Notes under the pieces: model-generated
Told to the model about the DNA's origin: nothing
Seen by the model: only the letters and a program-made list of their open reading frames with translations
The model's database searches: none
Shown here: piece by piece, positions 1 to 34,181 of the stretch
Numbering within the stretch: position 1 is the stretch's first letter
Layout of the letters: every line of letters starts with the position of its first letter
Program-made: the position numbers and the translations under genes
Assembly: GCA_903960845.1 (NCBI GenBank)
Contig: CAJCCF010000025.1
Coordinates: 1 to 34,181, forward strand
Length of the DNA stretch: 34,181 bases
DNA from: an uncultured Verrucomicrobiota bacterium
Lineage (GTDB): Bacteria > Verrucomicrobiota > Verrucomicrobiia > Verrucomicrobiales > Verrucomicrobiaceae
Direction: 5' to 3'

Positions 1-198
1 CTTGGATTGAAACTGCCGCCTGATGTCGAAGCGGCCGAGGTCCCGGCAGACATCGCCGCGCTGGCTGAAAAACGCTGGCAGGCCAAGCAAACCAAAGACT
101 GGGCCGCCGCCGATGAAGCGCGCAAGGAACTGGATGCCGCAGGCTGGATCATCAAGGATGGCAAAGACGGCTATCAGGTCCTGCGCAAGCAAGCCTGA
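1..198 (+). CDS. cysS: Cysteinyl-tRNA synthetase, C-terminal end (partial)
   Basis: The reading frame is open from base 1 and stops at 196-198, so only the last 65 or so residues are present. The end matches the C-terminal helical region of class I cysteinyl-tRNA synthetases. Visible is a run resembling the family's R-x-x-A-[RK]-x-x-K-[DN]-W-A-A-A-D-x-x-R signature (here QAKQTKDWAAADEARKELD), followed by a short strand and a basic end. The whole enzyme charges tRNA-Cys in the cytoplasm. Catalytic HIGH and KMSKS motifs lie upstream of the window and cannot be checked. The sulfatase gene follows after 46 bases containing only a small GAACG/CGTTC inverted repeat. Confidence 0.85.
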   Translation, partial: LGLKLPPDVEAAEVPADIAALAEKRWQAKQTKDWAAADEARKELDAAGWIIKDGKDGYQVLRKQA

Positions 199-244
199 AG
201 ACTTCCTGACATAACACCCCGGAACGCTTCGTTCGATAAGGACT

Positions 245-1678
245 ATGCGCCCCATGAGTTTTATTTTCAGCCTGCTTTTGACGGGCGGTGTTTTTTCTGC
301 AGAGCCTGCAAAACCAAACCTCGTGATCATCTACATGGATGACATGGGATACGCCGACGTGGGCTGCTTCGGCGCTCAAGGCTACCAGACACCGAACATC
401 GACCGGTTGGCAAAAGAAGGCCGGAAATTCACCAACTTTCATGTCGCTCAGGCGGTATGTTCAGCATCGCGCACAGCGCTGCTCACGGGCTGCTACCCGA
501 ACCGGATCGGCATCCATGGCGCACTCGGGCCGACTTCAAAACATGGCATCCATGCGAATGAAATGACCCTGGGTGAATTGGTGAAGCAGAAAGGCTACGC
601 GACAGCGGCTGTCGGCAAATGGCACCTCGGACATCTGCCGCCGTTTTTGCCAACGAACAACGGTTTCGATGAATATTACGGGCTGCCCTATTCGAATGAC
701 ATGTGGCCGTATCATCCCGAGATGAAGAAAGGCTTCCCCGCCCTGCCAATGATGGAGAATGACAAAGTCGTGGATGCTGATGTAACGGCGGAAGACCAGA
801 CACATCTGACCACGGACTACACCACCAGGGCGGTCAGCTTCATTGAGCGCAGCAAGGAAAAACCTTTCCTGCTCTACCTGGCCCACAGCATGGTGCATGT
901 GCCTTTGTTTGTGAGTGACAAGTTCAAAGGCAAATCAGGCAAAGGCCTCTTTGCCGACGTCATGATGGAGGTCGACTGGTCGGTGGGTCAGGTGCTCGAC
1001 ACACTGGACAAGCACGGCCTAACCAACAATACATGGATCATCTTCAGCTCCGACAACGGCCCCTGGCTCAGCTATGGCGACCACGCCGGCTCCGCAGGGC
1101 CATTGCGCGAGGGCAAAGGCACGGCATGGGAAGGCGGGACACGAGTCACCGGCCTGATGCGCTGGCCCGGCAAAATCCCCGCAGGCACCACCACTGACGC
1201 CATGATGATGACCATCGACATACTGCCGACTGTGGCCGCCACGATTGGCGCCAAACTGCCCGCACATCCCATCGACGGTAAAAACGTCTGGCCCCTGATC
1301 GCCAATGAATCCGGCGCGAAAAACCCGCACGATTTCTACGCCTTCTACTATGAGCAAAATCAACTCCAGGCCATCACTTCCAATGATGGACGGTGGAAGC
1401 TGCAACTGCCGCACAAGTATCGGCATCTGGACACCACCCAGCCCAGGGCCACCGGCGGCATCCCCGTGAAGTACAAGCAGAGTGAGATCACCGCGCCCGA
1501 GTTGTACGACCTCTACGCCGACATCAGCGAGTCCAGGAACGTCGCCGCTGATCATCCGGAGGTTGTCAGCAAACTCCAGGCTTACGCTGAGATGACCCGC
1601 GCCGAGCTTGGTGACAACTTGATGAAAAAAGCCACCGGGTCAGGCACCCGCCCGGCAGGTCAGGTGCAAAAAAATTGA
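245..1678 (+). CDS. Secreted arylsulfatase-type sulfatase (S1 family)
   Basis: This 477-residue sulfatase hydrolyses an unknown sulfate ester. An N-terminal signal peptide (residues 1-19, cleavage near FSA|E) sends it out of the cytoplasm. Metal-binding DD is at 32-33. The sulfatase signature CSASR starts at C72, the cysteine that must be oxidised to formylglycine, with R76 and TGCYPNR following. GKWHLG (K125, H127), H214/H218 and the SSDNG metal motif (D270, N271) complete the active site. The start at 245 follows a weak AAGG; M4 at 254 is an alternative. The kinase gene follows 54 bases downstream on the same strand. Verrucomicrobia often use such enzymes on algal or host sulfated polysaccharides, but the substrate cannot be read here. 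A maturase elsewhere is needed, because the neighbour's FGE-like domain lacks catalytic cysteines. Confidence 0.93.
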
Positions 1679-1732
1679 GCTTCTTTTTAGCTGTGCATTC
1701 CGGACCCGGAGAGACTAGTTTAGCCTTCTCCG

Positions 1733-4267
1733 ATGTCCGCCCCCCGTCCAGCCCCAGAGATTCGTGACCATGAGACACTGCGCCTGATCGGCCACGGTGC
1801 CTATGGTGAGGTGTGGATGGCGCGCTCCGCGACCGGTGCATTGCGGGCGGTGAAAGTGATCTGGAGAGAGGATTATGATCACGCCGACTCCTTTGAGCGC
1901 GAGTTTGAGGCGCTCAAACGCTTCGAACCCATCTCGCGCCGCCATCCAGGCTTGGTGCCCATCCTTCAAGTGGGGCGCAGTGATGCGCAGGGTTTTTATT
2001 ATTACGTGATGGAGCTGGCGGATGATCTGGAGCGCGGGCGGGACATCGTGCCGGAGTCCTACAAGCCGCACATCCTGGGTTTACAGATGCGCCGGGAGAA
2101 GCGCATCAAAGCCGCGCGTTGTTTGCAAATCGGCTCCAATGTCGCTGAAGGCCTGCACTACCTGCACGAGAACAAACTCATCCACCGCGATGTCAAACCT
2201 TCCAACCTCATCTTCATTGATGGTGCATGCCGGCTGGCCGACATCGGACTGGTCGCACTGCTTGGGCAGCGCAGCTTCGTAGGCACCGAGGGTTTTGTGG
2301 CACCGGAAGGCCCAGGCTCGCCGGAATCAGACATTTTTTCTCTCGGCATGGTGCTCTATGAAGCCAGCACGGGAAAGGATCGCCTCGACTTCCCGGACAT
2401 TCCTTCATGCAGCGAAGCGGGCGAAAGTCTGGATGTCTGGCAGCGGCTGCACCGGGTGATCTGCACCGCCTGCGCTCCAAAGGCCAAGGACCGCTACGCC
2501 AGTGCCCATGAAATGGCGCTCGATTTGCAGGGTCAGCCCCTTCCATCATCCCGGCGGGCCGCGTGGCAATGGGCTGCCGCCGGAGCCGTGGTTCTTGGAC
2601 TCGCCGTGGGATTTGGCATGTGGCTGGCGCAGAGAGAATCCGGCGTGGAAAAGGTGGCTGTGCAAAAAGGCACTCCCATGCTCATGATCACCACCGAGCC
2701 ACCGGGAGCGCACGTGTATGCCGGTGAGGATGACCTCGGCACCACGCCTCTGCGATTAAATCCTGAGGAAGGCGTGCCTGTAATCTACCAGCTCCGTCTG
2801 CCAGGCCACAAGCAACTGGAGATCGAACACTCGGCCAACCGCGCCAAGCCCGCAGAATATGATCTCGTGCTCGAAGCCACCAAATTACCGCAACCCGGCG
2901 AACGCTGGGTCAACAGTCTGGGCATGACTTTCAAACCAGCGCCCGGTGGTCACATCACCGTCCAGCCCGCGGAGATCAAACATTTCAAACGTTTCCTCGA
3001 AGCCACAGGCCGTTCATTCGAAGGCAAAGTCGTGCGTGCCTCCGCAAGCAAGGACAGCGCCTACTTCATCGTCGTGCCCGTTGGTGATTCAGAAGCCTTC
3101 CGCTACTGGCTCACCGACATCGACCGCAGTGCCGGATTCCTCAGCCAGGAGCACCACTATGAAGTCGAGCCGTTCTACTATGTGGACAGCACCAACCCGG
3201 CGGCGGACGACATGCCTGACGAGCGCGAACCAGAGACAGCCAACGGTTCTGAAAAATCCGACTGGCAGGCCTTCCACTTGCGCGTCGTTCGGCAGACCTA
3301 TGGCAGCGTCATCATCCGCAGCACACCGGAAAAAATTCGTGTCTTTCAGCATGATGAATTTCAGGGTTACACACCACTGGAGTTGCCGCGCGTGCGCAGC
3401 GGTTTGGTGGAGTATGAGTTGAGGGAGGAGGGTTTCTCCGACGTGGTTCTGGAAGGTGACGTCCGGCCGGGTGAGTTGCTGGAACTTTTCTCCGACATGC
3501 AAACACGTCAGGCGGTGACCTTCGGACGCGAATGGAGGGCGAACGCGCTTGGCATGAAATTTGTACCGCTTGTGGAAGGCATCATGATCGCCGCCACTGA
3601 AACACGCCGGCGTGATTACCTGGAATTTGTGAAGGCCACGAACGGCCGCAAACCAGGCAACATGGACCTCGAAGGCAAAGGCGGGACTCAGCCCGTCGTT
3701 GCCGTGGATCGTGAGGAGGCGCGCGCCTTCTGTGCCTGGCTCACCGAACACGAGCGCAATGCGGGGCTGATCGGAGCCAAGGATCTGTACCGTCTCCCCA
3801 CTGATGAAGAGTGGAGCAGAGCCGTGGGCCTGCCCCTGGAGCGTGGAGCCAATCCGAGCGAACGAAGCGGGCGCATCCGCGGCATCTACCCGTGGGGCTT
3901 TGACTGGCCGCCCCCGGAGAATGTGGACAATTTCGCCAACATGAACGCCAGCCGGAGAGCCAATCTGGAAAACGTCATCCCCGGATACGAGGATCACTTT
4001 CCCCAGTTGGCTCCCGTGGGTGCGTTTGCACCCAATGAACGCGGCATCATCGGCCTGGCAGGCAATGCTTCCGAGTGGGTGGACACGGACTTTGAAGCCA
4101 CCAAGAATGCGGATGTCAAAACGAAGAGCAACCTCGGCACCGTACGTGGCGGCAACTGGCGCAGCGCGAACCCCGACGAATTGCTTTCATCTGCCCGCAC
4201 CCCCGTGCCGCCAGACACCAAACGACCCACAATCGGCTTTCGCATCGTGCTGGAACGGAGGAAGTAA
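1733..4267 (+). CDS. Transmembrane Ser/Thr kinase with duplicated PEGA and FGE-like domains
   Basis: This is an 844-residue receptor-like kinase. The cytoplasmic kinase domain (about 15-270) has the glycine loop G20-G22-G25, VAIK-type lysine K41, HRDVKPSN (D153) and DIG instead of DFG (D170). The metal-binding Asp is kept, so activity is plausible. One membrane segment (277-298) follows. The outer part reads PEGA (about 316-383), a degenerate FGE-like half (389-485), an acidic linker, a second PEGA (518-590) and a fuller FGE-sulfatase/SUMF1-like domain (598-843). The latter shows RLPTDEEW, YPWG, GNASEWV and VRGGNWR..GFR. The FGE active-site cysteines found just before the terminal GFRC motif in true formylglycine-generating enzymes are absent, so this is probably a sensing or carbohydrate-binding version of the fold. 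It follows the sulfatase by 54 bases, perhaps co-transcribed. Ligand and phosphorylation targets are unknown. Confidence 0.92.
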   Translation: MSAPRPAPEIRDHETLRLIGHGAYGEVWMARSATGALRAVKVIWREDYDHADSFEREFEALKRFEPISRRHPGLVPILQVGRSDAQGFYYYVMELADDLERGRDIVPESYKPHILGLQMRREKRIKAARCLQIGSNVAEGLHYLHENKLIHRDVKPSNLIFIDGACRLADIGLVALLGQRSFVGTEGFVAPEGPGSPESDIFSLGMVLYEASTGKDRLDFPDIPSCSEAGESLDVWQRLHRVICTACAPKAKDRYASAHEMALDLQGQPLPSSRRAAWQWAAAGAVVLGLAVGFGMWLAQRESGVEKVAVQKGTPMLMITTEPPGAHVYAGEDDLGTTPLRLNPEEGVPVIYQLRLPGHKQLEIEHSANRAKPAEYDLVLEATKLPQPGERWVNSLGMTFKPAPGGHITVQPAEIKHFKRFLEATGRSFEGKVVRASASKDSAYFIVVPVGDSEAFRYWLTDIDRSAGFLSQEHHYEVEPFYYVDSTNPAADDMPDEREPETANGSEKSDWQAFHLRVVRQTYGSVIIRSTPEKIRVFQHDEFQGYTPLELPRVRSGLVEYELREEGFSDVVLEGDVRPGELLELFSDMQTRQAVTFGREWRANALGMKFVPLVEGIMIAATETRRRDYLEFVKATNGRKPGNMDLEGKGGTQPVVAVDREEARAFCAWLTEHERNAGLIGAKDLYRLPTDEEWSRAVGLPLERGANPSERSGRIRGIYPWGFDWPPPENVDNFANMNASRRANLENVIPGYEDHFPQLAPVGAFAPNERGIIGLAGNASEWVDTDFEATKNADVKTKSNLGTVRGGNWRSANPDELLSSARTPVPPDTKRPTIGFRIVLERRK

Positions 4268-4549
4268 CTAAACACTCCCGAAGAACCGCTTCAGCAGTCC
4301 GGCGATTTTGGACTCCGCTGCTGATTCGATCGGAGTCAGTGGCGCGTGATGGCGGCGCGCCGAAAGGGCGTCAGCAATGGCTGACTGCCACCAGTCTGGT
4401 TTCAGCGTTCCAGCCTCCCGCCAAAGATCCATCCCATCCTGCCAGACCAGCGTCTGTGCATGGATCCGGCCCGTACGAACGAGCGCACTCATCCCGGATT
4501 CGTCATGAGGACCGTCTGCTTCTCCGTCGTTGTTGTAGAACCACATCAT
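4268..4549 (-). CDS. GYF_2 (DUF4339) domain protein
   Basis: This 93-residue protein opens with a GYF_2 domain: WFYNNDGEADGP near the N-terminus, a central helix, then TLVWQDGMDLWREAG (about 30-50). The domain is taken to bind proline-rich peptides or to act as an adaptor at the bacterial membrane. The remaining 40 residues are unassigned and end in a basic FxxGLLKRFFGSV-like tail. The frame is open further upstream to 4657, but that would overlap the preceding protease gene and the homologous region begins at the two methionines at 4549/4546. No signal peptide or membrane segment is seen. It is the last gene of a three-gene minus-strand run and overlaps nothing on its convergent side, ending one base from the kinase stop. 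Confidence 0.72.
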   Translation of the reverse strand: MMWFYNNDGEADGPHDESGMSALVRTGRIHAQTLVWQDGMDLWREAGTLKPDWWQSAIADALSARRHHAPLTPIESAAESKIAGLLKRFFGSV

Positions 4550-4595
4550 GGGAGCAGTCTGCCAAACGCGGACACTGATGGAAAGCAGGAAATCC

Positions 4596-4970
4596 TCATG
4601 CCAGCCCCAGCGCCTCCACTTGCTGCTCATTGAGCCCCAAATAGTGCCCCAACTCATGAAGCAATGTCAGCCGCACTTCATCCCGGTACATCGCGCGATC
4701 GTGTCCGGCATAATCCCAGAGATTGTCGAGAAAGAGACGGATACGGGGGAGATCAGCCAAGGTGCATCCGGATGCCACCTCGCCATGCGGGCAACCTTCA
4801 AAGAGTCCGAGCAAATCCTCCTCCATCAACTCATGCGCCACCTGACATTCCTTCATGAAAGCGATCTCGATCATACAACCCTCAGCCGCACAACGGATAT
4901 CCTCAGGCAGTCGCCGCATGGTTTGAGCGATGACAGAACCGGCCACGGTTTCCAGATGCCGCGCATTCAT
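4596..4970 (-). CDS. Zincin_1-type minimal metalloprotease
   Basis: This is a 124-residue member of the small zincin family PF06262. The diagnostic HELGHYLGLNE stretch supplies the HExxH zinc ligands H105 and H109 and catalytic E106, followed by a G-L-x-E. The preceding PRIRLFLDNLW segment is also typical of the family. No signal peptide is seen, so it is probably cytoplasmic. The substrate is unknown; some relatives lack demonstrated peptidase activity. It starts 9 bases after the lipoprotein gene and is followed after 46 bases by the GYF_2 gene, which suggests one transcript. Several cysteines (27, 32, 42, 60, 69) lie in the N-terminal half, unusual for such a short protein. Confidence 0.8.
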   Translation of the reverse strand: MNARHLETVAGSVIAQTMRRLPEDIRCAAEGCMIEIAFMKECQVAHELMEEDLLGLFEGCPHGEVASGCTLADLPRIRLFLDNLWDYAGHDRAMYRDEVRLTLLHELGHYLGLNEQQVEALGLA

Positions 4971-4979
4971 CAGCGCAGG

Positions 4980-5444
4980 CTATCGCCCATCATAAATGGT
5001 GCCCGAACGGCGTTGATTGAAATTAGCGCCACCCATGTCGCGCATGAGATTGCCACCTTGCGATTGCATGCCCATGCCGTTCTGGCGCATGGAATTATAG
5101 AGTGACCCCTGCGTCTGCCCCACCCCGGGAGGCGTCAGGTTTATCGGAGCATCAGGCGTTGGAATGCCATTCGCCTTCATGTCGCTCTGGGCCAGCGCGT
5201 GGCGGTTCCAAAGCATCGTGTCCACCTTGTTCCGCACTCGATTATCCAGCCGGGCCCGCTCATCTGCATATTTTTCCGCTGTGATCTCCCCTGCGGCACG
5301 CTGCTGATCCAACTGCGCATAATCCTCACGATACTGAGCCCGCACCTTCACCTCCAACTCATCCATCTGAGCTGCGGTCGGCGCCGTGGACTCACAGCTC
5401 ACGAGTGCAGCCAGAAGGGAAAAAAGTAAGTAGCGAAAAACCAT
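4980..5444 (-). CDS. Hypothetical lipoprotein
   Basis: This 154-residue protein is not a recognised family. The N-terminus is a lipoprotein signal: hydrophobic residues 3-15 and lipobox LVSC with the lipidated cysteine at C17. Residues 22-95 are highly charged and predicted helical, rich in E, R, Q and D, consistent with a short coiled coil. The C-terminal 60 residues are rich in Gly, Asn, Gln and Met and probably disordered, ending in RRSGTIYDGR. It heads a minus-strand run with the zincin protease and the GYF_2 protein. The 123 bases upstream, to the end of hemW, should hold its promoter, but I see no convincing -35/-10 pair. Confidence 0.7.
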   Translation of the reverse strand: MVFRYLLFSLLAALVSCESTAPTAAQMDELEVKVRAQYREDYAQLDQQRAAGEITAEKYADERARLDNRVRNKVDTMLWNRHALAQSDMKANGIPTPDAPINLTPPGVGQTQGSLYNSMRQNGMGMQSQGGNLMRDMGGANFNQRRSGTIYDGR

Positions 5445-5567
5445 GGGCTGGAGACTAACGGCAGAAGGCTTTTATTTCAATCTCAACCACATTTGTCCAG
5501 GCACATCCGGAGAATCCTGATGCCTTGTGGCATTCCCACCTTGGACACCAAACTGCCGATCTAAGGG

Positions 5568-6737
5568 CTACTCCACATCACCCAGCAGAGCCACTGCCAC
5601 CGAATCGACCAGCGGCTTGCCGGTGCGGGTGAGGCGGATGTGATCGTTCTGAACCTCCAATAAACCCTCGCTCTGCAGGATCTGAACCATGCGCTGTTCG
5701 GGCGCACGAACCAGGCTCAGCGGCAGGCCGCGCGCAGTGCGCAGTTCCAGACCAAAACGCTCAGTGCGGCGTTGCTCAGGTGTCAGGTGCTCACCAGGCT
5801 GGGCCGCGCTCTGGCCGGACTGAATCAATTCCAGATAGCGCGTGGTATCCGGGATGTTTTGCCAGCGATGGCTCGCCATGGTAGAAAAGGCGCTGGGACC
5901 GAGCCCAAGGTATTCCTCACCCATCCAATAGCTTTCATTGTGCGCGGAGCGATGCCCGGGGCGTGCGTAGTTGCTGATCTCGTAATGCTCATAGCCGGCG
6001 GCCTCCAGCAGATCGAGCGAGGTGTGAAAGAACTCCGCATCGCGGCTTTCATCCTCGCGATACTGACCGCGGCGAAGACGCTCAAAGAACTCCGTGTCCT
6101 CTTCATAGTTCAGGTTGTAAGCGGAGATGTGATCGGGGTTAAGCAAGATCGTGTGCTCAACCGTGCGCTGCCAGGTTTCCAGACTCTGTCCCGGGATGGA
6201 AAACATCAGATCCACATTCACACTTCGGAAACCCGCCCCGCGCAGCAGATGGTAGGTCTCCTCGGCATCCGCCGGAGCATGATCACGTCCCAGAGTTTTC
6301 AGCGTCGGCTCATCCCAGGATTGAATGCCGAGACTGATGCGATCGATCCCCTGCCCTCTCATCATCGAGGCCTTCGATTCCGTCACAGTGCGTGGATTCA
6401 CCTCACAGGTGAACTCCTTCACCGCCGATAAATCCAGCGTCTCACGCAATCCCGTGAGCAGCTTTTCCAAATGTGTCTCACTCAGCGCCGTGGGTGTTCC
6501 TCCGCCAAGATAGACCGTGTCCAGCTTCGGCTCATGCAGCGCGCTTTGAATCCGCGCCTCCTGCAACACGGCATCTACAAACTCCGCCATCGGCGTGGCT
6601 CCTGGTGTGTGTTTGTAGAAGCTGCAATAGGGGCAGACGCGATGACAAAACGGAATGTGGAGATAGAGGTGGGAGAGCGACAAGGAAGGAGAAAGGGATG
6701 CAGATGAGCAGTTGCCAGCAAAGCCTGTGGAAAGCAA
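5568..6737 (-). CDS. hemW: Radical SAM heme chaperone HemW-like
   Basis: This protein of up to 389 residues belongs to the HemW branch of the HemN family. The radical SAM cluster motif is CHRVCPYC (C31, C35, C38), followed by SFYKH as in HemW, not the CxC extension of true HemN oxidases. GGGTPTAL (SAM-binding GGGTP), SLGIQSWD and a C-terminal HemN_C-like winged region (EQRRTERFGLELRTARGLPL) are also present. HemW proteins bind haem and deliver it to membrane haem proteins; they are not coproporphyrinogen oxidases. The frame contains no ATG before the cluster motif. It must start at TTG 6737 or at the in-frame TTG at 6683, the latter giving the usual short N-terminus. It is 45 bases downstream of the SHD1-like gene. 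Confidence 0.88.
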   Translation of the reverse strand: MLSTGFAGNCSSASLSPSLSLSHLYLHIPFCHRVCPYCSFYKHTPGATPMAEFVDAVLQEARIQSALHEPKLDTVYLGGGTPTALSETHLEKLLTGLRETLDLSAVKEFTCEVNPRTVTESKASMMRGQGIDRISLGIQSWDEPTLKTLGRDHAPADAEETYHLLRGAGFRSVNVDLMFSIPGQSLETWQRTVEHTILLNPDHISAYNLNYEEDTEFFERLRRGQYREDESRDAEFFHTSLDLLEAAGYEHYEISNYARPGHRSAHNESYWMGEEYLGLGPSAFSTMASHRWQNIPDTTRYLELIQSGQSAAQPGEHLTPEQRRTERFGLELRTARGLPLSLVRAPEQRMVQILQSEGLLEVQNDHIRLTRTGKPLVDSVAVALLGDVE

Positions 6738-6782
6738 GCCTGCTGCACTTCCCGGAAGTTCACTCCTGAACGGCGCGTCGCC

Positions 6783-7529
6783 CTACTTGGACTTGATCTC
6801 CAGAGCCTTGGGGATGCTGTCCCAAGTCTTGCCGCGCAGGGTGGTGATGGGCGAAACCCATTCTTGAACCGTGTTCCCCTTGGTATCCTTGATTCGCAAC
6901 ATCAAGCCTCTCAGAGCGTCCACATGGCGGTCGCGACGACTGCTGGAGTAGCGGTAATCCACAACATCAATCTTGACCTCAATCGTGTTGAACGAGCCCA
7001 ATTCGTTGAAACGCAACGGGCCCTCAATCGCAGTTTCGCCCGAAATGAACCCGCTGTTGTCATCACTGGCAAAGGAGCCATCCGCCTCATTCTGCACAAA
7101 AACGCGATACTCAACCTTGAGGTTTTGGACCGGGTTCCTGGCGGTGTTCCTGATATCCACCTTGTAAGTCCACAGTTCGTTTTTGACGGTTTTGTAGCCC
7201 ATATCCTTGCGGTTTCCGGTGATCTTCACTGGCAGAGCCTTGATATCGAAACGGTAAGTGGTGGCGGCAGGCGTGCGCTTCATCCACTCGGTGATGTATG
7301 GCTGATCCTCCGGGCTGAACTGATTGGCCGCCTTTTGAAACAACGTCCCGTTTTCCATCTTCAAGCTCAACTGCCCGGCCCCGTCATGAGACAGCAATTC
7401 GGCCATCACCTTTCGCCCCACACCGTCCTTGAATTCCCTGAACTCAGCCCGCGCCACACCGGTTCCACCAATAAATAACCCCGCCCAGGCAGCCAAAAAC
7501 AATCGCAAGCAATGTCTTGAAGTGGTCAT
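6783..7529 (-). CDS. Secreted SHD1-like domain protein
   Basis: This 248-residue exported protein has a signal peptide at residues 1-28 (cleavage after ARA). It is followed at about 29-84 by the SHD1/SLA1-homology-like module common in PVC bacteria: EFREFKDGVGRK, a strand-rich stretch LSLKMENG, then FSPEDQPYITEW. The rest (about 90-248) looks like a beta-sandwich, with alternating strands such as LWTYKVDIRNTARNPVQNLKVEY, and ends in a basic tail. I do not recognise this second domain. Function is unknown. The gene starts at an ATG with no Shine-Dalgarno sequence. It lies divergent to purB across about 245 bases and shares its strand with hemW downstream. Confidence 0.8.
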   Translation of the reverse strand: MTTSRHCLRLFLAAWAGLFIGGTGVARAEFREFKDGVGRKVMAELLSHDGAGQLSLKMENGTLFQKAANQFSPEDQPYITEWMKRTPAATTYRFDIKALPVKITGNRKDMGYKTVKNELWTYKVDIRNTARNPVQNLKVEYRVFVQNEADGSFASDDNSGFISGETAIEGPLRFNELGSFNTIEVKIDVVDYRYSSSRRDRHVDALRGLMLRIKDTKGNTVQEWVSPITTLRGKTWDSIPKALEIKSK

Positions 7530-7774
7530 AACAAAAAATCTTCAGGTTAACAAACAACGCGTTTTATCACATTCCATCCCGTGCTGACAATGGGAGAATT
7601 TTCAAAAAACGCGGGACTTCATCTGCTGGAGATCGGAGGATCTGCCGGGAGGTATCTTTGTCAGGTTTACATCTCCGCGCGTGCGCTAGCCGTCGATCTT
7701 TCGAAAGCATTCCCCGCTTTCTTTCCGCCTTCATCCTTTGCAGCAGCCGATTCCCATGCTACCCGAACGGCATC

Positions 7775-9208
7775 ATGCCCATCCAAGACACCATTCCGAA
7801 CGTCCTCGCTGAACGCTATGCCACCGCCGCCATGCGCGCCCTTTGGTCGGGTGCTGGAAAAGTGCGGTTGGAGCGCGATTACTGGATCGCTGTGCTGAAG
7901 GGCCAGCGGGATCTGGGCATTCCTGTGCCGGATGGGGTGATCGAGGCTTATGAGGCGGTGAAGGACAAGGTTTTCCTCAGCAGCATCATGCAGCGCGAGC
8001 GCGTGACGCGGCATGACGTGAAGGCACGCATCGAGGAGTTCTGCGAACTGGCCGGGCATGAGCACATCCACAAAGGCATGACCAGCCGCGACCTGACGGA
8101 GAATGTGGAGCAGCTCCAGGTCTTCCGCGCTCTGATGGAAGTGCAGAAGAAAAGCATCGCGGTGCTGGCCGCCTTTGCCAAACGCGCAGCCGAGACGCGT
8201 GACATTCCCTTCACTGCACGCACACACAATGTGGCGGCGCAGGCAACGACCTTCGGCAAACGCCTGGCCATGTTTGGTGAAGAGATGCTCATCGGCGTGG
8301 AGGCTCTGAATGTGCTGATCAGCACCTACCCGGCTCGCGGTCTGAAGGGCGCAGTCGGCACGCGTCTGGATCAGATCACCCTGTTCAATGGCGACACGTC
8401 AAAGGCCCGCGCTCTGGAGGAGCGGGTTCTGCATCACCTCGGCATCCACGCCGCGCTCGATAGCGTGGGCCAGGTCTATCCGCGCAGCCTCGACATGCAG
8501 GTGGTGTCCACACTGACGCATGTGGCCAGCGGTCCCGGCAGCTTTGCCAAGACACTGCGACTGATGGCCGGTCATGAACTGGCAAGCGAGGGATTTGCCA
8601 AAGGTCAGGTTGGCAGCTCGGCGATGCCGCACAAAATGAACAGCCGGTCCTGCGAGCGCATCAACGGCTTCCACGTCATCCTCAAAGGCTACCTGGCCAT
8701 GGCCGCAGGTCTGGCGGGCGACCAGTGGAATGAGGGTGATGTGTCCTGCTCCGTGGTGCGCCGGGTGATGCTTCCCGATGCATTTCTGGCGATGGATGGC
8801 CTGCTCGAAACAACACTCACCGTGCTCAATCAGATGGAGGTCTTTGACGCTGTCGTGGAGCAGGAGTTGATGCGTTACCTGCCCTTCCTGCTCACCACCA
8901 CGGTGCTCATGGAAGCGGTCAAAACAGGTGCTGGCCGCGAAGCCGCGCATGAGGCGATCAAGGAGCATGCCGTGCAGGTCGCCAAGGACATGCGCACCGG
9001 CAAGGTGGCGCACAATGACCTCTTCACCCGTCTTGGTGCCGATGCCCGGCTGGGATTAAGCGCCGAAGCCTTTGAAAAACTTGTCGAACAAGGCCGCACC
9101 AACATGGGCGATGCGCCGCAGCAGGTGGATTACTTCGTGGAGCGCGTGGGTAAATTGACCTCCGCGCATCCGGAGTCAGCGGCATATCAGCCCGGTTCGA
9201 TTCTCTGA
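7775..9208 (+). CDS. purB: Adenylosuccinate lyase
   Basis: PurB (477 residues) removes fumarate from SAICAR and from adenylosuccinate in de novo purine and AMP synthesis. The fumarase/aspartase superfamily signature is clear at GSSAMPHKMNSRSCERING. TSRDLTENVEQLQ and the ARTHNVAAQATTFGKR region supply other active-site segments. The GSSAMPHKMN(S/T)RSCER form resembles the type I remember from actinobacterial PurB more than the E. coli type. The frame is open back to 7658, but ATG 7775 begins the homologous sequence (MPIQDTIPNVLAERY), and the extra 39 residues are Arg/Cys/Phe-rich with no family match. The HlyD-type gene follows after 12 bases. Confidence 0.94.
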   Translation: MPIQDTIPNVLAERYATAAMRALWSGAGKVRLERDYWIAVLKGQRDLGIPVPDGVIEAYEAVKDKVFLSSIMQRERVTRHDVKARIEEFCELAGHEHIHKGMTSRDLTENVEQLQVFRALMEVQKKSIAVLAAFAKRAAETRDIPFTARTHNVAAQATTFGKRLAMFGEEMLIGVEALNVLISTYPARGLKGAVGTRLDQITLFNGDTSKARALEERVLHHLGIHAALDSVGQVYPRSLDMQVVSTLTHVASGPGSFAKTLRLMAGHELASEGFAKGQVGSSAMPHKMNSRSCERINGFHVILKGYLAMAAGLAGDQWNEGDVSCSVVRRVMLPDAFLAMDGLLETTLTVLNQMEVFDAVVEQELMRYLPFLLTTTVLMEAVKTGAGREAAHEAIKEHAVQVAKDMRTGKVAHNDLFTRLGADARLGLSAEAFEKLVEQGRTNMGDAPQQVDYFVERVGKLTSAHPESAAYQPGSIL

Positions 9209-9220
9209 TTACTGCGCTTC

Positions 9221-10168
9221 ATGAAAGCCTTTCCGCTTCTCATCCGCTACGGCAGTATCGTGCTCGCTGTGCTCGGTGTCTGGCAGATGACGCAAGTCCT
9301 GCAAGTGATCAAGGCGCAGGAGAACCCGATCCCTCCACCACCCGTCGCGCCACCAGCGAAGCCCTTTGCCAAAGGCGTGGCAGCGACGGGCATTCTGGAA
9401 GCCGCTGATGAGAACGTAAGCATCGGCACGCCAATGCCCGGTCTGGTCACCAGAGTGATGGTCAAAGTCTGGGACAAGGTGAAGACAGGCCAGGAACTAA
9501 TGCAGCTCGACGACCGTGAACTGCGAGCCCAACTCATCGGCCAGGAGGCATCCATCGCCGTGAATCAGGCGAACCTGGATATCGCGCTGGCCCAGCTTGC
9601 CAAAGTCCAGGACATGCTGGACCGGCTGAAGTCCGTGACCGATCAGCGCGCCATCACGCAGGACGATCTGCGCAACCGCACCAACGATGTCATTGTCTCC
9701 AAGGCCCAGGCCGCGCAGGCGAAGGCACAACTCGATGCGGCACACGCCGCCGTAAAGCAGACGAAGCTACTGACCGAACGCCTCACAGTCCGTGCTCCGC
9801 GTGCCGGTTCGATCCTGCAAGTGAACATCCGCGCCGGTGAATATGCCTCTCCCCAAAACCGGCAGGCAGCCATCACGCTGGGGGATGTGGGCATGCTGCA
9901 AGTGCGTGCTGATGTGGATGAACAAAATGCCATGTCCGTGCGCGCCGACCAACCGGCCAAAGCCTACCTCAAAGGCGACAGTAAAACCGCATATGACCTT
10001 GAGTTTGTCCGCATCGACCCCTTCGTCATTCCCAAACAATCACTGACGGGAGCCAGCACCGAGCGCGTGGACACGCGAGTGCTGCAAGTCATCTACCGGC
10101 TCAAACTCCCTGAAAAAAAGACGCTGTATGTCGGCCAACAGGTCGATGTTTTTATCGGGGAAAAGTAA
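9221..10168 (+). CDS. HlyD-family membrane fusion (periplasmic adaptor) protein
   Basis: This 315-residue adaptor has an N-terminal membrane anchor (about 8-30), a Pro-rich linker and the first half of a lipoyl domain (about 52-92, SIGTPMPGLVTRVMVKVWDKVKTGQELMQLD). A coiled-coil hairpin (about 95-185) is followed by the second lipoyl half (RAPRAGSILQVNIRAGEYA) and a beta-barrel (about 220-310, ending YVGQQVDVFIGEK). Such adaptors bridge an inner-membrane ABC or RND pump to an outer-membrane channel. No pump or channel gene lies nearby: purB is 12 bases upstream and a convergent cyclase ends 4 bases downstream. It either works with a distant pump or has another role. The start ATG 9221 has no Shine-Dalgarno sequence. 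Confidence 0.86.
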   Translation: MKAFPLLIRYGSIVLAVLGVWQMTQVLQVIKAQENPIPPPPVAPPAKPFAKGVAATGILEAADENVSIGTPMPGLVTRVMVKVWDKVKTGQELMQLDDRELRAQLIGQEASIAVNQANLDIALAQLAKVQDMLDRLKSVTDQRAITQDDLRNRTNDVIVSKAQAAQAKAQLDAAHAAVKQTKLLTERLTVRAPRAGSILQVNIRAGEYASPQNRQAAITLGDVGMLQVRADVDEQNAMSVRADQPAKAYLKGDSKTAYDLEFVRIDPFVIPKQSLTGASTERVDTRVLQVIYRLKLPEKKTLYVGQQVDVFIGEK

Positions 10169-10172
10169 GCCC

Positions 10173-11093
10173 TCAGTCCAGCACGGGATCACTTTCCACC
10201 AGTGCATAAACTTCGACCGGTTCCGGCTGGCCTTTGACCATGTGGACGCCGACATTTTTGTAATGCTGCAAGCCTTCCTCCCACCCTTCCATGAAGGAAG
10301 AGCTGACGAGCACGGGCACTTGCAATTTGCGGGTCAGACTTTCGATCCGGAATGCGACATTCACAGCCTCGCCGACAGCGGTGTTCACTCCACGTCCCAT
10401 GGCTCCGAGAGCCACTTCGCCAACATGCAGGCCGATGTGGCAGTGAACCTCAAGGTTCATCTCATCCTTCATCTTCTTGCGCACCGGAGAGTCGGCGGCA
10501 TCTGAATGGCTGAGCAGGCGCGCAGCCTCGGTGGCCTTGACGCGGGATTCAAGGCTGTCCCCCTGCCAATAGGCAAAGACGCCATCGCCAATGAATTTGT
10601 CGATGATGGCACCGCGCGCCTTAAGCACCATGGTGCACTGGGCATACCACTCCCGCAGCATGGCGGCCACTTCCTCCGGACTAAGCTGAGCGGAGATGCT
10701 GGTAAAATTGCGCAAATCACCAACAAGCAAAGTGGCCTTCACCGTTTTCATCGGCAGAGCCACCGTGTGCAGCATGTTGCTGCTGCTGCTGGTGTTGCCG
10801 AGATGATCACCCTCATCCGTTTCAAAAATAAACAGGCAGGTGCCAATCTGGATGCGATCCCCATGGCGCAGAGCCCGAGCCGTGGTCACCGCCACGTCAT
10901 TAACGAAGCTGCCATTGGCACTGCCAAGGTCGGAGACCCAGTAAAGATTGCCATCCCGGCGGACGGTGGCGTGCTGGCGGGATACTCCAGCATCCGTAAG
11001 GCGGATGGTGGCGTCAGGGCTGCGGCCAAGGAGATTGTAGTCCTCCAGCGAGTGCTCCAGTCCTTTGTCGTGCTGTCTCAGAAATGCGGGCAT
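10173..11093 (-). CDS. FHA domain-containing class III adenylate cyclase
   Basis: This soluble 306-residue protein joins an FHA phosphothreonine-binding domain (about 1-95; LGRSPDATI, VSRQHA, GSANGSFVN) to a class III nucleotide cyclase domain (about 115-300). The two metal aspartates are D126 (VGDLRNF) and D170 (DKFIGDG). The purine-recognition pair reads K166/T238, the pattern of bacterial adenylate cyclases such as CyaC. The transition-state residues N245 and R249 (AVNVAFR) are present. An active cAMP-forming enzyme gated by binding a phosphorylated partner is therefore likely. There is no membrane segment. The gene is convergent with the HlyD gene and divergent from the M32 carboxypeptidase gene across 176 bases. 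Confidence 0.92.
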   Translation of the reverse strand: MPAFLRQHDKGLEHSLEDYNLLGRSPDATIRLTDAGVSRQHATVRRDGNLYWVSDLGSANGSFVNDVAVTTARALRHGDRIQIGTCLFIFETDEGDHLGNTSSSSNMLHTVALPMKTVKATLLVGDLRNFTSISAQLSPEEVAAMLREWYAQCTMVLKARGAIIDKFIGDGVFAYWQGDSLESRVKATEAARLLSHSDAADSPVRKKMKDEMNLEVHCHIGLHVGEVALGAMGRGVNTAVGEAVNVAFRIESLTRKLQVPVLVSSSFMEGWEEGLQHYKNVGVHMVKGQPEPVEVYALVESDPVLD

Positions 11094-11269
11094 GATATTT
11101 TGGCAGGATTCTTTTCAAGCAACTGCCGCGCAATAAGTCAAGCTCAGGCGCGGAAGATTTCCGAAATCGACACATAGTACGCCAGAATCGTGCCGAAGAG
11201 TGCAGCAAACACATTTGAGCTGTGGCTTGCGTCCCTGCGCTGACTGGGGATGCTCCGCCACACCCAATC

Positions 11270-12751
11270 ATGCCATCCACCATTTACGACCAACTTTGCG
11301 CCACCGTCCGTGAAGTATCTTTAATAAGGTCAACCGAGTCCACCCTTTCATGGGATCAGGAAACGCACATGCCGGACAAGGCCCTGGCTTTTCGCGCCCA
11401 CCAGATGTCCTGGCTCAGCGGCAAAGCTCATGCAATCGCCACGGGGCGCATGATGCAAAAACTCCTGGATAAGGCGCAATCTACAAAATTGCGCGACCCC
11501 AAAGCGGCGGCGAACCTGAAAGTGCTGGTCCATGACTTTCAGCGCGAGGCAAAAATCCCGGGCAAGCTCGTCGTGGAAGAAAGCGAGTCCGCCTCACACG
11601 CCAAGCACGCCTGGATCGAAGCGCGAAAACAGTCAGACTTCGCCACCTTTGCACCGCATTTGGAAAAGATGCTGGGCATCGCCCAACGCAAAGCGGATCT
11701 CTGGGGTTATGCAGAGGAGCCGTACGATGCGCTGCTTGAAACCTACGAGCGCGGCACCCGCACACGCGAAGTGGCGGCGCTGTTTGCCAAGCTGAAGCCT
11801 GATCTCACCCAGATCGCACGCGCAGCGGTCGAGCGTGGAAAGTCCATCAAACCCAATCTGCTGCGCGGCCACTATCCGGTCGCAAAACAGCAGACGCTCA
11901 ATGCTGAAATCGCGGCAAGCATTGGTTTCGATTTCAAGGCGGGGCGCATCGACACCACGACCCACCCCTTCTGCACTACTCTGGGACCGCGTGATGTGCG
12001 CCTGACGACGCGCTACGATGAGAAAGATTTCACCTCATCACTCTTCGGAGTTCTGCATGAGGCCGGACATGGGCTCTACGAGCAGGGCCTGCCGGAAAGT
12101 GACTTCGGGCTGCCCTCAGGCCGCGCCTGCTCTCTTGGCATTCATGAGTCCCAGAGCCGGCTTTGGGAAAATCACGTGGGACGCTCACGGCCATTTTGGC
12201 AAAGATGGTTACCGCGCGCTGCGGAGATATTTCCGCATTTGCGGAAGATCAGCCTCGAAGACTTCCTGGCCGCCGTCACCCGCGCCGAATATTCCTTTAT
12301 CCGGGTCGAGGCCGATGAGGCCACCTACGACCTGCACATCCTGCTGCGTTTTGCCATCGAACGGCGCATGGTGAGCGGGAAGCTGGCGGTCAAAGATGTG
12401 CCGGAGGCCTGGAATGCCGAGTTCAAAGAACTCTTCGGCATGTCGCCACCTGATGCGGCTCATGGCTGCCTGCAGGACATCCACTGGAGCATGGGCGGGC
12501 TCGGCTACTTTGCCACTTACACGCTGGGCAATCTGAACGCAGCCCAGCTTTATGCCACGGCACTCAGGCAGCGCCGCATCGCCTCCGCCATTGAGCTTGC
12601 TGATTATGCACCCCTGCTGAACTGGCTGCGGGAAAAAGTCCACACCCACGGTGGTGCACCGCTGCCCGGTGAAATCATGCAGGGCGCGACCGGAAAACCC
12701 ACCGATGCGCGGCATCATTTAAAACATCTGCGCGAGCGTTTTGTTGGCTGA
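11270..12751 (+). CDS. Carboxypeptidase Taq (M32) metallopeptidase
   Basis: This cytoplasmic 493-residue M32 zinc carboxypeptidase removes C-terminal residues from peptides. The family motifs are in order: DVRLTTRY, the zinc site HEAGH (residues 263-267 from the chosen start), and HESQSRLWENHVGRS, whose E293 is the third ligand. The N-terminal TLSWDQETHMP and the HPF segment before the DxRxT motif also fit. Length agrees with the usual 490-510 residues. The frame is open to GTG/ATG-like positions from 11222, but the ATG at 11270 (MPSTIYDQLC) begins the homologous region. It is divergent from the cyclase gene, and rlmB follows 51 bases downstream. Confidence 0.93.
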   Translation: MPSTIYDQLCATVREVSLIRSTESTLSWDQETHMPDKALAFRAHQMSWLSGKAHAIATGRMMQKLLDKAQSTKLRDPKAAANLKVLVHDFQREAKIPGKLVVEESESASHAKHAWIEARKQSDFATFAPHLEKMLGIAQRKADLWGYAEEPYDALLETYERGTRTREVAALFAKLKPDLTQIARAAVERGKSIKPNLLRGHYPVAKQQTLNAEIAASIGFDFKAGRIDTTTHPFCTTLGPRDVRLTTRYDEKDFTSSLFGVLHEAGHGLYEQGLPESDFGLPSGRACSLGIHESQSRLWENHVGRSRPFWQRWLPRAAEIFPHLRKISLEDFLAAVTRAEYSFIRVEADEATYDLHILLRFAIERRMVSGKLAVKDVPEAWNAEFKELFGMSPPDAAHGCLQDIHWSMGGLGYFATYTLGNLNAAQLYATALRQRRIASAIELADYAPLLNWLREKVHTHGGAPLPGEIMQGATGKPTDARHHLKHLRERFVG

Positions 12752-12802
12752 GTCACTGAAAAAAACCTTGCCAATCCAGCCGCACACCGCTCAACACTGA
12801 CC

Positions 12803-13372
12803 ATGCCAAAACCACCGCTCATCGCCCGCCAGAACCGCCACAGCTCCCCGGCATCCGGTATGCCGCAGATTTATGAGGAGGGCGATCTGCCAATGCTGCT
12901 CGAAGACCACGAATCACCGCTCGTGCTCGTGCTCGATTGCATCCAGGACCCGCACAATCTCGGTGCCTGCCTGCGCACTGCCGATGCAGCGGGCTGCACC
13001 TGTGTCATCATGCCCAAGGACAAATCAGCGCCGATCAGCGAGACCGTCCTGCGCGTCTCCTGCGGCGGGGCTGAAAATGTCCCGCTCGTTCGTGTCACCA
13101 ACCTGGCGCGTGCCATGGACAAACTAAAAGATTTGGGCATCTGGCTCGTGGGCACGGCGGATGAGGCCAAGCAATCCATTTATGACGTCGATCTCATAGG
13201 CGGCATCGGCATCGTCATGGGCGGCGAGGGCGAAGGCATGAGGCGCCTCACGGGCGAGCACTGCGACTTCCTCGTGCAGATCCCGATGCAGGGGAAAGTG
13301 CCTTGTCTGAACGTCTCCGTGGCCACCGGTGTCTGCCTCTTCGAAGCCGTGCGCCAGCGAGTGAAGAAGTAA
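12803..13372 (+). CDS. rlmB: 23S rRNA 2'-O-ribose methyltransferase RlmB-like (short form)
   Basis: This is a SPOUT-class TrmH/SpoU methyltransferase of 189 residues. The catalytic domain aligns well with RlmB, which methylates G2251 of 23S r[23 protein letters not shown] (motif 1), [13 protein letters not shown] (motif 2) and [20 protein letters not shown] (motif 3, the trefoil-knot SAM site). E. coli RlmB has about 243 residues; the missing part is its N-terminal L30e-like RNA-binding domain. Here only about 35 residues precede the catalytic domain, and just 51 bases separate it from the previous gene, so no upstream piece is hidden in another frame. Target specificity is inferred from the catalytic domain only. 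Confidence 0.85.
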
Positions 13373-13449
13373 GTAACGTCTTTTGCAAAAGAATCCCCGG
13401 TGTGTATGCTCGCCACACTTCAATCATAGAGCCCCCCCCTTAATCTCTC

Positions 13450-15558
13450 ATGTCAGACGACCCAACCCCCCGTAACGAAAGCCCGAACCGGCGCAATCAA
13501 GAGCCGCAGTTCAATTGGAAAGGCTTTCTCCTTCTTGCAGTCGTCGTGCTTCTCGTCGGCTCCGGCCTCATGGTAGGCAAGGAAGCCACACGCTCTCAGG
13601 AAATCACATACAAGCAGTTCAAGCAGTATGTCGAAAACGATTTGATCGACAGGACAGAGGACCTGAAACTCATCCAGCAGGACACCACCTCCGCTGAGAT
13701 CATCGAAGGCTATGTTTTAAAATCAAAACCAGGCGAAGCGGCTGCGACTGCCCCGATTCAGGAGATTGCACCTCCACCCGTCACACCTGTCACACCCGGT
13801 GCCACGACTGGAGTGGTCAGGAAGAATTCGGTGAAGTTTCGCGTCCCTGTAAGTATCCAGTATCAGAAGGAGGAGCTTCAAGCCCTGATGAACAAGCACG
13901 GCCTGGTGCTCGCACCGGTTTATCAAAACGATCAGTGGAGCGCGTTGCTGTTCTCGATGCTGCCGATTCTGCTGCTGCTTTTCCTGCTCTACTTCCTCGT
14001 TCGCCAGCAGATCAAAACTGCAGGTCGCGGAGCCATGAGCTTTGGCAAAAGCCGGGCCAAAATGCTCTCCCAGGACCGCAACAAGGTCACTTTCAAAGAT
14101 GTGGCTGGCGTGGAAGAGGCCAAAGAGGAAGTCTCCGAACTCGTCGAGTTCCTCCGGGATCCGAAGAAATTTCAGCGTCTCGGCGGAAAAATCCCCAAAG
14201 GCGTGCTCATGGTCGGCTCCCCGGGCACAGGCAAGACGCTCCTCGCCAAGGCGATCGCGGGTGAGGCCGATGTGCCATTCTTTAGCATCAGCGGATCTGA
14301 CTTTGTGGAAATGTTCGTCGGTGTCGGTGCCAGCCGTGTGCGCGACATGTTTGAACAGGGCAAAAAGAATTCCCCGTGTCTCATCTTCATCGATGAAATC
14401 GACGCCGTGGGCCGTCACCGCGGTCATGGTATGGGGGGTGGTCACGATGAGCGTGAACAGACGCTCAATGCCTTGCTCGTCGAAATGGATGGCTTCGACA
14501 CTCAAGAAGGCATCATCATCATCGCCGCAACCAACCGCCCGGATGTACTCGATCCCGCGCTTCTTCGCCCGGGCCGCTTCGACCGTCAGGTCACCGTCAG
14601 CCTGCCGGATGTCAAAGGTCGCGAAGAAATCCTCCGCGTTCATGCCAAGAAGGTGAAGCTCAGCGAGAGCGCTGACCTTTCCAAGGTATCGCGCGGGACA
14701 CCCGGATTCTCCGGGGCTGAACTCGCCAACGTCATCAATGAAGCCGCCCTTCTGGCCGCCCGTCGTAACCTCAAATCCATCGGCACGGCCGAACTCGAAG
14801 AAGCGCGTGATAAAGTCCGCTGGGGCCGCGAACGGCGCAGCCTCGCCCTCAGTGAAAAGGAAAAGGAAAACACCGCCTATCATGAGGCAGGCCATGCCAT
14901 CCTGATCGAGGTTCTCGAGCACACCGATCCCTTGCACAAGGTCACCATCATCCCGCGCGGTCCTTCCCTCGGCTCGACCATGTGGCTGCCGGAAGAGGAC
15001 AAGTTCACACATCGCAAAAGCGAACTGCTCGACGACCTCGTCGTCGCCATGGGCGGACGTGTGGCCGAGGAAATCCAGTTTGGAGACGTCACCAATGGAG
15101 CCATGGGCGACATCCGTCAGGCCACCAACATCTCACGCAGCATGGTCTGCGCCTGGGGCATGAGTGAAAAAATGGGAATGGTGGATTACGGCGGTGACGG
15201 CGAACAAGCCGTCATGGCACCTGGCCGCAGTCGTAACTACAGCGGAGCCACCGCCCAGAAGATCGATGAAGAAGTCAAACGCCTCATTGATGAAGCCTAC
15301 AGCAAGGCCAAAGACATCCTTCTCAGCCACAAAGACAAGCTCGACGCCATCGCCCAAGCCCTGCTCGAATACGAGACGCTTGACGGCATCCACATCAAAG
15401 AAATCATGCAGCACGGTCACATGATCAATCCGCCGAACACCAAGCCGCCATCACCGCCAGCACTCCCTGTGGTGAAGGCTCAGGAGTCCCGGCCGGTGGC
15501 ACGCGAAGATGAAGGATCCGACGGCTTGCCCGGCGGCCTGATCGGTGTGCCGGTTTGA
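13450..15558 (+). CDS. ftsH: ATP-dependent zinc metalloprotease FtsH
   Basis: FtsH (702 residues) is a membrane-anchored AAA+ protease that degrades unassembled membrane proteins and selected regulators as a hexamer. It has TM1 (about 26-43), a periplasmic region (44-164), TM2 (165-184), Walker A GSPGTGKT (257-264), pore motif FVGVG (289-293), Walker B LIFIDEID and the second region of homology around [20 protein letters not shown]. The zinc site HEAGH is at 478-482. The periplasmic part is about 120 residues, longer than in E. coli, and includes a Pro/Ala/Thr-rich stretch (about 95-122). The C-terminus ends in a Pro-rich tail. The start is preceded by a C-rich run and no Shine-Dalgarno sequence. 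It converges on a DUF971 gene with 7 bases between stops. Confidence 0.97.
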
Positions 15559-15565
15559 GATTCCC

Positions 15566-15877
15566 TTACAGTTTTGAGGCCTCTTCACCGAGCTTCCTGA
15601 GATACTCAAAGGTGTAAATGCCGGTGTTGTGCCCATCACTGAAATCGAACTGGAATGCATACCCGCCGATGGGGCGCCAGGTGCGGACGGTGACGCCCGG
15701 AAAAGTCTTCTGATCGGTGCCCCCATACTGCTTTCCGAGCAGGTCACGCTCCCCGGTGTTTTCAGCACTCGGCGACCACGCGCGTAAACGCTCGCCGGGG
15801 ATGTATTGCTCCACGCCATCTGGCCAGATGAGAGCGAGTTCAGTGCCGATCAGTTCGATTCGTTGCGGTGCGTTCAT
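15566..15877 (-). CDS. DUF971 protein (GBBH-like N-terminal domain)
   Basis: This 103-residue protein is a stand-alone DUF971 domain. The family pattern is visible as LALIWPDG near the N-terminus, LRAW in the middle and PIGGYAFQFDFSDGHNTGIYTFEYLRKL at the C-terminal end. In many members the central LRxxCxCAxC region binds metal; here it reads LRAWSPSAEN with no cysteines, so metal binding by that route is unlikely. The domain occurs alone in bacteria, often near Mrp/ApbC iron-sulfur carriers, and in gamma-butyrobetaine hydroxylases. ATG 15877 fits the family N-terminus better than the start seven codons upstream. It follows rpsD on the same strand but is separated from it by a strong hairpin (15906-15931). 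Confidence 0.82.
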   Translation of the reverse strand: MNAPQRIELIGTELALIWPDGVEQYIPGERLRAWSPSAENTGERDLLGKQYGGTDQKTFPGVTVRTWRPIGGYAFQFDFSDGHNTGIYTFEYLRKLGEEASKL

Positions 15878-15905
15878 GGATTGTTTAGAGCTGCTCAAGT
15901 ACGAA

Positions 15906-15931
15906 GAAGGGACGCCATTGGGCGTCCCTTC
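15906..15931 (-). terminator. Perfect 11-bp hairpin after rpsD
   Basis: GAAGGGACGCC (15906-15916) and GGCGTCCCTTC (15921-15931) pair perfectly around a four-base loop. The hairpin lies 30 bases beyond the rpsD stop on the minus strand, where a terminator for the ribosomal-protein transcript is expected. The run after the stem is TTCGT, so the U-tract is weak and it may act as an attenuator or RNA-end stabiliser instead. It is 28 bases ahead of the DUF971 start. Confidence 0.65.
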
Positions 15932-15960
15932 AAATAAGAATTGAATCTCAGTGTGACTGA

Positions 15961-16572
15961 TTAACGTGAGTAGAGTTCAACCACCAGCTGCTCATTGGCA
16001 ATCGGGTTGATCTCATCACGGATCGGGGCGCGGTTCAGAACACCGGACATCTTGTCGCGATCGACGGTCACCCAGTCACCGACTGGATTGCCGAGGGTCA
16101 TTTCAAGGAAACGACCGACAAGCTGCTGAGATCTTGGGCTGTCCTTGGCTGCCACGACATCACCGGCTTTCACCTGATAGCTGGCGATGTTGACGATCTT
16201 ACCATTGACGGTGATGTGGCGGTGACTGACGAGCTGGCGGGAGGCGAAGCGCGTGTTGGCAAAACCCATGCGGTAAACCACGTTGTCGAGGCGCAACTCC
16301 AGCATCTGGAGAAGGTTCTCACCCGTCACGCCCTTGCGGCGCTGGGCTTCGGCAAAGAAGCGGCGGAACTGTTTTTCAAGCACGCCATATTGAAAGCGCA
16401 GCTTCTGCTTTTCAATGAGGGCGACACCATAGTCGGAAACCTTGCGGCGGGCATTGCGAACACCGTGCTGCCCTGGTGGGAAGTTGCGGAGTTCAAGAGC
16501 CTTGGAAGGGCCAAAAATTGGGATGCCAAAGCGGCGGGCGATTTTTTCGCGAGGACCTGTGTAACGTGCCAT
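15961..16572 (-). CDS. rpsD: 30S ribosomal protein S4
   Basis: S4 (203 residues) is a primary 16S rRNA binder that starts 30S assembly and in many bacteria represses its own operon. Recognisable are the N-terminus MARYTGPREKIARRFG, the helical region with GENLLQMLELRLDNVVYRMGFA, and the S4 RNA-binding motif SRQLVSHRHITVNGKIVNI (about 95-155). The N-terminal zinc-binding cysteines of the C+ form are absent, so this is a zinc-independent S4. It is the last gene of the rpmJ-rpsM-rpsK-rpsD run. rpoA, its usual next neighbour, does not follow. The sequence ahead of the ATG is pyrimidine-rich, with no Shine-Dalgarno motif. Confidence 0.98.
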   Translation of the reverse strand: MARYTGPREKIARRFGIPIFGPSKALELRNFPPGQHGVRNARRKVSDYGVALIEKQKLRFQYGVLEKQFRRFFAEAQRRKGVTGENLLQMLELRLDNVVYRMGFANTRFASRQLVSHRHITVNGKIVNIASYQVKAGDVVAAKDSPRSQQLVGRFLEMTLGNPVGDWVTVDRDKMSGVLNRAPIRDEINPIANEQLVVELYSR

Positions 16573-16599
16573 AGATGTGAACTGGAAAAGGAAGAAAAA

Positions 16600-17157
16600 T
16601 TAAACGCGACGAGCCTTTGGTGGACGGCAGCCGTTGTGGGGGATCGGGGTCGTGTCCTTGATGTTGGTAACTTCCACGCCCATGGCCTGAATGGCACGGA
16701 CAGCGGACTCACGGCCTGAGCCGGGACCACGGAGGTGAACCTCAACTTCACGAAGACCGTGACTCATCGCCTGACGGCAGGCATCCTGAGCAACGACCTG
16801 GGCTGCATAGGCGGTGCCTTTGCGGGAACCGCGGAAGCCCATCTTACCGGCGGTGGACCAACCGATCACATTGCCGACACGGTCCGAGATGGAAACCATC
16901 GTGTTGTTAAAAGTGGCGCGCACATGCACCAGGCCGGAACTGACATTCTTGGAACCCTTGGCTTTGATGACCTTGGTCGTTTCAGTGCCATCGCCACCGC
17001 CGATCTCGGCCCATACGCTTTGGGAAACGGCACGGTCACCGGATGTTGGTTTGTCGCCAGCCCCGGGAGTCGGAGCGGAGACTGGAGCGGCCGGAGCCGG
17101 GGCGGGAGCAGCAGCTTCTGGGGCTGGTGCCGGGGTCGTTGTTTCTTCGTCTGCCAT
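16600..17157 (-). CDS. rpsK: 30S ribosomal protein S11 with long N-terminal extension
   Basis: S11 (185 residues here; 129 in E. coli) sits on the 30S platform near the mRNA exit. The conserved body begins at about residue 71 ([20 protein letters not shown]) and ends with the family's [12 protein letters not shown]. Placing the alignment on the FNNT motif leaves about 56 extra N-terminal residues. They comprise an acidic start (MADEETTT), an Ala/Pro tract (9-33) and a Gly/Ser/Thr-rich linker. The extension is in the same frame with no internal stop. Base use in it is GC-rich, as expected of Ala/Pro codons. The first ATG inside the conserved body falls too late, so 17157 is the best start. It lies 39 bases after rpsM. 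Confidence 0.96.
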
Positions 17158-17196
17158 ACAGATAGTGATTGAATTACTGGAGTGTTATCCTCGGGA

Positions 17197-17586
17197 TTAG
17201 CCCTTTTTAGCAGTGGCTTTGCTTTGAGCGCCGACTGTCTTGCGTGGTCCCTTGCGAGTACGGGCGTTGGTGTGAGTGCGCTGACCATGCACCGGCAGAC
17301 CGCGGCGATGACGATGAGCACGATAGCAGTTGATGCCAAGGATGCGCTTCATGTGCATCTGGATCTCACGGCGAAGGTCGCCCTCGATCACGATCTTCAT
17401 GCCCTGAATGATCTGGGTGATTTGCGTGACCTGATCGTCCGTCAGCTCTCCTGCGCGGATGTTCGGGTCAATGTTCGCATGAGCCAGAATCTTGCGGCTC
17501 ATTGGAAGACCGATGCCGTAAATGTACGGCAAAGAGTATTCGATTTTTTTTTCGTTCGGGATTTCGACTCCAAGTAGGCGTGCCAT
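17197..17586 (-). CDS. rpsM: 30S ribosomal protein S13
   Basis: S13 (129 residues) sits in the 30S head and contacts the large subunit and the P-site tRNA. The family is clear from MARLLGVEIPNEKKIEYSLPYIYGIG, the helix-two-turn-helix region, the RGLPVHGQRTHTNARTRKG signature and a Lys-rich tail that contacts tRNA. It lies 29 bases after rpmJ and 39 before rpsK, on a common transcript. No Shine-Dalgarno motif precedes the ATG. The spacer upstream instead carries ACCTCCTTT on the coding strand, identical to the usual 16S 3' tail. Confidence 0.98.
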   Translation of the reverse strand: MARLLGVEIPNEKKIEYSLPYIYGIGLPMSRKILAHANIDPNIRAGELTDDQVTQITQIIQGMKIVIEGDLRREIQMHMKRILGINCYRAHRHRRGLPVHGQRTHTNARTRKGPRKTVGAQSKATAKKG

Positions 17587-17615
17587 ATAAAAAGGTGCTG
17601 AGTAAAAAAGGAGGT

Positions 17616-17729
17616 TTAGCCCTGGCGCTGCTTATGGCGTGGGTTTTTGCAGACAACGCGAACAACTCCTTTGCGGCGGATCACGCGGCAAAGTTCGCAA
17701 AGAGGTTTCACAGACGGACGAACTCGCAT
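17616..17729 (-). CDS. rpmJ: 50S ribosomal protein L36
   Basis: Reading the minus strand from ATG 17729 to the TAA at 17616-17618 gives a 37-residue protein. It starts [20 protein letters not shown], carries the zinc-ribbon ligands C11, C14, C27 and H32, and ends HKQRQG. That is the complete zinc-binding (C+) form of L36, which binds 23S rRNA. It is the first gene of the ribosomal run and is followed by rpsM after 29 bases. infA, which usually precedes rpmJ, is absent; the upstream gene on this strand is a TerC-family membrane protein. Confidence 0.97.
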
Positions 17730-17741
17730 AGAATCAGGATA

Positions 17742-17803
17742 GATGGGGGAACCCGGCCTTGAGGCGGGGAGTCGGAAGTCCTACCACTGAGGATTTACCG
17801 CGC
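17742..17803 (-). other. tRNA-like element in the rpmJ leader
   Basis: On the minus strand this stretch contains a D-arm-like TCC-TCAGTGGTA-GGA (17779-17793), preceded by GCGCGG and followed about 20 bases later by a CCGGGTTC T-arm-like start. It does not fold as a full tRNA. The anticodon arm has no five-pair stem, the second half of the T-stem is missing and nothing downstream pairs with GCGCGGT. It ends 12 bases before the rpmJ start codon, so it is probably transcribed as leader. It could be a decayed tRNA gene, a regulatory leader or a chance likeness. Confidence 0.35.
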
Positions 17804-17881
17804 AACTGACTTTTTTGAGTTTTTCACAATCGGAATTGCTCAGCACCCGTTAAGCATTCCACCCAAATTGTCCGGCTGCGG

Positions 17882-18733
17882 TCAGGCTTTTTTGACTTTG
17901 GACAGCACTTTTTTAAAAGGCCAGGTGATCACGACGATCAAGGCGCCAGCGATCGAGGCGAACAATTGCATCGGCAGCAGCAGGGCGCGCAACGCCGGAT
18001 TCATCGCCTTTTGCAGCGAAGGCCGTTGTGACCACAGGAGCGTCAGAGCAGTGATCAGAATGATGCCTGCAAATTTGATGAGCTTCACCTTGGTGGGTCC
18101 CATCTGCTCAAAGAAGTCATGGAATTGCAACTCGGCGATCAACAGCAGTCCCACATAGCCAATCAGCACAAAGGCGGTGTGCTCCAGGACCGGATATTTG
18201 GTGATCATCTTAACAGCCACTCCGGCAATCAACCTCAGCGCAATGATGCCGATGGTGACACCCACATACACCGGCCAGAGCTCCTTGGGGCTCAGGGCGA
18301 TGGCCGCCACCACGTTATCCACACTCAGGCTCAGATCCATGAGAGAGATCATCGTAACCGTGCCGGCAAAAGTGCGATGGTGAACATTCAACGCCTCGCC
18401 CTCATCCTCACCGATTCCTTTTTGCCCTGCGAAGTGTGCGCACATCAACCACACCAGATAAAGTGCTCCGATGAACATGATCCAGTGGTTGCCGATGATG
18501 TAAGAGGCAAACAAGAGCGCCAAAAGGCGGAATCCGTAGGCGCCGATGTAGCCGATGTTCATCGCCTTTGTCCGCTCCTTGTCATCGAGATGAGCGGCCA
18601 TGGCGGCGATAGCCAGGGCATTGTCCACCGACAACAGTCCTTCAATCAAAACCAACCCCATGATAACGGGCAGCGCGTGAACAAAATGGTTCCAGAGTTC
18701 GGGAATAGAGGTGGCGAGGAGAACAGCAGTCAT
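17882..18733 (-). CDS. TerC family integral membrane protein (Alx/YkoY-like)
   Basis: This 283-residue membrane protein has about eight to nine hydrophobic segments. It carries the two TerC signature repeats, LLSVDNALA (D37) and LSLSVDNVVA (D139), which place acidic residues inside the membrane. Members of the family (Alx, MeeF/MeeY) are linked to manganese export, and others to tellurite resistance or metallation of secreted proteins; export of a metal ion is the most likely role. The C-terminus is basic. I searched the 363-base upstream region by eye for the yybP-ykoY manganese riboswitch that often controls this family and did not find it. rpmJ follows 152 bases downstream on the same strand. 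Confidence 0.9.
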   Translation of the reverse strand: MTAVLLATSIPELWNHFVHALPVIMGLVLIEGLLSVDNALAIAAMAAHLDDKERTKAMNIGYIGAYGFRLLALLFASYIIGNHWIMFIGALYLVWLMCAHFAGQKGIGEDEGEALNVHHRTFAGTVTMISLMDLSLSVDNVVAAIALSPKELWPVYVGVTIGIIALRLIAGVAVKMITKYPVLEHTAFVLIGYVGLLLIAELQFHDFFEQMGPTKVKLIKFAGIILITALTLLWSQRPSLQKAMNPALRALLLPMQLFASIAGALIVVITWPFKKVLSKVKKA

Positions 18734-19096
18734 CGGTGGGATATTGGAGATGAAGAGCGATCTTCAAAGCGCAATTTTTAAGCTGCTGAGATCAGACAAT
18801 CGTCCTCACGGCACCTGAAAGCACTGACGAGTGTGGCTCTGCGCGAATCCGCCTTGAGTCTGCGCTGTTTCATAAGATCCGGTGATCAAAAGGTGCCGTC
18901 ATTGTCATACGGGGCAACTTCCCAGTCCCATGATGCCCGGGCAGATTTGCGGAAACCGGATGCGGCAGCGACTCGGCTGAATCGATCTTGGGTTTCCAGC
19001 AAACTCCCGCATTTCGTGCCAAATGACGTTTGGTTAGGGCGTTTTACGCGGCCCGGCTGAACCAACGGCGTGGCAATGACGAATGGCCGGAGCGGC
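18734..19096. other. Intergenic region, no gene seen
   Basis: These 363 bases lie between the terC-family gene and the secreted protein gene upstream of it. Small inverted repeats are present: CCAAA/TTTGG at 19019-19033 and GGCCG/CGGCC at 19085-19097, the second touching the stop codon of the upstream gene and possibly ending its transcript. The only open frame of note (18833-19060, plus) has no recognisable family or start signal. The terC promoter should lie near 18740-18850. Confidence 0.5.
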
Positions 19097-20029
19097 CTAC
19101 TTGAATTCGATGGAGGTAAGCATCTTCAAAACGGCTTCGCCATTGGCCTCAGCCTCCGTCATGGGAGCCCGGACACTCAGGATGAAGAATTTTTCAGTGT
19201 CCTTTTTGGCAAACTGGTAAACGCCAACCTTGTGATCCATGCCGCCGCCCTTGGCCATCCCTTCACTGGAGATCAGGGTGTTGCAAGTGTCGTCATCCAT
19301 TTTGACCTTGGGCTCCCCATTCTCATTCCAAACAATGCTTTCATATCGCGCACCGACCTTCTTGCTGATGGACTCCATGTCGATGGCGATCACGGAACAG
19401 GTGAACTGCTTGTCCAGCGACACGATGTGGCAACCCGTCTCGTCTTTCTCGATCGTCCAATTGGCCGACTGCTTCATGGAAAAGGCGGGATTGTCCTTTT
19501 CCGGAAAGCGGAAGGCCTGCAATTTCCCGCTGCTGTCGGGGCGAATGGAACGCAATACAGAATAGCCTGCTTCGCTGTGCTGCTTGAAGCCCTGCTCCGA
19601 GGAAATGATCTGCATCAGCAGGAATGTCTTGGCCTCAGCAGCGCTGATGAGGACGGAACTGACGGGTGCCGTGCCATCTTCATCCTCACCCTTCGCTCGC
19701 AGTTGAGAAGATTCACACCCCGGCCATTCACCTTCTCCACTTCGTCGTATTTCACGTTTTTTAAAACCATCCTCAACCAGCTTCCTGCCTTCCTTGACCG
19801 CCGCGTCTGGCTCATTCAGCGCGGATTCCAGCGGGGCCAGCGACAGGAAGAAGCTGCCCTCGTCCTTCGGATTGGCGAAAAGAGCGCCACTCTTCGCTTT
19901 CACCACCCAACCGTCCGGGAAGACCATTTCAATGACCGGGTTCTTGGTGGGATACCTTGCGGGTTGCTCCGCCATCACAAGCGTGGAGCAGTTCAGGACG
20001 GTCAGAAGAAGAAACCAGAAGGGTATCAT
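19097..20029 (-). CDS. Secreted protein with internally duplicated domain
   Basis: This 310-residue exported protein has a signal peptide (about 1-20, cleavage near VMA|E) and is not a family I recognise. The mature chain looks like two copies of one alpha/beta module of about 145 residues. Each has a hydrophobic strand region containing an aromatic-rich W (FPDGWVVKAKSGALF; SANWTIEKDETGCHI). Each ends with a strand and helix (KTFLLMQII..SVLRSIRPD; KFFILSVRA..VLKMLTSIEF). That pattern is reminiscent of PsbP/DcrB-like folds, but this is a guess. The TTG at 20032 precedes an ATG at 20029, which is the better start. It is divergent from the PpiD-like gene. Confidence 0.7.
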   Translation of the reverse strand: MIPFWFLLLTVLNCSTLVMAEQPARYPTKNPVIEMVFPDGWVVKAKSGALFANPKDEGSFFLSLAPLESALNEPDAAVKEGRKLVEDGFKKREIRRSGEGEWPGCESSQLRAKGEDEDGTAPVSSVLISAAEAKTFLLMQIISSEQGFKQHSEAGYSVLRSIRPDSSGKLQAFRFPEKDNPAFSMKQSANWTIEKDETGCHIVSLDKQFTCSVIAIDMESISKKVGARYESIVWNENGEPKVKMDDDTCNTLISSEGMAKGGGMDHKVGVYQFAKKDTEKFFILSVRAPMTEAEANGEAVLKMLTSIEFK

Positions 20030-20391
20030 CAATGAGGCTCGCGAGAAGGCGTCAAATGTTTGAAGAAGTGCCTTCTGCTGTCATGTTTTTTCAAAGGCAG
20101 TCGTCAGAAAATCGGAAATTGAATGCGGCGTGATGGTCCAAAAGCCGCCTGCATCAGACATCCGGGGCCATGTGACCGGAGTAAATCGGGGGGGCCCAAG
20201 GCTTGCCGGCCACCCGGCATGGCCGCTGAATGCGCGGGTAAATGGAACCCGAATCTTACCATTGCCGGGCTGCCGTCTGTTCCGGCCGTTTGCTGGTGCC
20301 CGGCGAGGGTTGTGTTTTTCCATTTGCCCATTTGGAGCCAGCGGCTTACTTGCGCGCCCGTTTCCACCCCCTTTCTAAAAGCCCGAAAGCC
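20030..20391. other. Divergent intergenic region, no gene seen
   Basis: These 362 bases separate the start of the secreted duplicated-domain protein (minus) from the PpiD-like gene (plus) and should hold both promoters. A weak sigma-70-like pair, TTGCCC and TACTTG with 17 bases between, lies about 40 bases ahead of the PpiD-like start but is poor evidence alone. Open frames here are short and resemble no family. Confidence 0.45.
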
Positions 20392-21969
20392 ATGCTTGAA
20401 TTTTTCCGCCGCCACCGTGGTGCCTTCCTCACCACCCTGACCATCATCATCATTCTCAGTTTCTCCGTCTGGGGTGGCTGGAAGTCCGGCCGGGGCGAAC
20501 AAATGGCCTCCAGCTCGGATCCCGCCTTCAACATGTATGGCAAGGAGTACAGCGTCGCCAAGATGCAGCGCCTTGAGCGCTATCAGCAAGTCGCCGGCAT
20601 GCTGCAAATGTACGACCTCTTCGCCCTTTCCAGCGCCGCCCAGGAGCCGGAGACCAAAGGACGCGACTTTGTTTTTAATCTCGTCGTGCTTCAGCATCAG
20701 ATGGACAAACTCGGCATTCATCCCAGCGATGCCGAAGCCAAGGCTGAACTCGAAAAACAACCCGGCTTCCAGGAAGAAGGAAAATTCAGCCCACAGCGCG
20801 CCTACAACCTCCAGCAGATGCTCGGCATGTATGGCATGAATGCCGCCGACATGCTGGACGTGGCGAAGATCAGCATCGGCTTCAAAAGAATCCAGGAACT
20901 CATCGGCAAGAACTACGTCCCATCGCCCATCGAGACTGAAAAAGCCTACGCCAGCCGCAATCAGACGCTCAAGATTCAGACCATCAATTTCGCGCTCGAT
21001 GACTTCAAAAAAACCGCTCAGGTGAAGGATGAAGAGATCAAGAAATACTACGACGAGAACAAAGAAACCTACAAGACCACCGAAAAGCGCGCCCTCAGCT
21101 ACGTGCTCTTTGAAAATCCCAAGGACGAAGTGAAGCCCGAGCCCAAGGATGCAGCCAAAGATGCCGCCAAGAAGGACGCTGCCGCTGAAGAAAAAAAACT
21201 CGCCGAAGACCGCCAGAAGAAGATGAAGGAACAGGTCGATCGCGTGAACAAATTCAACGATGCCAGCATCCTTCCGGGTGCCAAGTTTGACGACATCGTC
21301 AAGAACCTCAAAGAGAAGGCGGAGACCATCCCGCTCTTCACCAATGACGCCGCCCCAGCCTCCATCAAGGATGAGGCCGACTTGCTCAAAGCCGTCTTTG
21401 CTCAGGACAAGGACACGCGCCCGATCAGCGATCCAGTCAAAGGCACCAAGGGCTACTACATCTTCACGGTCACCAACATTGAAAAATCCCAGCAGCAGGA
21501 TCTGGCGGCAGTGAAGGACAAGGTGAAGGATGTGCTCGCCGGTCAAAAGGCGCAGGAAGCCATGTCCAAGGCCGTGAACGAAGCCCGCACAGCCTTGCAG
21601 GAAGGTCTGAAAGCAGGCAAGAAGATCGACGATCTCGCCAAAGAAAAGAAGCTCACACTCTCCGCCGTCAAGGAACTCACCATCTCCGAACCGCCAACCG
21701 ACCTGCCGAACGCTTTCCAGATCGCGCGTGAGGCCGAGAAGACCGCCGCCGGTGAGATCACCAAGGCTGTGGACACCGACACCGGCGCCCAACTCGTTTA
21801 TGTTTCCGCGCGTGAACTGCGCAAGCGTGATGACAGCGTCGCACTGCGTAAAAACACCGAAGACCGCAACGCCTCTCAGGAGCGCAACCGCCTCTTCAAT
21901 GCCTGGTTCACCGGCAGGCGTCAGGAAGCGGCCTTGCACGTGCAGGTCAAGATGGACGACAAATCATGA
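20392..21969 (+). CDS. PpiD/SurA-like membrane-anchored periplasmic chaperone
   Basis: This 525-residue protein has a short cytoplasmic start, a membrane anchor (about 11-29) and a periplasmic SurA_N-like chaperone region (about 40-195). A parvulin-like domain follows (about 230-385; RALSYVLFENP to GYYIFTVTNIE), then a long helical C-terminus. The layout is that of PpiD, which sits by SecYEG and holds emerging outer-membrane and secreted proteins. The parvulin domain contains an extra, highly charged Lys/Asp/Ala-rich stretch (about 241-285), so isomerase activity is doubtful. The frame is open back to 20242, but the methionine at 20392 is directly followed by the anchor. Its stop overlaps the start of the TPR gene by 4 bases (ATGA). 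Confidence 0.83.
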   Translation: MLEFFRRHRGAFLTTLTIIIILSFSVWGGWKSGRGEQMASSSDPAFNMYGKEYSVAKMQRLERYQQVAGMLQMYDLFALSSAAQEPETKGRDFVFNLVVLQHQMDKLGIHPSDAEAKAELEKQPGFQEEGKFSPQRAYNLQQMLGMYGMNAADMLDVAKISIGFKRIQELIGKNYVPSPIETEKAYASRNQTLKIQTINFALDDFKKTAQVKDEEIKKYYDENKETYKTTEKRALSYVLFENPKDEVKPEPKDAAKDAAKKDAAAEEKKLAEDRQKKMKEQVDRVNKFNDASILPGAKFDDIVKNLKEKAETIPLFTNDAAPASIKDEADLLKAVFAQDKDTRPISDPVKGTKGYYIFTVTNIEKSQQQDLAAVKDKVKDVLAGQKAQEAMSKAVNEARTALQEGLKAGKKIDDLAKEKKLTLSAVKELTISEPPTDLPNAFQIAREAEKTAAGEITKAVDTDTGAQLVYVSARELRKRDDSVALRKNTEDRNASQERNRLFNAWFTGRRQEAALHVQVKMDDKS

Positions 21970-22307
21970 CCCGCGACAGCCTGCCTCTCGAAGAACTTTT
22001 TGACGAGGCAAACGGCCATCTCGCCGTCGGTGAAATCGATGAGGCCATCCTCATCTACCGTCAATGCGTCGAGCGCGATCCCAATTTTTTCGACGGTTGG
22101 CATGCGCTTGGCATGGCGCTGCTAAAGATGGATCACATCAAAGAAGCCATCGGAGCCGGCCTCATGGCCACCACCCTCCAACCCAACGACCTTCTCGCCT
22201 GGACTTCCCTGTCCCAGATGTATGTCCGCAATGGCCAAATCGCCGAAGCTGAAGACGCGAAGGGAAAGGCACGCATCCTCTCCCTCGGCGGTAAAGTGGT
22301 GAAGTAG
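21966..22307 (+). CDS. Small TPR protein
   Basis: This 113-residue cytoplasmic protein is made of about three tetratricopeptide repeats: LFDEANGHLAVGEIDEAILIYRQCVERDP, then FDGWHALGMALLKMDHIKEAIGAGLMATTLQP, then LAWTSLSQMYVRNGQIAEAEDAKGKAR. TPR solenoids hold protein partners; the partner here is unknown. It overlaps the PpiD-like gene by 4 bases (ATGA), implying translational coupling and perhaps a shared role. No signal peptide is present, so it would act on the cytoplasmic side. A strong inverted repeat lies 22 bases beyond its stop. Confidence 0.85.
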   Translation: MTRDSLPLEELFDEANGHLAVGEIDEAILIYRQCVERDPNFFDGWHALGMALLKMDHIKEAIGAGLMATTLQPNDLLAWTSLSQMYVRNGQIAEAEDAKGKARILSLGGKVVK

Positions 22308-22329
22308 CAGCGCTTGCTGTTGCGCGGCT

Positions 22330-22351
22330 CAGCCTGAACAAAGTCAGGCTG
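22330..22351. terminator. 8-bp hairpin after the TPR gene
   Basis: CAGCCTGA (22330-22337) pairs perfectly with TCAGGCTG (22344-22351) around a six-base loop. It lies in the 143-base gap between the TPR gene and the ATP-grasp-like gene. GCAGC and GCTGC flank it and could lengthen the structure. There is no U-tract, so it is either a non-canonical terminator or one copy of a dispersed intergenic repeat. Confidence 0.45.
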
Positions 22352-22450
22352 CCCATGCTGCGCTTGTGATGTCCCGAAGCCAGGCATTCTCTGTCGAATC
22401 TTTGCGTTGCCGACGGGGTTAGACGCGCCATTGCTCAGACCTGCCCTGAC

Positions 22451-23764
22451 ATGTCCCCATCTGAACGAATCGCCCATCTCCGCCAAGCCTTTCCTGAGGA
22501 GGGGATGTTTCGCGACAAAGAGTGGGTGCTGTCGCCGGAGGCCTTTGCCTTGGATGCCGGCACGGTGGCGCTGATCGAGTCACTTGGCCCGGCTTTGCGG
22601 GCCTTTCAGCGGGCCTGTAACCGGCTCTACTTTGAGAGTCTTGAGAAGCCCGCGATCGCCTGGGTTGCCAGGCTGCTGGATCAGGGCAAGCCGGAACACA
22701 TCATTGCTTTAAGCCGTCAGCAACGCTGGCGTGATGAGTTGCCTGGCGTGCTCCGTCCCGACCTCGTGCTCACCGAGAATGGTGTGTGCATTTCGGAATT
22801 GGATTCCCTTCCCGGCGGCATCGGCCTGACCGGCTGGCTCAATGAAACCTACGCCGCCATGGGCCAGTCCGTGATCGGCGGGGCCGATGGCATGATCGAG
22901 GGTTTTGCCTCCGCTTTCCCTAACCATGACATCCTGATTTCGCGCGAGTCGGGCGATTACCAACCGGAGATGGAATGGCTGATCGGCAGGATCAATGAAC
23001 GCCACGGTGGCCTGCCGCGAAGCGTGATGAATCCGTGGAATCTCACGCCTCATGAGCTGATCGGTTCGAGCATCTACCGCTTCTTTGAACTCTTCGACCT
23101 GGCGAACGTGGATCTGGCCGATGAGATGCTGAAAATGGCGCAGGAGGGTGATCTCGATTTCTCACCACCATTGAAAGCCTTCCTCGAAGAGAAACTCTGG
23201 CTCGTGCTCTTCTGGTCTCCGCAGCTTCAGGACTTCTGGCGCTCCGCCCTAAACACGGAACACTTCAACCTTCTTCAGCGCTGCATCCCTCAGGGCTGGG
23301 TTGTCGATCCCGCACCGCTGCCGCCTTTCGCGGTCTATCCGGGGCTGAACATTCAGTCCTGGCAGGAAGCCAAACGTTTCGGTGGCAGGCAGCGTGAACT
23401 GGTGCTGAAGATCAGCGGCTTCTCCGAGCTTGGCTGGGGCTCCCGCAGTGTGTCCATCGGCCACGATCTCTCGCAGGAGCAATGGGCGGCCGCGCTTGAT
23501 GAAGCGCTGGCAAGCTTTCCGTCGAACCCCTATGTCATGCAGCGGTTTCAGCGCGCGAAACTGGTGAACCATCCCGCCTGGGATGAGCAGAGCCGGAGCA
23601 CCGTGATGATCAAATCACGCACCCGTCTCTGCCCTTACTACTTCGTGCCGAAAGACAGCGAAGAGACGCGTCTGGGCGGCGTGCTTGCCACCGTTTGTCC
23701 GGCTGACAAAAAGATCCTCCACGGCATGAAGGATGCGATGATGCTGCCCTGTGTGGCCGGCTAG
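22451..23764 (+). CDS. Unassigned protein, possibly ATP-grasp-like
   Basis: This 437-residue cytoplasmic protein is not a family I can name. Several segments resemble ATP-grasp enzymes of the glutathionylspermidine-synthase or circularly permuted type. ISELDSLPGGIGLTGWLNE (114-132) is like an acidic E-x-N/D-x-x-PGG site. ELVLKISGFSELGWGSRSV (316-334) is like the lysine and glycine loop that holds ATP, with K320. PYVMQRF (360-366) resembles the hinge where Q/E binds adenine. If correct, it would ligate a carboxylate to an amine or thiol. The gene stands alone on its transcript and its stop overlaps that of the convergent sialidase-like gene by 4 bases (CTAG). The functional call is inference only. 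Confidence 0.5.
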   Translation: MSPSERIAHLRQAFPEEGMFRDKEWVLSPEAFALDAGTVALIESLGPALRAFQRACNRLYFESLEKPAIAWVARLLDQGKPEHIIALSRQQRWRDELPGVLRPDLVLTENGVCISELDSLPGGIGLTGWLNETYAAMGQSVIGGADGMIEGFASAFPNHDILISRESGDYQPEMEWLIGRINERHGGLPRSVMNPWNLTPHELIGSSIYRFFELFDLANVDLADEMLKMAQEGDLDFSPPLKAFLEEKLWLVLFWSPQLQDFWRSALNTEHFNLLQRCIPQGWVVDPAPLPPFAVYPGLNIQSWQEAKRFGGRQRELVLKISGFSELGWGSRSVSIGHDLSQEQWAAALDEALASFPSNPYVMQRFQRAKLVNHPAWDEQSRSTVMIKSRTRLCPYYFVPKDSEETRLGGVLATVCPADKKILHGMKDAMMLPCVAG

Positions 23765-24975
23765 ATCAGGCCATTCGGCCGGTTCCAGCGAATCTTTCCG
23801 AGCACGAGATCGCCTTTGAATCCGTGCTTCGGCAGCATCTCGCCATCAGTCACCCAGGACTCATCGGTGCTCACGTTCAGTGTCTGGAAATTGCCCATCA
23901 GCGGCACTTCATCCGCCTGATTCACACCATCACCATTCATCGGTAAAACAACACGCTCCGTCTCGCGAATCAGGCGCAGTGTTTTCAAGTCCACCTGCGC
24001 CATGAACAGCGGCGCGCGCCAGCGGATCACATTCACATTGCTCGCATCCTTTCGGGTATAGACCAGATGCAGCGCATCGCTATGCGGCAGCCAGTGCTGC
24101 TGGGTCGTACTCATTTCCAGCGGCGTGCCATCATCCCAGCACCAGGGCTGCTTCCCGGCAAAATCGAGCCCATCATCACTCGCCGCCACGTAACCGCGAT
24201 TGTCCTCGGCGCGCAGCGTCGCATAAAATTTCCCGCGATACCGCACCAGTGATGGCTCCAGAAGTCCGCGGCCAGCCGCATGCTTGATCTCGCGACCCAC
24301 TTGCTGAATCGCCAGCGTTTCACCATCAAACGAGCAACGCACTCCGACCGCTGAGCGGCTCGTTTCCTTCGCGCCAAAAGACATCACCATGGCGATGCTG
24401 CCATCCTCCAGCACCTCGCGTTGTCCGCAGTTGTTCGTGTAGATGAAAGCTCCTCGTGGATCTTCCCAGAGCAGACGCTTGCGCTCAGACCACGTACCGT
24501 CTTTGTAAACCGCATACACCGGGCAGCGCGGCGGCTGCTTGCGGTCAAACTTTGGTCCTTTGTAATAGACGTTGTGGCCCAGGGCCAGCACGCTGCCGCT
24601 CGGTGGATGATACTGCGGCACCACATCACACACCCCCTCATCGCCACGGCTGTCAGTGGTCGGCACCCGCCCCAGAGGCGGCACGGGCTGCGGTTCCGAC
24701 CAGGTCTTGCCGAGATCCCGTGATTCCATCCAGTGCACAGGCATGAAGAAATCCGAGCCGCGAATCTCCTGCATCGTCATGAACACCACGGGTCCACCCT
24801 TCCCCGGCATCAGACAGGGTCGCGGATGAAACCAGGACGGGCCGCTACCATCGCGCCCGCGCTTGAGCGTGATCTTGCTGATCGCCCCCACCAGCGGGAT
24901 CGCTGACTGCGCGGTGGCGGCATTCGCTGCGAAAAGACCCGCCGCTCCCTGTTGAATGAATCGACGGCGGTTCAT
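23761..24975 (-). CDS. Tat-exported sialidase/BNR-repeat-like protein
   Basis: This 404-residue protein has a twin-arginine signal (MNRRRFIQQGAAGLFAANAATA) and an exo-alpha-sialidase-like six-bladed propeller. A classic Asp box SRDLGKTW is at 85-92, and a weaker one (ASDDGLDF) lies further on. An arginine triad cannot be assigned with confidence, so it may hydrolyse another glycan or only bind one. Export in folded form through Tat fits other PVC sialidase-family proteins. The ThuA gene lies 19 bases upstream on the same strand. They are probably co-transcribed and may serve in carbohydrate use together. Confidence 0.8.
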   Translation of the reverse strand: MNRRRFIQQGAAGLFAANAATAQSAIPLVGAISKITLKRGRDGSGPSWFHPRPCLMPGKGGPVVFMTMQEIRGSDFFMPVHWMESRDLGKTWSEPQPVPPLGRVPTTDSRGDEGVCDVVPQYHPPSGSVLALGHNVYYKGPKFDRKQPPRCPVYAVYKDGTWSERKRLLWEDPRGAFIYTNNCGQREVLEDGSIAMVMSFGAKETSRSAVGVRCSFDGETLAIQQVGREIKHAAGRGLLEPSLVRYRGKFYATLRAEDNRGYVAASDDGLDFAGKQPWCWDDGTPLEMSTTQQHWLPHSDALHLVYTRKDASNVNVIRWRAPLFMAQVDLKTLRLIRETERVVLPMNGDGVNQADEVPLMGNFQTLNVSTDESWVTDGEMLPKHGFKGDLVLGKIRWNRPNGLI

Positions 24976-24994
24976 GATCGGAAACTCGAAAGGA

Positions 24995-25906
24995 TCACTT
25001 CGCCTTCTTCACCTTTTCAGGAAGACCCTGACCGGGCTTGGGATCCAAATTGGCGAGCAGATCAGCCTCCGTGACCACCGACTCAACACCTGCCGCCGGC
25101 ACGTCGATGTGCGCGGTCCAAAGGATGGCATTGAGCACCAGTTTGCGCTGATCGTTGTTGCCCCAGCCCTTGTGGTAATGACCACCGGTAAAACCAAAAC
25201 CGCGGCCGCCGCCATCGCGCTCAGCGGCCCATGCCACATGCTGCTTCTCCTTGTTCTTCACTGACTCGCGCACTGCGGGGTTGCCGCTGTGAGCGCCGTC
25301 AGGACGGCTCATCGTGGACTCAGGAGCCACGTCACTGAGAATCGGCGTCACGCCCTTCATGCCCTGGCGGAAGCGCATGAAGAAGTACCATTCATCATTG
25401 GTGCTGAAAGGCTTCACCCCACTGCTGATCGGGTGTGCCGGGAACTCCTTGAAATTGGCGTCCCAATGCGGGTTCACACTCCAGTTGATCTCAAAGGCGC
25501 CGCCCATCCAGTCGATGAACTCCTTGTTGCCCTTTTCAATCGTTGGCTCCACCGCGTAGTGCAGTGTCAGGAAGCCGCAACCGCGTTTCATCTCCTTGTC
25601 CAGCTGCTGAAGGCGATCCCCCTGCAGGGCCGGATGTCCGCCGCCGCCGTCCGAATAAATGACCACCGTGGCCGCCTGGGACAGCTCCTCCTGGGAGGGC
25701 CATTCGCCGTTGAGATGATGTTTGATTTCCATCTGGCCCGCCGCGCCCTGCTCCAGACACTTCCTCAGAAGCTGAATGCCCGCATTGTGCTCATGCTGGG
25801 CAGGGCCGTGAGAGGGCTTGCCCGCGATCATGACGATGAGTTTTTTGTCAGCAGCGGACAGCGTGCCGAGAAAGGCGAGAGCAAGAGTGAAGAGAAGTGG
25901 TTTCAT
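24995..25906 (-). CDS. Secreted ThuA-domain protein
   Basis: This 303-residue protein starts with a signal peptide (cleavage near LSA|A at about 18). It continues with a ThuA (trehalose-utilisation) class I glutamine amidotransferase-like fold: KLIVMIAGKPSHGPAQHEH, VVIYSDGGGGHP, FLTLHYAVE and GRGFGFTGGHYHKGWGNN. ThuA-like domains occur widely in secreted PVC proteins and are linked to sugar metabolism, but their chemistry is mostly unproven. The catalytic triad of true amidotransferases cannot be seen. The C-terminal 40 residues are charged. It leads the sialidase-like gene by 19 bases and follows the YndJ-like gene by 52 bases on the same strand. Confidence 0.86.
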   Translation of the reverse strand: MKPLLFTLALAFLGTLSAADKKLIVMIAGKPSHGPAQHEHNAGIQLLRKCLEQGAAGQMEIKHHLNGEWPSQEELSQAATVVIYSDGGGGHPALQGDRLQQLDKEMKRGCGFLTLHYAVEPTIEKGNKEFIDWMGGAFEINWSVNPHWDANFKEFPAHPISSGVKPFSTNDEWYFFMRFRQGMKGVTPILSDVAPESTMSRPDGAHSGNPAVRESVKNKEKQHVAWAAERDGGGRGFGFTGGHYHKGWGNNDQRKLVLNAILWTAHIDVPAAGVESVVTEADLLANLDPKPGQGLPEKVKKAK

Positions 25907-25958
25907 AAAGGATTGAGACTGGCAGGGTGACTCAAACGCACAGCCTTTGGAAGCCTTT

Positions 25959-26867
25959 TCACCGCTTCACACTTCTCCACCCCAGAATCCCGCAGAGGCC
26001 AAAGCCAAAGACATTCAGTGAGCCATGGATCATCCACATCTGCGGCATGGTCAGCGCCGCCCATGGCAGCAGATGGCGCAGACCAAAACCGAGCGCGAGA
26101 ATCATGGCCGCCATCGAAGCCACGCCTGAAACTGCAAACAGCAACCGATGCGGCCACAGGAGTCCTGCCCGGCAAGCTTGACGCAGTTGCAGTCCCGCCA
26201 CCACCAGACTGCCGAGCACGAGCAAGGCCACACCCATCGGCTCCACCCAGGGCAACCATCCAAAGTGAGTGCAGGTGATCCCCACCGCCACCAGCGGCAC
26301 GCCGGCCAGAATCGCCCCGCATGAAAACCGCGACCAGCCGCCGGGACGGCTCTGCCCATGCAATCCCGCGATAAGCGGCAGGGTGAAACCTGCGTGATGA
26401 AAATGCGCCGCAGTCAGCAGCACGATGAGTGGATCAAAACCAAATGGCGTCCAGTTTCCCCGATGCGCCACCAGCCATGCCGCGCCGATGGCCGGGAATA
26501 CCCGCGACGCCAGCACACAGATCTGCCCAAGTGACAGCGAACCTCTAACTTCGCGCACCGCATCAAAGGCTGCGAGCAGTCGCACCGCCAGCCACGGCAA
26601 GGCCAGCGCAGACGTGCTCATGGTCGGTTTCCAGCAAAACGAAAGCCCGAGCATGATCGCCGCCGCCATTGAAGCCAGTTCATGCTCTCCCGCCAGTGCA
26701 GGCGCAGCCACCAGCCGCCGGGATAGCGGCATCAGAACCAGTGGCGAAAACATCAGCAGCAATACAATCCAGGACTCGCTCCCCTGATCGAGTTGCATCA
26801 GCGCCACGAAAGCCAGCCAGAGTGCCGCACCTAGAATTTTCAGGGAGAGTTCAAGTTTCAAAATCAC
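25959..26867 (-). CDS. YndJ-like integral membrane protein
   Basis: This 302-residue protein is almost entirely hydrophobic, with about eight to nine membrane segments. The stretch LTAAHFHHAGFTLPLIAGL closely resembles the His-rich signature of Bacillus YndJ, and the end HGSLNVFGFGLCGILGW also fits. Function is unknown. The start is GTG at 26867 (ILKLELSLK follows), overlapping the stop of the DUF1990 gene by 4 bases (GTGA), so the two are translationally coupled. YndJ and DUF1990 are found adjacent or fused in other bacteria, which supports both calls. Confidence 0.8.
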   Translation of the reverse strand: MILKLELSLKILGAALWLAFVALMQLDQGSESWIVLLLMFSPLVLMPLSRRLVAAPALAGEHELASMAAAIMLGLSFCWKPTMSTSALALPWLAVRLLAAFDAVREVRGSLSLGQICVLASRVFPAIGAAWLVAHRGNWTPFGFDPLIVLLTAAHFHHAGFTLPLIAGLHGQSRPGGWSRFSCGAILAGVPLVAVGITCTHFGWLPWVEPMGVALLVLGSLVVAGLQLRQACRAGLLWPHRLLFAVSGVASMAAMILALGFGLRHLLPWAALTMPQMWMIHGSLNVFGFGLCGILGWRSVKR

Positions 26868-27436
26868 ATCCAGGGTTCAGGGTTCGCCACCGCAGTCACC
26901 ATCCTGTTTTGCGAGTCCCTCACAAACCGGCACTGCCACCAGCGCGCCAGAGGAAAACCCATCCAGGCTAGCCAGTGCCGGGGCCGCGAGAAAGCGCGGA
27001 TCACATACCAAACCGATCCATCGGGATGCCGCTCGATCACAAACTGCTCCTCACCGCACTCCGCATGCTCAGGCAGAGTGCCATAGACAAACCCATGACG
27101 TTGATCGCTGTCGCAGCGGCGCAGGATGCGGCACGGATTCACCCACCACAGGCCGCCAATGCGCGTCACCATCGCCACGATCACACCCGGCGTTTGCGGC
27201 GATCCGGCGGGGTGCACCATCGCCCACGGCGGAAACATGATCCACGAATCCAGCGCAGCACAGGCCGCATGGTGCACAGCTTCACCATGGCCCAGCCTAA
27301 CCAAATGCACATCCGCGATGAATCCCGGCTGTCCGGCTTTTTGCAAAGACCTCGACTCATAACTCAGCGGTTCATTCTGCCACGCACGCAGCCATTCGAT
27401 CACAAGCAGTTCTCCGGGACGTTTCAGCAGCAGCAT
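26864..27436 (-). CDS. DUF1990 family protein
   Basis: This is a 190-residue DUF1990 protein. The C-terminal part is the clearest: YGTLPEHAECGEEQFVIERHPDGSVWYVIRAFSRPRHWLAWMGFPLARWWQ. The N-terminal LSYESRSLQK also fits the family. The frame is open upstream to GTG 27577, but ATG 27436 (MLLLKRPGELLVIEW) begins the homologous part, and the upstream residues show no likeness. The fold is believed to be a lipid- or small-ligand-binding one; no activity is established. It is coupled to the YndJ-like membrane protein by a 4-base overlap. Confidence 0.78.
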   Translation of the reverse strand: MLLLKRPGELLVIEWLRAWQNEPLSYESRSLQKAGQPGFIADVHLVRLGHGEAVHHAACAALDSWIMFPPWAMVHPAGSPQTPGVIVAMVTRIGGLWWVNPCRILRRCDSDQRHGFVYGTLPEHAECGEEQFVIERHPDGSVWYVIRAFSRPRHWLAWMGFPLARWWQCRFVRDSQNRMVTAVANPEPWM

Positions 27437-27621
27437 GGCAGAAATTACCGATTCCAAGCCAGCGCGCAAAAGCAGATTTGGCTCATGCAGAGCGCGGACT
27501 TCAGTCTCGGCACGGTGTTGAGAGTTTACTGTTGAGCGCCTGAAACGAAAACCGTTCGAGCCACCACAAGCTCTCACCTCTCATCCACGAACACTCGGCT
27601 CGGGTTTGCTATTCACCGACA

Positions 27622-27639
27622 GCGGGCAGGAGTGCCCGC
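27622..27639. repeat. GC-rich inverted repeat
   Basis: GCGGGCA (27622-27628) and TGCCCGC (27633-27639) pair perfectly around GGAG. The hairpin sits just ahead of the 96-base repeats in the same non-coding stretch and may be another dispersed element of this genome. Confidence 0.5.
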
Positions 27640-27676
27640 GCTCCCTTCAAAAAGCCGCAGCGGAAAAACTGCACCC

Positions 27677-27772
27677 CATCCTCGAGCAAGACGCTGATGG
27701 TAGGGCGGTGATCCTCATCCGCCGCTCGGGGACGGCGCTTGGAGGACCAAGCGCCCTACCTAACGGTGCGCC
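27677..27772. repeat. Structured intergenic repeat, copy 1
   Basis: This 96-base unit is a direct repeat of 27862-27958, with seven substitutions and one indel by hand alignment. It has an outer inverted pair GGTAGGGC/GCCCTACC, an imperfect first inner hairpin GGCGG..CCGCC and a perfect second inner hairpin GGCGCTTGG/CCAAGCGCC around AGGA. Together they could fold as a three-way junction in RNA or single-stranded DNA. It has no coding capacity and resembles a REP- or MITE-like element. Confidence 0.75.
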
Positions 27773-27861
27773 CCCTCGGAGCGCGCGTATGGCGCAGCCT
27801 ACTCGCCAGGAATCTGCCGGCGGAGATGCGGCCTGCGGAACACACGAAAGACACGGAATAG

Positions 27862-27958
27862 CATCCTCGAACAAGACGCTGATGGTAGGGCGGATGATCC
27901 TCATCCGCCGCTCAGGGACGACGTTTGGAGGACCAAGTGCCCTACCCAACGGCGCGCC
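27862..27958. repeat. Structured intergenic repeat, copy 2
   Basis: This 97-base unit is the second direct copy of 27677-27772, 89 bases downstream of it. Its first inner hairpin is perfect (GGCGGATGA/TCATCCGCC around TCC). The second inner stem keeps pairing mostly through G-U wobbles. It ends 20 bases before the stop of the thioredoxin-like gene, so it may be transcribed as that gene's 3' end. Confidence 0.75.
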
Positions 27959-27978
27959 TTCGCAGGGCACCGGAACTT

Positions 27979-28488
27979 CTACTTCGCCAGCAGAGCCTCC
28001 ACCTGGGCCTCCAGGCCGCTGCGCGCGTTGGTGGTGACCAGTTTGCCTTCCTTGTCCACCAGCCACATCGCCGGAACGCTGCGGACTCCGAAGTGCGTGG
28101 AAATTTTATTCTCCCAGCCCTTGCCGTCGAAATACTGCGGCCAGGTCATGTCTTTCTCTTTGATGAATTTCGTCAAGGCTCCCCTGTCCTGATCGAGTGA
28201 GATCCCGATGATCTCAAAACCTTTGTCATGAAGTTTTTTGTAGGTTGCCACGACGTTTGGCACTTCAGCCACACAAGGCGGGCACCAGGTGGCCCAGAAG
28301 TCGATGAGGACGACCTTGCCCTTCATCGTGCTGAGATCGACCTTGCCGCCTTTGACGGCATTGAATTTGAGCACCACGGGCTCACCCACGGCGGGAGCCG
28401 CTCCTTTTTTGTCCGCCGCAAATCCGGGGATCGAGAGTAGAAAAGCAGCGATGCAGACAGTCAGGCTGGAGGATCTTTTGTTTTTCAT
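27979..28488 (-). CDS. TlpA/ResA-like thiol-disulfide oxidoreductase
   Basis: This 169-residue exported thioredoxin-fold protein has a signal peptide (about 1-25, cleavage near GFA|A) and the AhpC-TSA/TlpA core VVLIDFWATWCPPCVAEVP. The redox pair is C69/C72 in a CPPC motif. The cis-proline loop is SVPAMWLVD. Proteins of this type reduce disulfides outside the cytoplasm, for example during cytochrome c maturation, though CPPC alone does not fix the partner. The frame runs back to 28668, but ATG 28488 gives a proper signal peptide. The 3' side carries the second structured repeat. It is divergent from the HAD gene. Confidence 0.88.
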   Translation of the reverse strand: MKNKRSSSLTVCIAAFLLSIPGFAADKKGAAPAVGEPVVLKFNAVKGGKVDLSTMKGKVVLIDFWATWCPPCVAEVPNVVATYKKLHDKGFEIIGISLDQDRGALTKFIKEKDMTWPQYFDGKGWENKISTHFGVRSVPAMWLVDKEGKLVTTNARSGLEAQVEALLAK

Positions 28489-28825
28489 GGAGGTGAGTTT
28501 AGTGACGGCCGGGAGAACTTGGCAAGTGTGTAATTGCGTATCCGTCAGGCTGCCCCGTTGCTCCAGACTGATCGCCCACAGAACACACAGAAGACTCTGA
28601 AAAAGACGCGCGATCGCCATGCTCAACCCTTGGACTGGACGATTCTGGGAAGCACCATCACCCAACACCTTTGCAGGCCATCGCCCGCGTGAGCATTTCC
28701 TACCATCTGACCGAATGTCCTACGGCTTTGCCAGCAGCACACCCCAGCAAACGACTGATCCCAGGCCGCTGCGCAAAAGCAGATTCCTTTTTGCTCAGGA
28801 TTCACTGGCTCTCCATAGTGGGCGA
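28489..28825. other. Divergent intergenic region, no gene seen
   Basis: These 337 bases separate the thioredoxin-like gene (minus) from the HAD gene (plus) and must carry both promoters. Both genes have open frames extending into it, but their homology begins at 28488 and 28826 respectively. I see no strong inverted repeat or recognisable promoter. Confidence 0.45.
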
Positions 28826-29482
28826 ATGCCCCCACCCATTCGCGCAGTCATTTTTGATTTCGACGGTCTCGTCGTCGATACCGAGAGCACCGGTTATCTC
28901 ACCTGGAAGGAGATCTTTGATGAGCATGGGCATCACCTGCCCATTGAGCGCTATGCGCAGGTGGTGGGCTCGGGCTTCAATGTGAGCTATGATCCGCGCC
29001 GTGATCTGGAGCAGCTCACGGGACTGGATTTTGACTGGGATGAGCGCGAGGTGCGACGCCGGGACCGCGAGCATTCGCTGCGTCATTCCCTGACCGCGCT
29101 GCCAGGTGTGGTGGATCTGCTCGTGGAGGCGGCCGCTCTGACGCTGCGCACGGCGATCGCCAGCAGCAGCCCGCGTTCATGGATCGATTCGTGGATGGAG
29201 CAACTCAGTCTGGGCGATCACTTTCATCACATCTCCACGGTCGACGACACGGGCCGGGTAAAACCTGATCCGAGCATCTTTCTCCATGCGGCTGAGAGCA
29301 TGGGCGTCTCGCCTGATGAAGTGGTCATCTTTGAGGACTCGCTCAATGGCCTGCGTGCCGCGCAGGCGGCGGGCATGCGCTGCATCGTGGCTCCCGGTCC
29401 CATGACCCGGCATCTCGATTTCACCGGCGCCTGGAAGCAGGTGAGTTCATTGACGGAAGTGTCGCTCCGCGACTTCATGTAG
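28826..29482 (+). CDS. HAD-superfamily hydrolase, beta-phosphoglucomutase-like
   Basis: This 218-residue cytoplasmic phosphatase or mutase has all four HAD motifs: DFDGLVVDTE with nucleophile D11 and acid/base D13, IASSS, VKPDPSIF with the lysine, and FEDSLNGL with the metal aspartate. A helical cap sits between motifs I and II, as in subfamily IA. The substrate cannot be told; sugar phosphates are usual. The frame is open back to 28619, but the ATG at 28826 (MPPPIRAVIFDFDG) is six residues before motif I, as usual for the family. The DUF2851 gene starts 52 bases downstream on the same strand. Confidence 0.9.
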   Translation: MPPPIRAVIFDFDGLVVDTESTGYLTWKEIFDEHGHHLPIERYAQVVGSGFNVSYDPRRDLEQLTGLDFDWDEREVRRRDREHSLRHSLTALPGVVDLLVEAAALTLRTAIASSSPRSWIDSWMEQLSLGDHFHHISTVDDTGRVKPDPSIFLHAAESMGVSPDEVVIFEDSLNGLRAAQAAGMRCIVAPGPMTRHLDFTGAWKQVSSLTEVSLRDFM

Positions 29483-29534
29483 CCACCACGCCTTTATCCA
29501 TGGGTCCTTGCAGCCAAACTTGCCGCTCATCGTC

Positions 29535-30941
29535 ATGACTCCCCTGCCCCTCGCCGACCGCTACGCGCGCTTCCGGGACGCTGTGTTTTCCGGACTGGAG
29601 GAGACACCACCGCTGCCGGACTTTGAGCAGCCGATGACCGAGCTGGATCTGCAGAGTCTCTGGTTTGCCGGGGCCTATGGCACAGAGTTCACCAGCAGCG
29701 CTGGCAAGGTCGTGCGCGTGGTGGATTTCGGCGTGTGGAACTCCAGCGCCGGCCCGGACTTCACCGAGTGCAGCGTGCAGGTGGATGGTGTCACCCTGCG
29801 TGGAGACATCGAACTGGACACCGATGCCCGCGACTGGGAGCGCCATGGTCACGGCTCCAATCCCGACTATGCCCGGGTGGTCCTGCATCTGTTTCTGCGC
29901 GCGCCGGACCAGAGTTTTTTCACCCGCACCCTGGAGCACAAGGAGGTGGCACAAGTGCAGATCAGTCCGGCCATGCTGGCACAGGATGCCAGGCCGAACC
30001 GCAACCTCGCCGCAGCGCGTCTTGGCCGGTGCTCGCAGCCGCTGCGGGATATGGAGGAAGCGCAGGTGCAGTCCATGCTTGAGTCCGCCGCGCAGTATCG
30101 ACTGGAACGGAAATCCCGGCGCCTGCACCGCTCCGTGGCCGCGCATGGTCGTGAACAGGCCGTGTTTCAAGCCCTGGCCCAGACGCTAGGCTACCGGAAT
30201 AACCAAAATGCCTTTCTCCTGATCAGTCAGCGCCTGCCGGTGAAGCGATTGAGGAAGCTCCCGCAATCGAAACGTGAAGCCCTGCTTTTTGGCATCAGCG
30301 GTTTTTTGGAGAAGGTGCGCTTTGAAGACACCGAACCTGCCACGCGCAGCTACCTGCACCAGATCTGGCATGAATGGTGGCGACTGCGGGCGGACTGCCA
30401 GCGGTGGCTCACCGCCGCGCAACTCCCGCACTGGAAGCTCGCCGCCACCCGCCCGGGCAATCATCCCCAGCGCCGGCTCGGCGCCCTAACCGCCATGCTC
30501 GCGGTCTGGGATCGCGTCTCCGCTCCGCTCATGGACGCCGGACGCTGGAGCCAGACCGCCTGGAAAGAGAGTCTCATGAGTCTGCAGCACGAATATTGGA
30601 GCACGCACTACACCCTGCTCGCCGAACCCTCGGCCAAACCGCTGGCCCTCATCGGCGAGACACGCGTGCAGGAGATGCTGGCCAATGTCGCCTACCCGCT
30701 GCTCATGCCCGAGCGCACCCGCCTCTGGGCCGAGTATCTGGAACTGCCGGCCATGCTGGATAACCAAAAGCTTCGTCGGGCAGTTCTCCGGCTTTTTGGT
30801 GACAGCCCGCGCGGCGGAGCCTTTCAAAAGAAACTCCATCACCAGCAGGGCCTGCTGCAATTGTATGAAGACTTCTGCCTGGAGGATGAGAGCGCCTGCT
30901 CGGGCTGCCCCTTCCCTGAGCGGCTCAAAGAGTGGCACTAA
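29535..30941 (+). CDS. DUF2851 family protein
   Basis: This 468-residue protein has the DUF2851 pattern: ELDLQSLWFAGAYG near the N-terminus, VVDFGVWNSSAGPDFTECSVQVDG, GDIELDTDARDWERHGHGSNPDYARVVLHLFL and SYLHQIWHEWWRLR further on. The GPDF..GDIE..DW..H sequence has conserved acids and histidines of the sort seen in nuclease-like folds, but no activity is established. The C-terminus carries a CSGCPFP cysteine pair. TTG 29508 is in frame, but ATG 29535 is preferred. It is probably transcribed with the upstream HAD gene. Confidence 0.82.
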   Translation: MTPLPLADRYARFRDAVFSGLEETPPLPDFEQPMTELDLQSLWFAGAYGTEFTSSAGKVVRVVDFGVWNSSAGPDFTECSVQVDGVTLRGDIELDTDARDWERHGHGSNPDYARVVLHLFLRAPDQSFFTRTLEHKEVAQVQISPAMLAQDARPNRNLAAARLGRCSQPLRDMEEAQVQSMLESAAQYRLERKSRRLHRSVAAHGREQAVFQALAQTLGYRNNQNAFLLISQRLPVKRLRKLPQSKREALLFGISGFLEKVRFEDTEPATRSYLHQIWHEWWRLRADCQRWLTAAQLPHWKLAATRPGNHPQRRLGALTAMLAVWDRVSAPLMDAGRWSQTAWKESLMSLQHEYWSTHYTLLAEPSAKPLALIGETRVQEMLANVAYPLLMPERTRLWAEYLELPAMLDNQKLRRAVLRLFGDSPRGGAFQKKLHHQQGLLQLYEDFCLEDESACSGCPFPERLKEWH

Positions 30942-31160
30942 GACAGGCCACCCGCCCTCGACGGCAATGAGGCCCTTCAATCTAAAAACCGGAGTTGCGA
31001 GTTCATGGGTTGAGCGCTGAGTGCTTCAAACTCAACTCCTTGAGTCTTCCGGATTCATTCACTCAACAAGAAATGCTCAACCATCTGCAAATGTGACAAA
31101 AAAAAGTCTGTGCTGGACGGGGGGAACAGTTTATTCGTACCTTTACCTTTTCCACGGCCC

Positions 31161-31325
31161 ATGCGTCTGCTTTCCAAAATCCTCTGGTTCCTTGCTTTCC
31201 TGACCGCCACTTTTGCGTGGATGGTGCTTTTTGAGCACGGCTTCACGGTGGACGGTTTTAGCAAAGGCGTACGCGAAGAGTGGCACGCCCTGACCTCCAT
31301 GATCTCAGGCAGTCCCCGCAAATAA
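31161..31325 (+). CDS. Small single-pass membrane protein
   Basis: This 54-residue protein begins MRLLSKILWFLAFLTATFAW, one predicted membrane helix (about 5-24). A short soluble tail FEHGFTVDGFSKGVREEWH follows, ending in SPRK. It is not a family I recognise. A GTG further upstream (31110) would add 17 residues with no membrane role, so ATG 31161 is chosen. It lies 53 bases before the large TPR gene, on the same strand, which suggests joint expression. The length and helix-with-positive-start layout support a real gene, but homology was not testable here. Confidence 0.55.
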   Translation: MRLLSKILWFLAFLTATFAWMVLFEHGFTVDGFSKGVREEWHALTSMISGSPRK

Positions 31326-31378
31326 GATAGCCAAACGGTAATCATCCTCTCAGCAATTCAGATCCCCCAACACGCACC

Positions 31379-32746
31379 ATGATTGTCAAAGAAGCCGAAC
31401 TCGACCCGAAGCACCTGAACCTGTGGAAAAAAGGCCTGCTGGCCATTGAGCAGAAGAACTGGGAATACGCCGTGAGTCTGATCCTGCCAGTGGTCAAAGA
31501 TGTGCCCACTTTCATGGATGGCCGCATGGCCCTGCGCCGCGCGGAAGGTGAGATGTCCGGCACCGCCAAGAAGTTCAGCTTTGGCGGCGGCATGTTCAAA
31601 GGCAGCTCGAAGAAAGACCCGTGGGAGGCCATCGCCGAACTCGAAGAAAATGTGTTCCAGAAGGATCCCTTCGGCGCCTCCGGAAATCAGCAACTCTACG
31701 ATCTGGCCATCAAGGCCAAGTTCCCCGAACTCGGTGCCTTTGCTCTGGAAACCATCCGCATGGGCCAGCCGGAGAACACCAAGAACATGCATACACTGGC
31801 CCAGCATTACATTGCTCACGGGCATCCCGACAAAGCCAGCGCAGTGTACAATTCGATTCTCAAAATCGACCCGCGCGACATGATCGCCGCCAAGGGCGAA
31901 AAAGACTGCGCTGCGCGTTCCTCGATCAGCCGTCAGGGCTTTGGCGATGGTGACTTCCGCAAGTCGATGAAGAATGCGGACGAGGCCAATGAACTCGAAC
32001 TGCTCAACAAGCAGGGCATGACCCAGGAGCAGATGGAGCAACTGCTGGCCAAGATCATCGACAAATACAATCAGGACCAGACCAACCTGAACACGGTCAA
32101 GGCCATGGCCGATCTCTACGAGCGCATGGGCCAGGTCGAAAGCGCCCTGATGTTCTATGATTACGCACTGAGCCTGAATCCGGGTGACGTGTCGCTGCAA
32201 CGCAAGACGGAACTCATCCGCGACCGCGTGCAGGAGACTCAGATGCAGCAGATGGAAGCCGATATCGAGAGCAATCCCGACGCGCCGGACATCGATGTGA
32301 AGCGCGCTCAACTTGCCGAAATCCGGCATGCGCGCGCCTACGTCGTCATCAATGAAGCCAAAACGCGAGTCGAGCGCAATCCAACGGACAAGGCCCTGCG
32401 CTACGACCTTGGCCAGGCTTATTTCCAGGCCGAAATGTACACTGAAGCCATCCCGGAACTCCAGCAGGCGAAAGGCAATCCGCACATCCGCATCAAGGCC
32501 ATGCTCATGCTCGGTCGCTGCTTTGAGCGCAAGAACATGAACGACCTCGCCAAGAGTGCGCTCATGGAAGCCAGCAAAGAAGTTCTGATCATGGACGGCA
32601 CCAAGAAAGAGATCCTCTACGAACTGGCGCTGGTGCATGAGAAGATGGGCGAGCGCGAGCCCTACCTCGATGCACTCAAGGAGATCTACAACGCCGACTA
32701 CGGCTACAAGGACGTGGCCAAGCGGGTCGAGTCATCTTATACCTGA
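31379..32746 (+). CDS. TPR-repeat protein
   Basis: This 455-residue cytoplasmic protein has TPR units spread along it: LNLWKKGLLAIEQKNWEYAVSLILPVV, KNMHTLAQHYIAHGHPDKASAVYNSILKIDP, VKAMADLYERMGQVESALMFYDYALSLNP, LRYDLGQAYFQAEMYTEAIPELQQA and ILYELALVHEKMGEREPYLDALKEIYNAD. A Gly/Phe/Lys loop (KKFSFGGGMFKGSSKK, about 63-78) and a Met/Gln-rich helical part (KQGMTQEQMEQLLAKI) interrupt them. No signal peptide is seen. It probably scaffolds proteins, perhaps together with the small membrane protein encoded 53 bases upstream. A long hairpin follows the stop. Confidence 0.87.
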   Translation: MIVKEAELDPKHLNLWKKGLLAIEQKNWEYAVSLILPVVKDVPTFMDGRMALRRAEGEMSGTAKKFSFGGGMFKGSSKKDPWEAIAELEENVFQKDPFGASGNQQLYDLAIKAKFPELGAFALETIRMGQPENTKNMHTLAQHYIAHGHPDKASAVYNSILKIDPRDMIAAKGEKDCAARSSISRQGFGDGDFRKSMKNADEANELELLNKQGMTQEQMEQLLAKIIDKYNQDQTNLNTVKAMADLYERMGQVESALMFYDYALSLNPGDVSLQRKTELIRDRVQETQMQQMEADIESNPDAPDIDVKRAQLAEIRHARAYVVINEAKTRVERNPTDKALRYDLGQAYFQAEMYTEAIPELQQAKGNPHIRIKAMLMLGRCFERKNMNDLAKSALMEASKEVLIMDGTKKEILYELALVHEKMGEREPYLDALKEIYNADYGYKDVAKRVESSYT

Positions 32747-32770
32747 GCTGGCGCTGGTTTGCCGTGATTG

Positions 32771-32812
32771 ACGGCTGTTTACGAGGGTTGAAAAACCATC
32801 GTAAACTGCCGT
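32771..32812. terminator. Long convergent-gene hairpin with GAAA loop
   Basis: ACGGCTGTTTACGA (32771-32784) pairs with TCGTAAACTGCCGT (32799-32812) with one mismatch. Inside it, GGTT/AACC closes a GAAA tetraloop. The hairpin sits between the stops of the TPR gene (32746) and the DUF456 gene (32843) and could end transcripts from either side. No U-tract follows on either strand. Confidence 0.6.
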
Positions 32813-32842
32813 GCAGCGACCTCAGCCGCCGTCATCTTCATT

Positions 32843-33388
32843 TCAACTCCAAAGGATATCCACCAGCACGGTGGCGATCATGCCCAGGCTGAGCACGAGC
32901 CTGAACAACAGGCCAACGCCAGTGCCCAGCAGTGTACCCCAGGTGCTCTTCACCGCCGGGGCCATGCGTTTCTTTGCGAAGATCAACTCAAAGATCAGAC
33001 CACCCGCCAGAGGTCCGATCACAAAGCCAAGGGGTGCAAAAAACAGGCCCACCATGCCGCCAACAAACACCCCGGCAATACCCCACCGGCTGGCACCAAA
33101 CCAGCGTGCCCCCATGGCCCCGGCCGCCACGTCCACCACATAAGACGCCACGAGCAACACGGACAGGATCGTGATGCCCTGCCAGCTCATCCCCGCCTCA
33201 GGCCGCAAAACCGTGTGCAGAACTCCTGCGATGAAAATCAGGAACGGCCCCGGCAACAGCGGCAGCACCGACCCGATCAGTCCCACCAGAAGCAGGCATG
33301 AAGTGAGCAGCCAAAGCCCCAGCACCGCAAAAGGTACCGAGTGATACATCTGCACGATCCATTCCCAGGAGTCTGAAAGCCATTCCAT
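32843..33388 (-). CDS. DUF456 family membrane protein
   Basis: This 181-residue protein has about five membrane segments and the DUF456 pattern: GLIGSVLPLLPGPFLIFIAGVLH near the start, a central VVDVAAGAMGARWFGASRWGIAG and FAPLGFVIGPLAGGLIFELI. The duplicated glycine-rich helices are typical of the family. No function is known. The start ATG 33388 lacks a Shine-Dalgarno sequence. It is convergent with the TPR gene and divergent from the delta-60 repeat gene across 206 bases. Confidence 0.85.
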   Translation of the reverse strand: MEWLSDSWEWIVQMYHSVPFAVLGLWLLTSCLLLVGLIGSVLPLLPGPFLIFIAGVLHTVLRPEAGMSWQGITILSVLLVASYVVDVAAGAMGARWFGASRWGIAGVFVGGMVGLFFAPLGFVIGPLAGGLIFELIFAKKRMAPAVKSTWGTLLGTGVGLLFRLVLSLGMIATVLVDILWS

Positions 33389-33594
33389 GTGGCCCGAGTC
33401 ATAACGCGGTTTCAGCAGACTGCCACCGGTTCTCCTGTCACTCGTCCACGCTTATGCTGATGACCACCCCGATGCGGTCACTGTCGTGATGCCGCCCCCT
33501 GCCAAATCGCTGAGTCCATCTCAGCAATCCGCTGACATCCATCACGGGATACCTGCCATTGTCCGCGCCAGCACCGCTTTATAGCCTCCGGGTT

Positions 33595-34181
33595 ATGAAC
33601 CTCAATTCTGCCCATCCAGCACCGCCGGCTGGCCTCCTTTCCGCCGGGTTTCGGTGCCTCGCCGCGTCGATCAGCATCTTCGTCATCACCTCGTTGCATT
33701 TGAACAGCTACGGTCAGGCACCGGGCAGTATCGATCCCAGCTACAATCCCGTCATCGTAGGCAGCGCTGCGTATGCCATGGTAGTGCAACCTGATGGGAA
33801 GATCATCATCGCGGGCAGCTTCAGTTCGGTGAATGGGGTACTGCGAAGCAACGTCGCCCGGCTCAATGAGGACGGCACGCTTGATGTTACATTCAATCCC
33901 AATGCGAACGGCATCGTCTGGAGCGTGGCGGTGCAGGCGGACGGCCAGATCCTGCTCGGTGGTTCCTTCACCAGCGTGGGCGGAATCGGGCGCAACTGCA
34001 TTGCGCGGGTAGCGGCTGATGGCACGCTTGATGTTACATTCAATCCCAATGCGAACAATGTCGTCAATAGCGTGGTGGTGCAGGCGGACGGCCAGATTCT
34101 GCTCGGGGGCGCCTTCACCTTCGTGGGAGGGACCCCGCGCAATCGCATCGCGAGGGTGGCGGCCGATGGCACGCTCGATCC
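33595..34181 (+). CDS. Secreted delta-60 repeat (DUF5122) protein, 5' part
   Basis: Translating from ATG 33595 gives an open frame to the window end (195 codons). It starts with a signal peptide (about 1-41, cleavage near SYG|Q). Delta-60-type beta-propeller repeats follow: DPSYNP..VVQPDGKIIIAGSFSSVNG, then LDVTFNPNANGIVWSVAVQ ADGQILLGGSF, then a third near-copy. The unit is 49 residues (147 bases) with the usual DG(K/Q)I(L/I)(I/L)GG(S/A)F core. The GTLDVTFNPNAN blocks are also identical at DNA level (33874-33909 and 34021-34056). Such proteins are large cell-surface or secreted proteins of unknown binding partner. The 3' end is outside the window. Confidence 0.86.
   Translation, partial: MNLNSAHPAPPAGLLSAGFRCLAASISIFVITSLHLNSYGQAPGSIDPSYNPVIVGSAAYAMVVQPDGKIIIAGSFSSVNGVLRSNVARLNEDGTLDVTFNPNANGIVWSVAVQADGQILLGGSFTSVGGIGRNCIARVAADGTLDVTFNPNANNVVNSVVVQADGQILLGGAFTFVGGTPRNRIARVAADGTLD
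33874..34181 (+). repeat. 147-base tandem repeats within the delta-60 gene
   Basis: GGCACGCTTGATGTTACATT and the 16 bases after it occur identically at 33874 and 34021. A third copy begins at 34168 with one early change (GGCACGCTCGATC). The spacing is 147 bases both times, exactly 49 codons, so each unit adds one protein repeat. Units diverge in the middle and stay nearly identical at the ends. Confidence 0.85.

Follow-up and report, generated by a model that had tools for sequence, protein, structure and literature searches.

GTAG-tagged REP pairs behind a redoxin-like gene of a Prosthecobacter-like bacterium

The closest described systems to the repeat analyzed here are the GTAG-tagged REPs, a superfamily treated by Di Nocera et al. 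in 2013 (PMC3733652). These REPs have a GTAG tag, short loops and stems of mostly 6-9 bp, they form HH and TT dimers, include heterodimers and show alternative complementary stem residues, and they are placed behind genes, with some in-frame intragenic copies; a position between co-directional genes, near the 3' end of the upstream gene, is a common case. The paper states that most families prefer heterodimers, with no obvious explanation. It also reports GTAG repeats from the PVC group, and describes the verrucomicrobium O. terrae as highly GTAG-enriched and as having the most intragenic GTAG copies; Prosthecobacter is not mentioned in the main text.

Two other systems are useful for comparison. 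The REPINs of Pseudomonas (Bertels and Rainey 2011, PMC3116915) are inverted REP doublets with a spacer, for which two folds are given, one long hairpin and, less stable than it, a "clover" (Figure S11 legend), the "clover" being the form thought to be read by the transposase. Their tandem clusters consist of a flank f1, the REPIN and a shorter flank f2, with unrepeated DNA between the units (Figure S7 legend). In two group 3 TnpA-REP systems, from Stenotrophomonas and Marinomonas (PMC8266576), the enzyme works only on a stem without breaks and depends on certain bases of the loop; strand choice and cut site are influenced by the tag.

Throughout this report, "the window" designates the whole analyzed stretch of 34,181 nucleotides, contig CAJCCF010000025.1 of an uncultured Verrucomicrobiota bacterium. 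The repeat that this Prosthecobacter-like bacterium carries is real and of a known type, the GTAG-tagged REP pairs. A preliminary description of the window had reported a pair of 96-97 bp repeats, and both were recovered, copy 1 at 27677-27772 (96 bp) and copy 2 at 27862-27958 (97 bp). In a whole-genome DNA search, copy 2 matches copy 1 at 92% and E 6.6e-33, and the repeat pair is therefore not a product of chance. Their alignment gives 7 transitions, 0 transversions and 1 internal indel, in agreement with the differences already described (transitions only, seven, plus one indel). Each copy consists of two facing hairpins on opposite strands, with GTAG at each foot and the tags outermost. The hairpins consist of the GTAG tag and a 9-bp stem closed by a TCCY loop, or by TCC in some copies, and in all four window hairpins GTAG stands immediately before the stem. 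Each copy is a REP dimer (BIME/REPIN), of the HH type as defined by Di Nocera et al., and both units were also found to be HH pairs with R1, a covariance model of the hairpin. The features of the locus are collected in Table 1.

Table 1. Parts of the two repeat units and the neighbouring genes. Positions are those of the window; R1, covariance model of the hairpin.
Feature	Position	Strand	Evidence
Left flank f1 of copy 1	27677..27698	+	Common to copy 2 and one other genomic copy (C311)
REP 1a, GTAG tag and first hairpin (GGCGG-TGA tcc TCATCCGCC), one base deleted, decayed	27700..27723	+	R1 match 27698-27725, E 0.013; deletion polarised with the C311 copy
REP 1b, GTAG tag and perfect 9-bp hairpin GGCGCTTGG-tcct-CCAAGCGCC	27734..27759	-	R1 E 9.5e-9
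Right flank f2 of copy 1, short	27761..27772	+	Copy comparison
DNA separating both units, unrepeated	27773..27861	.	Repeat comparison
Left flank f1 of copy 2	27862..27883	+	Copy comparison
REP 2a, GTAG tag and perfect 9-bp hairpin GGCGGATGA-tcc-TCATCCGCC	27885..27909	+	R1 E 7.0e-6
REP 2b, GTAG tag and second hairpin, decayed (three derived transitions)	27920..27945	-	R1 match 27918-27947, E 0.023
Right flank f2 of copy 2, short	27947..27958	+	Copy comparison
Thioredoxin/redoxin-like gene (context, outside the element)	27979..28488	-	PF08534 78.5 bits, PF00578 76 bits
DUF1990 gene, next co-directional gene (context)	26864..27577	-	PF09348 136.6 bits

Half of the window hairpins (2 of 4) are decayed, and the hairpin scan and R1 agree with the earlier observation that copy 1 has the perfect second inner stem and copy 2 the perfect first one. 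The direction of the changes in both copies was polarised with a third copy, located on contig C311. The 22-bp left and 12-bp right flanks accompany the dimer in 3 of the 10 aligned places of the own genome, namely both window copies and the one on C311. The order of f1, dimer, shorter f2 and unrepeated DNA is like that of the Pseudomonas tandem clusters, and the inverted doublet with its spacer is like a REPIN; unlike in the Pseudomonas REPINs, the partners here have differing stems, and both the hairpin sequence and the RAYT (REP-associated tyrosine transposase) are others.

The distribution of the repeat was analyzed by DNA similarity and with R1, which was built from 21 hairpins picked for pairing and whose E-values are rough. 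The own genome contains 6 places at E<1e-6 by DNA search, both window copies counted, and R1 finds at least 19 hairpins at E<=0.03, spread over 9 contigs and including all four window hairpins; the latter count, a lower bound with 150 of 3321 candidates scored, is modest. DNA similarity gave matches in 16 of 37 genomes (own included), all of one genus. With R1, 31 of 39 genomes of the genus (own included) match at E<=0.01, with at least 95 matches in the richest genome, and at least 39 of 189 genomes of the order (own included) match at E<=1e-4, all of these being lower bounds from the scoring of up to 150 candidates per genome in the own genome and the genus and up to 39 in the order. The repeat is thus not confined to the two window copies, nor to a single strain. 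A search of a plasmid collection with the repeat gave no match.

Since the hairpins behind R1 were selected for pairing, pair counts taken from R1 rows alone would be circular, and a pattern search with shuffles served as the control. A pattern specifying only the tag, the loop and GGC/GCC ends found 200 matches in 8 genomes, against 1 in the reversed control, and all six free stem positions are Watson-Crick paired in 123 of the 150 matches listed, which include none from G000 or G023. Among the 39 distinct hairpin sequences, found by a pattern that demands no pairing in the six free positions, 13 are fully paired, whereas 1000 shuffles gave 2.5 on average and never more than 8; the remaining sequences mostly lack a single pair. 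Eight fully paired stem types occur, with a constant tag and loop. At the level of sequence comparison, the stem is shown to change in a paired manner with tag and loop constant, and the paired changes across the family support the view that the folded single strand is under selection. Selection on folded structure had been suggested before on another ground, namely that the changes in the second stem of copy 2 are partly kept as G-U pairs. That stem has two G-U pairs and one A-C on the + strand, and one G-T and two A-C on the opposite strand. Over the 39 distinct hairpins, the non-Watson-Crick transition pairs, summed by hand, are 7 G-T and 9 A-C, as expected from plain decay; the G-U argument therefore fails across the family, and selection on the single strand is supported by the paired stem changes instead.

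The preliminary description had further proposed that each copy can form a three-way junction. Its outer inverted pair, GGTAGGGCG/CGCCCTACC, does exist, because the two tags are inverted, and past GGTAG/CTACC it competes with the two hairpins. With RNA parameters, the long hairpin, the junction and the two hairpins with free tags are predicted at -35.9, -32.3 and -28.5 kcal/mol for copy 1 and at -27.8, -23.5 and -19.7 kcal/mol for copy 2, the long hairpin beating the junction by 3.6 and 4.3 kcal/mol, respectively. With DNA parameters, the same three folds of copy 1 are all within about 1 kcal/mol (-19.5, -18.4 and -18.9 kcal/mol), and the best fold of copy 2 is the one with free tags (-14.7, against -14.6 with a tag helix and -10.4 kcal/mol for the simple junction). 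The single-hairpin fold is the minimum-energy structure of both cores with RNA parameters, and of copy 1 only with DNA parameters. Compared with shuffled sequences, the cores fold with z -4.1 (copy 1, DNA and RNA) and z -2.8 (DNA) and -2.4 (RNA) for copy 2; for the full units of copy 1 and copy 2, the values are z -3.0 and -2.1 (DNA) and -2.4 and -2.0 (RNA). In these models the three-way junction is a possible, accessible fold, neither clearly favoured nor proven. It resembles the "clover" of the REPINs, which also have the long hairpin, but it is less stable than the long hairpin in RNA and nearly equal to it in DNA.

In two relatives, G012 and G041, genes of 181 and 192 codons, respectively, lie between GTAG/TCCY hairpins. 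The G012 gene was first traced from a low-ranking row of a Y1 search (G012:C65), amid R1 matches. The products of both genes match the NCBIfam profile REP_Tyr_transpos at 93 and 97 bits (cut-off 80). The nearest solved protein to the G012 product is the E. coli RAYT (TnpA-REP) 4er8, both by sequence (E 4e-8) and as the best structural match of its predicted model (pLDDT 84, E 6e-10). H96, H98, Tyr149 and the motif W-Q----D-H--R are invariant in the 19 aligned members of the clade; one locus, L169, which has a stop codon, was left out of this alignment and of the structure prediction. The gene of the relatives thus has what defines a RAYT, i.e., the HuH motif, the catalytic Tyr and the REP_Tyr_transpos profile. 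In the E. coli enzyme, the residues involved at GTAG include W94, Q95, E100, H101 and R104, and D replaces E in some subclasses (PMC6006769).

Proteins closely related to that of G012 (65-70% identity) are present in G041, G045 and G047, so that 4 of the 39 genus genomes have the clade RAYT, and in all 4 of them R1 matches occur on both sides of the gene, weaker ones in G047 (best 3.4e-5). A named collection contained 29 relatives, 22 of them in records titled Verrucomicrobiota. A tree of 73 RAYT-like rows places the 15 rows that have strong matches in their flanks (E<1e-4) all in one clade of 22 rows (SH-aLRT 97), and none of the 51 rows outside it has a flanking R1 match at E<=0.01; the strong-match label requires 5 changes on the tree, compared with 13.8 in shuffles. 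"Strong" was defined after the flank matches were known, and the three loci with weak matches (L169, L175 and L178) among the 7 of 22 clade rows without strong ones count as "other". The tree comes from a quick search, with SH-aLRT as its only support value and a midpoint root; eight duplicate loci (two identical pairs stayed), loci below L066 and hits of <80 residues were left out, and rows L068-L087 were labelled by hairpin scan and then checked with R1, with no match. We know of no biochemistry for this RAYT clade.

Outside the genus, the RAYT loci of Opitutaceae/Opitutia MAGs (L170, L171, L174 and L180) are alike in that hairpins with the tag, a 9-bp stem and the TCCY loop flank the gene on either side. 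Their RAYT is 45-54% identical to the Prosthecobacter one, and the loci differ in having one stem type, GGCGCGTTA, and a single hairpin on each side. PMC3733652 names families 17, 19 and 20 for O. terrae, and one of the O. terrae families may correspond to the TCCY-loop hairpins. Among the papers listed for REP, REPIN or RAYT in combination with Verrucomicrobi-, Prosthecobacter or Opitutus terrae, none was seen to treat the family described here.

In the own assembly, sequence and clade-profile searches of the 774 contigs did not find the clade RAYT: the best own match reaches 36 bits, whereas the same query scores 271-425 bits with the four clade members, and the best matches to the clade profile, on C472 (46 bits) and C433 (42 bits), are both outside the clade in the tree; the RAYT-like gene on C433 has its own REP type. 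The REP-associated transposase that the preliminary description had proposed to search for was thus found as a cognate RAYT in relatives and not in the own assembly. The missing gene may correspond to an assembly gap. Because no clade RAYT was found in the own assembly, the window copies are probably orphans, leftovers that are now decaying. G002 (at least 95 matches) and G023 (at least 80) likewise yielded no close relative of the clade RAYT, and copy number is therefore not simply RAYT-dependent. Perfect stems account for 18 of 26 hairpins in G044, 29 of 37 in G002 and 2 of 3 in G047, too few genomes to link them with RAYT presence. Neither the ORF list nor tblastn revealed a RAYT in the gaps between the REPs of L112, L113 and L118. 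In relatives (L024, L111 and L123), REP pairs also form tandem arrays, with a spacing of 157 bp (G041:C63) or 161 bp (G023:C2).

We consider it highly probable that the window copies are REPIN/BIME units forming a small tandem cluster behind the redoxin gene, of a family whose dimers a clade RAYT would move in trans; the local copies are probably orphaned. The REP-type nature already suspected from the window is confirmed by the tag at the hairpin foot, the inverted pairs, the dispersal and the cognate RAYT of relatives. In the proposed mechanism, the RAYT would bind the single-stranded hairpin on the GTAG strand, recognising the tag and the loop and requiring an intact stem, whatever its sequence, and would then cut the hairpin and mobilise the dimer in trans; the tandem pair would have arisen by local duplication of one unit plus its flanks. 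The combination of a fixed tag and TCCY loop with freely exchanged, paired stems fits the logic of the group 3 enzymes, a likeness by which no group is assigned to the clade.

Other origins were weighed against this one. The repeats might be kept as RNA structures in the 3' UTR of the redoxin gene, stabilising the mRNA or stopping its decay, with mobility being incidental. As already described, the units lie beside the 3' end of a gene: both occupy the gap between the co-directional redoxin-like and DUF1990 genes, directly behind the redoxin stop codon, which is 20 bp from copy 2. A weak terminator-like site is found on the same, minus strand at 27673-27656; it lies beyond both REP pairs, so that transcription of the redoxin gene may run through them and place them at the 3' end of its mRNA. 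In RNA, the long hairpin is clearly favoured. The family hairpins are, however, scattered over many other places, some of them within long open frames, their wobble pairs are not commoner than A-C, two of the four window hairpins score low with R1, and an Rfam scan found no match above the gathering score in the window. An RNA role as the reason for their maintenance thus appears improbable, and any influence on the 3' end of the redoxin mRNA would be secondary.

Movement by an ordinary TnpA, the repeat being a MITE of another transposon family or an IS200/IS605-type leftover, seems very unlikely, even though the genus has many Y1 transposases, IS200-type ones among them. The GTAG/TCCY hairpins flank RAYT-type genes of one clade, and the scan found the hairpin at only one of the top 30 Y1 loci (L044, about 430 bp from the gene); R1 found it at 0 of 26 other RAYT-like loci (L134-L159) and at 0 of 19 further Y1 loci. 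The IS200-like Y1 genes, which by rank make up most of the top 30, were rejected as partners; apart from L044, the 30 loci have other tags or none by the scan. Finally, the local duplication of a chance palindrome that belongs to no family would explain why the copies share their flanks; this origin is refuted by the additional copies in the own genome and by the matches in the genus, and we give it practically no weight.

Under the preferred reading of RAYT-mobilised REP dimers, the composition of the pairs deserves a comment. In the fetched genus loci, 20 of 21 adjacent pairs are HH or TT, and the close pairs (gaps up to 60 nt) combine two different stems in 21 of 21 cases; this count covers hairpins passing the scan with 9-bp stems, its tandem copies are non-independent, and many of the loci were drawn in by similarity to the GCTTGG hairpin. 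A tentative idea, which we regard as rather doubtful, is that one clade RAYT ignores the stem sequence and serves many stem types, and that close pairs in the genus have different stems perhaps since identical partners would form a long perfect cruciform, removed by the cell. Against it, L172, which is outside the genus, has two pairs with the same stem, about 100 nt apart. If the idea is true, the family would offer a natural case for testing what makes REP heterodimers predominate.

The window copies are outside genes. Among 38 repeat clusters in the fetched loci, 10 are within frames that stay open for 150 codons or more in either direction, a criterion of frame length, and "extragenic" is therefore only partly true of the family. 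Such copies were observed in L005 (own contig C413), L012, L018, L020, L021, L022, L028, L030 and L034; they would add peptides such as GRAAGPPAA...TALGGPSALP (translations of three), and we have the impression, no firmer than that, that they sit at linkers.

The window feature itself is thereby explained as ordinary. The analysis connects one RAYT clade in Verrucomicrobiota with a type of REP hairpin whose tag and loop are fixed and whose paired stems change freely. For this phylum, the literature searches listed little on REP/RAYT, PMC3733652 being the main source found. The family supplies natural substrates for testing what a RAYT reads, and the genomes with and without the RAYT are material for studying the decay of REP populations. 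Beside the clade RAYT of L167, at 3594-3725, another GTAG hairpin (GTAGCGCTACTTTG) is repeated in tandem with a unit of 21 bp. Other RAYT-like genes have their own, different GTAG/GTGG hairpins (L073, L075, L082, L085, L087, L134, L143, L149 and L182), and several REP/RAYT systems therefore coexist; one of these loci, L087, is from the window's own genome.
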